DNA of 64,000 bases from Synechococcus sp. AG-686-F08 (GTDB lineage: Bacteria; Cyanobacteriota; Cyanobacteriia; PCC-6307; Cyanobiaceae): the NCBI GenBank assembly GCA_003210315.1, contig QCVQ01000001.1, forward strand, positions 1 through 64,000, read 5' to 3'. The notes under the pieces are model-generated. The model was not told the origin of the DNA. It did no database searches and worked only from the letters and a program-made list of their open reading frames with translations. A program made the position numbers and the translations under genes. This document shows, one piece after another, positions 1-64,000 of this stretch. The first letter of the stretch is position 1. Each line of letters begins with the position of its first letter.

Positions 1-1
1 T

Positions 2-361
2 GAGAGAACGCCAGAGGTGGAGTTGTGTTGGTTGTTCCGTAAGGCCCGAGAGCAGTTTCGCCTTCGTGGAACGGCAAAACTGATCTCTCCCTTAGCGGAT
101 TCTGTGGCGTTGAACGAACATTGGAAGCGACTCACACCCTCTGGGCGTTCGGTCTGGGCGTGGCCTTCTCCTGGTGATCCATTTGATCCTCAAGGGTCAT
201 GGCCCCAGGAGATGTCGGATGATTCAGGCGTGCCAGAGCATTTGCGCTTGCTTCGGATTTCGTTGCACCATGTGGAGCAGCTCGATCTCAAGCCACACCC
301 ACATATGCGTCGGATGTGGACCTCTGCCACTCAATGGCAAGAACAAAGGCTCAATCCTTGA
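2..361 (+). CDS. Pyridoxamine 5'-phosphate oxidase-like flavoprotein, C-terminal part (5' truncated by window)
   Basis: Frame open from base 2: ERTPEVELCWLFRKAREQFRLRG...; resembles cyanobacterial PPOX-type FMN-binding proteins. Confidence 0.65.
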   Translation, partial: ERTPEVELCWLFRKAREQFRLRGTAKLISPLADSVALNEHWKRLTPSGRSVWAWPSPGDPFDPQGSWPQEMSDDSGVPEHLRLLRISLHHVEQLDLKPHPHMRRMWTSATQWQEQRLNP

Positions 362-836
362 GTCTCCAGAGCGCGAGTCCGCCACCCCGTCCACGGGCCG
401 CCATCCAGCCATCAGGGTTGCGTTCGATCAGGGCAAAAAATGGAGTGCGCTTTTCGTTTGGTGTGGGTAATGCTTTGTTGAGTAAGGCAATGCCACCAAT
501 TCGTAGGCTGAGTGAGTCGAAGTGAAAGGTCAGCAATGGGCGCTTCCCTTTCAACAAACCAGGCCCTTGAAATTTGAGTTCTAGAGGCCCCAAGTTGACG
601 GCATTAGTAAGACGCAAATCTCTGCTCTTGTCCTCTAACTCTGCTTCGATCTCTAGGCGGGCATTCAAGCTTCTCAGCATCCAGCTGCTGAATGGATTGG
701 CCTTCTCGTCTCCCTTCGACCAGACCGTTTGCAGATGCCAGCATCCCAGGAGATCACTGCTTTTGAGGCCAGTTCCTGTCAGGCGGACAGCCTTTTCCCT
801 TGTGTTCAGAATGGTGAAATTCATAGGAGCGGCCAT
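351..836 (-). CDS. Conserved hypothetical protein, possibly fibrillin/PAP-like
   Basis: 161 aa ORF; ...LLGCWHLQTVWSKG...FFALIERNPDGWMAARGRGGGLALWRL. Confidence 0.55.
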   Translation of the reverse strand: MAAPMNFTILNTREKAVRLTGTGLKSSDLLGCWHLQTVWSKGDEKANPFSSWMLRSLNARLEIEAELEDKSRDLRLTNAVNLGPLELKFQGPGLLKGKRPLLTFHFDSLSLRIGGIALLNKALPTPNEKRTPFFALIERNPDGWMAARGRGGGLALWRLKD

Positions 837-960
837 GGGATAAAGGATCGTCGCATTGCAAGTAAAAAGAATCTAAAGATATGCCAGCTTTTGTGTTGAG
901 TTAGACAATTTTTATAAGGTTTTCAGGAGATGTTCTTTCCACAGTAAATGGAATTCTTGG

Positions 961-1197
961 ATGGGCGAATGTTGCTATCGGAATGATTCATCAAAAATGG
1001 TAATCCTCAAATGCATTGGTGAGAATCAATTTTTTTATGAAAAGGTTTTAATGCCATCTGAGTTGTACTTTTTCGAGGCGCCCGATGAGGCTCGTCTTGA
1101 AATTTGGCTGCTTAATGGCGGTGAGCCAATGCTGCACACCACCGCCGAGGCTAGGGATTATGCCCTCTTGACCCACCGCAAGCTCGGTGATCCTTGA
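961..1197 (+). CDS. DUF1830 family protein (start may be the internal ATG)
   Basis: VILKCIGENQFFYEKVLMPSELYFFEAPDEARLEIW, DUF1830-type sequence. Confidence 0.65.
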   Translation: MGECCYRNDSSKMVILKCIGENQFFYEKVLMPSELYFFEAPDEARLEIWLLNGGEPMLHTTAEARDYALLTHRKLGDP

Positions 1198-1213
1198 TCA
1201 TGCATCAATCTGA

Positions 1214-2473
1214 ATGTGGGCTATGGCCGATTTGCTCGCTGATTCTGTTGCCCTGAGTTGGGACCAACTGGAAGCTTTGGCTCCAGACCCTGCTGAGCGC
1301 TGTGAAGGCCCAGCTAATGCCCAAGCCGCATTGCGGTTGTTTGGACAATCTGAATCTCAGGTGCGGGTCACGTTGTTTCGTGATCATCATGCTTGGTGCC
1401 CGTATTGCCAGAAAGTATGGCTGTGGCTGGAGTTTCGACGAGTTCCTTATCGGATTCAAAAAGTCACCATGCGTTGTTATGGGCCGAAAGAGCCCTGGTT
1501 TACCGCCAAGGTGCCGTCAGGGATGCTTCCTGCCCTTGAGTTGGATGGACGCCTTCTTACAGAGAGTGATCGCATCCTCGAGGCGTTGGAGCATGCCTTT
1601 GGTGCTTTGGGTGCAGGGATGCACGACAAACGTGTGCTCCGGTTGCGCAATCTCGAGCGTCTTTTGTTTCGCGCTTGGTGCATTTGGCTTTGCACCCCCA
1701 GGCTGAACAATCGGCAGGAGGTTCAAGCGCGAGAACAGTTTCAGACGGTGGCGCGTCAAATGGAGGCGGCTCTTTCAGCGGGAGGTGGCCATTGGCTTGA
1801 TCCTGATCATCCCGGTGGAGCGCATCCAGGAACGGCAGATCTGGTGTTCGTTCCTTACGTGGAGCGGATGAATGCATCGTTGGCCTATTTCAAGGGCTTT
1901 GCACTTCGTCAAGAGCATCCAGGTATCGATCGATGGTTCAACGCTTTGGAGCAGCTAGCGACCTATCGCGGTACCCAAAGTGATGTCCATACGCATTCCC
2001 ACGATTTGCCACCACAAATGGGTGGATGTTGGAGCAATGGAAGTCCAGAACAGCGAGAGATGGCGCGTGCGGTGGATCAAGGTGCTGGCCTCGCTGAACT
2101 CGAAACGGGTTGGTCTGCCGAGATCACTGACGATGGTGTGACGTTTTCTGAAAGGGCACTCGAAAGAGTGGTGCGCCATCGTTCGGCTCTGATAGCTCGC
2201 AATCCTCTCGGTGCTGCATTTGATCAGCCCCTGCGTGCTGCATTGACCTGTTTGATGTCTGGAGATCCTTGCCAGCCAAATGCCGATACTGCAAGCGGTC
2301 TGCGTTATCTAAGGGATCGAATTTCGGTACCAAGAGACATGCCTTTGCAGAGTGCTCGGTTGTTGAGGAAGGTCCTTGAGGCCACAGCAGCTCTGGATAG
2401 TGAGGCCCAGCCAACCCCACCGCCTTTTGAGCATCGTTTCGATCAAGACCCAAGGCCATTTTTGAACCCGTGA
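1214..2473 (+). CDS. Glutathione S-transferase family protein
   Basis: N-terminal thioredoxin-like VTLFRDHHAWCPYCQKVWLWLEFRRVPY; 419 aa. Confidence 0.8.
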   Translation: MWAMADLLADSVALSWDQLEALAPDPAERCEGPANAQAALRLFGQSESQVRVTLFRDHHAWCPYCQKVWLWLEFRRVPYRIQKVTMRCYGPKEPWFTAKVPSGMLPALELDGRLLTESDRILEALEHAFGALGAGMHDKRVLRLRNLERLLFRAWCIWLCTPRLNNRQEVQAREQFQTVARQMEAALSAGGGHWLDPDHPGGAHPGTADLVFVPYVERMNASLAYFKGFALRQEHPGIDRWFNALEQLATYRGTQSDVHTHSHDLPPQMGGCWSNGSPEQREMARAVDQGAGLAELETGWSAEITDDGVTFSERALERVVRHRSALIARNPLGAAFDQPLRAALTCLMSGDPCQPNADTASGLRYLRDRISVPRDMPLQSARLLRKVLEATAALDSEAQPTPPPFEHRFDQDPRPFLNP

Positions 2474-2482
2474 GGGTTTGCT

Positions 2483-2878
2483 TTGCATTCAGCGATCGCG
2501 ATCCGGCAGGCTGGCAAGTCATCTGAGATCACCATGTCGAGCGATCAAGAGGCCCAAGGGGGCTCTGGCTTTGGAACCGGTAATGCTGGTGGGAGCAAGC
2601 GAAATCGAAGTAGCAAGCGCAAACCTGGTCACTCCAACCATGGTCGTGAGCGTCAGCCCTTAGGTAGGGATCCTGATTTTGACGCGATTTGCGCAAGGCA
2701 GACCCTGGGATTGGCTCTCTCCGGTCGGTTAACGCAACAGGCCGTGAAGAGGGTGCACAAAGCTTTGGCTGTGCAGCATCACCCTGACAAAGGTGGTGAT
2801 CCAGAGATGATGACTCGACTAAACAATGCTCGCGACCTTTTGCTCCAACCTGAGATGTCAGACATCGTCGCGTCGTGA
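2483..2878 (+). CDS. J-domain (DnaJ-like) protein
   Basis: C-terminal VKRVHKALAVQHHPDKGGDPEMMTRLNNARDLLL with HPD motif. Confidence 0.75.
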   Translation: MHSAIAIRQAGKSSEITMSSDQEAQGGSGFGTGNAGGSKRNRSSKRKPGHSNHGRERQPLGRDPDFDAICARQTLGLALSGRLTQQAVKRVHKALAVQHHPDKGGDPEMMTRLNNARDLLLQPEMSDIVAS

Positions 2879-2977
2879 CCCAAGGATTTCTGGCAAGCGT
2901 GATGCCTAAATGTTGAGCCTGTGCGTTGGTTCAATTGATCACTACTAGCGATTGACTGACTGCCAAAACGAAGCTCT

Positions 2978-4426
2978 TTGGCTAAAAAGAATGAGGTGAT
3001 CAACCGCGTGATGGAAAAGGGAACGGCAATCCGTGGAAACTTTTTTCATTTACTGAAAGACCCTTGGCCTCTGATCGAGAAGGAGAGCGATTCTGCGCAA
3101 TTTATAAAAGATGGATTGCTTCTTATTAATGACGGAATCATTAGCGGTTTTGGCACTTACGAAGAACTCTCAAGCCGCCTTGACAACTATGATGTTATTC
3201 ACAAACCTGATCATCTTTTAGTCCCAGGATTTATAGACGGACATATTCACTTCCCCCAAGTAAGGGTCATGGGGGCATACGGCAACCAGTTACTTGATTG
3301 GTTGCAAAATTCGATTTTTCCAGAAGAACTGAAATATCGAGATCGTGATTATGCAACCACTGCCGCACATCATTTTTTTAGGGCACTCCTTGGAGCTGGA
3401 ACAACGACCTGTCAGGCCTTTACGACATCGTCACCAGTATCAACTGAGGTTTTCTTCGATGAGGCAATTGCTCGTGGAATGAGGGTGATTGCAGGACTGA
3501 CTGGAATTGATAAATTTGCCCCCGATGATTACTGTATAAGTCCTCATGAGTTTTACGAAGAGAGCAAGAAATTAATTGAGAAATATCATGGCTTAGATCG
3601 TTGTCTCTATGCGATTACTCCACGCTTTGCAGTTGGTTGCTCAGAGGAAATGATGCAAGCTTGTTGTCAATTAAAAAAAGAGTATCCAGATTGTTGGGTT
3701 AACACTCACATATCTGAAAATCCATCTGAAATTAGGCAGGCCAAGGAAGAGTTCCCTGATTGCTTCGATTACACAGAAGTGCATGAGAAGCATGGTCTTT
3801 TAGGACCCAAATTTACAGCTGGTCATGGTGTATGGCTGTCGAATGATGAATTCCGCCGTTTTTCACATGCAGGTGCTGCAGTCTGTTTCTGCCCTCTCTC
3901 TAATCTTTTTCTTGGTAGTGGTTTATTCAGATTAGGGAAAGCCATGGACCCTGATCAGCCTGTCCGTGTTTGTTTGGGAACTGATATGGGAGCAGGGAAT
4001 TCATTCAGCATGATCCGCGTTATGGAGGAAGCCTATAAGGTTGGTTTATGTAATAATACTATGTTGGATGGTAGTGTTAACCCAAGAGAGCAGGATCTTG
4101 GTGAAAGTGAGCGTAATAAATTAAGTCCCTATCGTGCTTTTTACCTCGCAACACTTGGTGGTGCAAAAGCGATTTATCTTGATCATCTAATCGGTAATTT
4201 TGTCCCTGGTAAAGAAGCTGATTTTGTTTCTCTTGACTTGCAGGCTGGTCAACATGCACTTGCATGGCATCAGCAACTTACTTGTCTTGATGGCGTACCG
4301 TCTGCGATCGATGAAGCTGTGGAGCTGTTGTTTGGCGTTTTAGCTTGTGGGGATGATCGGAGTGTGTCTGAAACCTGGATTGCCGGTAAATGTCGCTATC
4401 AAAGTAATGATAGGGGTGTTGAATAA
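2978..4426 (+). CDS. guaD: Guanine deaminase
   Basis: Amidohydrolase motifs PGFIDGHIHFPQ, VNTHISENPSEI, GTDMGAGNSFSM. Confidence 0.85.
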   Translation: MAKKNEVINRVMEKGTAIRGNFFHLLKDPWPLIEKESDSAQFIKDGLLLINDGIISGFGTYEELSSRLDNYDVIHKPDHLLVPGFIDGHIHFPQVRVMGAYGNQLLDWLQNSIFPEELKYRDRDYATTAAHHFFRALLGAGTTTCQAFTTSSPVSTEVFFDEAIARGMRVIAGLTGIDKFAPDDYCISPHEFYEESKKLIEKYHGLDRCLYAITPRFAVGCSEEMMQACCQLKKEYPDCWVNTHISENPSEIRQAKEEFPDCFDYTEVHEKHGLLGPKFTAGHGVWLSNDEFRRFSHAGAAVCFCPLSNLFLGSGLFRLGKAMDPDQPVRVCLGTDMGAGNSFSMIRVMEEAYKVGLCNNTMLDGSVNPREQDLGESERNKLSPYRAFYLATLGGAKAIYLDHLIGNFVPGKEADFVSLDLQAGQHALAWHQQLTCLDGVPSAIDEAVELLFGVLACGDDRSVSETWIAGKCRYQSNDRGVE

Positions 4427-5070
4427 TGATGCCGAAACCAACTGGAGAAGAATTTACTTATACATTTAAGAGCGAAATTTCTAATGATAGGCTCGCTGAC
4501 TATAAGAAGCTTCAAGTGAGGATGGATCATGCTGCTTTGAAGTTTGAGGGCTATCTCGGTCAGGAGCTTAGCTTCGTCCCTTCGCCATCAAATAATGGAT
4601 ATAGCTGTATCGCTAGAGTTACATTTATTAGTCTTCAACTTTGTTTGACTTGGCTGGATAGTACTGAGCGGCGTCACATCTTAAATGATGCAGAAGCCTT
4701 GCTTAGTTATGAATATGATTCTTTGCTCGAGCCTCATTCTTTTGATCAGTGGCTCAATTCTTGTCAGGGGATGCAAACTCCAGTCTGGAAAATCAATTTG
4801 CTAGTTTGGCTAGCGCTTTATCCATCTGTGATGATACTGATGTTGATTGGCCAAAACAGTTTAGGTGTTTTGCCTCTTCCACTCAATATGTTGATCAGTA
4901 ATGCCATAACTGTGGCTATAACTGGTTGGTTTCTTGTGCCGTGGTTAAGCAAGCGGTATGGCCGTTGGTTGCAAACTAAGAGCAAACGTTTAAATGCAAT
5001 TTACACTGCTTCTGTGATTGGTTTTTTGCTTTTATTTTTACTATTCTTTAGTGCCTTGAATGATGCATGA
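4426..5070 (+). CDS. Antibiotic biosynthesis monooxygenase-like membrane protein
   Basis: N-terminal ABM-like domain plus two or three C-terminal TM segments; overlaps the guaD stop by 1 nt. Confidence 0.6.
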   Translation: MMPKPTGEEFTYTFKSEISNDRLADYKKLQVRMDHAALKFEGYLGQELSFVPSPSNNGYSCIARVTFISLQLCLTWLDSTERRHILNDAEALLSYEYDSLLEPHSFDQWLNSCQGMQTPVWKINLLVWLALYPSVMILMLIGQNSLGVLPLPLNMLISNAITVAITGWFLVPWLSKRYGRWLQTKSKRLNAIYTASVIGFLLLFLLFFSALNDA

Positions 5071-5132
5071 AAACATCTATTGGCTTTAGGATTTGTTTTA
5101 GAAACAATGCCAATATATTGATTTAATGTGAT

Positions 5133-5372
5133 TTACAGAGACAAGTACCAACGTATGACATCTGCAACTTGACCTGCTGGGCCATGGCCACTTATCAACT
5201 CTCCAATAATTGCAGCCATAAACCCCAGCATTGCCACTCTTCCGTTGAGTCGCTCAACAAAGCCGAGGGATCCTTTATTCCATGGACGTTTTGTGGTCAG
5301 GCCTTCGCCGAACGCTTCCAAAGGTTCGTACTGGAAATTTTGGCTTGACAAATGGTGTCCATCAAATCGCAT
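5133..5372 (-). CDS. hli: High-light-inducible / chlorophyll a-b-binding-like protein
   Basis: LGFVERLNGRVAMLGFMAAIIGELISGHGP, HLIP signature ExxNGRxAMxGF. Confidence 0.85.
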   Translation of the reverse strand: MRFDGHHLSSQNFQYEPLEAFGEGLTTKRPWNKGSLGFVERLNGRVAMLGFMAAIIGELISGHGPAGQVADVIRWYLSL

Positions 5373-5438
5373 CTGATCTTATGCAGAGATCATGCTTTTT
5401 TTTATAGGCTTGGGACAGCCTCAAGCCTGAACCTACCT

Positions 5439-5858
5439 ATGGATGCTGATCGTTTAAAAGCTCTTTTTACCAAACCTTATGGACAGCCTGCACCCACAGA
5501 ATCTCAATGGAGAGAACTGTATGACGAGAATGTTTGGTTTCAAGATCCAACGCAGGAACGTCGAGGTATCAAGGCTTATATCGATGCGCAGGATGGATTG
5601 ATGAAGCGCTGTGACGACCTTTATCTTGTCCCCGGTGCGATCGCAATCGATAACAACTTTGCTTTTGTTGAATGGGAAATGGGCCTAAAAATTAAGGGAA
5701 TTGAATTCATTTATCCAGGAGCATCCCGTCTGGAGATCAATGCTGATGGAAAGGTCATCAGCCACAAGGATTATTTTGATTTTATTGGTCCCACTTTTGG
5801 TCCAGTCCCAGTCCTTGGCCGTTTCGTCAGGTGGCTGTACAAGAAATTTGTGGATTGA
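5439..5858 (+). CDS. SnoaL/NTF2-like protein
   Basis: MDADRLKALFTKPYGQPAPTESQWRELYDENVWFQDPTQERRG... Confidence 0.6.
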   Translation: MDADRLKALFTKPYGQPAPTESQWRELYDENVWFQDPTQERRGIKAYIDAQDGLMKRCDDLYLVPGAIAIDNNFAFVEWEMGLKIKGIEFIYPGASRLEINADGKVISHKDYFDFIGPTFGPVPVLGRFVRWLYKKFVD

Positions 5859-5902
5859 TCACCCTTGGGGGGCTGCACAAATTTGACCTCTTTTTGGCAG
5901 GT

Positions 5903-6016
5903 TCAACGTGTAGAAGAATTTTGGGGTGAACGGCTTTGGCTCAGCTTCCAAAACGTGAGGCTGGTCACGGCAGCTCCAAAACCGAGGAAGACTGTGATCA
6001 ACGCTTCGCTTGACAT
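5903..6016 (-). CDS. Small single-TM protein
   Basis: 37 codons, MSSEALITVFLGFGAAVTSLTFWKLSQSR...; below the ORF-track cutoff. Confidence 0.3.
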   Translation of the reverse strand: MSSEALITVFLGFGAAVTSLTFWKLSQSRSPQNSSTR

Positions 6017-6141
6017 GTTAAGCATTCGTTACAAATTTCATCATGGCGCATTCGCTAGCCGTTCGCGAGTGAGTAATTATTCCTAATTATCTCGCCCCTC
6101 GCTACGCACTTCTTCACAAAAGAGCGTGTTTTGATTAGGGT

Positions 6142-6645
6142 GTGTTGAGAAACGTAAACCAAATGCTGAGATCCATTGCGACGAAACCTTTCCTCTCGGA
6201 TTTCGGAATTCTGATTCTGCGTGTCGTCACAGGCACCCTTCTCATTCACCATGGTTACGAGAAGCTGGCAAATATCGAGAATTTTGCTGACGCATTCGTC
6301 CGCCCACTTCACCTCCCCTTCCCAATCCTTCTCTCCTATATCGCGGCGTTTTCTGAAGTTATCGGTAGTTGGCTGTTGATCACAGGTTTCCTGACACGCT
6401 TCGGTGCACTGGCGATCATGGGAACGATCTCAGTTGCCATTTATCACGCCATCATCACAGCAGGATTCAACATTTATTTGTTGGAGCTACTGGGTCTGTA
6501 CTTCGGGGCCGCAGTGGCGATTTTGGCTGTAGGCCCAGGACTGTTCGCAATTGACGAATTGATCGTCCGTCGCTTCAGCCCCGAGCTTGAGAGAGAGCAA
6601 TCCGGTTCAATCGATACCGTGCTTTCAGATGGCGGTGTTGCTTAG
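6142..6645 (+). CDS. DoxX family membrane protein
   Basis: ILILRVVTGTLLIHHGYEKLANIENFADAF...ITGFLTRFGALAIMG. Confidence 0.8.
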   Translation: MLRNVNQMLRSIATKPFLSDFGILILRVVTGTLLIHHGYEKLANIENFADAFVRPLHLPFPILLSYIAAFSEVIGSWLLITGFLTRFGALAIMGTISVAIYHAIITAGFNIYLLELLGLYFGAAVAILAVGPGLFAIDELIVRRFSPELEREQSGSIDTVLSDGGVA

Positions 6646-6658
6646 TCCTGGCTCAGTC

Positions 6659-6793
6659 TTATGGAAGGGTGAATCCTGATTGAAGGTGTTTGACGTCGAG
6701 CATCACCCAGCTCAACCAGATCACAACTCCTATCACCCCTGACACTGCTGCAAACTTCCCTACGTTGCGAAGCAACAGTTCGCCCACACTCAT
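6659..6793 (-). CDS. Small single-TM protein
   Basis: 44 codons: MSVGELLLRNVGKFAAVSGVIGVVIWLSWVMLDVKHLQSGFTLP. Confidence 0.4.
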   Translation of the reverse strand: MSVGELLLRNVGKFAAVSGVIGVVIWLSWVMLDVKHLQSGFTLP

Positions 6794-6831
6794 TTCGCGC
6801 AAGGTTCTGTCCCAATCAGCCTCCATCTTGC

Positions 6832-7032
6832 TTGATGAGTGTCATGGTCACGTCCATCCCTCTTGATTCCCCCACGGTCAGTGTTCTGATTGTGGGGTTT
6901 TTCTTTGCTGTTCTTCAGGTCTGGTGGATTCGTTCCTTGCTGCTCAGAAATGCAGCGCGTCAAAAGGCTCAGCCTTTGAGCTCCCAACAGTTTCGAAAGG
7001 ATTTGGAACGAATATTCAAGAATGAATTCTGA
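6832..7032 (+). CDS. Small TM hypothetical protein
   Basis: 66 aa, one TM segment and basic tail. Confidence 0.45.
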   Translation: MMSVMVTSIPLDSPTVSVLIVGFFFAVLQVWWIRSLLLRNAARQKAQPLSSQQFRKDLERIFKNEF

Positions 7033-7058
7033 GTACGGAGAAAGGTTTCTCCCCATGA

Positions 7059-7967
7059 TTGAAACCATGCCACGTTTGGTTCGGTGAGATGGGATGTCTT
7101 CAAATTTGCGAATTGGAGTCTGACCAGATTCCAATCGTGACGGATTGGTCTCGTCGTGAGGGATTTGCTCCAGGTCTTGGGGATATTGAGATTTACCGGC
7201 ATACCGATCGTCAGGGCTTATGGATTGCTTGGCTCGATCACGAGCCGATTGGTTGCATCGCTGGCGTTCGCTACAACCTTGATTACGGATTTATTGGCCT
7301 TTACCTCGTGGTCCCCCATCAGAGAGGTCATGGGTATGGACAGCAGCTTTGGAAGCATGCTCTAGACCACCTTGCGGACCTCACCTGTATCGGATTAGAG
7401 GCAGCCCCAGCTCGAATTTTGGACTATGCGGGCTGGGGATTTGAATCGTCTTCAATGACCACCCGTTGGAGCTGCTTTAACAAGGGTGAATTAGATGACT
7501 TATGGGGCGGTCTTCCACCCGGTTTGCAGGTGGTGGAGGGAAGCGATGTGCCTTCAGAAGCTGTTCAGCTGTATGACGCTCAGCGGGAGCCAAGCCCCAG
7601 ACCCCACTTTCTTGCCGATTGGCTTGGACACCAATCGGGTCAGGTTCTTGCCCTTCTTGATGAGAACGGCAACTGCCACGGATTTGGTCGTATTCGCCCG
7701 TGCCTTTTGCAAGATGGAGAAGGTTGGCGGATCGGTCCACTCCTCGCCGATTCTCCTGGCTTAGCCGCGTATCTCATCCGGAAGCTTCAACAACGCCACC
7801 CAGGGGCATTATTGATTGATACCCCTGGATTTAATTCTGCAGCGAAAGAGCTCATGCTTACGCTCGGATTTAGGGCTGAATCGGAAACAATGCGGATGTA
7901 TCGAGGTGGTTTGCCAGAGGTTGATTTAACTGATGTTTTTGCTTTGGCCTGTCTGGAATTGGGTTGA
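7059..7967 (+). CDS. GNAT family acetyltransferase
   Basis: GLYLVVPHQRGHGYGQQLWKHAL acetyl-CoA-binding motif. Confidence 0.8.
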   Translation: MKPCHVWFGEMGCLQICELESDQIPIVTDWSRREGFAPGLGDIEIYRHTDRQGLWIAWLDHEPIGCIAGVRYNLDYGFIGLYLVVPHQRGHGYGQQLWKHALDHLADLTCIGLEAAPARILDYAGWGFESSSMTTRWSCFNKGELDDLWGGLPPGLQVVEGSDVPSEAVQLYDAQREPSPRPHFLADWLGHQSGQVLALLDENGNCHGFGRIRPCLLQDGEGWRIGPLLADSPGLAAYLIRKLQQRHPGALLIDTPGFNSAAKELMLTLGFRAESETMRMYRGGLPEVDLTDVFALACLELG

Positions 7968-8017
7968 GTGGTGAGGTACTGATCGCCAGCACCCAAAACC
8001 ATGGTTGATTCAATCTC

Positions 8018-8245
8018 TTATTTTTTAGCCGCGTAGACGACTGCTCCACCTGCAACCAGCGTCAGAGCTCCGGTGGTTAGCAGAAAGCCCACCAAAAGGG
8101 TGAAGCCAATCAAGGAGCCAAGAAGCGACATCTTGATGCGTAGAAGCTTGGACTTCATCAACATCACCATCAAGATCACGATGGTGGCTTTTAGACCAGC
8201 AACCTTTCCTGCGCTGATCAGGCAAAACGGATGAAGAGGAAGCAT
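8018..8245 (-). CDS. Small membrane protein
   Basis: 75 aa with two hydrophobic segments and C-terminal AAKK. Confidence 0.5.
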   Translation of the reverse strand: MLPLHPFCLISAGKVAGLKATIVILMVMLMKSKLLRIKMSLLGSLIGFTLLVGFLLTTGALTLVAGGAVVYAAKK

Positions 8246-8352
8246 TTCTGGGCCGAAAATTTTCCTGATTCTGACGAGTTTGATCTCTCATCTGTGAGAT
8301 TTTGATCGAAGCTGCCCACCACCAATCCCAGCCGGCATTGATGATGGACGAC

Positions 8353-9012
8353 ATGTGTGGTCGTTTTGCACTCACGGCAGATGCCCTTCAGCTTCCGATC
8401 GCTATTCGGGAGCGAATGTCTGATGTGCATCTGTCGCGCTATGCGCCTCGGGAGCTCATTCGCCCTTCGGAGCCTGTGTTGGGATTGCGTCAAGAGGAGG
8501 GCAAAACCGAAGCTGCTCTGATGCTTTGGGGTTTGATTCCCTCTTGGGCGAAAGACCCTTCTGCTGGCCCAAGACCCATCAACGCCCGCTCGGAAACTGT
8601 TGCAGAGAAGTCAAGCTTCAAGGCTGCTTGGCGACATCGGCGATGTTTAATCCCAGCCACAGGTTTTTTCGAGAAAAACTTTTTTGTATGCCGTCGTGAT
8701 CAACGTTCCTTTTGGATCGCTGGGTTATGGGAACGCTGGCTTGGCTCAGATGGCAGTGAATTGGATACCTGCACGATTCTCACCACTGCGCCAAACACCC
8801 TCATTCAGCCGCTGCATGATCGAATGCCGGTGTTGATTCCCGATGGTCTGGAAGAGGCCTGGCTAGCCAGAGCTGATGGACATGAGCTTCGTGCTTTAGA
8901 ACCACTCCTCATGGGGTGGGATCCTCAAGGTTGGATGGTCGAACCGATTCAACGGGGAGGGCATGAACCCGTTCCATCATCGATCCAGGGTTCACTATTT
9001 GATATCACCTGA
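8353..9012 (+). CDS. SOS response-associated peptidase (SRAP/YedK/HMCES family)
   Basis: MCGRFALTADALQLP start, WGLIPSWAKDPSAGPRPINARSETV, AGLWERW. Confidence 0.9.
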   Translation: MCGRFALTADALQLPIAIRERMSDVHLSRYAPRELIRPSEPVLGLRQEEGKTEAALMLWGLIPSWAKDPSAGPRPINARSETVAEKSSFKAAWRHRRCLIPATGFFEKNFFVCRRDQRSFWIAGLWERWLGSDGSELDTCTILTTAPNTLIQPLHDRMPVLIPDGLEEAWLARADGHELRALEPLLMGWDPQGWMVEPIQRGGHEPVPSSIQGSLFDIT

Positions 9013-9054
9013 ACTTGGATCAACGAACGCTGTGTCATTCAAATAATTTGTCGA

Positions 9055-9237
9055 TCAGTCTCGTATCCGTTGGTCCCTGAGGCGTCGCATGCTGTTGCGG
9101 GGCATCATTCGATTGTCTTTGAGCGATCGGAGAGGTGCGTCTCGATTGACTGCTCTTGGGTTCATGCTGATAAGCAACATGAAAGCAATCAAGCCCAGCA
9201 AGGTGAATCCAGACTTGATCGGGGAACTCATGTTCAA
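9055..9237 (-). CDS. Small membrane hypothetical protein
   Basis: 60 aa, single TM. Confidence 0.4.
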   Translation of the reverse strand: MNMSSPIKSGFTLLGLIAFMLLISMNPRAVNRDAPLRSLKDNRMMPRNSMRRLRDQRIRD

Positions 9238-9785
9238 TCCTGCGCTGCCGTCACTACATTCTGTTCGAGTGGTAACAGCTCATCGTCGTCATTTGCACGA
9301 GTACGGACTGGGGCATTGAATCCGCGTGCTCTTGGGTTCTTTACATCAAATGGTCCTGGTGTTCCTTTCGGAACAGCAAGTCGGAGGGCAAAGGATTGAG
9401 ACCCGGGCTCCACATCTCCAATGGATCCAACCCGTGTTCGGTTTTGAAGCACCGGTTCACCGCTGCGATCAAGAATGCGTGCATACACATCCGTATCAAC
9501 AACAGCGCGTTTGCTGGGATTCTCCACTGTTCCGCTGAGTACGTAGCAGCTCGCTCCCTCAGGACTCGTGATGTTGTTGCGTGTATTCCCTTGAGCCTGT
9601 CCTGGTTGTGCCCCTGGATCGTTGGCGTCGCAAGGAGCTAAGGCCACATCACTCAACCGCAGCTCAGCGGCCAGCACTGGGGCACTGATCAGCAAACACG
9701 CTGCGATCAGTATGGAAATGAAGGAGCGCCGAAGCATGTCTTGGATGGTTGGCAGATGGTCACGATGCCGCAGCGAAGGCTTCAT
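9234..9785 (-). CDS. Secreted conserved hypothetical protein (possible FxLYD-like domain)
   Basis: Signal peptide then SGTVENPSKRAVVDTDVYARILDRSGEPV...VEPGSQSFALRLAV. Confidence 0.6.
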   Translation of the reverse strand: MKPSLRHRDHLPTIQDMLRRSFISILIAACLLISAPVLAAELRLSDVALAPCDANDPGAQPGQAQGNTRNNITSPEGASCYVLSGTVENPSKRAVVDTDVYARILDRSGEPVLQNRTRVGSIGDVEPGSQSFALRLAVPKGTPGPFDVKNPRARGFNAPVRTRANDDDELLPLEQNVVTAAQD

Positions 9786-10084
9786 TGAGCCTTCTATGCC
9801 TAAATCGGAGGTGAGTGTCGTGACATTATCGATTGCGATCAGAGCTTTGTGCTGGCTGTTCGTGCCGTTTTAAAAGGCAGAGATCAGCGATTTGGTTTTT
9901 CAAATCAACGAATAATGGATTGCAATGTTCAGCAGGAAACGGATTGGCTTCGGGGAGTAATGATTTTATTTTGGAATTAATTGGTTGGGATTTCGTTTTG
10001 CCATTGAAATGGATTGATTAAATGTTGCGCTGAGTCTTGTTTGGGTATTGAATTAATCACTTATCATCGTGAAATTTCGTGAGG

Positions 10085-10246
10085 TTATGCATGGGAAGAA
10101 AGATTCTTTTTCGCTAACTTTAATGCTTCTTCGCAGGCCGATCGATCCTCGGAATCGATGTCTCCTTGGCTTCCATTCAGTCGTGATTCCAGGAAGGAAA
10201 TTTCGTCGATCCAATAGTCCTTGTTTCTGTCTGAATCGTTGGTCAT
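10085..10246 (-). CDS. Small acidic/basic hypothetical protein (not in ORF track)
   Basis: 53 codons: MTNDSDRNKDYWIDEISFLESRLNGSQGDIDSEDRSACEEALKLAKKNLSSHA; coding-like composition. Confidence 0.5.
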   Translation of the reverse strand: MTNDSDRNKDYWIDEISFLESRLNGSQGDIDSEDRSACEEALKLAKKNLSSHA

Positions 10247-10329
10247 CTGCAGTCCATTCACTATGCCTGTATTCTCTCTTCATCAGTCGTAATTGGCAAT
10301 ATGCCACTGCTGGTACTTTAAGGTTTCAA

Positions 10330-10524
10330 TTACCAGAGTTGAAATTTAGTTGTATCTGTTGGTGATGAGGACAGTTTTTGGCTAAGTGCAACTGCAGCTA
10401 GAACTGGTGCAACTGCTCCGATGACAACTGCGTTGGTAATGAGTTGTCGCAGTGGATTATTTTTTGAATGGCCATAATGAAATCCATTAAGTGCGCTTGT
10501 CATCGAGCTAGTTTTTCTTCTCAA
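10330..10524 (-). CDS. Small TM hypothetical protein
   Basis: 64 aa, one hydrophobic segment. Confidence 0.45.
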   Translation of the reverse strand: MRRKTSSMTSALNGFHYGHSKNNPLRQLITNAVVIGAVAPVLAAVALSQKLSSSPTDTTKFQLW

Positions 10525-10652
10525 ATGTTATTGAGTTAGTTTTTTTGTCCTTAGGATTGGCTGAAAGATTGATTGATGATCAATGAAATATGAAATGTGG
10601 TTGGTTCAATATCAGGCTTTCGGTTTGTCCCTTTATGCATAGACATGCAAGG

Positions 10653-11498
10653 TCAATTCAGTACAAGTTGAATGGCACGTCGGCTGCTGTCGACGGCCAA
10701 CACGATGGCTAGTCCCCGTAGACAACGGACTAACACAGAAGAATCAAAAAGATCGAGGCGTCTTGCGGACCATTGGGCGGCAAGTGCCGCCACGCTTCCG
10801 AGCGTGAGTCCCATCCAGGGAATACCCCGACCTTCATGCAGAAACTGCAGTGATGCCGCACTTGCTGAGCAAAGCACTGCCACCGTGCTGAGTCGAATGG
10901 CCCGATGGATGGGGACTGCGAAAGGTCCACTCATCAGCGGTACGAGCACAAGTCCACCGCCGAGACCCAGCATGCCTGCTGTCCAGCCCGCGATGCAGCC
11001 CACGCCCGCTAGCAAGGGTGCGGAGGTTTCTTCTGTTTCTGAACATACTGGCTTCGTTATCTCTTCCTTTTTCTCTTTTTCTATCTCGATTCCTGTGACT
11101 GTTTCTCTATTTGGATCTGGCTCAGCTTCAGCCTTTGGCGGTTCTTTGATGGTGAAAGCCAACAACACATAGACCGCCGTCTGCATTGCCAACAGCACCC
11201 ATCCAGCCGCAAGACCACCGAGCCCTCCAAATAAAAATGCTGATCCGAAGCCTGCTAGGCCTATGGCTAAGGCTGATCGTGTAGGCAGGCTTCCGCTTTG
11301 AAGATGCACGATTGTCCCTGCTAGAGCGGTTGGGACAATGGCAAAGCTGCTGGTGGCTAGCGCTTGATGAGGGGGCAGGTTGAGCCAGAGCAGCACCGGC
11401 GCAAAAATTAGACCACCGCCGATTCCTAACAATCCAGCCAACCCTCCCGCTAGGAGTCCAAGGCTGATCAAGATCGGTATATCCCACCAAGGCACCAC
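10653..11498 (-). CDS. TauE/SafE family anion permease
   Basis: ISLGLLAGGLAGLLGIGGGLIFAPVLL and second repeat AGWTAGMLGLGGGLVLVPLM. Confidence 0.85.
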   Translation of the reverse strand: MVPWWDIPILISLGLLAGGLAGLLGIGGGLIFAPVLLWLNLPPHQALATSSFAIVPTALAGTIVHLQSGSLPTRSALAIGLAGFGSAFLFGGLGGLAAGWVLLAMQTAVYVLLAFTIKEPPKAEAEPDPNRETVTGIEIEKEKKEEITKPVCSETEETSAPLLAGVGCIAGWTAGMLGLGGGLVLVPLMSGPFAVPIHRAIRLSTVAVLCSASAASLQFLHEGRGIPWMGLTLGSVAALAAQWSARRLDLFDSSVLVRCLRGLAIVLAVDSSRRAIQLVLN

Positions 11499-11658
11499 GG
11501 CATCTGTTTGAGTGCTTCTTCAGCATGCTTTGAACAGCTGTCGCCATGTGGCTTGTGCGTTGAGATGGTTACTGATGTTGTTGGATAACGAGAAAATCAT
11601 CCACGCAGTTGCCTGTGTCCCTTTAAGAATGTTAAAAAGGGCTATGGGTAGGTAAAGG

Positions 11659-11826
11659 ATGAATCCCGCTAAGCAGCATAAAAAACTTCATAAGCTTCAA
11701 TCTCGGGCTGAAGAGTGCCTTACAAGAGGCGAAGCGCAAAAAATTCTAAAGAAAGCCGCAAAAGCACAGCGGAAACTTGAAAAAGGCCCTTCTGTAGATA
11801 GTGACGTTGAAAATCAAGCTCGATAA
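11659..11826 (+). CDS. Small basic hypothetical protein
   Basis: 55 codons: MNPAKQHKKLHKLQSRAEECLTRGEAQKILKKAAKAQRKLEKG... Confidence 0.5.
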   Translation: MNPAKQHKKLHKLQSRAEECLTRGEAQKILKKAAKAQRKLEKGPSVDSDVENQAR

Positions 11827-11940
11827 TATTAATGATTCTGGCTTCTAAATTTTGTTAACAATGTAGTGGAATTTGTTTATTCTTTTTTAGGTGTTAACTT
11901 TTAATGTTAGTGTAGGAATGCGTTTATGGTGTTTTAATGC

Positions 11941-12273
11941 TTAAAACAAAGACATAGCTTTGATTTTCGACACCTTTTTGGGATCAAGCCCCTGTAGATC
12001 ATTGGCTTCAATAAGATCTCTTTTCATCATTTCCGCTAGAGAAAAAAGAATTGTGTCGTGATTGAATTCCATTCGACCCTCTATTTCGAACCTCTCCGTA
12101 CTGAGATAGTCATGAAGTGAGCAAACTGATTCGAGCGAACTAAGAGATTGACTCTTGTTTTGGATGACACCAATTAATACAGTCACTGCCCTTTCGTTGC
12201 CTTTGTGGAAGGCTTTACGAGCAATTTCTGTTTCTGTGGAAGGCCAGTCAACTTGCGTCATGACGTGAATCAA
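11941..12273 (-). CDS. frp: Fluorescence recovery protein (FRP-like)
   Basis: Sequence pattern matches the FRP family (...SVCSLHDYLSTERFEIEGRMEFNHDTILFSLAEMMKRDLIEANDL...VSKIKAM); located with ocp. Confidence 0.8.
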   Translation of the reverse strand: MIHVMTQVDWPSTETEIARKAFHKGNERAVTVLIGVIQNKSQSLSSLESVCSLHDYLSTERFEIEGRMEFNHDTILFSLAEMMKRDLIEANDLQGLDPKKVSKIKAMSLF

Positions 12274-12296
12274 AAAGGGAGGTGTTAGCCGGAGGT

Positions 12297-13046
12297 TCAG
12301 GCCGTCTGACTCAATGGGGATCGTTGACGCAGACGCGGAAGATCAAACCAGGGGGTGGACGGTGACAGGTGGTGTTCGCGATGATATCCAAAGTGATAGC
12401 AAGCTGCGAACGAGAGCCATGGATGAATCGTCAAACTCCTAGGTGTCTGACGATTGGGATTGTTCTTATTGAGATGGTGGGGAAACCATGTGCCGACGAA
12501 GAAGAGTTGAAGAGTGCTCAGGATCAATGGGAGGACACAGAACACAGCTACAGATAAAACTGCTTGCTGATCAGATGAGGGAGTGAGGATGATAAGGACC
12601 ATCCAAGATGAAACCAAAATCGTGAGGGGTTTTGCGTTCATGTACCGACTCATAAAGTCCCAGAACCAACGCAGAGCTGAATGGTCTGGATGACTTTTGT
12701 AATCAGGATCGCTCTCTGACTCTGCCTTTAAGTGATGAAGAGCGTGATTACTCTTGCAACGGCGATAACTGAGACCCGCATAAAGAATGAGGGCAGCACT
12801 TCCAATGCCATGGTTCAGTTTTGAACTCTTGGGTGCCAAAGTTCCATGCATGGCGTCGTGGCCAATAATGAATAAACCCGTTTGAACAAAAGTTCTCAAC
12901 AAAACGAGTGGAATTAGTGTTGACAGTTGCAAGGACGCAAGATTCAGCGAGAGGCAATACACAAGTGTGATAACCCAAATCGCTGTGATCGTTGCCGCTA
13001 ACACCAAACCCAGCTCATGTTGCTGAACTGATTCAGCTTTTACCAA
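12297..13046 (-). CDS. crtW: Beta-carotene ketolase (CrtW-like, fatty-acid desaturase superfamily)
   Basis: His-box motifs GHDAMHG, HALHHLKAE, YHFGYHREHH; directly downstream of ocp. Confidence 0.8.
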   Translation of the reverse strand: MVKAESVQQHELGLVLAATITAIWVITLVYCLSLNLASLQLSTLIPLVLLRTFVQTGLFIIGHDAMHGTLAPKSSKLNHGIGSAALILYAGLSYRRCKSNHALHHLKAESESDPDYKSHPDHSALRWFWDFMSRYMNAKPLTILVSSWMVLIILTPSSDQQAVLSVAVFCVLPLILSTLQLFFVGTWFPHHLNKNNPNRQTPRSLTIHPWLSFAACYHFGYHREHHLSPSTPWFDLPRLRQRSPLSQTA

Positions 13047-14103
13047 GTTTCAAAAGTTCAGCTGGTGAGGCCAGAAGGTCAATGGCAACAAAATAGATTT
13101 TGTTGTTCTCGTCTAGAAGGAAACGCCAAGCAACATTCATGCCTACCTCTCCTCCAAACCAAGGTGTTTGAACCTGTCCGGTCACTTTGATTTGATTAAA
13201 ACCGCCATCGGTGGGTTCGCTATAACCACCTTTAGGCAACAGCTTGAGGTTCTGGCAATCGCGCTTGAAAAATCTAAGAATGGCTTCTGTTCCCACGATG
13301 GGTCTTTGGAAGGGAGGCTGGAGTGCGCCATCCGGTAAGAACAGCTTGATCAATGCATCAAAGTCATTGGAATTTAGAAGCTCCATGTAATCCAAAACCG
13401 TTTGGTTCAACACACCAGGAATGAAAACTTTTTCACGAGCTTCTGAAGGTGTTGGTGCAACGGTTGGTTCAGAAACAATGGCTGAATCGTCGGCGTCTGG
13501 GTCAAAACCCATGTCAACAACGAAGTTACGCAAAATGCTGATTTGTTGTCCCTGCTCAACCTTCTTGACTGATTCAAGAACGGCGTTGGCATTGGATGAC
13601 AACTTGTAGCCTTCGGGAATTGGAGCAACTTTTCCTTGACGCATGAGCTCGCCGAGCTCGTACCAGAAACCCAATTTCACATTGATCGACCAGAAGGCGT
13701 AACGCTTTGAAATTGGAGCGTCAACTTTTCCAGCCAAATCGCACATCACGCGACTTTGCTCAGTGAAGCTCAGGGCTGTGATTTCATCCAAAGTAGGCTG
13801 TGCGATCGCCATCCGTGCAGCACCCGGAGCTGCAACGGTGATTGTGCGGCCCATTTCTAAGTAGGCAAACCAAATGAGTGCGAGTTGATCATCTGCACTT
13901 AGTAACTTGTAGCGAGCAGTAATCGCTGGAATAGCATCAGCAGTGCGTGTATCTGGAAATATCTGCGCGGCTTTATCGATCGTGAACATGGAAGTACCGC
14001 CCTTGAGATTCGCGAAGTGTAACACTCTGTATCGAAGGGGTCGCGCTTCAGGCGGTGATTTGGTAGCTCTTAAGTCATTTGGATGCGAAGAATGGCGTCC
14101 CAC
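13033..14103 (-). CDS. ocp: Orange carotenoid protein (start likely the internal MFTIDKAAQ)
   Basis: MFTIDKAAQIFPDTRTADAIPAITARYKLLSADDQLALIWFAYLEMGRTITVAAPGAA; NTF2-like C-terminal domain. Confidence 0.93.
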   Translation of the reverse strand: MGRHSSHPNDLRATKSPPEARPLRYRVLHFANLKGGTSMFTIDKAAQIFPDTRTADAIPAITARYKLLSADDQLALIWFAYLEMGRTITVAAPGAARMAIAQPTLDEITALSFTEQSRVMCDLAGKVDAPISKRYAFWSINVKLGFWYELGELMRQGKVAPIPEGYKLSSNANAVLESVKKVEQGQQISILRNFVVDMGFDPDADDSAIVSEPTVAPTPSEAREKVFIPGVLNQTVLDYMELLNSNDFDALIKLFLPDGALQPPFQRPIVGTEAILRFFKRDCQNLKLLPKGGYSEPTDGGFNQIKVTGQVQTPWFGGEVGMNVAWRFLLDENNKIYFVAIDLLASPAELLKLGKS

Positions 14104-14888
14104 AAATTAGTGGGTAGCAGCCTTTGTATGACTGCAGACTCGGCTCGGTGCCCGCATCGATATCTCGCTTTTGGGGAGTGTGCGTTCAAGGCCTTTTGGA
14201 TGGTTTCAGCGACGACATGCGCTGGAGATGCCCTTTTGAAGCCCTTCTGCCAATTTTCTTCCACTTTCTTCATCATTGGTGCCCAGGCGGGATCTCTTTG
14301 GGCTTCAGCCATTGATTTTCCCGCGACGGTTTCGAATCGAGTCGCAATTAATCCAGGTTCGATAATTACGACCTTGATTCCGAATTGGTGAAGCTCGAGA
14401 CGCAAGGCATCGCTTAGTGCCTCCAAGGCAAATTTGCTTGCTCCGTACCAACCGGCTCCAGGAGTCACAAATCGCCCCGCGATTGATGACAGATTCACGA
14501 TCCTCCCTTTTCCACGCTTTCTCATTTCCGGCAGAAGCATTTGGGTGAGTGCTATTAAACCGAAAACGTTGACTTCAAATAGGTTCTGAGCCGTTTGTAT
14601 TGACATGGTTTCTATAGGGCCCACTTCTCCATATCCTGCGTTGTTGATTAGGGCATCAAGTGCTCCAAATTGTTGATTGATTTGCCGCACAAGCAGTTGC
14701 CTTGAATCGATGTCAGTGATGTCGAGGGGCAGCACTTCGGCACCTGATTCACGCAGATCGCTCATCGATTCTGTTGTTCTTGCTGCTGCGATGACTTTCC
14801 ACCCTTGACGAAGAAGAAGACGAGCTGTGGCTTTGCCTATTCCGCTGGATGCCCCCGTGATCAAGACAGTGCGTTGCAGCTGGGTCAT
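14070..14888 (-). CDS. Short-chain dehydrogenase/reductase
   Basis: TGASSGIGKATAR, NNAGYGEVG, YGASKFALE. Confidence 0.88.
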   Translation of the reverse strand: MTQLQRTVLITGASSGIGKATARLLLRQGWKVIAAARTTESMSDLRESGAEVLPLDITDIDSRQLLVRQINQQFGALDALINNAGYGEVGPIETMSIQTAQNLFEVNVFGLIALTQMLLPEMRKRGKGRIVNLSSIAGRFVTPGAGWYGASKFALEALSDALRLELHQFGIKVVIIEPGLIATRFETVAGKSMAEAQRDPAWAPMMKKVEENWQKGFKRASPAHVVAETIQKALNAHSPKARYRCGHRAESAVIQRLLPTNLWDAILRIQMT

Positions 14889-14899
14889 CCGGGACTGAT

Positions 14900-15232
14900 G
14901 TGGAAGAGTGCGCTAAGGCTGACAGCTATGCCATGAAACAGCTTCCAGGTCGCACGCGCCCTCGTTGGCAGCAACAACTCTTGTCTGGTCTTGGGGTTGG
15001 CTTGGGATTGGTGGTGATGGGGGCGTTGCTCCCTATCGTGTTGCCGGTCCTACTGATCGCAGGCTTACTGGCCGCACTAGCTCTGATCCCAATCCTGCGC
15101 CAACTGCGTAGTGAGCTCGAGCAACTCGATCAGGTTCAGCAGAAATCCTCTGGTCGCATCCCTATGGATGTGACCCCTTGGCAGCAAAAATTGTGGGATA
15201 GATGGAAAGCGTCGTTGAAACGACGTTCATAG
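14900..15232 (+). CDS. Small membrane hypothetical protein
   Basis: Hydrophobic central segment; start may be the internal MKQLPGRTRPRW. Confidence 0.5.
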   Translation: MEECAKADSYAMKQLPGRTRPRWQQQLLSGLGVGLGLVVMGALLPIVLPVLLIAGLLAALALIPILRQLRSELEQLDQVQQKSSGRIPMDVTPWQQKLWDRWKASLKRRS

Positions 15233-15391
15233 GGCGCTGTCGTCGTCTTCAGTTCGAACAACTGAAATCGTTCGAGATCCGAATTCATCAAGAGCTGCAG
15301 CCCAAGCCGCTGCATGGTCTGAAGCAAACACTGTGATGGAGCCGACACTCTCACCAGTGATTTTGAAGAAAACAGTGAATCGCTGGGACAT
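15227..15391 (-). CDS. Small hypothetical protein
   Basis: 54 codons: MSQRFTVFFKITGESVGSITVFASDHAAAWAAALDEFGSRTISVVRTEDDDSAL. Confidence 0.55.
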   Translation of the reverse strand: MSQRFTVFFKITGESVGSITVFASDHAAAWAAALDEFGSRTISVVRTEDDDSAL

Positions 15392-15504
15392 CGTTCTCCA
15401 GTCGATACCAAGATCACTGTGGCACTTTGAGCACGATCATCGACTCATGGCCGTACATTTTCGCTAGAGAAGGGTGATCAAAGCTCTAGCGGACAACATT
15501 TCCT

Positions 15505-16314
15505 ATGCAGACCCCATCTCAGATGCGTTCGGTGACCCCAGGGGGGCCTGAAGGAGGACTGGTCGCGATCCTTGGTCTCGTCTTAGCCGCTTTGTTGTTG
15601 CTTTCTCAGGCTTTATTTGTGGTGCCAGCTGGTGAAGTTGCTGTTGTGACAACACTTGGCAAGGTCAGTGGCGCGTCACGCCAGCCTGGCTTGAATACCA
15701 AACTCCCCCTGGTGCAGCAGGTTTGGCCCTTCAGTATTCGCACCCAGGTTCGCCCTGAAAATTTTGCGACTCTCACAAAGGATTTACAGGTGATTGAGGC
15801 TACGGCCACGATCAAATACGCGTTGCGTGCCGATCAAGCAGGTCGTGCTTACAGCACGATTGCAAGCAGTGATCGTGATATTTACCCTCGAATCATTCAG
15901 CCTTCTTTGCTAAAAGCACTTAAATCTGTGTTTTCTCAGTATGAGTTGGTCACAATAGCCTCCGAATGGAATGATATTTCAACCCTCGTTGCAGAAACAG
16001 TCGCTGATGAGCTTGAGCAATTTGATTACGTAAAGGTGTTGGGTCTTGATCTCACTGGCTTGGAAATTGCTGAAGAGTACCGGGCAGCAATTGAACAGAA
16101 ACAGATTGCCGAGCAACAACTTCTTAGGGCTCAAACCGAGGTTAAAATCGCTGAACAAGAAGCTTTACGCTACGACACCCTGAATAAAAGTCTTGACGAT
16201 CGTGTGTTGTACAAGCTATTCCTCGACAAGTGGGATGGAATGACCCAAGTCGTTCCTGGATTGCCAGGAACTAACGGTGGTATGCCTTCAGTGATCGTTA
16301 GCTCTAAAAAATAA
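15505..16314 (+). CDS. SPFH/Band 7 (prohibitin-like) protein
   Basis: AALLLLSQALFVVPAGEVAVVTTLGKVSGASRQPGLNTKLP...EQKQIAEQQLLRAQTE. Confidence 0.88.
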   Translation: MQTPSQMRSVTPGGPEGGLVAILGLVLAALLLLSQALFVVPAGEVAVVTTLGKVSGASRQPGLNTKLPLVQQVWPFSIRTQVRPENFATLTKDLQVIEATATIKYALRADQAGRAYSTIASSDRDIYPRIIQPSLLKALKSVFSQYELVTIASEWNDISTLVAETVADELEQFDYVKVLGLDLTGLEIAEEYRAAIEQKQIAEQQLLRAQTEVKIAEQEALRYDTLNKSLDDRVLYKLFLDKWDGMTQVVPGLPGTNGGMPSVIVSSKK

Positions 16315-16352
16315 TTCATTTTTTCGGGAATTGTTTCATGTGGTTTAAACAT

Positions 16353-16367
16353 CAATGATTATCATTG
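16353..16367. promoter_or_regulatory. Fur/Zur-type palindromic box
   Basis: CAATGAT-T-ATCATTG, perfect inverted repeat. Confidence 0.55.
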
Positions 16368-16392
16368 CTTGCTAGAACTACTTTTTATTATG

Positions 16393-16445
16393 ACCTGGGG
16401 GCTCGTATTCTGCACTTGCAGAAGCGGAAGCTCCCAGGTTTTTTT
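16393..16445 (+). ncRNA. Candidate short self-terminating RNA downstream of the Fur/Zur-like box (or a stand-alone terminator)
   Basis: 11-bp stem ACCTGGGGGCT/AGCTCCCAGGT (one G-U), inner stem TTCTGC/GCAGAA, then T7; TATTAT -10-like at 16386-16391. Confidence 0.45.
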
Positions 16446-16561
16446 ATTTTTGGTATTGTGAAAAGTCAAAGAACGAATGATTGAAGTTCTTTTGATGGTT
16501 GCAACTTGATGATTTGTTGTGAAATTTCTGATTTTTATTCTTGGCCGTATGAGGTGAGGGC

Positions 16562-16732
16562 GTGAATCATCGTGTTTTTAGAGGGCTTCTTGTGGTGTTG
16601 TTCTTGGGTGTGCTCACTCATTGCGCATCCAAAACACAAGTGCGTGTTCGTTATCGAGTTGTTCCACAACGTTCGCCAGAGGGATTTCAGCTTCCAAAGC
16701 AGAGACCCCCAGCACGGGGACTCTTGCTGTGA
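16562..16732 (+). CDS. Small putative lipoprotein
   Basis: GTG start; NHRVFRGLLVVLFLGVLTHC lipobox-like; 56 codons. Confidence 0.4.
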   Translation: MNHRVFRGLLVVLFLGVLTHCASKTQVRVRYRVVPQRSPEGFQLPKQRPPARGLLL

Positions 16733-17148
16733 AAAGCCAATCGTGTTTTAGGTGTGAATCTGAATCTGTTTCCATTGGGAAATTTTTGTTTCTGCCGTAC
16801 GTGGAGTTGTGTTAATCGAATTCATCATCAAGTGTGCGGTTTGAGCGCATTGCATCCGTAGCTTGTTGTTTTGTTGCAGTCTTTTGATGCGATGTCCAGG
16901 CTTTTTGCTGGTCCATCAGCCTCATTTAATTAAAAAGCATTGAGCTGTGTAACAGCAGCCTCACCTTATCCACGAAGGGTTGTTCAAGTCACTTAGAAGA
17001 GTTATGTCCCGCATTGAGCGCCATCCATGCAGAATTGCTTTAGCAGGGATTTGGCACGTTCACTCGTGGTCATGCTCTTGGAGATGCAGGCAGAGATTCG
17101 GGAATTCTCTTATCAAATGGATCTTGAAGAGCAGCGCTATCAAAAGTC

Positions 17149-17535
17149 TCAAGCACGGTCTGGATCAACAGGCAATCCTTTGAGTGTTAGAGCGAGTTGC
17201 CGGGCTGCAAGCAATCCTGGATAAAAAAGACGGGCTCGTTTGCTGTTCCGAAAGAGTCCATTCAGTAATGCCAAAAGAGGATCGCTTGGCTTCAATTCGC
17301 TGCAGAGAATTGAAATGGCTTCACTGCCGTGCCAAATCTGATCTCCGTCTATTAGAACTGCTCCATCGCTCAGATTGAAACCCTGTCGACGTAAGTCATT
17401 TCGGAGACCATTTTCCACCCTTCCATCTCGGATCAGGAGATCTGGAATCCCCCCTTTCAGTTCGCTTCGCAAGGCAAATGCTTTGCAAAAGGGACATCCA
17501 CCGTCGTAGACCAGCGTCTTCAGAAACCCCTCCAA
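17149..17535 (-). CDS. DCC family thiol-disulfide oxidoreductase
   Basis: LVYDGGCPFCKAFAL and family-like body. Confidence 0.8.
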   Translation of the reverse strand: MEGFLKTLVYDGGCPFCKAFALRSELKGGIPDLLIRDGRVENGLRNDLRRQGFNLSDGAVLIDGDQIWHGSEAISILCSELKPSDPLLALLNGLFRNSKRARLFYPGLLAARQLALTLKGLPVDPDRA

Positions 17536-17575
17536 CCGTTCGTTCGGTAAGTTTATGTGATTGACAATAATTTAG

Positions 17576-17878
17576 ATGGCGGACAAAGAGCTACTCAAGG
17601 AAGTCGGAAACGAGTTATGGGGTTCTGTCAAGAAGCTTCGCCCGGGTTTGCCTCGCGAATCTCGATTGGAGCTCACCCTCAAGGCACTGATGGTGATAGG
17701 TGATCTGTCCGATCAGGTTCAAGCGGCAGTTGTTGTGGGTCTCATTGCTGAGCAAGAACCGCCTGAAAACGAACCAGAGGGCAAAGATGTCACAACCAGT
17801 GCGGACAGCGAGCAGGATGTAGAGCAAACACCCGATGGTCGTCGAGTGGTGCGTCGTCGATCACGCGCTGCTGGTTGA
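17576..17878 (+). CDS. Picocyanobacterial conserved hypothetical protein (TIGR03894-like)
   Basis: MADKELLKEVGNELWGSVKKLRPGLPRESRLELTLKALMVIGDLSDQVQAAVVVGLI. Confidence 0.6.
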   Translation: MADKELLKEVGNELWGSVKKLRPGLPRESRLELTLKALMVIGDLSDQVQAAVVVGLIAEQEPPENEPEGKDVTTSADSEQDVEQTPDGRRVVRRRSRAAG

Positions 17879-17948
17879 CCACTCCCTAGTCCTTCTCAAA
17901 TGCACGGCAGGACATTTTCTGTTGTGCATAGGCAGTCGTTGAAATGCG

Positions 17949-19448
17949 CTAACTCAGCAAGGCCTGGCCTCGGCTGTGAATATTGCGCGCGTACTCCGTC
18001 CAAGTGCCTTGGCCCCAGTAACGAAAGCAGCTTGTCTCCAGTAGGAGCAGATGCAGTAAGGCCTTTTGGTACCTTTCGCTTGTCGTGAACGATGGATCTT
18101 CTGACGTTTGCTGGTCGAAATGTTGGTGAAAGGCCGCGCTGAGTTGGTTCATTGGCTCCAAGACGTTGTCGTACCCCTCAACCCAACTGAGGTTGTTGGT
18201 CCAAGAGGCACCCTCCATCGAGAAGCCACTGTTACTGGCTTTGAGCTCTTCGATTGCTGCGTTGACGGTTTCACGACTCGAATCGCTTCCCACTTGCTTC
18301 CATAGCCGGTGTTGTTGGACTGCTTGCACTTCAGGGAAATCGGAGGCTGTAACCCCCGCTTGCTCGAGAAGCTCGAGCCATTCGCTTCCATTGATCGCCA
18401 CTGTTTGGGCTTGCCCGCCGTCTCCCTCAGAATTCTGATTCAGCGCTTTGCGGTGCGCTTGAACAAAAGCCTCTGGGAATTCATTCATCATGACCCCCCC
18501 ATTTTCGCCATCAGCGATTTGCGTCACGACGGATGGAATGTGTCTGCTTCCCAGTGGTTGTTTCCCAAGGGTGAGCGCTTCGTAATAGGGCTGCATTTGG
18601 CCCACCAGTTTGGTGTCGGAGCCCTGTGTCTTAATTAAAACCGTGATCCGTGCAATTTCTCCTGTTGAGCTGTGTGCGACCAGTTGGTTCGGGAGGTACC
18701 TCTGTGAATGGGAGAGAGGTGAACCATCCAGGTTCTCTACGCTGTGTTCTTGAACCATCAACCAGCTGTAACCACAGTCATTGAGAGCCTGGATGAAGGC
18801 ATGAAGGGTATCTGGGTGATTTGGAAGATGCATTTCGGGCGGTGAAAACCCTTTCACCCTCTTGAGTGCTTCTTCCCCGAATAGGTCAACGAATTGGTGT
18901 TGCCAGGCACTGATCTGAAGTTTGAGATCGGGAATTGGTGTGGATGGAGCGACCGCATGGCTCCAGAACGTACCCAGCCATTCCACATGGCGTTGCATGC
19001 TCGTATCACAGGCGAGATAGCGCAGTGCGCCTGTGATGTCGTCACGACCCATCTGGTGAACTCCCCAGAGAAGGTTGCCTGAATAATCGAGCATGATCCG
19101 CGGGTTGCATCCTTCACTGATCAGCTGTGGAATGAGATCAGCCATGCGGCGGTAGCACTGCGCGAAGGGTTCTGCGTTGTGGTTGTCGCCTTCCCCCTGG
19201 TTCTCCACCATGTATTGCAGATGCGAGACCAGTTCTCCGCTTTTGCCAGCTGGGATCGTGGGCTGATGCATGTGCAGAGCACAAGCGAACGCTGAGCTGA
19301 TCTCTTCAAGCCTCAGATTGGTGTTTGGTAACCAGACAGGCTCGCGCTTCTGCAAAAGGGAATGCAGATCGGCTTCTCTTCCAGCGATCGCTGGCGATGG
19401 GTGATGGGTCATGTCTTGATTGGTACTCCATCGAGCCTTGGACGTCAT
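17949..19448 (-). CDS. Glycoside hydrolase family 57 protein
   Basis: 499 aa; ALHMHQPTIPAG..., MLDYSGNLLWG, GFSPPEMHLP motifs. Confidence 0.75.
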   Translation of the reverse strand: MTSKARWSTNQDMTHHPSPAIAGREADLHSLLQKREPVWLPNTNLRLEEISSAFACALHMHQPTIPAGKSGELVSHLQYMVENQGEGDNHNAEPFAQCYRRMADLIPQLISEGCNPRIMLDYSGNLLWGVHQMGRDDITGALRYLACDTSMQRHVEWLGTFWSHAVAPSTPIPDLKLQISAWQHQFVDLFGEEALKRVKGFSPPEMHLPNHPDTLHAFIQALNDCGYSWLMVQEHSVENLDGSPLSHSQRYLPNQLVAHSSTGEIARITVLIKTQGSDTKLVGQMQPYYEALTLGKQPLGSRHIPSVVTQIADGENGGVMMNEFPEAFVQAHRKALNQNSEGDGGQAQTVAINGSEWLELLEQAGVTASDFPEVQAVQQHRLWKQVGSDSSRETVNAAIEELKASNSGFSMEGASWTNNLSWVEGYDNVLEPMNQLSAAFHQHFDQQTSEDPSFTTSERYQKALLHLLLLETSCFRYWGQGTWTEYARNIHSRGQALLS

Positions 19449-19559
19449 GTCACGACCGCTTCAGATACTCATTCCGGTTCTTGGTTTTGCTTGGGTCGGC
19501 TCTCGTCGAGCTTCCATTTCATGATTCACTAGCTGAGACAAGGACATAGGACATCAGTT

Positions 19560-19778
19560 TTGAGCGCTCTTCAGTCCTTTTTGGAGCACTTGCAACGGGA
19601 TGCTCGTTTGCAAAGCCGCGTTCAGTCGGCAATGACAGCTGCTGAGGTGGCAATGATCGCTCAGGAGCTTGGCTATCCCGTGTCTGGTAGCGAGCTGCTG
19701 TTGCTTTCTGGCAAGTCCTTGAGAGGGATGAATGTTCATCGTGTTGATCATCCTGGTGAATATCCACACCGTTACTGA
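19560..19778 (+). CDS. Nif11-like leader peptide family protein
   Basis: LQSFLEHLQRDARLQSRVQSAMTAAEVAMIAQELGYPVSGSELL, Nif11 domain. Confidence 0.7.
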   Translation: MSALQSFLEHLQRDARLQSRVQSAMTAAEVAMIAQELGYPVSGSELLLLSGKSLRGMNVHRVDHPGEYPHRY

Positions 19779-19885
19779 GCGAAGCTGCTGAGTACAAACA
19801 CTGATGTGTGTGGGAGATGGCATGCGCCATAACGAAAGAGCCCAATGGGAAGGGCTCAGATCAAGCTCGATGAATGCGTCTCGTG

Positions 19886-19913
19886 GGCCGTGGCCGGGGG
19901 GTCACGGCCTTTT
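19886..19913 (+). terminator. Rho-independent terminator
   Basis: GGCCGTG...CACGGCC followed by TTTT. Confidence 0.65.
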
Positions 19914-20119
19914 CATTGCTCGATTGCATTCATGCTCGACGAGTTCTATTCGTTGTTTGTACTTCCTTTGAATGTGATGAAATCTTGAAAAATGGCGGTT
20001 ATTTGTCTCTATCACCACACGAATCATCCGTGATCCCGAAGACTTCTGATCAATGTGGGTGGTTTGCACCGTGTTTTGCAGGTTGGGTGCATAAGTTGAG
20101 TACATACGAAACATCATTG

Positions 20120-20326
20120 ATGTACAGAATTCAAGAGCTAAGCTCTTCCGGTTGGATGGATCACGGATCCAGAACAACTGAGATCGAAGCTTTTTGGGCT
20201 GCTCATGCCCTCAGCCAGCAAGAAGGGCAATCTGCGCGAGTCCTCAACCCTTTGGATGAGATGGTTTGCATCATGAACCGTTCTGGATCGACAGCGATTC
20301 AGGCTGACCACGAAATGGTGGCTTAA
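20120..20326 (+). CDS. Conserved hypothetical small protein
   Basis: MYRIQELSSSGWMDHGSRTTEIEAFWAAHALSQQEGQSARVLNPLDEMVCI; ORF-track start is probably too long. Confidence 0.5.
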   Translation: MYRIQELSSSGWMDHGSRTTEIEAFWAAHALSQQEGQSARVLNPLDEMVCIMNRSGSTAIQADHEMVA

Positions 20327-20329
20327 CTG

Positions 20330-20518
20330 ATGGCTTATTTCAGTCACTACAAACATTTCACGATTCGCTACAAGATGTCGGATGGCAGCAAGCAGGAGGC
20401 ATGCTTTTACGCATCAGATGCTTGGGAAGCTCGCATCCTTGCGATGGAGTTTTACGAGCACATTCGGCGCTGGCCCAACAGTATCGACCTGATCCATGAG
20501 GTCGGGTGCCGCTTCTGA
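20330..20518 (+). CDS. Conserved hypothetical small protein
   Basis: 62 aa, 3 nt after the previous ORF; MAYFSHYKHFTIRYKMSDGSKQEACFYASDAWEARILAMEFYEHIRRWPN. Confidence 0.55.
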   Translation: MAYFSHYKHFTIRYKMSDGSKQEACFYASDAWEARILAMEFYEHIRRWPNSIDLIHEVGCRF

Positions 20519-20601
20519 TGATCGGCTTTCGAATCTTCCTTTAAGTCAAGAAATGGCAAGGAATGGAGCCAGGCGCATGAACTGGCTCCAAAATTGGCGT
20601 C

Positions 20602-20757
20602 ATGACTTTGACTCACTGTCCTCTCTGCATCGGCTTGGCGCTGCTTTCAGCGATTCGAACCACGGCTCATCTTGTGATGATTGCTCAGCTCGAGCGACGT
20701 TCCGCAGAAAAGTTTGAGCATCCAGCAAGTGTGCTTGGAACCGTATTTCAACTTTGA
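20602..20757 (+). CDS. Small hypothetical protein (not in ORF track)
   Basis: 51 codons: MTLTHCPLCIGLALLSAIRTTAHLVMIAQLERRSAEKFEHPASVLGTVFQL. Confidence 0.45.
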   Translation: MTLTHCPLCIGLALLSAIRTTAHLVMIAQLERRSAEKFEHPASVLGTVFQL

Positions 20758-21067
20758 GCTTGGTTAGGGTCTGCCCCAAACGTTGTGAGCAGTCGTCTTT
20801 TAATGGTTTTAAGCCATTTCAAAGGAAAATATTGAAGTCAGGGATAACTGTTGGGAACTACGCTCTTGTAATAAATTCAACTGCAATTGAAGGTCTGTAG
20901 CTTAAAAGAAAAATAAATTAAATAATTTGAATTAAGGCTTCAGCGTAAAATAATCTGTTTTACTGTTAAAAACTCAAGTTTGAAAATCTAAGTGTATTAT
21001 GCTTGATCTATGGGTTAAACGCACTACTGAAAATTAAATAAGCTCCAAAAGGAGTGTTTAAAATTAA

Positions 21068-21226
21068 TCACTTTGTTGCAATGACCCATGCTGTGGCAAC
21101 GCGTTGCTTGAGGTAGAGATCAGCAAGGTGCCTGGCAAGCTCCTGTAGTTGGGCAACGTCAGTCATCGAGTCGATCTGTCTCTTGATTGACTCTGTTTCG
21201 AACTGCTGAGCAAGAGTGGCTTGCAT
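21068..21226 (-). CDS. Small hypothetical protein (not in ORF track)
   Basis: 52 codons: MQATLAQQFETESIKRQIDSMTDVAQLQELARHLADLYLKQRVATAWVIATK. Confidence 0.6.
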   Translation of the reverse strand: MQATLAQQFETESIKRQIDSMTDVAQLQELARHLADLYLKQRVATAWVIATK

Positions 21227-21330
21227 GGAATTACCTACCGATGCAGCTATCTTAAAAAATCTTTATAGGGAGCGCGGGCCACGGTTGGGCTGGCGAGACG
21301 CCAGTATGTAACGAAATCGTTACAACTCTA

Positions 21331-21570
21331 ATGACTGTCGGCGAACTTGTGCTCGAAACCCTGTCTACGGGCGTGATTACGGAAGACGAAGTCACCTGGC
21401 TGACAGATCACCTGCAGACTTTCTCGCGTCCTGAAGAAGCAGCTGCCATTCGTTTAGGCCGGCTCATGGACGAAGGGCAAGTCAATCTTGGTTGCCGTGT
21501 CTCAAAGCGCTGGCTGCATCATCGTGAGGTGTTGGTGGATTGGATTGAACCCCTTGGTCGTCACTGTTGA
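21331..21570 (+). CDS. Conserved hypothetical protein
   Basis: MTVGELVLETLSTGVITEDEVTWLTDHLQTFSRPEEAAAIRLGRLMDEGQVNLGCRV. Confidence 0.6.
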   Translation: MTVGELVLETLSTGVITEDEVTWLTDHLQTFSRPEEAAAIRLGRLMDEGQVNLGCRVSKRWLHHREVLVDWIEPLGRHC

Positions 21571-21870
21571 TCCCGAGAGACATCAGTGGGTTTGTCTTTA
21601 ACTCTTTTTAAGCGTTGCATTTAAAAATATTTGCTAATTGTCGAGATAGTTAGCAATTTTTCTTTTTTGGTAAAATATAATTATTTTTTTGCCTAATTAG
21701 ATCAATTTCTATTCCTAAGTCTTGATAGTTTGTGTTTTCAGAAGATGATCTATGTCAATTTGATTAGGAATATATGCTTATGTTGTGAAATCAAATGATA
21801 ATTTTAGTCATAATGGCTCGTTCGTTAATGACCTAGCTATTAGTATATATTTAAGGCAAGCTGTAGAAAT

Positions 21871-22251
21871 GTGCTCAAAAAGTTACGTTCAGCGAACAGA
21901 ATCGAACTTTTGGTGGGTATAGGTTTCTCCTTGGTTGGATTTTTAATTGGCTCAACTTTAATTGGACATGCATTCAAGAGTGAAATCCGGCTGGAATCAC
22001 CCCAGGAAGAGACCCAACCTGAGTCCAAACCATATTTAGCCGAATCATTTCTCGACAATCAAAAGCCTAATAGCGACGTGAAGTCACAAGAGGCTGATGC
22101 TAAACCGCTGCAAAAAAAGATACCAGCTATTTCTCCCTCTCCCGTAAATGAATTTACAAGCTTGTCTCAGGAAGAGAAGAATTGCGTTATTTGGAAGAAT
22201 GCATATCCTGAAGCTGCTTATAAGCTCAAGCAAGGAGATGCCTGTTACTGA
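21871..22251 (+). CDS. Single-TM hypothetical protein
   Basis: 126 aa, N-terminal TM followed by acidic/proline linker. Confidence 0.55.
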   Translation: MLKKLRSANRIELLVGIGFSLVGFLIGSTLIGHAFKSEIRLESPQEETQPESKPYLAESFLDNQKPNSDVKSQEADAKPLQKKIPAISPSPVNEFTSLSQEEKNCVIWKNAYPEAAYKLKQGDACY

Positions 22252-22330
22252 TCCATGTTCAGCCAGCCGATGCGCTCACTGAGGAATTTATGTGGACGCC
22301 TGTTTAGAGATCGGGCTGTCCACACAACAA

Positions 22331-22495
22331 TTAGCTCACTCGCTGTTCTTGCGTTCTGAGCATTTCATAGGCCTTCCACAATCCATCAACCTCAGAGCAT
22401 GTGAATTCCTTGTCACAGACTCGGTATTTTCCATTCCCCACGGCATCGATTGTTGAACCTTTAGACGTTGCGCAGATTCTGCTGAGAAAGGCCAC
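22331..22495 (-). CDS. Small hypothetical protein (GTG start)
   Basis: 54 codons: (M)AFLSRICATSKGSTIDAVGNGKYRVCDKEFTCSEVDGLWKAYEMLRTQEQRVS. Confidence 0.4.
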   Translation of the reverse strand: MAFLSRICATSKGSTIDAVGNGKYRVCDKEFTCSEVDGLWKAYEMLRTQEQRVS

Positions 22496-22881
22496 AGGAT
22501 TGACTCAGTTACTCATGGTCTAAGTCAGCATCGGGGCATTGCGACCCTTTTTCTCCTATTCTTTTTCAGATCGAAATAGAGTTACGCAGAGAATAAAAAC
22601 TGGTTCATTTTTTTGATCGTATAACGTCCATGCCTTGGATGTATTGACAAGATTGGTGGCCAGTATTTTGTTTGATTTTATACTTCTGTTTCTTTTTTTG
22701 AATGCAATTGCCAGATGATTACCGGCTTGGGTTATAATATTTTCTTTAGAACCCCGAAAATTAGTATTAGTTTCATTGCTTTATCTAAGATGTTCTGACT
22801 CTGCGGCTTCCTTTTGTGCTCGTGATGCCAATTCTCGCACCTCAGCACATTGCTACTTAATATAGAAAAAACTAGATTTCA

Positions 22882-23166
22882 ATGAAAGCAATTTTCAACG
22901 GTAGCGTTCTTGCTGACAGCGACGATATCGTTTATGTGGATGGAAATCCTTATTTCCCACGTGAAGCAATGCAAGTTCAATACTTTCGGGACTCTAGGCA
23001 CACAACGGTATGTGGCTGGAAAGGAAAGGCACGCTATTGGGATTTGATTGTGGACGATCAAATTATTACTAATGTGGCTTGGAGCTATGAGACACCAAAG
23101 CCTGATGCCGAAGAGATACGTTATCGCTTTGCTTTTTATTCCGGAAAGGGTGTCGACGTTTCTTGA
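22882..23166 (+). CDS. DUF427 domain protein
   Basis: KAIFNGSVLADSDDIVYVDGNPYFPREAMQVQYFRDSRHTTVCGWKGKARYWDL. Confidence 0.85.
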   Translation: MKAIFNGSVLADSDDIVYVDGNPYFPREAMQVQYFRDSRHTTVCGWKGKARYWDLIVDDQIITNVAWSYETPKPDAEEIRYRFAFYSGKGVDVS

Positions 23167-23218
23167 GCTAAATTTCTAATCATGAAAAATTCTTGTCAGA
23201 CTTTAGGCTTTTTGGTCT

Positions 23219-23437
23219 GTGGACAATTCATCTACTCTGGAGGCGTCTCCTTTGACGGCTAAAAATCTAGACGCAAATGAACCTTCGTATCGCATCGTTC
23301 GTGATGATCATCAGGAAGATTCGATTACGAAGTTAAAGTTTTGTCGATACGATGATGCATATGATGAGCTAGAGCGCTTTTATCGTGATTTGTGTTGCTC
23401 TGATGAGCGAATTGAATACTCTATTGTAGAGACTTAA
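23219..23437 (+). CDS. Small hypothetical protein
   Basis: 72 aa, acidic, ...SYRIVRDDHQEDSITKLKFCRYDDAYDELERFYRDL. Confidence 0.5.
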   Translation: MDNSSTLEASPLTAKNLDANEPSYRIVRDDHQEDSITKLKFCRYDDAYDELERFYRDLCCSDERIEYSIVET

Positions 23438-23730
23438 TTTATTTCCTGAATTATCTTTTGATTTACGTGTTTATTCTATAAATTAGTTTTTTTATTGTCT
23501 TGCGCAATATGGCCTAAATGTATCGCTTCAGATCAGTGAACGATTTTAAGGAATGGCATCTGTCTTTCGCCGATCACCTGATACTGTTTTTTCACTGCTT
23601 TACATGATTTAACCACAATCTTGAGTGAATCGATACTCACGGTGTGTTGGCACATCTTGTCACTATGATCTGCACATCACATCTCAATGTGGTACAAAAG
23701 GCCGGGTGATGGGGATTGCTTGGTAGAAGG

Positions 23731-23757
23731 CCGCTCTTGCTTTGGGCGGTTTTTTTG
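23731..23757 (+). terminator. Rho-independent terminator (possible 3' end of a small RNA)
   Basis: CCGCTC-loop-GGGCGG followed by TTTTTTT; preceded by about 290 nt without an ORF. Confidence 0.6.
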
Positions 23758-23964
23758 TGTTTGATTGAGATGACTTATTGGCTTTCCTTGGCTGCTCACT
23801 ACTCCTTACTTCAGTGACCAACAATTGTTTTGTTGATGATTTTAAGTAATCTGCTAAAAGGTTTGATTGTTTGTCTTAAGTATGGTGGTTTAATGATTTA
23901 TAGAGCGTGAATTTCCTGAATGTTTATCGTGATCCTATGCTTGTTGAAGCTACTGCTGTTCATG

Positions 23965-24102
23965 TCTCCCACAAAAACTCTTCTGATAGTCGTTATTTTG
24001 GCTTGTCTTGGATTAGCTGCCTTAGCATTCCAGTTGACCAAGGGTGTGGGCGATTCTGAACCTTCTACCGAGCTGCAAGAGGCAATGCCAGCCTTGCAGT
24101 AA
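23965..24102 (+). CDS. Small single-TM protein
   Basis: MSPTKTLLIVVILACLGLAALAFQLTKGVGDSEPSTELQEAMPALQ. Confidence 0.5.
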   Translation, partial: SPTKTLLIVVILACLGLAALAFQLTKGVGDSEPSTELQEAMPALQ

Positions 24103-24123
24103 CAACGTTGAGGACTCAAGAAG

Positions 24124-24324
24124 TTAACGATTTGAAAATAGTTGCTTTTTGCAGGCATCTAGTGTGATTGTGTATCTCACATTTTTTTTGTCGTCCACGA
24201 CTCTATAAATTTTCCCTGTAGCCATACACTTTGTCCGGGCATCTACAAATGCTTTGAACTCGGTCTCCCTAGTTACTTCAGGTGTCCAGCTTTCATCAGA
24301 CAAGTGTTCAATCGTGTACATCAA
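24124..24324 (-). CDS. Small hypothetical protein
   Basis: 66 aa, coding-like composition. Confidence 0.45.
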   Translation of the reverse strand: MMYTIEHLSDESWTPEVTRETEFKAFVDARTKCMATGKIYRVVDDKKNVRYTITLDACKKQLFSNR

Positions 24325-24511
24325 GCTTTATCCGTTATCAATATGCTGGCCTTGATTGGCTCAAAAACGTGCGATCTACTGATTAACCTTGGGATCAGGA
24401 AGATTTTTTTGAATCTTCGATAGCATTTCTGTATTTTTTATTTAGTTTCGCTTAAATGGGCGCGTACCTATGCCAAGAGATTGAAAACTATTCTGAGTAT
24501 CGGCATTGAAA

Positions 24512-24673
24512 TTATTTAGGACTTTCTGTGGGTTCTAGGCAGCGGATTTTGCGTTCAAAAGCTTGTGCCTGACTCATTTTGCTGAGCAACTTGTGGATGT
24601 CATGGGTGGAGAGCTCTCCATTCGATGCCCACTTCATCGACGACAATTCATATTTCTGAAGAGGTGCGGACAT
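24512..24673 (-). CDS. Small hypothetical protein (not in ORF track)
   Basis: 53 codons: MSAPLQKYELSSMKWASNGELSTHDIHKLLSKMSQAQAFERKIRCLEPTESPK. Confidence 0.5.
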   Translation of the reverse strand: MSAPLQKYELSSMKWASNGELSTHDIHKLLSKMSQAQAFERKIRCLEPTESPK

Positions 24674-24938
24674 CGACCAATCGATTAGGTATTTGAGCTT
24701 ACGTTGAATCTTGAAATCAGAACGTGTTCATCCTTGGCTTTGCCCTTCAGAAATTCTGTAATTCGCTCTTCCCTCAACGGCTTCCGCTCATCCGTTGCTT
24801 CCAAGGGAGAGTGCTGCCTTCTTCGGCACTTATTGGTTGAATGCCACGTCCAGGGTGATCAAGTGAATTCTTTTTTCGCAAGCATTGCGAAACGGCAGCC
24901 CAGGGGAGCATGATAAAGAAAATCTGTAGTTATCTGGC

Positions 24939-25112
24939 GTGAACCACGGACCCTGCTGCCCTATCCATCAATCCACTCTCGACTCACCTGACTATTGGAC
25001 CGATCCAGCCCTGATGTCGTCTGCTGCACCTGCCTCTTCAACGGAGTGGCGGCTTTGGGAAATCGAGAGTAGGAGTCGTCATGCGAAGTGGGCGTCACGT
25101 CATGGACAATGA
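24939..25112 (+). CDS. Small hypothetical protein (GTG start, not in ORF track)
   Basis: 57 codons: (M)NHGPCCPIHQSTLDSPDYWTDPALMSSAAPASSTEWRLWEIESRSRHAKWASRHGQ. Confidence 0.4.
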   Translation: MNHGPCCPIHQSTLDSPDYWTDPALMSSAAPASSTEWRLWEIESRSRHAKWASRHGQ

Positions 25113-25513
25113 AAAGGTCACCTAGCCACGGGATGGGAGCTCTGACTTAAGGCCTAAGGAGCGTGGCTGCTTTCAATTGGTGTTGATTATATTTTTTCTC
25201 TTTGGCTGAAAGTGACGTATTTAATGTGCTGAATGGCTCTCTGTTGAAGGATTTTGTTTTTTAGACCATTTTTGGCGTAATGCCTTATGGGTTTGTGTAT
25301 GGAAAGTTCTTTGGCTGAGCATTGAGTTGCTTTTGATTCTTGTCTTTCTGGTGTCTCTCATTGGCTTCTTCGTTAATTGTTCGGTTAACTCTGATATGAG
25401 CTTGACGCTTGATTCCCGGGAGGTTCTCAGTTTTAAGTTGATGACCCAACTGCCTTTGACCGGTCAGTTGTTCTACCGATAAGGCAGACTGTCCGTAGGT
25501 TAAGGTTCCAACC

Positions 25514-25708
25514 ATGGCAACAGCAGAAGAGAAGCGCACCATCACCAAGAAGCGCCTACAGGAACTGCGCAATATGTGTCGTGAGCACTACAACGTTCTC
25601 ATCGAGGAAGGCACCATGCCAGATGCTGCAGATGTGCGTGTTACAAATCAAAAGCTTGAGGAACTGATGGAGCTCCTTGACGGCAAAATCAAATGGGATA
25701 ACGTCTGA
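25514..25708 (+). CDS. Small hypothetical protein
   Basis: 64 aa, helical/charged: MATAEEKRTITKKRLQELRNMCREHYNVLIEEGTMPDAADVRVTNQKLEELMELLDGK. Confidence 0.6.
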   Translation: MATAEEKRTITKKRLQELRNMCREHYNVLIEEGTMPDAADVRVTNQKLEELMELLDGKIKWDNV

Positions 25709-25865
25709 CTGCTTCTTATGCAGGATTGGCTGACGCTTTCCTTGGTTGTCAATATTGATTTTTATCGGATCTTTGCTTGTCTTAGAGCAATTGGCTCTAA
25801 AAGTTTTTGAGCTGGATCGATTCCATGCTTGGAAATTTTCTTGACGTCTTTAAAAATATTTGCAT

Positions 25866-25894
25866 AAAAAAGAGGCTGCAAAAGCCTCTTTTTT
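25866..25894. terminator. Bidirectional terminator between convergent genes
   Basis: AAAAAAGAGGCT-loop-AGCCTCTTTTTT. Confidence 0.8.
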
Positions 25895-25912
25895 ATTGAT
25901 CGCTTACTGCAA

Positions 25913-26278
25913 TTATTCTTCGGTGTCTTCTGCTCCTTCAGGAATCAGTCGGATTTGCTTTCGACCTAGCTTGATGGTGAAATTATCACCAGGACTGAGC
26001 TCAAGCATTGCTGTATAGGCTTTCCCGATCAATAGATTTCCGTTGCCTTGAACCTTGGCAATGTAGCTCAGTTTGCGCCCACCTTTGCCAATTCCTCCTG
26101 CTCCACCACCGAGATCAATCCCTTTTGCATTTAGAAGAGCTTCATAAAATGCAGTGAAATTTACTCGATCGCTTCCATCTTTCTTCTGGGACACATAGCC
26201 GCACTCAGTGGCTAAGTCGGTTTTGGATACATCACCAAGATCTTTGACCTTAGCGAGCAGGTCTACACCAGTAAGCAT
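25913..26278 (-). CDS. cyAbrB-type (AbrB family) transcriptional regulator
   Basis: MLTGVDLLAKVKDLGDVSKTDLATECGYVSQ...NFTAFYEALLNAKG, C-terminal AbrB-like region. Confidence 0.88.
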   Translation of the reverse strand: MLTGVDLLAKVKDLGDVSKTDLATECGYVSQKKDGSDRVNFTAFYEALLNAKGIDLGGGAGGIGKGGRKLSYIAKVQGNGNLLIGKAYTAMLELSPGDNFTIKLGRKQIRLIPEGAEDTEE

Positions 26279-26507
26279 TTGAAAAAGGCTTCAACAAACT
26301 ATTACTAACAGTTCCTGCTCATCTAAGTCAACTCATTGGCTTGATTTGATTTTCATTTGTGTATTTGATGCTTCGAGCCGGTGATGTCGATTGAGTCGTT
26401 TTTAGCCTGTTTTAGTTCCATCTCTTTTGCCACATTCAGCCTGTGGTTATCGATTGCACCTGATCTGCGTGGAACACGGTCGTATAAGGCTCCACCGGTT
26501 CTCTGAC

Positions 26508-26780
26508 CTAATTCGCCGACTCGTCGCTATGCAGTTGGGATAAAACCCGTGCAGCTAGACCTCGCGAGATCCTGCGCTCGATCAATAAGTTGCAAACCCA
26601 ATTGAAAAGGGGAGGATTGGCTGGGTTAGACGTCAGCCGCTCTTGCAAGAGCATCAGCTCTGGTTTTGTTTTGATTCCTCGTAAGGCATCAATCAGCATG
26701 TCTTCGCCTGTTGTGGTCTGAATTGTGCGTTGAGCTGTGCTGGTCATCTGCCAAAGGGATGCGTTCCTTTGTTCTGGCAC
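26508..26780 (-). CDS. Hypothetical protein
   Basis: 90 aa ORF, coding-like. Confidence 0.5.
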   Translation of the reverse strand: MPEQRNASLWQMTSTAQRTIQTTTGEDMLIDALRGIKTKPELMLLQERLTSNPANPPLFNWVCNLLIERRISRGLAARVLSQLHSDESAN

Positions 26781-26856
26781 GTCTTGCTGTGAGTCTGCAA
26801 CCCTTGTTGGTGCTTTTCAGTGATTAGGATCCCAGTTCGCGATCTTTTCCCTTTGC

Positions 26857-27105
26857 CTACTGGTCTGCAAGCTTTTCTAGTGAGTTAGCTGTTCGATACA
26901 TCTGGTGTGAAGCTTGCGGGCTGATCCCGTCAATTGAACTCGCTGAGTAGATGCTCCCGTCCCAGGCGAGATACTGAACGCCTTTATCCTCGGTCCACAT
27001 CCAGCCGAGCACATTAATGAATGCACTGCCGTCTCTAATGGCATGGACATTCGAAAAGGCTTGAAAGTCGCTAGGAATGTTCATTGCGATCCTGATTATT
27101 GGCAT
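26857..27105 (-). CDS. Hypothetical protein
   Basis: 82 aa ORF. Confidence 0.45.
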   Translation of the reverse strand: MPIIRIAMNIPSDFQAFSNVHAIRDGSAFINVLGWMWTEDKGVQYLAWDGSIYSASSIDGISPQASHQMYRTANSLEKLADQ

Positions 27106-27177
27106 GCCCGTTGTTTGCAGCTTGGCAACGGATGTCTAGACGGACCATTTCAGTTGCAAGCTGTCTCATCCCCTCCC

Positions 27178-27291
27178 TTAGCGCTTGCCTTTCCAGCTCA
27201 GCATGCTGATCCAGATTGCAAACAGAGTTCCAACAGGGATCACGATCACCAGGAGTTGAGCGATGACGAATTGTCGGACTTCTGGATCCAT
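27178..27291 (-). CDS. Small single-TM protein
   Basis: MDPEVRQFVIAQLLVIVIPVGTLFAIWISMLSWKGKR. Confidence 0.4.
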   Translation of the reverse strand: MDPEVRQFVIAQLLVIVIPVGTLFAIWISMLSWKGKR

Positions 27292-27323
27292 GGGTTTTAT
27301 TCCCTGCGGATAGCTTCTGCGGA

Positions 27324-27734
27324 TCAGTTCATGCGATGAGCTGGAACGATAGTCATTCCGATCGGAGCTAAGGCAATGAGAGCCAGTTTGATGTGTTGAA
27401 TCCCGAAGGGGATCCCAATGATGGAGACGAAGCAGGCGAGTGCCGAGGTGAGATGACCAATCGCTAGCCACCAGCCAGCCACTAAAAACCAAATTAAATT
27501 TCCGATGAATCCCATCGGGCCAGTACCTAGATCAAGAGTTCCGCTTATGTCGCGGCGGTTGATGGCTTCATATCCAAAAGGCCATAGAGCAAATTTGCCT
27601 ATTACGAAACATGATCGGCTCCATGGAAGGCCCACGATGCTGATGGCAGAGACAAGACCCGCTAGCCACCAGCCCAGGGCCATGGGAAGACCGCCAAGCA
27701 CGACCCAAAGAACATTGAGAATTGATTTAACCAT
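27324..27734 (-). CDS. YccF domain-containing membrane protein
   Basis: ILNVLWVVLGGLPMALGWWLAGLVSAISIVGLPWSRSCFVIGKFALWPFG. Confidence 0.8.
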   Translation of the reverse strand: MVKSILNVLWVVLGGLPMALGWWLAGLVSAISIVGLPWSRSCFVIGKFALWPFGYEAINRRDISGTLDLGTGPMGFIGNLIWFLVAGWWLAIGHLTSALACFVSIIGIPFGIQHIKLALIALAPIGMTIVPAHRMN

Positions 27735-27744
27735 GTATTTATTT

Positions 27745-28374
27745 TCACCAAATTCCTGGTATTAGGCGAAAACTTTTTAATTTGTAATCTATAAAATCTT
27801 TGTACTTCATTCTCATCGATGCTTCTTTGACTTGAATCCTCTGGATGTACAAAAGCAGAATTGATAATGGCACTAAAAATGCCCAAATAGATCCAGCCAC
27901 TACACTAAAACTTAAATAGCGCATTAAGTCACCCGTATAATTAACATGCCTTACGCCGCTCCAAACACCGGTGCGAACCAAGCCTACGCCTGCTGTTTTC
28001 GCTGTCGATTTCTGGATATCGGCGGCGGTATTAATTAAGCTGCCGAAGTAAAAAAGAGGAATTGCAATCGCTGTCGTTATTAGTGAAAGGTCTGTTGGAT
28101 TGGTGAAGGCTAAAAATGCTGGTAAGGTATAAAAAACACCAACAATGAGAAGTGCTGCTATAAAGCCTCCGGCACCCACTTTTTCTGTAAAAATTTGCTG
28201 GCGACGATCTGGATAAATTTTCTGTTCTATCAGCCACCATAAGCAATAGCTAATATGCATGCATGCGTAAAGAATTTGTCGCTGACCATTGATACCAAAT
28301 AATAAAATTAGTATGCAAATTAGGGCAATTGTAATCGCTTTAGCCCAATTGATTGCTGTTAATTGAGTAGTCAT
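27745..28374 (-). CDS. DUF1295/isoprenylcysteine methyltransferase-like membrane protein
   Basis: TGVWSGVRHVNYTGDLMRYLSF, polytopic. Confidence 0.65.
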   Translation of the reverse strand: MTTQLTAINWAKAITIALICILILLFGINGQRQILYACMHISYCLWWLIEQKIYPDRRQQIFTEKVGAGGFIAALLIVGVFYTLPAFLAFTNPTDLSLITTAIAIPLFYFGSLINTAADIQKSTAKTAGVGLVRTGVWSGVRHVNYTGDLMRYLSFSVVAGSIWAFLVPLSILLLYIQRIQVKEASMRMKYKDFIDYKLKSFRLIPGIW

Positions 28375-28385
28375 AAGTGATTGAA

Positions 28386-28517
28386 TTATTTCATTAAAAG
28401 TTTAATCACAACCAAAGCTGTGCAGATAGCGAGGATCCACCAGATCCAAGTTGCGCTTGTGACGACTGCTATTGCAATTCCGATCACAAGGAAGATCAGA
28501 AATTGGTTGAGGGTCAT
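28386..28517 (-). CDS. Small membrane protein
   Basis: MTLNQFLIFLVIGIAIAVVTSATWIWWILAICTALVVIKLLMK. Confidence 0.45.
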   Translation of the reverse strand: MTLNQFLIFLVIGIAIAVVTSATWIWWILAICTALVVIKLLMK

Positions 28518-28563
28518 GGGTTCATGGATTGTTCCCCCATTGTGATTGCGGCCTTGTAGCTCT

Positions 28564-28812
28564 TCAATCCTTGATGGAAGCTTCGGGTTGATCCAAGCCT
28601 GGGAAGCGAACAACAAGTAGGTCTTCGCCTGTGATGGATCCGTTGGAGTCAAGGAGTTCTGGGTGGGTTGTTAACAATCCAGTACGGTCTGTGCGGCGTC
28701 TTGTATTCGCAGGGCTAGAAGACACAGCGCTCAAGCGCATCATTCGAAAGGCTTGGACCAAGAGGAAGACAAACACTGCCCCGTAGACCAGGGGGAAAAG
28801 CGTAGAAAACAT
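28564..28812 (-). CDS. DUF2973-like protein
   Basis: MFSTLFPLVYGAVFVFLLVQAFRMMRL...RTDRTGLLTTHPELLDSNGSITGEDLLVVRF. Confidence 0.65.
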   Translation of the reverse strand: MFSTLFPLVYGAVFVFLLVQAFRMMRLSAVSSSPANTRRRTDRTGLLTTHPELLDSNGSITGEDLLVVRFPGLDQPEASIKD

Positions 28813-28930
28813 GCAACAAATCCCTTTTGTTAAGAAACATTAACGGGTTTGTTGCTGAATCGCGTTTCTGAATCAGCTGGAAACTGGAAGCTTCGGTGGT
28901 TTTGCTCATCCTTTGGGCCAGCTTTAGGGC

Positions 28931-29152
28931 ATGACGATCTCCCTACAACTGGCTGTGGCTCGATGTACCGCTCGTGGCCTGATCAACGGAACTGCTGCTG
29001 CTGATTACAGCGAGGTCATCAGCCTCCACCGAATGATGCAGCTTGAAGGGGAAACTGTTCTTGCGGCTGGTCTCTTGGCTCTCGCGCGTTCATTGAATCC
29101 ATCTGAGGCCATGCGCGATGTTTCAGCCCATGGACGTCAGCCATTGGCTTAG
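28931..29152 (+). CDS. Small hypothetical protein
   Basis: 73 aa, MTISLQLAVARCTARGLINGTAAADYSEVISLHRMMQLEGE. Confidence 0.5.
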   Translation: MTISLQLAVARCTARGLINGTAAADYSEVISLHRMMQLEGETVLAAGLLALARSLNPSEAMRDVSAHGRQPLA

Positions 29153-29192
29153 CTGAGCGCTCGATGATTGACGCTTGGGTTTGATCGTGGGT

Positions 29193-30008
29193 TCAGTTGT
29201 GCAGCAACCAGCTTTGGAGTTGGGTCACACACTCAAGAGTTGATTCATAGGGAAGAACATTTCGCCCACAAATGGTTGATCTCGAAGCATTCGGCATTTT
29301 CTGCGCGTAAGTGTGGATGCGTTCCTGTGCATCATCCCAATGCTTGGAACGGCCAATACCAGTTGCCTCCTGCCCGAATAGGAGCCATACAGGTTGCTGG
29401 ATGTCTTGCCATTGCTTGGTCCAGTTGCGTCTCCAAAAACCAGCTAAGAAGGAAAAGGTTGCCCAGCGTGTTGTCATGTTGGCTGCTTCTTGTTCCAGCG
29501 TGTCGAGCCATTCAGCATCAACATTTTCGTGGTTTGCAAATAAATTATTGGCTGAGAATGTTTTTAAAAATGTGCGGCGGCGTGCGTACCGGAAAAATAG
29601 AGACCCGATTGGTCCTTGAAATAGCAATCTCCAGAGAAGTTGAGACTGCATTTTTGGAAAAGGTTCCTCAAGAATACGCCAACTGGGTGGGCTGATCGCG
29701 ATCAAGCCAGTGACTAGTTCAGGTGCGATCTTGAGCACAGCCAACGCGATCGGAAGGGAGGCTCCTTGTGAGACCAGGATCGCTGGGGCGTTGTTGTGTT
29801 CTCTCAGAAGATCGATCAGTGGTGCAGCCCAATCCTCGGGAGCTAGCTGTTGATTTGAATGCTGGTTCTCCCCGCAACCGAGTAGGTCAGGTGCCAGCAA
29901 GGCTGTCGTGTCGTCGGAGGCTCGCCAACAGGTGATAAATCGATCCCAAAATCGACTGGATAGGCCAACGCCAATGGGATGAATGAGGAGCAGCCGAGAT
30001 GAACTCAA
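29193..30008 (-). CDS. Alpha/beta hydrolase fold protein
   Basis: LLLIHPIGVGLSSRFWDRF, APDLLGCGEN, nucleophile region VSQGASLP. Confidence 0.75.
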   Translation of the reverse strand: MSSSRLLLIHPIGVGLSSRFWDRFITCWRASDDTTALLAPDLLGCGENQHSNQQLAPEDWAAPLIDLLREHNNAPAILVSQGASLPIALAVLKIAPELVTGLIAISPPSWRILEEPFPKMQSQLLWRLLFQGPIGSLFFRYARRRTFLKTFSANNLFANHENVDAEWLDTLEQEAANMTTRWATFSFLAGFWRRNWTKQWQDIQQPVWLLFGQEATGIGRSKHWDDAQERIHTYAQKMPNASRSTICGRNVLPYESTLECVTQLQSWLLHN

Positions 30009-30532
30009 GACCCCACACCGCAGGCGATACGAGCACCACCTCCTCCTAGGGGGGGTGTGTCGGTGTAGGTGTCACCCCCTGCATGAACAACAAGAGCGCG
30101 GCCGCGAAGATCGGAGGCCTTCAGTCGTGGAGCCACCACGCTTGTTGTGGTGTTGCCATCTCGGTCCACTACTAATCGACTGAGATCCCCGCGATGGCCA
30201 TTCCCAAAGGGTCCGAGGTGGGTGTTGGTTTGGTCTGGATCCCAGTGTCCTAGAGCTGCAAGCCCTGCAATCGAGGCTCCTTCGGCATTCGTTTGTGGAG
30301 CGCACTGATCGCCAGCATGCAAGTGGAATCCATGCTCGCCCTCGCTCAGGCCACTGAGTTCTGGAATGATCACCAAGCCTTGGTCTGTATCCCGGGCACT
30401 GATCGTGCCGATGGATTCACCGATTCCCTCGGCGTTAATGCTGTTGATCGTGACTTCAATCGCGCTGGCTTGCACGGTTGCAGGCATAAGCAGTGCCAGA
30501 CACAGGGCCAGGAGTGCACCAAGTCGGTACAT
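30005..30532 (-). CDS. sodC: Cu/Zn superoxide dismutase
   Basis: GEHGFHLHAGDQCAP, GALGHW-like LAALGHWDPDQTNTHLGPFGNGHRGDL, GGGGARIACGV; signal peptide. Confidence 0.93.
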   Translation of the reverse strand: MYRLGALLALCLALLMPATVQASAIEVTINSINAEGIGESIGTISARDTDQGLVIIPELSGLSEGEHGFHLHAGDQCAPQTNAEGASIAGLAALGHWDPDQTNTHLGPFGNGHRGDLSRLVVDRDGNTTTSVVAPRLKASDLRGRALVVHAGGDTYTDTPPLGGGGARIACGVGS

Positions 30533-30580
30533 GGGTGTTCTACGGATGCGTTCATTTTGTCTGGATGTTGGCCCTAACCG

Positions 30581-31804
30581 CTAGAGCTCATGAGCTTCGG
30601 CAAGGGAGCGTCCTTTCCAAGTCCAGCCCCTACCCGTCAAGCTTTTCCAAACGGACGTGGGTGCGATCAACCCGATGATCACACCGCCTATGCCCATCAG
30701 CCACCAGTGACGTAGTGGCACCGAAAAACGGGTTCGGGTCCAGAGGCGAACGCCGAGCTGCATCAGGATTGCGATGAATGCGAACCCCGCATCACAGAGC
30801 CACAAGATCTGATCCTGGTTGCTCAGAAACGCCATCGTCAGGCTGGTCGGCAGAAGGAGCCATGGCAGCGTGAACATCAACAGGACCACGCCTCCAGCTC
30901 CCAGGGATTTGCTGATGCTGCGATCCAGACCGAGAAACCAGTTCTTGCTCCAGCCTTCCCAGAGAGCCTCGAGGTTGGCATACATCTGCAATTTGACTGC
31001 GTCGATTCCTAGGACGTAGCGCAAGCGAAAGCCTCCCTCCTTGATCCGCCGCGCCAGGGCCAGATCCTCCACCACCTCTCCCGCAAGCGCCCTGTGGCCG
31101 CCGATGGTGTTGTAGCTGTTTCTCCGAAACAACATGAAAGGACCTGCGGCAAAGGCCACCGTTGAAGCAGGGTCGTTCGCTTCAAGGATCGGAAATCCAA
31201 GCCCTAATAAGCTCGCCATGATTGGTTGCACCATCCATTCGGCAAGACATCCACAGGTCAAACGTGGAGCCAAGCTGAACAAATCGGCCTTCTCGTTGAT
31301 GCTCTGCTGGAGTGCGCGACGAATGGCATCGGGCGCCAAGGTCACATCGGCGTCGATGAACAGCACCCATTCGCTTCGGATCTGCTCCATGGCTTGGCTG
31401 CAACCCCAGTTTTTTCCCACCCAGCGTTCTCCTTTCGGTCGCGGGCCAGCTTGGAGAACAGCTGCACTGGGTTGGTCAGCACCAGCGACGATACCGATCG
31501 TCTGTTCCGCAATCTTGACTGTGTTGTCGCTTGACTGATCGTCGACAACGAACACCTCCCAGTGAGAGCAAGGCTTGTCAGACATCAGCACGTGAGTCAG
31601 ACAACCCTCAATGTTGTCCGCCTCATTGAAGGCCGGGATGACAACGGTGAGACTGGTGTCCGTGATGGGTTCATCGTTTTGATGCCAAAGCGTTGGAGCT
31701 GAGGCAAAGACGCGTTGTAGGCCTAAGAGAAGGATGCCTAGGCCTATTCCAGCCGCTAAAGCTGTGACTCCTGCCACCAAAGCCACAATCTGGAGCAGGT
31801 TCAA
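30581..31804 (-). CDS. Family 2 glycosyltransferase
   Basis: TVVIPAFNEADNIEGCL, VVDDQSSDNT, WVLFIDADVTL, multiple C-terminal TM. Confidence 0.85.
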   Translation of the reverse strand: MNLLQIVALVAGVTALAAGIGLGILLLGLQRVFASAPTLWHQNDEPITDTSLTVVIPAFNEADNIEGCLTHVLMSDKPCSHWEVFVVDDQSSDNTVKIAEQTIGIVAGADQPSAAVLQAGPRPKGERWVGKNWGCSQAMEQIRSEWVLFIDADVTLAPDAIRRALQQSINEKADLFSLAPRLTCGCLAEWMVQPIMASLLGLGFPILEANDPASTVAFAAGPFMLFRRNSYNTIGGHRALAGEVVEDLALARRIKEGGFRLRYVLGIDAVKLQMYANLEALWEGWSKNWFLGLDRSISKSLGAGGVVLLMFTLPWLLLPTSLTMAFLSNQDQILWLCDAGFAFIAILMQLGVRLWTRTRFSVPLRHWWLMGIGGVIIGLIAPTSVWKSLTGRGWTWKGRSLAEAHEL

Positions 31805-31959
31805 GAGCTAGGCGGCGTCTGCTGCCTACTTTGACCAACTTCAGCCTCGATGTTGTCTTTGCACGTGGAGCAAAGCAGATGACCCTTGTGTTTCCAGTAG
31901 GCACGGGTTGAACGTTCGATCGTTTGCCTGCAGATCAAACACTGAAACATCGGGCTCAT
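31801..31959 (-). CDS. Small CxxC zinc-ribbon-like protein
   Basis: MSPMFQCLICRQTIERSTRAYWKHKGHLLCSTCKDNIEAEVG. Confidence 0.5.
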   Translation of the reverse strand: MSPMFQCLICRQTIERSTRAYWKHKGHLLCSTCKDNIEAEVGQSRQQTPPSS

Positions 31960-32062
31960 GGTTTTGAAGCCATCACGCTTATCCCTTATCCCATGGGTCC
32001 AAGACAGGTTTTGTTCATGAAGAGGCAAAGCGGCTTCGCAATGCTGTTTGAGTCGTTGCTCA

Positions 32063-32800
32063 TCAACGTTGTCGTTCGCGACGGTTTGCTTTTCGGGTTC
32101 CCCCGTATTGATAACCAGGATGGTGTTGCAGATTGATCCAGCAGCTAGGGCATGCAAATTGCCAGCTTGGTTGCGCTGCTGTTTTCACTCTGTAATGAAT
32201 TGGCCCTTGTCTAGAGCATTGGTCACAAGCGTGTAATTGGCATCTCTTTTGTTTGCCATGTGAACGCCAATCCTTTAAAAACACCAACTCCTCGTGAGAG
32301 GAGGGTCTTCCCAGTGCGGCATTGCGTTGGGGATAACGTCCAAAACGTTGGATCAACGTCTTGTTGCGACAAGCGACCGCCACAGTGGCTGGGTCGCTCC
32401 AGCGCTCCAGCAAGGAAATCGCGCCCTCAATGACTTCGATCTCCTCGCTGTGGAGCATCGGCATTAACCAGAACTGGCGACGCACCTGTTCTGGTTCTGC
32501 ATCAAGCCAACCATCTGCGATCGCCTGGCGGGTCAGCCTTAGGGCGTGAACATCGCCAGAGAAGGCTCTGGGTTCATTCCTCCAGATTTGCCGGGTGAAT
32601 TGATCCATCATTAAAACCAGCGCTAGTGCACCGGTCGCGTTCTGCTCCCATTGGCTGAGTTCACCCTTCAATGCAGAGCATGTGAGCTTGCCGAAGCGTC
32701 TCAACACCAAGGCGTCAAAGTCTGCATTTCTGCGAAACCATTGGTGCGGGCGACAGTCATGAAACCAGAAGCGGAGAACCGCATTCGGGCTGGTCTCCAT
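32063..32800 (-). CDS. DUF924 family protein with C-terminal Cys-rich extension
   Basis: VLRFWFHDCRPHQWFRRNADFDALVLRRFG, LVLMMDQFTRQIWRNEPRAFSGD; tail CDQC...CPSC. Confidence 0.8.
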   Translation of the reverse strand: METSPNAVLRFWFHDCRPHQWFRRNADFDALVLRRFGKLTCSALKGELSQWEQNATGALALVLMMDQFTRQIWRNEPRAFSGDVHALRLTRQAIADGWLDAEPEQVRRQFWLMPMLHSEEIEVIEGAISLLERWSDPATVAVACRNKTLIQRFGRYPQRNAALGRPSSHEELVFLKDWRSHGKQKRCQLHACDQCSRQGPIHYRVKTAAQPSWQFACPSCWINLQHHPGYQYGGTRKANRRERQR

Positions 32801-33099
32801 TAGCTGTCTTGACGGACCGCCTTCACAGCCATGCCTGCTTCAGCGCTGGTTACAGCGGCAAGCACAATCAAACCGATCAGCCCAACCAGTTGGTTTTGCG
32901 GTTCCGCTTCAGCTGCGGAGTTCTGAGCTAACACGGCTCCTGCGACAAACCAGGTCGTGGCCAGTACGGAGGTAATCCAGTAAGCCTTCCAGCGACGTTG
33001 ATATAAGTAACCGGCTCCGAGTCCGGGCACCACGTTCAATACAACGGCCACCCAGCCAGCTGATGCGGCGAGCACCTGATCTTTCGTAGGGGTCATCAA
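32800..33099 (-). CDS. Small membrane hypothetical protein
   Basis: 99 aa, GAGYLYQRRWKAYWIT plus TM segments. Confidence 0.55.
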   Translation of the reverse strand: MMTPTKDQVLAASAGWVAVVLNVVPGLGAGYLYQRRWKAYWITSVLATTWFVAGAVLAQNSAAEAEPQNQLVGLIGLIVLAAVTSAEAGMAVKAVRQDS

Positions 33100-33150
33100 T
33101 ACGTTCTGTCTTCACGACACTTTGTCGTGTTTGGTGCTTGGGTGGGGTGA

Positions 33151-33561
33151 ATGCCTTCGTCTGCCTTGCGCTCTCTGCTTTTGTTTTGCTTGGTGGCTTT
33201 GTTTTGGCTTGCCCCAAGTTCTCCTCTGTTTGCCGAAAGCTATTGGTGTGATGGAGACCTGCTGACAGCGGAGCGAACCAATTTGGGTCAGGAGGCGATC
33301 GGCACTGTTGTGCAACCGATTCCGAACACTGCTGATGGAACAGTTCCTGGGGACGGGATTCTTCTCCATTGGCGAGACCTCAGCTTGCAACTGCCACGCA
33401 CCAACAATGCTGGCCCGCCCAGCTACACCGATGGACGTTGGTGGTGGCGGGTGGAGGATGCTGATCATCCTGAATTCCGCCAAAGGAAAGCGTCCATCGA
33501 AACCTATTCCTGTGAGGCTCAAGTGGAGGGTGCTAACCCTCTTAATAACAGGAATTCATAG
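33151..33561 (+). CDS. Secreted hypothetical protein
   Basis: Signal peptide LLLFCLVALFWLAPSSPLFA then SYWCDGDLL...WWWRVEDADHPEFRQRKA. Confidence 0.65.
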   Translation: MPSSALRSLLLFCLVALFWLAPSSPLFAESYWCDGDLLTAERTNLGQEAIGTVVQPIPNTADGTVPGDGILLHWRDLSLQLPRTNNAGPPSYTDGRWWWRVEDADHPEFRQRKASIETYSCEAQVEGANPLNNRNS

Positions 33562-33665
33562 ATCGCAACTGCGGTCACAAACAGTGCGATGGCCCCAACT
33601 ACGAGCTTGCCGTTCATCGACGAAATCCCCACAACCACCATCATGGTGGTATTCACAACTTTGTC

Positions 33666-33836
33666 GTGCACGGTTCTGCCTGGATCTTGTTCGCTTGGTT
33701 CGTCGTCGCGATTGCTTGCGCTACGCGTTTCTGGCGAATCACAGCAGCGTTTCGTCGAAACAATGGATTAGCTGAGCCTTCGAGCAAAGCGATGAGAGAG
33801 TCACTCGAACGGGCCTGGGAGCGCAGCCCTCGCTGA
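33666..33836 (+). CDS. Small TM hypothetical protein (GTG start uncertain)
   Basis: HGSAWILFAWFVVAIACATRFWRITAAFRRNNGLAEPSSKAMRESLERAWERSPR. Confidence 0.4.
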   Translation: MHGSAWILFAWFVVAIACATRFWRITAAFRRNNGLAEPSSKAMRESLERAWERSPR

Positions 33837-33857
33837 AAACGGCGATAAATTAATTCA

Positions 33858-34211
33858 ATGGATCCTTTTTCCAGCACCGACAAACTTGAACGTGAGTTCA
33901 AGCAGGCACAACAGTTCGGACGTTGGCTAAGCGATGAAGAGCGGTTGGCCTTGGAAGAGGAGGAAACTCAAGCGTTGAGGGTGATCGAACAGCAACGTCA
34001 TCGACGTGAGCGTCTCATCGTTTTGACCGGAATCTGTATCTTGATTCCTCCTCTTTGGGGACTTGCAGCAGCTCTTAGTTTTTACTTGCTGTTTCCAGAA
34101 ACAGCAAAACGCTTCGCCTTAATTGCTGGAAGCACTTTGATATTTGTTTTGATTTTGTCCATATTGATATTCGGTTTTTTAGTCTTGGCCGTTGCGAATA
34201 TTCTTTTCTGA
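33858..34211 (+). CDS. Conserved membrane hypothetical protein
   Basis: 117 aa; charged N-terminus plus two TM segments. Confidence 0.6.
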   Translation: MDPFSSTDKLEREFKQAQQFGRWLSDEERLALEEEETQALRVIEQQRHRRERLIVLTGICILIPPLWGLAAALSFYLLFPETAKRFALIAGSTLIFVLILSILIFGFLVLAVANILF

Positions 34212-34294
34212 AATTGATTGTTTGATTTGACTTCTAAATCTAATATTTTTACTTGCTAGATCCATGAAGCGTAGGTTCAAGTTAATGGCAATGT

Positions 34295-34393
34295 TCAAAG
34301 TTTAAGGATCAGCCAAGCCAGTGCGCAGCTGAATACCAGTGAAATGATTCCGATCACCGCTCTCCAGAAGCGAGGATCATTGGTTTGGAACAT
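34295..34393 (-). CDS. Very small single-TM protein
   Basis: 32 codons: MFQTNDPRFWRAVIGIISLVFSCALAWLILKL. Confidence 0.35.
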   Translation of the reverse strand: MFQTNDPRFWRAVIGIISLVFSCALAWLILKL

Positions 34394-34415
34394 GCGGTAC
34401 GTCTGAGCGGATCAG

Positions 34416-34574
34416 TCAGAATGACAGCTGGATCGTTCCTGCTTCAACGCGTTTCAGGAGATTGCTCCTCAGCTTCTGGTCCTGCTCATCCAATCCACGG
34501 TTCAGTAAAACTTCGCGATAGTGCTCAACACTGATTTGGTTGTGCAAGGTGGCATCCAAATAAAGTTCGACCAT
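34416..34574 (-). CDS. Small hypothetical protein (not in ORF track)
   Basis: 52 codons: MVELYLDATLHNQISVEHYREVLLNRGLDEQDQKLRSNLLKRVEAGTIQLSF. Confidence 0.5.
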   Translation of the reverse strand: MVELYLDATLHNQISVEHYREVLLNRGLDEQDQKLRSNLLKRVEAGTIQLSF

Positions 34575-34657
34575 GGTGCGCAGGAATGAAGTTCTGTAAA
34601 GCTATGCGTAAGAGTCCGCGACCGCGTGCAATTTTTCGTTCGGTTCTCCTCAGCTGA

Positions 34658-34954
34658 ATGATGGCGGAAGCTGGGCCCCTCTTCGTTTCGGATGGAGTTG
34701 TGCCGGTTTTGATTGGCTCCTCCCTCAGTCCCAATTGGTTTGGTAACCGATGCTTGTTGCTTTTACCTATGGACCATCGTTTGCGCCAATACAGCCGCTT
34801 TGGCCTACGAGCCTTGCGAATTGCAGCGAGCACTTTGGCACTGGTTGCGTTGTTGCGCTCTGATTGGGCTACAGGGGCAGGAGCTTCTTTGGCCTGGTTG
34901 CTGTTTGTTCAAGTTGAGAGGCGCTGGACAGTTCAAGCTGATGAAGACTCCTAG
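34658..34954 (+). CDS. Hypothetical protein
   Basis: 98 aa ORF. Confidence 0.35.
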   Translation: MMAEAGPLFVSDGVVPVLIGSSLSPNWFGNRCLLLLPMDHRLRQYSRFGLRALRIAASTLALVALLRSDWATGAGASLAWLLFVQVERRWTVQADEDS

Positions 34955-35226
34955 ATTTAGGAAGCAATGCCTTGCTAATTGATCCAATTTTCTTGGCTAA
35001 AATAATAAAAATATTCCAACAGTGGTATTTGCAGATTTTAGTTGAGGGTGTTTGGATTGAAGTCTGTCGTGATGAGTGGTGTGGTTTTGTTCAAGCAAAA
35101 CCCAAGCGCCCTTCTCTTCCGATTAATCATTCAATAGGTCTCGCTCCAGCATCCTCAGCCTTTAAAGTGGGAACCGAGAAGGCCTTTTTAGCCTGATCCG
35201 ACGTTCCATACCGGTGTTTCTCTTAG

Positions 35227-35385
35227 ATGGCGCAATCACTGGATCGGCCAACAAAAACATGTGCTGTTTGTGGCCGTCCATTCCAATGGCGTCGCAAATG
35301 GAAAGACGTTTGGGATGATGTTCGATACTGCTCTGAGCGCTGTAGGCGCCGGCGTGGAGCTAGTAGGCCAAAACCATCTTCATGA
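35227..35385 (+). CDS. DUF2256 family zinc-ribbon-like protein
   Basis: 52 codons: [52 protein letters not shown]. Confidence 0.75.
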
Positions 35386-35418
35386 ATCAATGTTTTCTCG
35401 ACCACTGCTTCAATTATT

Positions 35419-36396
35419 TTGAAAATCATTAACATTTTCCATTTAAAGATATCGGAAAAATTCTTTCGTCAGTTAACACTAATTGCTATTGCCTTGCCCT
35501 TAGCTGTCGCATGTACAAAGTCAGTTGATTTGTCTGATAGGGCTGAGAGAAGTGCTGATAATCGTCCAGTTGTATTGACAACATTTACGATCCTTGCCGA
35601 TATGGCACGTGAGGTGGCTGGAGATCGTTTGCAAGTTAAATCGATTACCAAGCCGGGTGCAGAGATCCATGGGTATGAGCCTTCTCCTAAGGATTTAGAA
35701 CGAGCATCAGGTGCAGATTTAATCGTTGAAAATGGCTTGGGATTAGAACTTTGGGCTCGTCGCTTCGTCCAATCAGCTGGAGATGTGCCCACAGTCACTC
35801 TCACCGACGGAATGCAGCCCTTGCTCATTGAGGGTGATATGTATGCCGGGAAGCCCAATCCCCATGCCTGGATGTCACCTCTGCGGGCTCAAGGATATGT
35901 GGATCAACTCGTCGATGCCTTTTCTGATCTCGATCCAGAGGGGGCCCAGATCTATCGAGATAATGGCAAACGCTACAAGCAGCAATTGGAAAATTTAGAT
36001 GCAGAGTTGCGTGACCTTCTTGCTGTTATTCCCCCAAAACAGCGTGTTTTGGTCAGCTGTGAAGGGGCATTTTCTTATTTAGCTCAAGATTATGGATTTG
36101 ATGAGGCTTATTTGTGGCCGGTTAATGCTGAAAGCCAGATCACTCCAAGACGTATGGCCCGGTTGATCGAGCTTGTGAAGAGAGATCAGGTCCCTGCGGT
36201 GTTTTGTGAAACCACCGTGAGTGATAAAGCTCAGCGAGAGGTGGCTCGTGCTTCAGGCGCTCGCTTTGGTGGCAGCTTTTATGTGGACTCTTTATCAAAA
36301 CGCAACGGTCCTGCACCAACTCTGCTCGACCTTCAACGCCACAATGTGAAACTTCTTAGGCAGGGGTTGGCTGCTTCCGCCGAAAAGTCCTCATGA
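35419..36396 (+). CDS. mntC: Metal ABC transporter substrate-binding lipoprotein (Mn-type, MntC-like)
   Basis: Lipobox ALPLAVAC; FTILADMAREVAGDRLQVKSITKPGAEIHGYEPSPKDLERASGADLIVENGLGLE; NPHAWMSP. Confidence 0.85.
   Translation: MKIINIFHLKISEKFFRQLTLIAIALPLAVACTKSVDLSDRAERSADNRPVVLTTFTILADMAREVAGDRLQVKSITKPGAEIHGYEPSPKDLERASGADLIVENGLGLELWARRFVQSAGDVPTVTLTDGMQPLLIEGDMYAGKPNPHAWMSPLRAQGYVDQLVDAFSDLDPEGAQIYRDNGKRYKQQLENLDAELRDLLAVIPPKQRVLVSCEGAFSYLAQDYGFDEAYLWPVNAESQITPRRMARLIELVKRDQVPAVFCETTVSDKAQREVARASGARFGGSFYVDSLSKRNGPAPTLLDLQRHNVKLLRQGLAASAEKSS
35421..35439. promoter_or_regulatory. Inverted repeat at the start of the Mn-type ABC operon (possible metalloregulator site)
   Basis: GAAAAT-CATTAAC-ATTTTC perfect 6+6 inverted repeat overlapping the annotated TTG start. 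Confidence 0.35.
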
Positions 36397-37163
36397 CCCA
36401 GAGTGAATTGATGCGGATCGAGGCAGATCAGATCTGTGTTGACTACAACGGCACGGTTGCTCTCTATGACGCTTCTCTTCATCTGCCTTCGGGATGCATC
36501 TGTGGATTGGTGGGGATGAATGGGTCTGGTAAGTCGACCCTTTTCAAAGCTCTTACCGGTTTCATTCGTCCCTCGCGTGGACAGATCAGAATCAACGGCA
36601 GCAGTGTGTCCAGGGCTCAGCGCGATCAAGCTGTTGCCTATGTGCCCCAGAACGAAGGGATCGATTGCGATTTTCCTATTTCTGTTTGGGATGTGGTGAT
36701 GATGGGTCGCTACGGAGCCATGAATGTGCTCCGGATTCCACGGCAGTCCGACAGAGTTGCTGTTCGCGATGCCCTTGAGCGCGTTGAGCTTCTTGACCTA
36801 AGGGATCGTCCGATCGCTGCTCTCTCTGGAGGGCAACGTAAAAGGACCTTTCTGGCAAGAGCTATTGCACAGCGCGCATCGGTTTTGTTGTTGGACGAAC
36901 CTTTCAATGGCGTAGACGTTCGCACGGAGAAGTTGATGGCAGAGCTGTTTTTCCAGTTGCGTAAGGAAGGACGCACTATTTTGATTTCAACGCATGATCT
37001 CAGTCATGTCAGAGACTTCTGCGATCTCACCGTCCTAATCAATAAAACGGTTTTGGCTTACGGTGAAACATCGGAGGTGTTCACTCCAGAAAATCTTTCT
37101 TTGGCCTTTGGGGGGCTTCCTCCGGATTTATTGACCGGAAATAGTTCCTCGGAGGACTCTTGA
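36393..37163 (+). CDS. mntA: Metal ABC transporter ATP-binding protein (MntA-like)
   Basis: Walker A GMNGSGKST, signature LSGGQRKR, Walker B VLLLDEP. Confidence 0.88.
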   Translation: MTQSELMRIEADQICVDYNGTVALYDASLHLPSGCICGLVGMNGSGKSTLFKALTGFIRPSRGQIRINGSSVSRAQRDQAVAYVPQNEGIDCDFPISVWDVVMMGRYGAMNVLRIPRQSDRVAVRDALERVELLDLRDRPIAALSGGQRKRTFLARAIAQRASVLLLDEPFNGVDVRTEKLMAELFFQLRKEGRTILISTHDLSHVRDFCDLTVLINKTVLAYGETSEVFTPENLSLAFGGLPPDLLTGNSSSEDS

Positions 37164-38023
37164 GCACATTTTTGATCGAGCCTCTTCAGCATGCCTTCAT
37201 GGTGCGGGCACTGCTAATCAGTGCCACCGTTGGTGGCGTTTGTGGTCTCCTCTCTTGCTACATGACCCTCAAAGGCTGGGCGCTGATGGGTGATGCGGTT
37301 TCTCATTCAGTGTTGCCAGGGGTGATTCTGGCCTATGCCATTGGATTGCCTTTTTCTGTTGGCGCGTTTGTTTTTGGTGTGGGATCAGTCGCCATGATTG
37401 GCTTCGTCAAGCAGAAGTCCCGAATCAAAGAAGATACGGTGATCGGCCTTGTTTTTACTGGTTTCTTCGCTTTAGGACTGGTGCTGGTCTCGAAGACGCG
37501 TAGCAATATTGATCTCACGCATATCCTGTTTGGAAATGTTCTTGGTATTTCTATTGCAGATATTCAACAAACGGTTCTCATTTCAGCCCTTGTAACGGCT
37601 GTCCTTTTGTTGTTTCGCCGTGATCTGTTGTTGTTTTGTTTTGACCCCACGCATGCACGCTCGATTGGAATCAACACCGGTGTTCTCCATTATCTCCTCC
37701 TTTCAGTCCTTTCTCTTGCTGCGGTTGCTGGATTACAAACGGTAGGCATTATTTTGGTGGTGGCCATGCTGGTTACGCCAGGGGCTACCGCTTATCTGCT
37801 AACCGATCGTTTTGATCGAATGAGTTGGTTGGCGATTGGCAGCAGTATTGTTTCCAGCCTCCTTGGTGTGTACACAAGTTATTGGACTGATAGTTCACCA
37901 GCTGGTTGCATCGTTCTTGTACAAACCGGTTTGTTCGTCATTGCGTTCCTCTTTGCTCCTAAGCACGGGATCTTGCGTCACCGATTCGCATCGTCGATGC
38001 CCATTTCAAGGTTGCCTGATTGA
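37160..38023 (+). CDS. mntB: Metal ABC transporter permease (MntB-like)
   Basis: ABC-3 family: GWALMGDAVSHSVLPGVILAY, GIILVVAMLVTPGATAYLLT. Confidence 0.88.
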   Translation: MSTFLIEPLQHAFMVRALLISATVGGVCGLLSCYMTLKGWALMGDAVSHSVLPGVILAYAIGLPFSVGAFVFGVGSVAMIGFVKQKSRIKEDTVIGLVFTGFFALGLVLVSKTRSNIDLTHILFGNVLGISIADIQQTVLISALVTAVLLLFRRDLLLFCFDPTHARSIGINTGVLHYLLLSVLSLAAVAGLQTVGIILVVAMLVTPGATAYLLTDRFDRMSWLAIGSSIVSSLLGVYTSYWTDSSPAGCIVLVQTGLFVIAFLFAPKHGILRHRFASSMPISRLPD

Positions 38024-38029
38024 TGACAT

Positions 38030-38233
38030 TTGGCCGAACAAGAATTGAATAAGAAGAATCTTGATTCCTTGAAATCGAGTCTGAGTTGGTGGCAAGAAAA
38101 TAGTTTTTCTGAACGTACTAATGGATTAATTTATCTTTTTGATCACGCAACTAAAGATTGGAATTTTGTTGGTGCTGGGCAATCGTTTGTTCAGCAGGCT
38201 ATCTCCATTGCGGCTTGTGAGGTGGCGAAGTGA
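38030..38233 (+). CDS. Small hypothetical protein
   Basis: 67 aa. Confidence 0.45.
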   Translation: MAEQELNKKNLDSLKSSLSWWQENSFSERTNGLIYLFDHATKDWNFVGAGQSFVQQAISIAACEVAK

Positions 38234-38568
38234 TCGGCTGGGGCCTGATGCATCAAACTCAATTGGTTGCAATCAAATCTGAGATGCGTCTCACCACATC
38301 CGCTGGACTTTTACTGAGCTTGTTGGCTGTTACGACTCCAGCAATCGCTCATCACGAGATTGGTTCTGACCACAGCAGAACGTTGCTTTCGATGGGGAAA
38401 GAGCCTTCCCCATCGAAACCTGGTACTGAGCCCATCAAAGCGATGTATGACACGAAGGCGGAGGCAGAGGAGGCCGCAGCTTTGTTCAACTGCAAGGGGG
38501 CCCACCAGATGGGAGCGAAATGGATGCCTTGCAACGCCCATAACCATGGTTCCAGTGCAGGACACTGA
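38230..38568 (+). CDS. DUF3721 domain secreted protein
   Basis: IKAMYDTKAEAEEAAALFNCKGAHQMGAKWMPCNAH. Confidence 0.7.
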   Translation: MIGWGLMHQTQLVAIKSEMRLTTSAGLLLSLLAVTTPAIAHHEIGSDHSRTLLSMGKEPSPSKPGTEPIKAMYDTKAEAEEAAALFNCKGAHQMGAKWMPCNAHNHGSSAGH

Positions 38569-38595
38569 ATTGGCACTGACGTAAATTAGTTCATC

Positions 38596-38710
38596 GGTTC
38601 TAGTGGGATTCAGTCACTAGAGGTAACGGGGAAAGAGCGGTGAAAATCCGTCGCTGTCCCGCAGCTGTGAACTGCTGAAAACTCTTCAGCAGAAGTCAGA
38701 ACGCCCGCCG
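38596..38710 (+). promoter_or_regulatory. Cobalamin riboswitch
   Basis: GGTAACGGGGAAAGAGCGGTGAAAATCCGTCGCTGTCCCGCAGCTGTGA...AAGTCAGAACGCCCGCC, core B12-box-like elements. Confidence 0.9.
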
Positions 38711-38738
38711 ATTTTTTTCAATCGACGAGGATCGACCA

Positions 38739-39371
38739 TTGATGTCCAAACGAATCACCAGACTCTTTATGGGTCTCGGATTTTTTGCTGTAGCTGGGTT
38801 GTTACTCACGACTGCTGGGCCCGCTGCTGCCCACCATCCCTTCGCGATGCCGGAAGGAGGTGAAATCAATGCGCTGCAGGGATTGCTCAGTGGAATTGGC
38901 CACCCCCTGCTCGGCCCTGACCATCTCCTCTTTCTGCTGGCAATTGGATTCATTGGACTTAGGCGCCCAGTGTCTTGGGTGCTTCCCCTTTTGGCATTCG
39001 CCCTTGGAGGAGCGGTCTTAATGCAATTCTTTCCCCTCCCCTCCAGTCTTGAGCCTGCTGGTGAGGCGCTCGTCTCACTGAGCTTGGCGGTTGAGGGTTT
39101 GATCGCTCTCAATCTCATTCCTGCAGGACTCTTGCTGCCGGTTATTGGATTGCATGGCTATCTGCTCGGTGGCGCGATTGTTGGAGCTGAATCCACGCCT
39201 CTATTCACTTACTTCTTGGGTCTGTTGATTGCCCAAGGTGCCTTGCTACTTGCTGTCAGCCTTGGATCGAAGCGATTGCTGGATGCTCTTGGAGCTGAGG
39301 GCAAGCGTGTGGCTGCAGGGATTTGGATTGGTATTGGAGGAGCATTCGCTTGGGCTGCCCTGGTGGCTTAA
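38739..39371 (+). CDS. HupE/UreJ family protein (predicted Co/Ni transporter)
   Basis: GIGHPLLGPDHLLFLLAIGFIGL; downstream of the cobalamin riboswitch. Confidence 0.88.
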   Translation: MMSKRITRLFMGLGFFAVAGLLLTTAGPAAAHHPFAMPEGGEINALQGLLSGIGHPLLGPDHLLFLLAIGFIGLRRPVSWVLPLLAFALGGAVLMQFFPLPSSLEPAGEALVSLSLAVEGLIALNLIPAGLLLPVIGLHGYLLGGAIVGAESTPLFTYFLGLLIAQGALLLAVSLGSKRLLDALGAEGKRVAAGIWIGIGGAFAWAALVA

Positions 39372-39463
39372 CCACTCTCAGATTCGTTCCATAACGATCT
39401 GCAGCAACGTCACCACCGCTGCTTCACATCTCCTGAGAATGGTGACAATTGATATGGGGCACC

Positions 39464-39805
39464 ATGCGTTTTTTGCTCTCCGCTGCTTTTGCTTTGGTGC
39501 TGGTCTTGAGCATGCCCACCCGTGCGATAGCTTCTGACACGGTGAGGGGTGGTCAGATTTTTAATACCAATTGCGCCGCCTGCCACGCAGGTGGTGGAAA
39601 TATTGTCAAGAGTGCGCGGACCTTGCGGCAAGACGACCTTGAGGCTTTTCTCCCTAACTACTTGACCGGTCATGAGACTGGAATTGTGGCTCAAGTGACC
39701 TATGGGCGTAATGCAATGCCTGCATTCCTGGATGTGCTCAGTGAAAATGAAATTGCAGATGTTGCGGCCTACGTGGAAGATCAAGCCAGCCATGGCTGGA
39801 GTTAG
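39464..39805 (+). CDS. petJ: Cytochrome c6 (copy A)
   Basis: Signal peptide; IFNTNCAACHAGGGNIV, GRNAMPAF. Confidence 0.88.
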   Translation: MRFLLSAAFALVLVLSMPTRAIASDTVRGGQIFNTNCAACHAGGGNIVKSARTLRQDDLEAFLPNYLTGHETGIVAQVTYGRNAMPAFLDVLSENEIADVAAYVEDQASHGWS

Positions 39806-39820
39806 CTGCTTCCAGGGTTC

Positions 39821-40780
39821 ATGACACGCTTCGCAACTGGCTGGGCCATTTTTCAAGGTCTATTAATCGAAGCGCTTCCTTTCTTGCTTCTGGGCGTTTC
39901 GATTGCTGGTTTGGCGAGATGGCTGGTTCCCCAGTCAACATGGATTAAGCGTTTGCCACGCCATCCCCTGCTTGCTCCAATTGTTGGAGCCTTGCTGGGC
40001 TTCGCGTTGCCCGCCTGTGAATGTGGGAATGTTCCCGTTGCGAGACGTCTGCTTGCAAGCGGAGCGCCGTTGGGCACCGGTTTTGGTTTTTTGTTCGCTG
40101 CTCCCGTACTTAATCCGATCGTCTTAGCTAGTACTTGGGCCGCTTTTCCTGATCAGATCTGGTTGCTCTGGGGGAGACCGATTGGTGCCTTCCTGATCGC
40201 GATAGGACTCAGTGCTCTTCTGGGATTGCTGCCTGAATCCAGCTTGTTGGCGTCCGCCTTGCTCGAGGAGCGAAGACTGAGTCAACCCCTCTCTCGAGTG
40301 GGACTGCTTGAACGTCGAAGTGGGCTGGTTGGAGTCGACTTCAATGCTTCTGAACGTCGGCTGGAGCAGGTCCCGCTTCGGCCTGCGGAGCTGCTGCAAC
40401 ACAGCACGCGTGAATTTTTGAGCCTTCTCACCTTGCTGGTATTGGGCTGTGCTCTTGCCGCTGCGGTGCAAACCTGGTTGCCGCGCAGTTGGTTGCTGGC
40501 TTTGGGTTCAGGCCCCACCGTTTCGGTGTTAGCTCTGATGCTTCTGGCACTGGTGGTTTCGGTCTGTTCCAGCGTTGATGCGTTTCTTGCCCTTGGCTTT
40601 GCAGCCCAGGTCACGCCTGGAGCGTTGTTGGCCTTTCTGCTTCTCGGTCCAGTGGTCGATCTCAAGCTTGCTGGCCTTTTTACTGTGCTTCTTTCAACGC
40701 GAGCCATAGCAATCACTGCAGTCGCAGCATCCTTGTTCGTTCTACTGATCGGGCAGTGGGTCAATCTTGTGTTGATGTAA
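39821..40780 (+). CDS. YraQ/DUF318 family permease
   Basis: PLLLLGVSIAGLARW..., GFALPACECGNVPVARRLLASGAPLGTGFGFLFAAPVLNPIVL. Confidence 0.85.
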   Translation: MTRFATGWAIFQGLLIEALPFLLLGVSIAGLARWLVPQSTWIKRLPRHPLLAPIVGALLGFALPACECGNVPVARRLLASGAPLGTGFGFLFAAPVLNPIVLASTWAAFPDQIWLLWGRPIGAFLIAIGLSALLGLLPESSLLASALLEERRLSQPLSRVGLLERRSGLVGVDFNASERRLEQVPLRPAELLQHSTREFLSLLTLLVLGCALAAAVQTWLPRSWLLALGSGPTVSVLALMLLALVVSVCSSVDAFLALGFAAQVTPGALLAFLLLGPVVDLKLAGLFTVLLSTRAIAITAVAASLFVLLIGQWVNLVLM

Positions 40781-40784
40781 CGCG

Positions 40785-41474
40785 ATGGCACGTCTGAACC
40801 GGATGCGACAAACGCGATATCTACCTCCTCTTGTTTTGTTGCTTTGGGGATGGGTGTTGGTCTGGAGCAGTGTGTCCGCACGTTTGGATTTACTCCTCAA
40901 TGCGGTGTTCCATCCGGTGGTTGCGATTGCAGGAGTTGTTCTGCTGGTGCTCGGGGCTGTTCAGCTGCGCTCTGCTCCCCGCTTGAACACGTCATTAGCG
41001 CCTCTGAGTTGGCTGGTTTCGATTGCGGTGGCCTGTTTGGTTTTGTTGTTTCCCCCATCACCTTCTTTTAGTGATTTGGCTGCGAATCGCAGTGAAAATT
41101 TGCCTGAGGCGCCGCGACTGAGCTTTTTCCTTCCGCCAGAACAACGCACGTTGACGGAATGGGTGCGGCTGTTGCGCAGTCAGCCGGATCCCAATTTGTA
41201 TGCGGGAGATCCCGTGCGGATTAGTGGTTTTGTGCTTCAACGTCCAGGGATGCAACCCCAGCTTGCGCGTCTCACAGTCCGCTGCTGCCTGGCTGATGCC
41301 ACTCCTGCTGGTCTTCCGATTGAATGGCCTGCGACTGCGGATCCTCAGCCGGATGAATGGCTGGCTATCGAGGGAACGATGACAACGCAGACCAAGGATG
41401 GACTGCTCATCAATGTGGTGAAGCCCAGCACAATCACAACCATCCCGCGACCTGAGAGGCCTCTGGAACCATGA
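40785..41474 (+). CDS. TIGR03943/DUF1980 family membrane protein
   Basis: Follows the YraQ-type permease; KISGFVLQRPGMQPQLARLTVRCCLADATPAGLPI-like region. Confidence 0.75.
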   Translation: MARLNRMRQTRYLPPLVLLLWGWVLVWSSVSARLDLLLNAVFHPVVAIAGVVLLVLGAVQLRSAPRLNTSLAPLSWLVSIAVACLVLLFPPSPSFSDLAANRSENLPEAPRLSFFLPPEQRTLTEWVRLLRSQPDPNLYAGDPVRISGFVLQRPGMQPQLARLTVRCCLADATPAGLPIEWPATADPQPDEWLAIEGTMTTQTKDGLLINVVKPSTITTIPRPERPLEP

Positions 41475-42859
41475 GCTCAAAGGGGTTTGGCCCATCGACT
41501 GGCAAGGTTCGACTCTTGAGCGTTGCTTTGATGGGTCTGGGCCTTGTCGCGTTGGTCCAGCAGCAGATTTTGTTGCGTCGCCCTCCGCGTTTGCGATCCG
41601 TCGCGATTCAATCCATTCGTTCAGGCGCTGCAGCACTTGATGTGCGCTTCAGTCGGACGATGGATCGCAATTCGGTGGCTGAAAACAGTCGTCTTTTGCC
41701 TCATCAGCCCCATCAGTGGTTTGGTCAGCAGGACCAATTCCGCTTGCTTCTCGATCCTGGAGCTCAGATTCGTTCGCCTCAGAAGCTTGTTCTTGGTGGT
41801 CGTGATCAACGCGGGCTTGCACTGCCTAAGCGTTCACTTTGGTGGGACCCTCGTTCCTATCTCGTGGCCGTGATGGTCGAGGAGGAGGGAGAGCAGTTGA
41901 AGTTGCGTCGTGAGGATGGCAGTTGGTTGCCGTTGTCGTCTGTCGAGCAGCGCATTCTTCAAATCGAGCCACTGGGCAATGGAGAGGGCGTTGCCTTCGT
42001 AACTGATAACGATCCATCCAAACTGGAGGTGTTGCTTCGCCAGCTCACTCCAAGAGCGATAAGCGATCAAGCTCAAGGATTGGCAGATCCTCTTCCAGGT
42101 GCGATTCAATCATTGGCGTCTGGATCACTTTTGTTTGCTCATTTAAGTAGCAATCAGCGCGGGGAATTACTCGTACAAGTTGGAGGTATCGAAGCGGGTA
42201 GCGACCGAACTTGGATTCGCTCGGCGAATGCCAAGCGCCGTGACCTCGACCTGGAGGTTGCAGGCGCGATCCGTCTTCTTCCTGATGGAAGCGGATTGGT
42301 TGTTCCTTCTTACGACGGGCTTGACCTTCTGCCAATGAACCCTGATCAACAAGGGAATTCTCCACAAAGTCTGCCTGGAAGCCGGGAACTTAAATCCTTT
42401 TGTTCTGGTTCCGGTCGCGCGGTTTTGTTAAGGAACTGGCCCGATTACCGACGCTCAATTGAGCTCGTCATTCCTGGGCAGCCCCCACGCCAAGTTTGGT
42501 TGGGGGAGGCTGGGGTTATGGCAACGGCTTGCGATAACCGGGGAGAAAAGATTTGGATTGTCCTTCGTGATGCATCGCCGACTCTGCGTGATGAACTATT
42601 GCTTGTGAACAGCTCTGGTTCAGTGCTTGAGCGAAGGTATTTTCCTGGATGGTATTTGGCTTCAGGAGCGGTTCTTGATGTGGATCCCGCCACGAATCGT
42701 CTGCTTACTGTGATGACAGATGGGGATGGTTTGAGACGTCGAGCTGCGCTAATCGATGGCAGCAGTTTGGAGTTTGAGCTTCTTAAACCTCAAGTTGTCT
42801 TGGCACGGTGGTTACCTGCGGCTGGTGAATTGGATGAATTCCATCAGATCCGTCGATAG
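41471..42859 (+). CDS. Uncharacterised secreted/anchored protein, possible Ig-like plus beta-propeller architecture
   Basis: 462 aa; 4-nt overlap with the previous ORF; N-terminal TM then VAIQSIRSGAAALDVRFSRTMDRNSV and repetitive LLPDGSGLVVPSYDGLDLL-type strands. Confidence 0.65.
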   Translation: MSSKGFGPSTGKVRLLSVALMGLGLVALVQQQILLRRPPRLRSVAIQSIRSGAAALDVRFSRTMDRNSVAENSRLLPHQPHQWFGQQDQFRLLLDPGAQIRSPQKLVLGGRDQRGLALPKRSLWWDPRSYLVAVMVEEEGEQLKLRREDGSWLPLSSVEQRILQIEPLGNGEGVAFVTDNDPSKLEVLLRQLTPRAISDQAQGLADPLPGAIQSLASGSLLFAHLSSNQRGELLVQVGGIEAGSDRTWIRSANAKRRDLDLEVAGAIRLLPDGSGLVVPSYDGLDLLPMNPDQQGNSPQSLPGSRELKSFCSGSGRAVLLRNWPDYRRSIELVIPGQPPRQVWLGEAGVMATACDNRGEKIWIVLRDASPTLRDELLLVNSSGSVLERRYFPGWYLASGAVLDVDPATNRLLTVMTDGDGLRRRAALIDGSSLEFELLKPQVVLARWLPAAGELDEFHQIRR

Positions 42860-43586
42860 GTTGAGCCAACTTGATGGTTCGATCTTGGAAGAGCCAGTCC
42901 TCAGAGCAGAGGGTGTCGATGTGCAATACGGCGATAGCGTTGTATTGGAAAACGTCTCGCTGTCGCTGCAATCAGGCACATTGACAGCGCTTGTTGGTGC
43001 CAATGGAGCAGGTAAATCCACTCTGCTGCATGTGCTTAAGGGGCAATTGCGTCCTTCAAGTGGCTCGGTTTACTGCGATGGGGATCCGATCGAATCTTGT
43101 CGTGAAAAGGTGGTTTTAATGCCTCAGCGCAGTCGGATTGATTGGTCGTTCCCAATCAGCGTTCGTGATCTCGTGGATCTTGGATCCATGAACGGTCAAG
43201 CCTTCGGGTGCTGCGATCGGGAGGCTGCAATGCAACGCGTAGGGATGGCAGACCTTGCAAACAGACGCCTTGATGCGCTTTCAGGTGGACAGCAGCAACG
43301 AGCCTTGCTTGCTCGTTCTCTGGTGCAACCCTCTCGAATGCTTCTTCTTGATGAACCCTGTGCAGCGATCGATCCTCCTTCTCGGGATCAATTGTTGCTC
43401 CTGATGCGTCAGTTGGCCGATACCGGTCATACCTTGCTGGTGAGCAGCCATGACTGGGGTGAGGCGCTCGATTCCTATGACCGAGTCATTGTTCTTGACC
43501 GTCGTGTTCTTGCTGATGGCCCTCCCTCTGAGGTGAGGCGCGCTCTCAAAGGTTTAGTCAATCCGGGGAATCATCACTGTGGATGA
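42834..43586 (+). CDS. znuC: Zinc-type ABC transporter ATP-binding protein
   Basis: Walker A GANGAGKST, LSGGQQQR, LLLDEPCAAIDPP; ORF-track start trimmed to MNSIRSVDR. Confidence 0.85.
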   Translation: MNSIRSVDRLSQLDGSILEEPVLRAEGVDVQYGDSVVLENVSLSLQSGTLTALVGANGAGKSTLLHVLKGQLRPSSGSVYCDGDPIESCREKVVLMPQRSRIDWSFPISVRDLVDLGSMNGQAFGCCDREAAMQRVGMADLANRRLDALSGGQQQRALLARSLVQPSRMLLLDEPCAAIDPPSRDQLLLLMRQLADTGHTLLVSSHDWGEALDSYDRVIVLDRRVLADGPPSEVRRALKGLVNPGNHHCG

Positions 43587-44361
43587 GATCGTTTTTTGGT
43601 TTTTGCCTCTAGTGATGGCACTTTTGGTGGGGATTTTGTGTCCCGTCATGGGAACTCTGTTAGTGACCCAGCGTCGGGTGCTTCAGGCCAACCTCATCTC
43701 CCATGCCGTGCTTCCAGGATTGGCGTTATCGGTTGCCTTTGGTTTTGACCCAGCAGTGGGAGGCGTCATCAGCGGCATCCTTGGGTCCTTATTGGCTGAA
43801 CGATTGCAGCGCAACTCAAAGCTGAATGAGGAAGCTGTCATCAATACCGTGCTTGCTGGTTTTCTTGGGCTCGGAGTCTTGCTGATCCCTTTGTTGAGTT
43901 TGCGCCTGGACCTTGAGGCCCTTCTGTTTGGTGATTTGCTCACGGTGGGTTGGCTCGATGTGGGTCGGGTGTTGGTTGCTTGCTTGGCTGTGGCTTTGCT
44001 CCTTGGCACTCGCTATCGGCAGCTTGTTTATTTGGGGGTTGATCCAGAGGGGGCCGCTTCGGCGGGACTTCCAGTGCGTGGTCTACGTCTTGCCATGTCT
44101 GCGGTAACGGCTGCTGTGATTGTTAGTGCAATGGCAGCAGTGGGAGTGATTTTGGTGATTGGCTTGCTGTGCGCGCCGGTTCTTCCAGGGCTACGTCGAG
44201 TGAGAAGCCTTCGTGCCGCAATGGTTCAGGCCTCTTTTGTGGGCTTGGCTCTGAGTGGCGGTGGTTTCCTTTTGGCCTTGCCTCTCAATCTCCCCCCAGG
44301 CCCTTTGATCGGGGTGGCATGTGTTGTGTTGCTTTGCCCATTGGCAGGAAGAAGTACCTAG
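43579..44361 (+). CDS. znuB: Zinc-type ABC transporter permease
   Basis: ABC-3 family: LQANLISHAVLPGLALSVAFG, VIVSAMAAVGVILVIGLLCAPVLPG. Confidence 0.85.
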   Translation: MDEIVFWFLPLVMALLVGILCPVMGTLLVTQRRVLQANLISHAVLPGLALSVAFGFDPAVGGVISGILGSLLAERLQRNSKLNEEAVINTVLAGFLGLGVLLIPLLSLRLDLEALLFGDLLTVGWLDVGRVLVACLAVALLLGTRYRQLVYLGVDPEGAASAGLPVRGLRLAMSAVTAAVIVSAMAAVGVILVIGLLCAPVLPGLRRVRSLRAAMVQASFVGLALSGGGFLLALPLNLPPGPLIGVACVVLLCPLAGRST

Positions 44362-44370
44362 CCAAACTTT

Positions 44371-44390
44371 TGAGAATGATTATCATTTCG
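44371..44390. promoter_or_regulatory. Zur/Fur-type box upstream of znuA
   Basis: TGAGAATGATTATCATTTCG containing perfect AATGAT-T-ATCATT (44375-44387). Confidence 0.7.
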
Positions 44391-44409
44391 ATTAGTTCTC
44401 CTCTCTCAA

Positions 44410-45303
44410 GTGCCCCTGCCCGCTTCTTTACCGTTTGCAAGTGTCTTGCTCGCGGCAGCTAATACGGCAACTCCCACTGTGGTTGCTGCAGATGGCATTC
44501 TTTGCGATCTCACGCGCACTTTGGTGGGAAATCAAGCAAAAGTGATTTGCTTGATCAAGCCGGGCACAGATCCGCACTCCATGGCATTGCGCCCAGCTGA
44601 TCGCCAAAATCTTGCGAAAGCAAAAATTGTGCTCTTGAACGGGTACAACCTCACTCCGGCGTTGAACAAGATCAGAACTCCTGGCACCGTCGTAAAAGTT
44701 GGAAATATTGCTGTCCCAAACAACCCTGCAAAAGATCCCCATATCTGGCATGACCCAGCCAATGTGATTGCGATGGCTAACACCGTTGCATCGAGGTTGA
44801 AGCCTCTGTTTGATGCCAATGGAGATGCTGCAATTGATCAACGACGGGCAAAAGCTGACCGCGTTCTTGTCTCCCTTGGAGGTTGGATTGGTCAACAAAT
44901 AGCAACTGTTCCGGAAAAGCAGCGTGTGGTTGTGACCGGCCACCGCACTTATGACTTCTTGGCTAAGCGTTACGGGTTTCGTGAACTTCCCGTTTTGGAT
45001 GACTACACCACGGGTGGAACATTGCGTCCTTCGAGCTTGTCTGCAATTAGCAAGTCGATCAAAGCATCTGGAAGTAAGGCCATCTTCCCCGAGTCACTTC
45101 CTCCCTCCAAAACGATGCGACGGATTAGTCGCAGTAGCGGTGTTCCGATTGCCAAGCAAGTTCTTTTTGGTGATGGGCAAGCACCAGGGAAAAGCTTGGT
45201 GCAAACAGCAACGAGCAATGTTTGCATATTTGTGAATGCTCAAGGAGGGAAATGTGATCAGAAGGGAGCTTCTCGACTTCAGCAGCAATGGGCAGCTATT
45301 TAA
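44410..45303 (+). CDS. znuA: Zinc ABC transporter substrate-binding protein
   Basis: VVAADGILCDLTRTLVGNQAKVICLIKPGTDPHSMALRPADRQNLAKAKIVLLNGYNLTP; DPHIWHDP. Confidence 0.85.
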   Translation: MPLPASLPFASVLLAAANTATPTVVAADGILCDLTRTLVGNQAKVICLIKPGTDPHSMALRPADRQNLAKAKIVLLNGYNLTPALNKIRTPGTVVKVGNIAVPNNPAKDPHIWHDPANVIAMANTVASRLKPLFDANGDAAIDQRRAKADRVLVSLGGWIGQQIATVPEKQRVVVTGHRTYDFLAKRYGFRELPVLDDYTTGGTLRPSSLSAISKSIKASGSKAIFPESLPPSKTMRRISRSSGVPIAKQVLFGDGQAPGKSLVQTATSNVCIFVNAQGGKCDQKGASRLQQQWAAI

Positions 45304-45343
45304 TTATTCTTTCTATCTTTTTTTCTAACTATTTCTTATCGTC

Positions 45344-46342
45344 ATGAACTCAATTTTTAGTCGTGTGCTTCAAGGTGGTGCTGTTGCTGGACTTTTGCTT
45401 GGGGGCGATCTTGCTTCTCAACCTGTTCGAGCTCATGGATCACATGGAGGTGGTGGAGAGCAATTGCAACCGGGCGAATTCAAACTAAGCCCCATAATCA
45501 CCCTTGAGGGTCATGGTGGTTTCGAGAATAATTTGGAAAACCGTCCCCAGCATTACGCCATTGACGGCATGTTCGGAATGGTTATGGAATGGGGACTAGA
45601 GAATGAAGGGAGCTTTGCGATCGAGGCTTCCTTTGGTCCGGCATTTGTTTGGGGAGAATCCGAACATTTCTATGGAGCTGTTCATGTTGATGAACACGGC
45701 GATCACGATGATCATGCAGGCCATGACGACCACGACGATCACGATGACCATGACGATCACGATGATCATGCAGGCCATGACCATTCAGGCGGAACCAAAT
45801 GGAAGCGAACAGATATAAAGGGATTTCTACAAGCTCGTTATCAGCCCAATGATCGATTGTCCATATCAGCGAAGTGGATGCCTTACTTCGAGATTGGCAG
45901 TGCAGAATCAAACGTGGGTATGAAAAACGAAGTTGGCGCTACCGTCGTCTATGCCTTCGGCGATGGTGATGTGAACTTCGCTTTGGGTGATGGTCTTGAA
46001 TCTGTGATTGACGGCGTTTTTGTTTCTGTTGAAAATCGAACTGGCTGGGATACTGAAGGCACCTACTTGGGCAATTACACGGATACTTGGCTTGGATTCG
46101 GCTTTTTTGTTGACCAGCTCAACGTGACTCTTACTGGAGGACCCCGGTTCTACTCACCTGGTTCATATTCTGGACTCTCTCAAAGGACAGATTGGGGTGG
46201 TGAGTTAGGGATGGAATATCCACTTGCAGAAAGTGTGGTGTTATTTGCTCATTGGAAGCCCATCTACAGCACCGCAGGTGGAGAAGGCTGGGGTAAGGGC
46301 TGGAGTCATCATGTGGGGACTGGTGTGAGTTTCAGTTTTTAA
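45344..46342 (+). CDS. Exported His/Asp-rich, barrel-like protein, putative metal-binding outer-membrane protein
   Basis: Signal peptide; EHGDHDDHAGHDDHDDHDDHDDHDDHAGHDHSG tract; C-terminal VGTGVSFSF ending in aromatic. Confidence 0.7.
   Translation: MNSIFSRVLQGGAVAGLLLGGDLASQPVRAHGSHGGGGEQLQPGEFKLSPIITLEGHGGFENNLENRPQHYAIDGMFGMVMEWGLENEGSFAIEASFGPAFVWGESEHFYGAVHVDEHGDHDDHAGHDDHDDHDDHDDHDDHAGHDHSGGTKWKRTDIKGFLQARYQPNDRLSISAKWMPYFEIGSAESNVGMKNEVGATVVYAFGDGDVNFALGDGLESVIDGVFVSVENRTGWDTEGTYLGNYTDTWLGFGFFVDQLNVTLTGGPRFYSPGSYSGLSQRTDWGGELGMEYPLAESVVLFAHWKPIYSTAGGEGWGKGWSHHVGTGVSFSF
45701..45781 (+). repeat. Short tandem/duplicated repeat encoding the H/D-rich tract
   Basis: 27-nt unit GATCACGATGATCATGCAGGCCATGAC at 45701-45727 and 45755-45781, separated by GAC/CAC/GAT-type codon repeats. 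Confidence 0.8.
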
Positions 46343-46385
46343 TGAGATTTCTGGCTATAGAGAGGTTTGAATTTTCTATTGCCAG

Positions 46386-46652
46386 ATGACGATTGACGAT
46401 CAATCAAGGCGGCATGCCATCAGCCGTCTCAGTCGTAAGAAGGCCTATCGCCATCAAGTGATCAATTACCTCTGGGTGAATGCTCTCTTGATTGTGGTGT
46501 GGGCTTTAACTGGCTTTGGTTCTTTCTGGCCGATCTACCCCATCTTCGGTTGGGGTGTCGCTCTTCTGATACAAGGATGGAAAATCACTCATCCTCATCG
46601 TCACTCATTCAGTGAAGAAGAGATCAATCGAGAAATTGAAAGTTTGAAATAA
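46386..46652 (+). CDS. 2TM domain protein
   Basis: AISRLSRKKAYRHQVINYLWVNALLIVVWALTGFGSFWPIYPIFGWGVALLIQGW. Confidence 0.75.
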   Translation: MTIDDQSRRHAISRLSRKKAYRHQVINYLWVNALLIVVWALTGFGSFWPIYPIFGWGVALLIQGWKITHPHRHSFSEEEINREIESLK

Positions 46653-46672
46653 AGTTGTCTTGTGTGTGTCTT

Positions 46673-46891
46673 TTAGATCCGCACTTTTCCCACTTCTGCC
46701 TTAATCGGCTCTCTTCCAGTTCCTACAAGAATAGGTAGACGGGTGAAGATTTCAACTCGGATCCCAATTCTTGCAACCAGGATGAGGGCACGACTCACAA
46801 AAAAAGTGGAAAGGACGATTGCTAAAGGCCATCTCCAGCTTTCTAGAAAGTGAAAAAAATTGCTCATCCGCTGATGTAACTGCATCTTCAT
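46673..46891 (-). CDS. Small TM hypothetical protein
   Basis: 72 aa. Confidence 0.4.
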   Translation of the reverse strand: MKMQLHQRMSNFFHFLESWRWPLAIVLSTFFVSRALILVARIGIRVEIFTRLPILVGTGREPIKAEVGKVRI

Positions 46892-47033
46892 TGAATTAAT
46901 AGCAATTTTTTGCTGGAATGAGATGCTCAGTTGGACATTTCAGTGATAATTATGCACTTTACTTTATATTTTCAAGCTTTACAACGCTTAGCAGATTCTG
47001 GATGCGACCCTCAAAACTCGAAATTGGTTGGCA

Positions 47034-47519
47034 TTAAAGTGTTTCGGGTTTGAGTCTGCTTGGTCTGTAAGCAATTAGAAATTTCTGTGCATCTCCACTT
47101 GTTCGTTTTACGGCTGTGATCAGGTCTTCACCAGTGTTCCAAACCCAAAGCTGATCCTCATAATTATTTTCTTTGATTGATGTGCTGATTGGCTTGCCGT
47201 GCCTAGCGCTTAAACCAGCAAGAACCTCTGTCATGTCATCCATGCTGAATTCATAAGCCAGGGATTGAAGACCTCCTTGCTCATTCATATCTAATGTGAG
47301 CTGAGGAACCGGTAATTGATCGAGGTGAATGTTACGAGCAATCAATCTTTGATGGTTAATGCCTTCTTGTCTAATCGCACCATTCAAGTGGTTGTTAATC
47401 TCTGCTTGGGGCATTCCCCATGCCAATCCTTCAACACAGGCAATGGCTATTGAAGGATAAATGACAAAGCAGGCCACCAGTACGCAGGCGAAAAGTGCGG
47501 AGCGCACAGTTCGAATCAT
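47034..47519 (-). CDS. Secreted hypothetical protein
   Basis: Signal peptide; EGLAWGMPQAEINNHLNGAIRQEG..., 161 aa. Confidence 0.6.
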   Translation of the reverse strand: MIRTVRSALFACVLVACFVIYPSIAIACVEGLAWGMPQAEINNHLNGAIRQEGINHQRLIARNIHLDQLPVPQLTLDMNEQGGLQSLAYEFSMDDMTEVLAGLSARHGKPISTSIKENNYEDQLWVWNTGEDLITAVKRTSGDAQKFLIAYRPSRLKPETL

Positions 47520-47653
47520 GGCTCAGTCGGTCAAGGTCTTTCTTAAGTCTGGTCGATTTTGAGCCTGACTTTACAAAACAAAAATGAAGCTCTATCTCGG
47601 CGAGCTTTAAATGGCGTCATTTGGGCGAAGCTTGGGTGTCATTTCATCTCATC

Positions 47654-47995
47654 ATGCGTCACCTCTTTTCACTCGCTTTGGCAGCCCTCATTGGCCTCAT
47701 GATGCCTTCCTTTGCTGTTGCAGCGGATGTTGCACATGGAGAGCAGCTCTTTACTGCTAATTGTGCTGCTTGCCATATGGGTGGTGGCAATGTTGTCAAT
47801 GGCCAGCGGACCTTGAAGCAGGATGATCTGAAGGCTTACCTTTCTGATTACAACGATGGTCATGAGTCGGCCATCGTTTATCAGGTCACCAATGGTAAAA
47901 ACGGTATGCCCGCTTTTGGTGCCAAGCTCGGCAGCGATGATATCAGTGATGTTGCTGCTTATGTTGAATCCCAATCCGTGAAGGGATGGGCTTGA
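47654..47995 (+). CDS. petJ: Cytochrome c6 (copy B)
   Basis: Signal peptide; LFTANCAACHMGGGNVV, GKNGMPAF; ORF-track start trimmed. Confidence 0.9.
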   Translation: MRHLFSLALAALIGLMMPSFAVAADVAHGEQLFTANCAACHMGGGNVVNGQRTLKQDDLKAYLSDYNDGHESAIVYQVTNGKNGMPAFGAKLGSDDISDVAAYVESQSVKGWA

Positions 47996-48032
47996 ATCAA
48001 GCAATAGTTTGACTCAAAATCTAAGTTCTTTT

Positions 48033-48062
48033 CCCCTACTCCTCTTGGAGTAGGGGCTTTTT
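48033..48062 (+). terminator. Rho-independent terminator after petJ copy B
   Basis: CCCCTACTCC-TCTT-GGAGTAGGGG then T-rich. Confidence 0.85.
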
Positions 48063-48376
48063 CTTGGCAAAAAGAAGTTTAGAGTGGCAGAGTTTAGTTG
48101 TCTCGGAAAAATTTTTTATCATAGTTGTTGTACTTGTGAATCTCAACTGCTCGATTTTCTTAGCATTTAACTGCTATCACTGATTGGATTCCACTCCAAA
48201 GTCAGAGTGGGCTTTGAATGTTGCTTTGTTGATAAATGACTGGGCTTAATTGAGTTTATGAATCAATCTAAGAATTAAAACATTTTGTTTGCATCTATCA
48301 TTTTGGCGGGAATTATTTAGCTTGCTTTTGCAATCCTTTGTCAGTTCGGATGTCTATGGGGTTGATTTCCTTTGTT

Positions 48377-48748
48377 TCAGCTGTAGTTGCATACGAACTT
48401 GCTTTCTACTTGTATGCGGGATCGAGGCACTGCCCTATGCCATTGCATCTTGCTTGTGGCTTCTTTAGAGTTTGCACTTTCAAGCTTTGTGAAATACCAA
48501 TATCTCACTAAGATTTTATTTTTATCACATTTTACAAGGATTATGTTGTTATCTTTGTTTTGGTATGAAAATTCTTGGTCTCCTATCTTTCTGATGTTTT
48601 TGATGGAAATCTCTTCGAGCTCTTCTGATACCCCAACCTGAATCCACTCTTTGCTTTTCCCGTTGTCTGCAGATACAGGATTTAATATCATTAATCCTGT
48701 TGTCAGCATAATAACAAAAGCATCCTTTTTGCTGATGAGAGTCTGCAT
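48377..48748 (-). CDS. Secreted hypothetical protein
   Basis: 123 aa; signal peptide AFVIMLTTGLMILNPVSA, coding-like. Confidence 0.5.
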   Translation of the reverse strand: MQTLISKKDAFVIMLTTGLMILNPVSADNGKSKEWIQVGVSEELEEISIKNIRKIGDQEFSYQNKDNNIILVKCDKNKILVRYWYFTKLESANSKEATSKMQWHRAVPRSRIQVESKFVCNYS

Positions 48749-49146
48749 TCCGTTGACTTTACTCTGCAGATTCTACACAGTATTGGTTCCTAACTTTGGT
48801 CTTGCCGATTTGGCTTTTAGTGCGGCGATTGTTTGTCTTTAGCGATGGTTATGAGCTTGATACTGCATTACCCCTTGTTTGGACTCTTGATTTGCGTTCA
48901 ATTTGATTCATTGATGGCTCCCTCCTGCATGGAGCCGATTCTTTTGCTGATTCTCCCCAATGCACGCAGGCTCTTCCTCAGGTGTTCATCGGATACGGCT
49001 TGGTTCCCAATCCTTGAGATCCGTTGGCTTTACTGGGTTTGGTCTGAACAGCAATCATTCAGATATCTCTTTCACGAAGGAATAATAAGAACTCGTCACA
49101 ATCTTTTTTTCGTTGTATTCTCATGTGAGCTCAAAGGGTAAAAGTT

Positions 49147-49263
49147 ATGGCTGAAATTCAAAGGCGTATTCGTTTTAATACCATCAGCATGAGTGTACTG
49201 ATGATCACTATTGCCGTAGGCGTGATGACTGCGATGTGGATGTATGCAGATGCACTTGTTTAA
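49147..49263 (+). CDS. Very small TM protein (not in ORF track)
   Basis: 38 codons: MAEIQRRIRFNTISMSVLMITIAVGVMTAMWMYADALV. Confidence 0.5.
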   Translation: MAEIQRRIRFNTISMSVLMITIAVGVMTAMWMYADALV

Positions 49264-49714
49264 TTCAAAAAACACTAAAGCGGTTACTGTTTTTTCACTA
49301 ACTGCTTCTTTTTGATCTGATCTTGTGCTTAGCTTGTATTAGCAATTTTTGTCGAGCAATGCTTATGCTTTCCTTTTGCGGTTAAGCAAAATCTCTTTTT
49401 TGGAATTGAGACTATTAATGCTAGATTTTCGACATTCAGTCACGATTGGACCGGATTGATTGGCATCAATCCCCCCATCTTCTTTTTTTGATCGTTGTTC
49501 TGAAGTCTCAAGTAAGTCATAGATTCCATCTGCCGTTATGATTTTGTCGGCATCTGTAAGGAGCTTAATTGCTACTTTCTTTATTTCCGCATAGATTGGT
49601 TCGTTTGATCATGTTTCCGTTGAGCAATTCTGGCTCGTTCTATTAGCGCGCTTTTACTATTGCTAAATTGATTGAGCCGTAACAGTTCAGGTTTTCAACT
49701 GTTATTTTGTACCA

Positions 49715-50227
49715 ATGACTATTTCAGAAGACCGCGTTAAACGTTTAGTGGAGGAGTTGTCTGATCCTCTGGCAGTCATAGCTGCTGATGTGAAAAAGCG
49801 CCTGGTCTGGGACTTCAACCTTCCAGTGGCTGTGATTGACGCTCGTCAGCAGCCACCTGTGTTGATCCAATCCTCTGTTGGAAGCTTGGGAAATGTTTTG
49901 CGTGTCTCCACCAAGATTGATCACCCTTTGATCCGACAATTATTTGATCTATATCCCGATCGTGGTTCTGATGCTGCTATTAATGAAATGATGAATGGCC
50001 AGAATGGGAAAGAGTTCTCAGATGTGTTTGATGAATATCAAGAAGAAAAAAAAGCGGGAACCTTGATGTGGGGTGCTGATGATTTAGCCAGTTTTGTTGT
50101 CAAATCTCGGACATGCTTTGAGGATGACGAATTAGCCATCGCAGCGGTCTTTCCTGTTGATACTGGCGATAACGGTCATGCATTGGCGACCTTTGGTATC
50201 CCATGGAGATACTTCAAGGCTTTTTGA
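49715..50227 (+). CDS. Hypothetical protein
   Basis: 170 aa, coding-like. Confidence 0.65.
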   Translation: MTISEDRVKRLVEELSDPLAVIAADVKKRLVWDFNLPVAVIDARQQPPVLIQSSVGSLGNVLRVSTKIDHPLIRQLFDLYPDRGSDAAINEMMNGQNGKEFSDVFDEYQEEKKAGTLMWGADDLASFVVKSRTCFEDDELAIAAVFPVDTGDNGHALATFGIPWRYFKAF

Positions 50228-50355
50228 TTTTTTAGGCCATTAATGCTCATTCAAATATAGAAGGTTATCAAGAGTTTGAATTAATCTTCTAAGTTTGGAG
50301 TGGTTTTACCTTCTCACGTAAAAATATCTCTAGTCCGCTTTGTTTATGGATAATA

Positions 50356-50574
50356 TTAACCTGATTGAGCAATGATTATAATTAACAACGTTCCAAGCCC
50401 AACAGCCCACCAAATCCATTGTCGGTTGGCTGTTCGGAATGACTGTTGATTGGCTTTATAGGTTTGTCCTTGACCCACTGAAGCACCACAATTAGTACAA
50501 ACGATGCGTCCACCAAGGGAGCGGTCAGCCCTAAGAGAGGTTGATCCACAGCGCGGGCAGCATCGGTTGGACAT
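50356..50574 (-). CDS. Zinc-ribbon TM protein
   Basis: MSNRCCPRCGSTSLRADRSLGGRIVCTNCG plus C-terminal TM. Confidence 0.65.
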   Translation of the reverse strand: MSNRCCPRCGSTSLRADRSLGGRIVCTNCGASVGQGQTYKANQQSFRTANRQWIWWAVGLGTLLIIIIAQSG

Positions 50575-50873
50575 TGACTATTCTCTCCTGGGGGTATTAG
50601 CCCTGCAGGGTGCGTCTTGTGTGGTTAGTTTATACTATTTTCAAAAGCTGGTTTCCCGATTATTTGAACGGTATTTGATTTTCGATTATGTTTTTTGCAA
50701 TCCTGTTTGTGGCGAATTATCAAGTCTATCGACTTTAGTTTTTGAGATTGAGGTTCTTTCGTCCTTTGTTGAATGGCTTTGCTTTTGGTAGAGCTTCTTC
50801 CCCTGCTTCGGTTACAAATGCTTCTCAGGATCCCAACGGTGTCATAGCCTCTTTTTTTGAGACACACTCAGCC

Positions 50874-51062
50874 ATGAATTTCACAGCAAAGATTGATGCC
50901 TTGCAGCTGATGCTGACGGATCTACGAACGCGAAATGAACCGATTCGTCATAAAGCTGCATTTCGTGGTTGCCAGCCTGAGTTTCAGGCGCTTGTCACGA
51001 AGTTGATTCATCAATTGGAAACTGAGTTGCTTCATGAGAAGCAGCAGTTTAGAGAGAAGTAA
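50874..51062 (+). CDS. Small conserved hypothetical protein
   Basis: MNFTAKIDALQLMLTDLRTRNEPIRHKAAFRGCQPEFQALVTKLIHQLETELL; trimmed from a longer ORF. Confidence 0.55.
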   Translation: MNFTAKIDALQLMLTDLRTRNEPIRHKAAFRGCQPEFQALVTKLIHQLETELLHEKQQFREK

Positions 51063-51177
51063 TGATCGACCTTGGTAGACAGACTTTTACCAGGGCCTTC
51101 GACGTTGCTCAGGCCCTTATCTCTTGACTATTGTCATTAGTAGTTGACTGAAAAATTAGTATTGATAATCACTTCGT

Positions 51178-51774
51178 TCATTTGAGTGTGAGTAATTCGC
51201 CTGAACGTTGCAATTTTTCAAGATTATCGAATCCCCCAACTGTGTCTCCATCTACAAAGACTTGTGGAAAGGTATTCATCCCACTGCGTTGCTGACATTG
51301 TTTAAAGGTGAGGTCGTTATCGACAGTGATGACCCGGTGTGGAATATTGTAAGCCTCTAAGAGTCGAAGCGCACTGTCGCACCATGGACATCCAGGCAGT
51401 ACTGCGATTTCCAGCCGTGGTTTGGTTTGGCTCCGTGCTTCTTGACCCTGTTTGAGAATCCCAAGGAGAAGATCTGCTCCTTTCAATATCAGTGAGCCTT
51501 GTTCTAGATGCCCCCCCCAAACCTGACATGCTCCATCAGATAGGCTGAGGTGAAGATGAACACCATCTGCATCAAAGGTTCCATTCAAGTTGATGATCTC
51601 TAGTTCACCTTGCAGAACTGTTGGTTTTTCTCGTCCGGGACATTGAAATGATGCTTTTGATAAATTTCCAACGACTCCTAATAAAAATCCGCTGATCCTC
51701 CTCTCTTTTGCTATCTCAGAAAGGGACAGCAATAGGTCTTGGCCTGGCTCAAGATGAAGCGTCAGCGTATCCAT
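51178..51774 (-). CDS. PPC/DUF296 domain fused to C-terminal glutaredoxin domain
   Basis: N-terminal LHLEPGQDLLLSLSEIAKERRISGFLLGVVGNLSKA; C-terminal VLPGCPWCDSALRLLEAYNIPHRVI...FPQVFVDGDTVGGFDNL. Confidence 0.85.
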   Translation of the reverse strand: MDTLTLHLEPGQDLLLSLSEIAKERRISGFLLGVVGNLSKASFQCPGREKPTVLQGELEIINLNGTFDADGVHLHLSLSDGACQVWGGHLEQGSLILKGADLLLGILKQGQEARSQTKPRLEIAVLPGCPWCDSALRLLEAYNIPHRVITVDNDLTFKQCQQRSGMNTFPQVFVDGDTVGGFDNLEKLQRSGELLTLK

Positions 51775-51868
51775 TCGTCGAGTTGGACATCCCTTAAGTA
51801 CTAAGAAGACTAACCCGAGCCAGAGACCTTGATATGATACGCAAGCGTACCGTCAACGTAACGTAACC

Positions 51869-52105
51869 GTGTCATTTCTGGAAAGTCTTTTGCATGAGTT
51901 GCAGGACCAGCTTGTTCCTGCGGATTCTTCAATCAGCGCAGGTCAAGTGGCTGAGTCGGCCACGTCTGAGCGACTCAACGTCACTCTTCCTGCTGGCATT
52001 ATGAGCCGGCTCAAACAACAAGCTCTCAAGGAAGGGAGGAGCTGTAGCAGTTTGGCAACATTTCTGATTGAAGATGGTTTGCGTCGGCATACAGTTATCC
52101 GATAA
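51869..52105 (+). CDS. Ribbon-helix-helix/CopG-like small protein
   Basis: RLNVTLPAGIMSRLKQQALKEGRSCSSLATFLIEDGLRR. Confidence 0.65.
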   Translation: MSFLESLLHELQDQLVPADSSISAGQVAESATSERLNVTLPAGIMSRLKQQALKEGRSCSSLATFLIEDGLRRHTVIR

Positions 52106-52113
52106 AATAGTTC

Positions 52114-53185
52114 TCAATCTAATAAGGCATTTTCGATTCTTTCTGTTTCTCCATCTCGTTCCATTCCTAGTAGTTCAATATTAAGTGGGTTTCTTAATGG
52201 ACTACCCATGGGTAGTACGAAGCCATAGGTTTGAATAGCCAGAGTAAAGTTTGCTAGTTTTAATTTGCTCTGTTTATTCTCTTTGAGGTAGTGGCGTAGA
52301 GGTGCTGCGTCAAAAATAATTCCCTCAACTTCTCCTTGTTTTAGCTTTTTGATCCCTTCATTTAAGTCTTTTGTTAAGACTGGGTTGATTTCATATAACT
52401 TCCCCCATCTCAGGCTTGTCGTACCCTCTACAACAGCAATTTTTTTTCCTCTTAAATCTTCTTTGTTTCGAATTGCTGAAGGAGCCAGCTCCGCGAGAGA
52501 CAAGGTAAATGCCGATGCTAGTCCTGCGGTGATTGATGAGACGGCTACAAGTGACATCACCATCCAAATTCCTGCAATGGTGCGACCAGTTCTTGAAAGT
52601 GGTGCTCGATCGCCATATCCGACTGTGGTGAGTGTGACGAGCCCAAACCACATTCCATTTCCAACACCATGTAAATACTGGCGTGGAAATTGTTCGGTGT
52701 TTTTTCTTCGTTCAGCTAGCCAAATCAGATTGCCAAAAATGAATAGAAGCGAAACAAGGATGCCAACCGATGACAATGCGGCCCACCCAATAAATGGTCG
52801 TAGACGTGTGATGAGTCCTGGTGGCTTCTGAGGGATCAGTAAGCCTTCATAGCCATGAAAATAGGGTTGCGTAAAATCAATTTTGGGGTTTGCTAATCGA
52901 TTTGGAGTAATGCTGATTGGACCGATTGCTAGATCAACCGTGCCATCAGCAACAGCTTTAATGCTCGCATTGGTGTTTGGCTGAACAACAAATTTGTAGG
53001 GTTGATCGAGACGATTTGCGACGTCCCTCCAAATTTCAATACTGATCCCGCTCAGTTCGCCATCTTTATCCATGACAAACGGAGGAGATCCACTCACTCC
53101 TACTTCCTACTCGCAACTCCCTAGCCACTGTCTGAATGGGCAGTGAAATTAGGACGATTCCAGTAAGCAAAAGCGTTTTTAACAC
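52114..53185 (-). pseudogene. GluR0-like ligand-gated K+ channel (SBP_bac_3 plus pore TTVGYGD), interrupted by a 7-bp tandem duplication
   Basis: Intact mature ORF 52114-53097; signal-peptide part from GTG at 53185 (VLKTLLLTGIVLISLPIQTVARELRVG) is in another frame; TCCTACT x2 at 53098-53111 accounts for the shift. Confidence 0.7.
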
Positions 53186-53201
53186 GGCAACCTCGGCTTG
53201 A

Positions 53202-53315
53202 TCAGCCCCTTTCGAGCCGGCGAATAATAAAACCCATGGCCATTAGAGATCCAAGGAGTGCAAGTAGCAATGCCAGGGTCATTGTTCCAATGCGTTTGTC
53301 TTCACAGACTCTCAT
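53202..53315 (-). CDS. Very small TM protein
   Basis: 37 codons: MRVCEDKRIGTMTLALLLALLGSLMAMGFIIRRLERG. Confidence 0.35.
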   Translation of the reverse strand: MRVCEDKRIGTMTLALLLALLGSLMAMGFIIRRLERG

Positions 53316-53360
53316 CACGGCTGTCTTGAGGGAACTGTTCAAGGAACACTTGTGTGATAA

Positions 53361-54185
53361 ATGCAATCAATTCGGTTCCTGGCTCCTCGTCTTAGCTTTA
53401 TTCGGCATCCTGAAGACGCCAGGTTTGAGTTGGGGACGCATCTTTTGAACTCAGATTCGATCCGATCAAGAAACGCTGAAGCTCGGAAAGAAGGGTTTGG
53501 GCTGTCTTGGAGCTGGGAGCAAGAGCGTTTTGAATTTCTGGCTGAAAAGGCTCTCTGGCGTCCAGAAGGCCGTGAGCTTTTCATTGCTGACTTGCATTTG
53601 GGCAAAGCCGAAGTGTTTCAAGCTCATGGCATTCCCTTACCGAGTGATGGAGATCGCGGCACGTTGAACCCACTGCTGGACCTCTGCGCGCGAGTTCAAC
53701 CCAAAACGCTCATCATCCTTGGGGATCTCGTGCATGGGCCCCTTGGGTTGACCGCCTCTCTTCGGGAGACTCTGGCGGCACTTCCTGAGCTCACTGGTTG
53801 TCCCATCACCCTGGTGGGTGGCAACCATGATCGTCCTTGCCGCACGTTGGGTTTGGTTCAGCAACCGAGTTATCGCCTCGGCCAACTTTGGCTCAGCCAT
53901 GAACCGGAACATTCACCCGACCAATCCGGCCAAAATGCTCGTTTGCTTAACATTTGCGGCCATATTCATCCTGTTGCGAACCTCAGCTCTGGGAGTGATC
54001 GACTTCGTCTTCCTTGCTTTGCCTACAACTCGTCTGAGGAAAGATTGTTGATTCCAGCCTTTGGTGAGTTGACGGGAGGGCATGAATGCGGTCAGCTTTA
54101 CCGCAAATGGTTGGTGGCTGAGGGCACCATCGTTCCTTGGCAGAACCCCGAATCCCGAGCTCGAAAAAAAAGGCTGGTCCGGTGA
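53361..54185 (+). CDS. Metallophosphoesterase (PdeM/ligase-associated type); true start uncertain
   Basis: LFIADLHLGKAEVFQAHGIPLP, LGDLVHG, VGGNHDR, ICGHIHP. Confidence 0.8.
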   Translation: MQSIRFLAPRLSFIRHPEDARFELGTHLLNSDSIRSRNAEARKEGFGLSWSWEQERFEFLAEKALWRPEGRELFIADLHLGKAEVFQAHGIPLPSDGDRGTLNPLLDLCARVQPKTLIILGDLVHGPLGLTASLRETLAALPELTGCPITLVGGNHDRPCRTLGLVQQPSYRLGQLWLSHEPEHSPDQSGQNARLLNICGHIHPVANLSSGSDRLRLPCFAYNSSEERLLIPAFGELTGGHECGQLYRKWLVAEGTIVPWQNPESRARKKRLVR

Positions 54186-55687
54186 TTCGCAATCGGACTC
54201 CAGCTTCTGCTGCAGATACCTCCTCTAAGAAGAAGAGACGTAAGCCCAAGCCCAAGACTCAGCGTTCGATCCTGTGGCGCAAGCGTTGGCTGATCGTGGT
54301 GGTTCCTGTGACGGTCTTCACGGGATTGATTGCTCTTGCGCCTGGCACTCCGGAAAAAAAGGAGATTGCGTCTGAGCTTGACCCCACTGAAACCTCCAAC
54401 TCTGTTGCGGGGCCTTTTGCTTATCAGCCCGACGATGAGGTCTATGCCCTCGATTTCGACCCTCGTGATGTGCGGCTAGGTCTGCTTGAAGGTTGGGATC
54501 GTGAACAGGATGCCTTTGAAGACACTGCTGCTCTCGCTTACGTCTCAGGACCGATGTATGAGCGGCACATTGATGAGTTTGGACAGGAAATCACCGTGCC
54601 TCTGGGTGATCTGAAACTTGGCAATAGGGTGTGGCGTGGTCGCAATCGAACCGCCTCAAGACAACGAGCCTTCATCGGCATCCTTAAGGATGGAACCGTC
54701 GATTTTGGGTATGGAGAGCTAACCCCCGATCGTGCCAAGACCTACGACATGTTTGTGGGGGGTCTGCACAGCATCTACAACGACCTGGAGGAGCCACCTG
54801 AGAGCTACAAGGGGGCTTACAGCATCAGCATGGGGCAACGGATTCGTTATTACCTCCCTCGCATTCGCATGGTCTACGGCTTGAAGGCCGATGGTCGAAT
54901 TGAAATGCTGATGAGCAAAGACGGTCTCACGCTTGAGCAAACGAAGGATCTGGCACGCAGGCGGGGTCTTGTGGCGGCCTACATGCCTGACCACGCCTCG
55001 AAGAGTCGTTTGATCATTCCCGGAGTGAAAGGTTTCACCGAGGAGGATGCCAACTGGATAAGCGGTGGCGCCACCAGTTTTGTGCACGTCCCCTACCTAC
55101 TCCGGCTGAGTGAGCGACGGGTCCCGCTGGAAGGAGGGATGATCGCTGATTTGACACGACGCATCGAGTCCAGCCAGCGCTGTGATGGTGTGTCGGACTG
55201 CGCGTTCTTCTATGGAGGGCAGCTCATGGATCGTGCTTTGGCTGGCTTGAACCGTGTGATGGAACAGGGCGTTGAGCCAATTGCGCGCATGATTTGGGCG
55301 CCAAAGCCCACACCACGTCTCGAACAGAATCTGACCACCCCCCTTATCGAAATGATGCCGACGAGGCAACCGCTCCGGGAACCTCCGATTACCGCCGACC
55401 CACTTGTGCTCCGAGAGAGCGCGGACTTAGAGACCGAACAGGATCAGCCTCTCAACTCAGATGCTGAGGCTCCCTCATGGGATTTCGATCTGCCTCCCGA
55501 CCTGCCTCCACCCGTCTTGCTTCAAGAGGATCAGATCCTTCCGGAGGATCCTGAATCTTGGCCTGAGCCCATTCCACCAACCTCTGGTGTTGAGGAACAG
55601 GAATCGGTGTCGAAAACTGAGGACGAGCAGAGCATTATTTACGGAGCACCACCTCCACCGGTCCTCCCTCCTCCTCCTTTGCCCTGA
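54137..55687 (+). CDS. Conserved hypothetical membrane-anchored protein with proline-rich tail
   Basis: 516 aa; basic N-terminus, TM, large ectodomain, ends PPPPVLPPPPLP. Confidence 0.65.
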   Translation: MAEPRIPSSKKKAGPVIRNRTPASAADTSSKKKRRKPKPKTQRSILWRKRWLIVVVPVTVFTGLIALAPGTPEKKEIASELDPTETSNSVAGPFAYQPDDEVYALDFDPRDVRLGLLEGWDREQDAFEDTAALAYVSGPMYERHIDEFGQEITVPLGDLKLGNRVWRGRNRTASRQRAFIGILKDGTVDFGYGELTPDRAKTYDMFVGGLHSIYNDLEEPPESYKGAYSISMGQRIRYYLPRIRMVYGLKADGRIEMLMSKDGLTLEQTKDLARRRGLVAAYMPDHASKSRLIIPGVKGFTEEDANWISGGATSFVHVPYLLRLSERRVPLEGGMIADLTRRIESSQRCDGVSDCAFFYGGQLMDRALAGLNRVMEQGVEPIARMIWAPKPTPRLEQNLTTPLIEMMPTRQPLREPPITADPLVLRESADLETEQDQPLNSDAEAPSWDFDLPPDLPPPVLLQEDQILPEDPESWPEPIPPTSGVEEQESVSKTEDEQSIIYGAPPPPVLPPPPLP

Positions 55688-55749
55688 TCGTTCTCTTGAT
55701 GCGCTTCAACGGGTGAGCAAGACGTTGTTTTCAGAGATAAAGCTTCTCT

Positions 55750-56085
55750 TTGCAAGGGATTATCAGATCTATAGCCAGGCTTGACCCGGCTGATCCGCAT
55801 GCCTTGGCACCCGCTTTTCTTGCCCATCACCTTGCTGTAATCGAAGACAAGTTTGATGCTGTGCTTCAAATGCTTTCCGACAGAGAAGATACCGAGTGGT
55901 TTACGACCAAAGAAGTCCTGCCTCAGATGAGTGTTACGTCCAAGCAACTCAGTCACCTCATTGCCTCAGGCGTTATGTAAGGAGACGCAATACGGAATCT
56001 CGGATCAGCCAAAAATGCAAGGTATCGCTATCACCGCGGTCGTTTGCTGAACCAATATTTAAAACAAGTGATAACTCCCCAATGA
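55750..56085 (+). pseudogene. HTH/excisionase-like small protein with in-frame stop at 55978-55980
   Basis: ...WFTTKEVLPQMSVTSKQLSHLIASGVM*GDAIRNLGSAKNARYRYHRGRLLNQYLKQVITPQ*. Confidence 0.5.
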
Positions 56086-56213
56086 CCCTTGACTGGGCGT
56101 TGTGAATGACGGCTTCATCGTCTGGGTCAACGTTGATGCGTCACGCATGTTGTCCAATCCCTGGATGGATTGGCACTATTTGCTTGAGCTCATGATGTAC
56201 GGACAAAAGAAAA

Positions 56214-56230
56214 CCCCGCCAAAGGCAGGG
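56214..56230 (-). terminator. Minus-strand terminator-like hairpin
   Basis: Minus strand CCCTGCC-TTT-GGCGGGG followed by TTTTCTTTT. Confidence 0.6.
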
Positions 56231-56380
56231 TCTCTCGGCTTCTCGTTGGACGTGTTGCCTAGTTTCCACTCCGAGAAGAAGCCCTCCTCACAAATGAATA
56301 ATGCCTCAGAAATCCTGCTGAGCAAGTCCCTTCGTATCAGTTGATTGACTGTTCTGCGGAATTTCCTCAACATGTGCTCG

Positions 56381-56444
56381 GCCAACTCCTCACAAGGTTT
56401 GGCTCCTCACACCCCCGAAGAAGGCTTGATCGCCTTCTTTTTTT
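56381..56444 (+). ncRNA. Yfr1-like small RNA candidate
   Basis: Hairpin GCCAA..TTGGC, unpaired GCTCCTCACACCCCC, terminator AAGAAGGC-loop-GCCTTCTT plus T7; second CTCCTCACA in the 5' hairpin. Confidence 0.6.
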
Positions 56445-56707
56445 ATGCCTTGGCTCGTTCGCCTAAAGGGCAATGGTGTTCAGCCATAAAAAAAGAGCAG
56501 TCCTCCCGACCACTCTTTCCAGCGAGCATCCAGCACCGCTTTCGTATCCACCCTGGCTACGGCACAAGTGATTGTCCGTGGGCGTGCTTCTTTCAGGACA
56601 GATTATGTGGGCAACGGTGGTGACTCAGATCTTGAGTTCCGAGCTGAGGCATCTTTTGGTTGAAGTGCAGAGAGACAGGCTTATGGCTTGGTAGCTAGGT
56701 GTGAGCT

Positions 56708-56956
56708 TTAAGTTTCGATCAGGTACAGCAGCGGTCGTTGCTCTATCTGTAAGTCATAGACATCGATCAACTCTTGAGGTAACAAAGGTATCTTTGCTTC
56801 CAGCAACTGTCTTATATCGGAAAGCTCATTGATTACTTGCGGCTCAAGGTGTGCTGGCCTGCACTCAATTTCACTATTAGTGCCGATATGTAATGCAAGG
56901 ATATCTGATGATAGGTTTGCTTTCTTCTTTGGACATCTACGTTTCTTTAAATGCAT
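56708..56956 (-). CDS. Hypothetical protein
   Basis: 82 aa, coding-like. Confidence 0.4.
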   Translation of the reverse strand: MHLKKRRCPKKKANLSSDILALHIGTNSEIECRPAHLEPQVINELSDIRQLLEAKIPLLPQELIDVYDLQIEQRPLLYLIET

Positions 56957-57273
56957 TACGCTGAAGGCAATGTGCGTGCATGTGTAGCTTTAAGATTTAT
57001 ACATAATGTATGCAAATTTGGTGCACATAGTTATCAATACGCTAGTGGTAATCCCGAATTCGAGGTCGTGGGGCTATGGACGGGCGTAAAAGCAGCGGGG
57101 GGAGTAGCGGCAGCCTCACTGACATAAGAGGCCGCAACGGTTTTCGAGAAATTGACATCTGATGTTGGCACTTATATACATCAAAAAAGTCGCTCTATTG
57201 CCTCGTTATAAGGTCGCGATCGGTCGTTAATCTATCGATTAATCGCAATAGTCTAAAGGGGATCAGTCAAAAT

Positions 57274-57480
57274 CTAAGGGGCACCCCAAACTGCCTCACA
57301 GAAATCTTTTACTAGCGTGCCATCATCCATCTTTCCACTTGGATCTGGCTCTAGCCCCAACCTTTTCATTGCAGTTGGGTAGTCAATCTGTTTAGTAGCT
57401 ACAAGAGTGCATGTCTTTTTCTTAGGGGTACACGATACCAACAGAAATAGAACAGGAAGCAGCAGTAATGCCTTTTTCAT
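57274..57480 (-). CDS. Small lipoprotein
   Basis: MKKALLLLPVLFLLVSCTPKKKTC, lipobox LVSC. Confidence 0.65.
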   Translation of the reverse strand: MKKALLLLPVLFLLVSCTPKKKTCTLVATKQIDYPTAMKRLGLEPDPSGKMDDGTLVKDFCEAVWGAP

Positions 57481-57547
57481 GCAATGACTCTACCTGTAGA
57501 ACTCGATGAGATGAAACTTTTGGTTTTGGGCGCTATTAACTCCTCCG

Positions 57548-57570
57548 CCCCGCCACGAGCGGGGTTTTTT
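57548..57570 (+). terminator. Terminator, repeat family copy 1
   Basis: CCCCGCCACGAGCGGGGTTTTTT followed by ATTGCCTA. Confidence 0.75.
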
Positions 57571-57730
57571 ATTGCCTACTGAATAGCAGCAAAGCCAGAT
57601 TGACCCGGTTCGATCCGTAATGGGTATCGAGAACAGTCTCGTTTCGCGTGTTCGGTTCATTGGCGGATTTCACCGTCACGATCAAGTGACTTGGCTGGCG
57701 ATGGTTGCTTCATCTTCAAAACAGCATCAA

Positions 57731-57901
57731 ATGTCTACCGAAGTTCGTAACTGGGACGTCGTCGCCAAAGCAATGGAAGCTGCTGGCGCCACATCAAGCG
57801 AGATGTACATCCGCGCCAAAGCACTGGCACTAGGCAAGCTCGACCCAATGCCCACCAGCTCCCCTGAAGCTCCGTACAGCATTTCAGCTGTAGTTGGCTG
57901 A
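57731..57901 (+). CDS. Small hypothetical protein
   Basis: MSTEVRNWDVVAKAMEAAGATSSEMYIRAKALALGKLDPMPTSSPEAPYSISAVVG. Confidence 0.5.
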   Translation: MSTEVRNWDVVAKAMEAAGATSSEMYIRAKALALGKLDPMPTSSPEAPYSISAVVG

Positions 57902-57954
57902 TCACAACCAATAAAAGCCTCACCCATGTGAGGCTTCACTACTCAATCAATGAC

Positions 57955-58098
57955 ATGACTAATTCAACTCAAAGCCGATTCGGCTTTAGCAACTTCGCTG
58001 AGACTTGGAATGGACGATTAGCAATGCTGGGCTTTGTTATTGGCTTGGGCACCGAACTGCTGACTGGACAAGGGATTCTCAGTCAAATAGGTCTCTGA
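57955..58098 (+). CDS. hli: High-light-inducible protein (not in ORF track)
   Basis: MTNSTQSRFGFSNFAETWNGRLAMLGFVIGLGTELLTGQGILSQIGL, HLIP motif. Confidence 0.9.
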   Translation: MTNSTQSRFGFSNFAETWNGRLAMLGFVIGLGTELLTGQGILSQIGL

Positions 58099-58186
58099 GC
58101 CCGCTCGAACCGGGTGAATGGATTTTCTGACATCTATTGCTTTGTGCTGATTTGAACGAGATAACTGCTTTTGCTTTGTCTGATCA

Positions 58187-58405
58187 GTGGCTCAATATCT
58201 TCTGCGTGATGGCTCCCAAGTGACGGTTGCATTAGATCCATCAGCCTTCGATGTCCTCAGTTATGAGAGGCCATCAGGGCAGGAGGTGTATGCGGTTTTG
58301 AGTGTCAAAGCAGAGCGCGCCATTTTGAAATCAGTAAATCTTGAGCCGCTCGTCGAGTTGCGCAATGTTTCCGTCTACCGGAGAAATGTTGCTGTTGCCT
58401 GTTGA
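58187..58405 (+). CDS. Small hypothetical protein
   Basis: 72 aa, coding-like. Confidence 0.5.
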   Translation: MAQYLLRDGSQVTVALDPSAFDVLSYERPSGQEVYAVLSVKAERAILKSVNLEPLVELRNVSVYRRNVAVAC

Positions 58406-58564
58406 AACAGATACTTCCACCAGAGCTACAGCCTTATGACCGCAAGCGATATGTCAGAGACCTTGAGTACCGCTTGATGATTGATCTTGAAAATCAAGGC
58501 GAACGGCATCAACGCTTACTCCACCTACTACACGCCCAAGTACATAACCGACAGCATGTGTTGC

Positions 58565-58879
58565 TTAGGCATCCATCTCAGCAAAGAGGACCTTGTGATT
58601 AGCGACCACTTCTGCATCGCTGATGGCAGGAGTGATGTCCATCTCAACGCCGAATTGAGCACGCCAAGGAGCCAGATGCTTGAACAGCTCAGCTGTTCCG
58701 TTGGCTTTCAACAGAGCAACCACTTGGCCCTGGCCCGGGAGGTGGACGCGATGTAGCAGTTCAAAGCCTTCAAAGGAGTCGTTGACGCAGCCGCCATCGA
58801 AATAGTTGATGAATTCGCGGTAACCGGCGAGTTGGCTATCGATGTCTGGGAAAGATCCGATTACGCAGTAGAGCTGCAT
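58565..58879 (-). CDS. DUF3303-like protein
   Basis: MQLYCVIGSFPDIDSQLAGYREFINYFDGG...EGFELLHRVHLPGQGQVVALLKANGTAELFKHLAPWRAQFGVEMDITPAISDAE. Confidence 0.7.
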   Translation of the reverse strand: MQLYCVIGSFPDIDSQLAGYREFINYFDGGCVNDSFEGFELLHRVHLPGQGQVVALLKANGTAELFKHLAPWRAQFGVEMDITPAISDAEVVANHKVLFAEMDA

Positions 58880-58983
58880 GGCAGAAGGGAAGGTGGCAAA
58901 TCTATAGCTGCAGCCCCGTTTGCCGCAGTGTTCTGGCTCACCTTTGCTGGTGTGATATGCAGCACTGGCTTTTGAACGGAGCA

Positions 58984-59124
58984 GTGGGTGTTGATGCTCT
59001 AAGCATTGATAGAAATATCGGAGCAGACTTCACGACAATCGAATATTTTCTAGATCTTGGCGGAGGTGGTGGCTACGACTCCATCGACTCGATGAATGAA
59101 TCGAATCCCTACTCGACTCATTGA
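58984..59124 (+). CDS. Small glycine-rich hypothetical peptide (GTG start)
   Basis: 46 codons: (M)GVDALSIDRNIGADFTTIEYFLDLGGGGGYDSIDSMNESNPYSTH. Confidence 0.3.
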   Translation: MGVDALSIDRNIGADFTTIEYFLDLGGGGGYDSIDSMNESNPYSTH

Positions 59125-59207
59125 ACTCAATCTTTGAAGTTGCTGACGTCCCAATGTTTTAGTTTATTGCTAAACTCATTAAGTCAACTAGATAAAACAG
59201 AGATCTG

Positions 59208-59230
59208 CCCCGCCAAGAGCGGGGATTTTT
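59208..59230 (+). terminator. Terminator, repeat family copy 2
   Basis: CCCCGCCAAGAGCGGGGATTTTT followed by ATTGCCTA. Confidence 0.75.
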
Positions 59231-59452
59231 ATTGCCTAACTACGCCTGTGAGCAGCATCACAGCACCGCTTGATGCTGGTCCTGCCCCCAGATACGCGAC
59301 TATCTCTCTGGGAGCTTGCCGCCTGTAGGTCAGGCGTCCGTGACGTGGGTCAAGCTTCAGGCCGATGCGTTGTTAGTTGCTCTTTGGCTAACCGTCATGG
59401 TTGATAGGTCATTTTCACTGACTGTCTACGTTCTCAGCTGCTGCCTAGGCTC

Positions 59453-59731
59453 TTAACGGGTGAACAAGCCATTGCAATCTCCCTTGGGTGGTTTGCTGAA
59501 ACAGACATTGTCGGGAGACCAATAACCCAGAGCAGGAAACTTGAGTCCTTTGCGCCGGGCTTCAGCATTGACCGCTTCAGCACCTCGCGCTGAAATTAGT
59601 ACATGTCCAGGGGCTTCAACTTGATCTAAAAATTGTTGCTCTGGCATCTCTCGGCTGGATGAGCTTTGAGATTGAACGGGGGCGGCGATGCAAGCTGAAA
59701 TCGCAACCAAGAGGAGTGGATTTAAACGCAT
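59453..59731 (-). CDS. Secreted hypothetical protein
   Basis: 92 aa with signal peptide. Confidence 0.6.
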   Translation of the reverse strand: MRLNPLLLVAISACIAAPVQSQSSSSREMPEQQFLDQVEAPGHVLISARGAEAVNAEARRKGLKFPALGYWSPDNVCFSKPPKGDCNGLFTR

Positions 59732-59746
59732 GGCTTGATGGTGAGG

Positions 59747-60220
59747 TTATTTGGATGTCACAACGACGGGAGTTCCGACGTCCACTTGATTGAACAGGCT
59801 GATCACATCTTTGTTGAGCATGCGAATGCAACCAAGACTGACAGCAGCTCTGAGATTCACCCAGTTGGGCCAGGCTGTTCCGTGGATGGCGTATTCCCCG
59901 GAGCCGAGCTGGAAGTAGGCCATGTAGCGCACGCCAACAGGATTCTTGGGACCTGGCGCGATGACCTTTCCTTTCTTGTGATAAATCGGCGCATCTTCCA
60001 TGCGGGTGATTTCGTAGCTCCCTGCTGGCGTTGGTGATTCAGGAGCTCCAATGGCAACAGGAAAGCGAGCGACAACAACCCCGGAATCCAGCAGCTTCAA
60101 ATAGCGATCCTTCAAGCTGATTTCGATGGTCTTCTCAGCGCGCGCTGGCAGCTGCGTCGCTGAAGCAGCCACAGCGAGACCGATGCAAAGCGCCACTCGG
60201 CGCACCCAGGAAATTGACAT
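59747..60220 (-). CDS. L,D-transpeptidase (ErfK/YbiS/YkuD)
   Basis: YAIHGTAWPNWVNLRAAVSLGCIRMLNKDVISLF; start trimmed to MSISWVRRVALCIGLAVA. Confidence 0.9.
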   Translation of the reverse strand: MSISWVRRVALCIGLAVAASATQLPARAEKTIEISLKDRYLKLLDSGVVVARFPVAIGAPESPTPAGSYEITRMEDAPIYHKKGKVIAPGPKNPVGVRYMAYFQLGSGEYAIHGTAWPNWVNLRAAVSLGCIRMLNKDVISLFNQVDVGTPVVVTSK

Positions 60221-60298
60221 GCGCAGCACGCAAAACTGTGCGTATTTTGACTCATCAAAATAGGGAGCTACCGTCTCTGCACGTTTGATCACCAACCA

Positions 60299-61483
60299 AT
60301 GATCCGCACATCGCGCCGGAAGACCCGTCAAAAACTCCATGGCCGAGTGCTGCTGATCTGCACCTTGCTGGCTTCTGCTGTGATCTGCCCCCAGCGTGCT
60401 CTTGCTGGATTCGATGAAGAGCAACTTGCTGGCTTTGAGGTGACGGAGCTAAGAGGCACCGTTAGCGAGGCTCTGGCCAAGGAAAAAGTGATCGAAATTG
60501 TTGATCCAGAGGGGCACACCGAGGTCTATACGGTTGGCCTGGATCTAGCGCCTCTTGGCTTAGAACCTGGGGATGAGGTCAGCCTGTCTGTTCTCGACGG
60601 ATTGTTGATCGACCTTGAGCCCAGCAAAGATCAAGATTTGAGCTTTAGTCGTGAAGACATCATCCTTCCCACTGACATGGGGAGATTGAAAAAAGGAATG
60701 CGCGTCGCCCTTGCTTCAGGAACGGGAAGGGTGGTCAAGCTGGATCGTCAGGATGGAAGTCTGAGCCTGATGGGTCCGTTTGGAGGCATCAATAATCTCG
60801 ATGTCTTAGTCACACCAGCGAATGATCCTCTTGAGGATTTGAAAGTAGGCGAGTTCGTTGATTTTCGGTTGGTGCAGCCCATCGCCGTTGACGTTCGCAA
60901 ACTGTCGAGCTCTGCAAGCCGCCCTTCTGCTTTGACGGCTCCCTTAACGGCCGATCTGCTTCGGTCTGGAACCACCTTGAAGGCGGAACTGCTGGAGTCG
61001 TTTGAGATCACCCATCTCCACGCAACCGTGAGCCGAATTCTTCCAGACCAGAAGGTGCTGGAAATTGAAGGTCCAGAAGGACACAACATTCTTGTGACTT
61101 CGGCCGTGGATCTCAACAGCTTGAAATTGAGTCCAGGAACAGAGATTGCATTGGACATCCTGGATGGGTTGGTGGTTGACCTTCGCCCTGCCACGAACAA
61201 AGCCCTTAGTTTTGAGCGCCAGGATGTTGAGATTGCTGGAGATTTTGGTCCCGTTCCGAAGGGCACTCGCGTGGCGATGGCTACTGGCAGCGCCGAAGTT
61301 GTGAGGATTTCGCGGACCGATCGCACTTTGAGCCTCCGTGGGCCATTCGGGAAGGTTCATAACCTCGACGTCAGCAAGCGAATGCCTGGAACGGTGTTCG
61401 ATGAACTAGCGCTCGGGGATCTGGTGGAGTTCCGTTTCATCAAGCCAGTAGCGATTCGAATCACTCCACTCGCCTCTCTCTAA
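60299..61483 (+). CDS. Secreted hypothetical protein with internal duplication
   Basis: Two similar halves: FEVTELRGTVSEALAKEKVIEIVDPEGH... and FEITHLHATVSRILPDQKVLEIEGPEGH... Confidence 0.75.
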   Translation: MIRTSRRKTRQKLHGRVLLICTLLASAVICPQRALAGFDEEQLAGFEVTELRGTVSEALAKEKVIEIVDPEGHTEVYTVGLDLAPLGLEPGDEVSLSVLDGLLIDLEPSKDQDLSFSREDIILPTDMGRLKKGMRVALASGTGRVVKLDRQDGSLSLMGPFGGINNLDVLVTPANDPLEDLKVGEFVDFRLVQPIAVDVRKLSSSASRPSALTAPLTADLLRSGTTLKAELLESFEITHLHATVSRILPDQKVLEIEGPEGHNILVTSAVDLNSLKLSPGTEIALDILDGLVVDLRPATNKALSFERQDVEIAGDFGPVPKGTRVAMATGSAEVVRISRTDRTLSLRGPFGKVHNLDVSKRMPGTVFDELALGDLVEFRFIKPVAIRITPLASL

Positions 61484-61950
61484 GGCTGCCCTGAAGCCAA
61501 GGCTCGGACGATGTCACCCCGTGTCAATACACCCACGGGGTGTTTGTTGTCGTCCACCACAATCAGTCGCTGGGTGCTGCGTTCATGCAGCAACGATGCG
61601 GCTTTGGGTAGGGGGAGACTCTCTGAACAGCTGTGAAGATCACGTCCCATCAGATCCCCAACAGTGGTGCCCAGCACTTGATGCACCTGTTTGTCCCAGT
61701 TGAGCGGGTTCTTCAGATAAATCACGCTGTCTAACAACATCACGTATGGACCGGCATCGACTCCGCTTTCGCGAACCATGAGGTCTTGTTCCGTGAGCTC
61801 ACCGATCAGAGTTCCGCTTTGATCCACCACTGGCAGGCCGCTGATGTGGTGATCGCTCAGCAGACTCACGGCGTCTTTTAATGCCGTTTCTGGTGTCACA
61901 GTCAACACGGGCGATGACATCACCTCTTTGACCGTCTGCTGAAGCACCAT
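61480..61950 (-). CDS. CBS-domain pair protein
   Basis: VKEVMSSPVLTVTPETALKDAVSLLSDHHISGLPVVD...VGVLTRGDIVRAL. Confidence 0.88.
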   Translation of the reverse strand: MVLQQTVKEVMSSPVLTVTPETALKDAVSLLSDHHISGLPVVDQSGTLIGELTEQDLMVRESGVDAGPYVMLLDSVIYLKNPLNWDKQVHQVLGTTVGDLMGRDLHSCSESLPLPKAASLLHERSTQRLIVVDDNKHPVGVLTRGDIVRALASGQP

Positions 61951-61981
61951 GGAATCCACGCATCTCCACGCATTCTGAGCC

Positions 61982-62527
61982 TTGATCTCTCCCTGGCGCC
62001 TCTGGGCTGATCGACTCACCCTCATCCGCGCTTTTCTTGGTGCGCCACTGCTGCTACTGCTGTCATCCGGGCAGTTGGCTTTGGCATGGCTTTTGCTTCT
62101 GTTTGGCGCCTTTACCGATTGGGCCGATGGCTGGATGGCCCGTAGAGCTGACGGTGGCAGCAGCTGGGGGGCTCGGCTTGATCCCCTCGCTGACAAGTTG
62201 ATGATCAGCGCACCGCTGATTTGGCTTGCAACCTCGGGGGAGCTGCCGGTTTTGGCTGTCTGGCTCCTGCTGGCTCGCGAATTGCTGATCTCGGGATGGC
62301 GTGCTGGAAGTACCAGCGGAGCCCCAGCGTCATGGCTGGGGAAATGGAAAACGACCCTTCAATTCCTCAGCCTGTTTCTCATGCTGTGGCCGCTTAGCTG
62401 GGGCTCCACCCAGATCACGACCTTCGCTCATGTTTTGGGCTGGTGGCTGTTCTGGCCTGGTCTCGGGCTGGCCCTCTGGTCGGCGCTGGCCTACCTCAGG
62501 CCCCGATCAACGCAGCATCTCCTCTGA
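61982..62527 (+). CDS. pgsA: CDP-alcohol phosphatidyltransferase (PgsA-like)
   Basis: FTDWADGWMARRADGGSSWGARLDPLADKLM motif. Confidence 0.85.
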   Translation: MISPWRLWADRLTLIRAFLGAPLLLLLSSGQLALAWLLLLFGAFTDWADGWMARRADGGSSWGARLDPLADKLMISAPLIWLATSGELPVLAVWLLLARELLISGWRAGSTSGAPASWLGKWKTTLQFLSLFLMLWPLSWGSTQITTFAHVLGWWLFWPGLGLALWSALAYLRPRSTQHLL

Positions 62528-63416
62528 AATCAGGATTTTCAGTCGGAGCGAGTGCGTAATCGCGGGCATAACTGTCGGCTAAACAGGATTCCGCGTCGAA
62601 ACGTGGTGTCCAAGCCAGTTCACGGCTGACGCGGGTGGTGTCGGTCAAAAAATGACTCAGCCTTAGGGGGAACGCCTTGCGTGCTTTGGGATCCAGTCCA
62701 CTGGGGTCAAACGGTCGTAAATCCAAGCTTTTGGGGTCTCGACCACAGGCCATGGCTGCCGCTTCGATCAAACCGCGGAAGGTGATCCCCCGGCTTGCGC
62801 TGCAGTTGTAGATCCGATTGCTCGCGGCATCCACCTCAAGCGAGCGAGCCATCGCCTCAGCAAGGTCTTCTGCGTGGCCGATCTGGGTGATGGTTTCGCC
62901 TGATCCTGGGAGGGGAATCGGCCGATCATTCACGATTCGGTCAAAGAACCAGCGCTCAACTGGGTTGTAATTTCCAGGCCCCACGATGTAGGTGGGACGG
63001 AAGCTGGTGAAGGGTATCCCCTGCTCTTGGAGCCATTGTTCGGTATCAGCCTTGCCGGAATGTCGACTGGCGGGATCGATCGCAGCTGTTTCATCCAGCG
63101 GCCATTGCGTCGATGCGGCATAGACCCCTGCGGAACTCACATACAGAAAACGATGGGTGGGGGCGCCTGTCATCGCTAAGACGCGACGACTGTCGTCCAA
63201 ACTCCGTCCCGAGCTGTCAATGATCACCTCAAAGCCGCGTCCCTTGAGTGGTTCGAGGTCGGCATCAACGCTTCGATCTCCTTGGATTGACTCCACTCCA
63301 TCGGGTGAGGGAAGGCGACCACGTGTAAACAGGGTGAGTGCATGCCCCTGGTCTTGAAGCCTTGCCACCAATGGCTTCCCAACAAAGCGGGTGCCACCCA
63401 TTACGAGAATCTTCAT
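62496..63416 (-). CDS. NAD-dependent epimerase, CSP41-like
   Basis: MKILVMGGTRFVGKPLVARLQDQGHALTLFTRG; FRPTYIVGPGNY. Confidence 0.82.
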   Translation of the reverse strand: MKILVMGGTRFVGKPLVARLQDQGHALTLFTRGRLPSPDGVESIQGDRSVDADLEPLKGRGFEVIIDSSGRSLDDSRRVLAMTGAPTHRFLYVSSAGVYAASTQWPLDETAAIDPASRHSGKADTEQWLQEQGIPFTSFRPTYIVGPGNYNPVERWFFDRIVNDRPIPLPGSGETITQIGHAEDLAEAMARSLEVDAASNRIYNCSASRGITFRGLIEAAAMACGRDPKSLDLRPFDPSGLDPKARKAFPLRLSHFLTDTTRVSRELAWTPRFDAESCLADSYARDYALAPTENPDFRGDAALIGA

Positions 63417-63487
63417 CAGCAAGGCGCTCAACCCAGCCATTGAAGCGCGCCCCCCTGGCCTGCAGGATGGGGAGAGCGAAACGTGCC

Positions 63488-64000
63488 ATGGGCGTCATGG
63501 AGATCATCCCCGCCATTGACCTTTTGCAGGGCAGTTGTGTTCGTCTGCATCAGGGTGATTACGACCAGGTCACTCGCTTTAGCGACGATCCACTGGCACA
63601 GGCTCAACAGTGGGTGAAACAGGGTGCAACCCGCCTCCATCTGGTGGATCTCGATGGCGCGCGCAGCGGTGAGCCCATCAATGATCAAGCGGTGCGCTTG
63701 ATTGCCAAAGAGTTATCGATTCCCGTGCAACTGGGTGGCGGAGTGCGGACGTTGGAGAGGGCTGAAGAGTTACTCAGTTGTGGCCTGGATCGGGTCATTC
63801 TCGGCACCGTGGCGATTGAGAAACCTGAATTGGTCATGGACCTGGCCAGCCGCCACCCTCACAAAATTGTTGTGGGCATCGATGCACGCAACGGGTTTGT
63901 CGCCACGCGTGGCTGGGTGGAAGAGAGCAACGTGGAGGCCACAGCTTTGGCTAAGCGTTTTAGTGAGGCGGGCATCGCGGCGATCATCAGCACCGATATC
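63488..64000 (+). CDS. hisA: Phosphoribosylformimino-5-aminoimidazole carboxamide ribotide isomerase, 3' truncated by window
   Basis: MEIIPAIDLLQGSCVRLHQGDYDQVTRFSDDP...VQLGGGVRTLE...VVGIDARNGFVATRGW. Confidence 0.92.
   Translation, partial: MGVMEIIPAIDLLQGSCVRLHQGDYDQVTRFSDDPLAQAQQWVKQGATRLHLVDLDGARSGEPINDQAVRLIAKELSIPVQLGGGVRTLERAEELLSCGLDRVILGTVAIEKPELVMDLASRHPHKIVVGIDARNGFVATRGWVEESNVEATALAKRFSEAGIAAIISTDI

Follow-up and report, generated by a model that had tools for sequence, protein, structure and literature searches.

A GluR0-type potassium channel gene of marine Synechococcus is interrupted in the genome of Synechococcus sp. AG-686-F08 by an exact 7-bp tandem duplication that shifts its reading frame. 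A recent loss of function in the channel gene of the sequenced cell is the reading that we favor, with a probability of roughly 0.55; this figure, like the weight given below to an artefact, is a judgement and not a calculation. What has been found is a fresh frame-breaking duplication in one genome, which is either an ordinary mutation or an amplification error. As a mutation it would be a clean, dated case of the inactivation of a bacterial glutamate-receptor channel. The gene is recurrently broken or absent across picocyanobacteria, and the physiological role of the channel was demonstrated only recently, in Synechocystis. The case also bears on practice: a frameshift in an amplified single-cell genome calls for independent confirmation, and several conserved genes of this assembly are broken. 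The features of the locus, within the 64,000-nucleotide stretch of DNA analyzed here (the window), are the following.

53098..53111, minus strand: exact 7-bp tandem duplication (AGTAGGA twice), frame-shifting; single copy in the inspected relatives that cover it
53066..53185, minus strand: truncated frame, homologous to the intact N-termini of relatives
52114..53097, minus strand: remaining part of the channel gene (GluR0 type), 327 aa, with an open frame that begins at a GTG inside the gene
53205..53282, minus strand: 26-aa single-helix mini-ORF MTLALLLALLGSLMAMGFIIRRLERG, conserved, helix predicted

The minus strand reads AGTAGGA AGTAGGA from 53111 to 53098 (plus strand TCCTACTTCCTACT) in the context ...GAGTTGCGAGTAGGAAGTAGGAGTGAGTGG..., which confirms the exact duplication described in the first-pass annotation. 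The frame that opens at GTG 53185 translates to VLKTLLLTGIVLISLPIQTVARELRVGSRSEWISSVCHG and runs for 39 codons before a TAA at 53066-53068. It comprises the signal peptide (GTG 53185 to about 53121), the first strand RELRVG and 12 out-of-frame residues. The S1 half of the ligand-binding domain, M1, the K+ filter TVGYGD, M2 and the S2 half are encoded in 52114..53097. In an alignment with seven close relatives, the 7 extra bases at the junction are present in the window alone. With a single copy, the frame agrees with that of every relative inspected, in nucleotides as in protein, and the earlier proposal that removing one copy restores the frame holds. The break also lies where it had been placed, at the junction of signal peptide and mature protein, precisely at strand 1 of the ligand-binding domain. 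The tandem by itself is unremarkable because chance alone produces a few exact 2x7 tandems in such a window (3.1 expected from shuffles, 6 loci observed); the notable aspect is its place within a conserved gene and not the repeat as such. The channel is the only clear break within a real gene on the 134.8-kb contig, which carries 113 orthologue-like ORFs. Further frame flags raised on this contig were dismissed: some come from upstream start extensions, as in glpX, one is a spurious ORF, one is a late stop, at residue 276 of 287, and one marks an ORF that the end of the contig truncates.

Judged by its sequence, the gene is a GluR0-type K+ channel, that is, a prokaryotic ionotropic glutamate receptor of group 1. 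This identity, first read from the letters alone, is borne out by domain matches, by a sequence match in the PDB and by a fold match. A profile search placed SBP_bac_3, Lig_chan and Ion_trans_2 above cut-off in the open part of the gene, and the best PDB match of the window protein is the ligand-binding core of Synechocystis GluR0 (1iit/1ii5, 6.5e-36). For the nearest intact relative (L035, 354 aa) the match to GluR0 (2e-40) begins at residue 22 and takes in the strand that directly precedes the break. Modelled with AlphaFold2 (mean pLDDT 77), L035 has 1ii5 as its top fold match (target TM 0.92), with a predicted signal helix at 2-13, strand 1 at residues 24-28, M1 at 122-156, P at 174-185 and M2 at 196-229. 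The gene thus encodes a family 3 solute-binding domain into which two transmembrane helices and a pore loop are inserted. The K+ filter TLTTVGYGD of the window protein is invariant among the aligned relatives. R94 (ISITxxR, in S1) and D290 (FD, in S2) are invariant in the alignment and both are found in the window protein; an Arg in S1 and an Asp in S2 serve the alpha-carboxyl and the alpha-amino group of the ligand, respectively (PMC2950845).

GluR0 itself (slr1257 of Synechocystis PCC 6803) is a glutamate-gated K+ channel with the same signal peptide, the same M1-P-M2 segment splitting the ligand-binding domain, the filter TVGYGD and the conserved ligand residues Arg in S1 and Asp in S2. In contrast to GluR0, the window copy is frameshifted at the junction of signal peptide and strand 1, and the intact relative L035 is well diverged from GluR0 (26% identity in structural alignment). 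Domain order and filter are also those of the group 1 prokaryotic ionotropic glutamate receptors with a K+ filter (PMC2950845). In all junction-covering relatives inspected, one frame holds both the signal peptide and the whole first half-domain. In the window the 7-bp duplication separates the two, and because it breaks the frame the locus is a broken allele of the GluR0-type family. Some group 1 members have no signal peptide, and pseudogenes have been proposed as one reason (PMC2950845), whereas in the window a specific duplication accounts for the missing signal peptide.

Twenty-nine relatives were compared at the junction, of which 28 cover it (L029 is cut by its contig end). The junction between signal peptide and ligand-binding domain is open, without the extra 7 bases, in 28 of 28, and it is also open in the distantly related filamentous cyanobacteria Okeania, Hydrocoleum and Trichodesmium. 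The first-pass annotation had raised the case of orthologues that begin at the internal GTG without a signal peptide. The comparison disposed of it: every junction-covering relative reads through from the signal peptide. GTG 53097 is no natural start because relatives have GTG, GTC, GTT, ATT or ATC there, and a natural start was excluded with the position falling, as a Val codon, inside a protein with a signal peptide. It corresponds to residue 28 in the alignment and follows the invariant L24, R25 and G27. A product begun at this GTG would therefore drop the signal peptide and strand 1 with all three residues, which speaks against the idea that the locus still yields a functional channel, either signal-less after re-initiation at GTG 53097 or through a ribosomal frameshift across the junction. 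An AGGA in the first repeat copy (53108-53105) stands at good spacing, 7 nt before the GTG, and the 327-aa frame is open and has been under purifying selection up to now. However, the GTG corresponds to a variable Val codon in relatives, GluR0 function requires the soluble domains (PMC13099474) and no slippery sequence was noticed at the junction, and we regard continued function as very improbable.

The nearest intact relative has GCGAGTGGGAGTG where the window has GCGAGTAGGAAGTAGGAGTG, with GTG in L035 vs GTA in the window. The duplication most likely came after a synonymous GTG to GTA change, because the two repeat copies of the window are identical and both carry GTA. The L035 contig (PAFA01000044.1) is filed under a Phycisphaerae MAG (MED835) and carries a Synechococcus channel locus at 88% DNA identity; it is probably contamination of that MAG.

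Selection was measured by counts of private changes and by pairwise dN/dS. Pairwise omega between the window and its close relatives is 0.07-0.09. The window branch has 25.5 synonymous and 11.5 nonsynonymous private changes and its sister G013 has 26 and 6, a difference that is not significant. Sequence decay has not begun, since the private changes of the window are mostly synonymous and similar to those of G013, and the persistence of purifying selection on the window branch makes the duplication very recent, as had been suggested. These counts indicate that selection acted on the channel gene until very recently, or that it still does.

In the reading that we favor, the normal exported GluR0-class K+ channel gene of a marine Synechococcus would just have been inactivated by a short tandem duplication, presumably an ordinary product of replication slippage or of a similar small-duplication event. 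The duplication would lie in the cell's own chromosome. The ribosome would make a 39-residue peptide with a signal sequence and then stop, and the channel body would not be made. If translation were re-initiated at GTG 53097, the product would have neither signal peptide nor first strand and should not assemble, so that channel function would be absent.

The channel gene is broken in other genomes as well. In the complete genome G023 it has a 1-bp deletion before the pore, and its private changes (38 synonymous, 40 nonsynonymous; sister 35 and 9; p=0.001) point to relaxed selection and mark this copy as an old pseudogene. In the same region (L060, G023:C1:1340000-1345000) the adjacent metallophosphoesterase gene is reduced to its last 66 codons. 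G162 (L099) has a 1-bp deletion exactly at the selectivity filter, and G258 (L101) has two frameshifts in the gene. G023, G162 and G258 are single-contig genomes and their frameshifts are independent. G148 was considered as a further broken copy and dismissed; what looks like a split there is a gap of Ns in the scaffold, one edge of which is repeated. No channel match at E<=1e-30 was found in 236 of 300 family genomes, or in 146 of the 196 good ones, and two control genes, looked for across those 300 genomes, gave no adjacent frame-split pair among the matches listed. Being frameshifted in three complete genomes and matchless in most of the family, the channel gene is dispensable and repeatedly lost. 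Deletion of gluR0 in Synechocystis leaves a viable strain that outgrows the wild type on high-KCl agar (PMC13099474).

In phase-variable genes one normally finds a repeat tract whose length differs between relatives. The relatives inspected have a single non-repeated unit at the junction, where their sequence also differs, and the window has two copies only, with no homopolymer or multi-copy array. The breaks in the other genomes lie at unrelated positions and involve one base or a similarly small change, so there is no conserved switch element, and a conserved switch was dismissed. These observations go against the suggestion of the first-pass annotation that the duplication is a reversible slipped-strand (phase-variation) switch, in which the loss of one copy restores the channel frame. 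An exact loss of one copy would indeed bring back the frame of the relatives, and frameshift-and-restore events are known in other bacteria (PMC8339072). The frameshift-indel silencing and scars of that report share with the present case an indel that breaks the frame and that a second one could compensate; in contrast to them, no restored scar is seen here, and the duplication is known from one genome. Reversion by losing one copy is possible for any tandem duplication and there is no sign of an evolved switch, which we consider highly improbable. The literature on reversion rates of 7-bp duplications yielded nothing usable. It is a long shot that marine Synechococcus is under ongoing positive selection to lose the channel, with a revertible short duplication giving population-level reversibility.

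The source assembly is 58.85% complete in 64 contigs, and the sample is one genome of its species. It resembles the Synechococcus single-cell genomes found among the relatives and is itself probably an amplified single-cell genome. This type of assembly and its low completeness leave room for the possibility that the duplication arose in whole-genome amplification of the single cell or in assembly, and that the gene is intact in the cell. A wider sample of the assembly, 535 kb with 194 ORFs of 150 aa or more and 195 kb of coding sequence, holds further breaks, three of them in conserved genes. In ribD a C run has gained a base (8C to 9C), and so has a G run in a D-Ala-D-Ala dipeptidase; a beta-lactamase-like hydrolase has one base too many in a C run close to its start. 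The fourth break is a TGA in a large membrane protein. We read these four names from the sequences and not from database matches.

C3 ~31170 (L136), C6 ~36005 (L142), C6 ~17973 (L141) and C9 ~21520 (L148): other frame breaks in the assembly (G000)

These other breaks are probably amplification or assembly errors. The assembly has some 2-3 breaks for every 100 kb of coding sequence, a rate near the 3.0 indels per 100 kb published for a picocyanobacterial single-cell workflow (PMC6122165). Because other breaks occur at about the single-cell indel rate, the assembly error that the first-pass annotation had listed weighs more than could be seen from the letters alone, and the lack of relaxed selection on the window copy is what would be expected of a gene that is intact in nature. 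However, each of the other indels is a one-base slip within a run of C or G, and an exact 7-bp duplication is of a different class; it is the only break seen in the assembly that is neither a homopolymer slip nor a point nonsense change. The site is also mid-way in the largest contig, and a random error would rarely hit a gene of which three finished genomes carry independently broken copies. At this divergence, short insertions that keep the frame are common (14 in 192 ORFs). A scan of viral contigs for conspecific sequence found nothing. An artefact is a possibility to be taken seriously, though we lean away from it and toward a recent loss of function in the sequenced cell.

Two smaller features of the window were also recorded. 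The mini-ORF MTLALLLALLGSLMAMGFIIRRLERG is just upstream of the channel gene and its stop is about 20 bp before the start of the channel. It is found in 38 of 79 genomes searched across picocyanobacteria, also in the channel-less G018 and G035, and matches no Pfam or NCBIfam family above cut-off. It is probably an independent small membrane protein. Additionally, a tandem repeat region at 45689-45790 is built of a 27-bp unit, CGATCACGATGATCATGCAGGCCATGA, that looks His/Asp-rich and may encode a metal-binding stretch.
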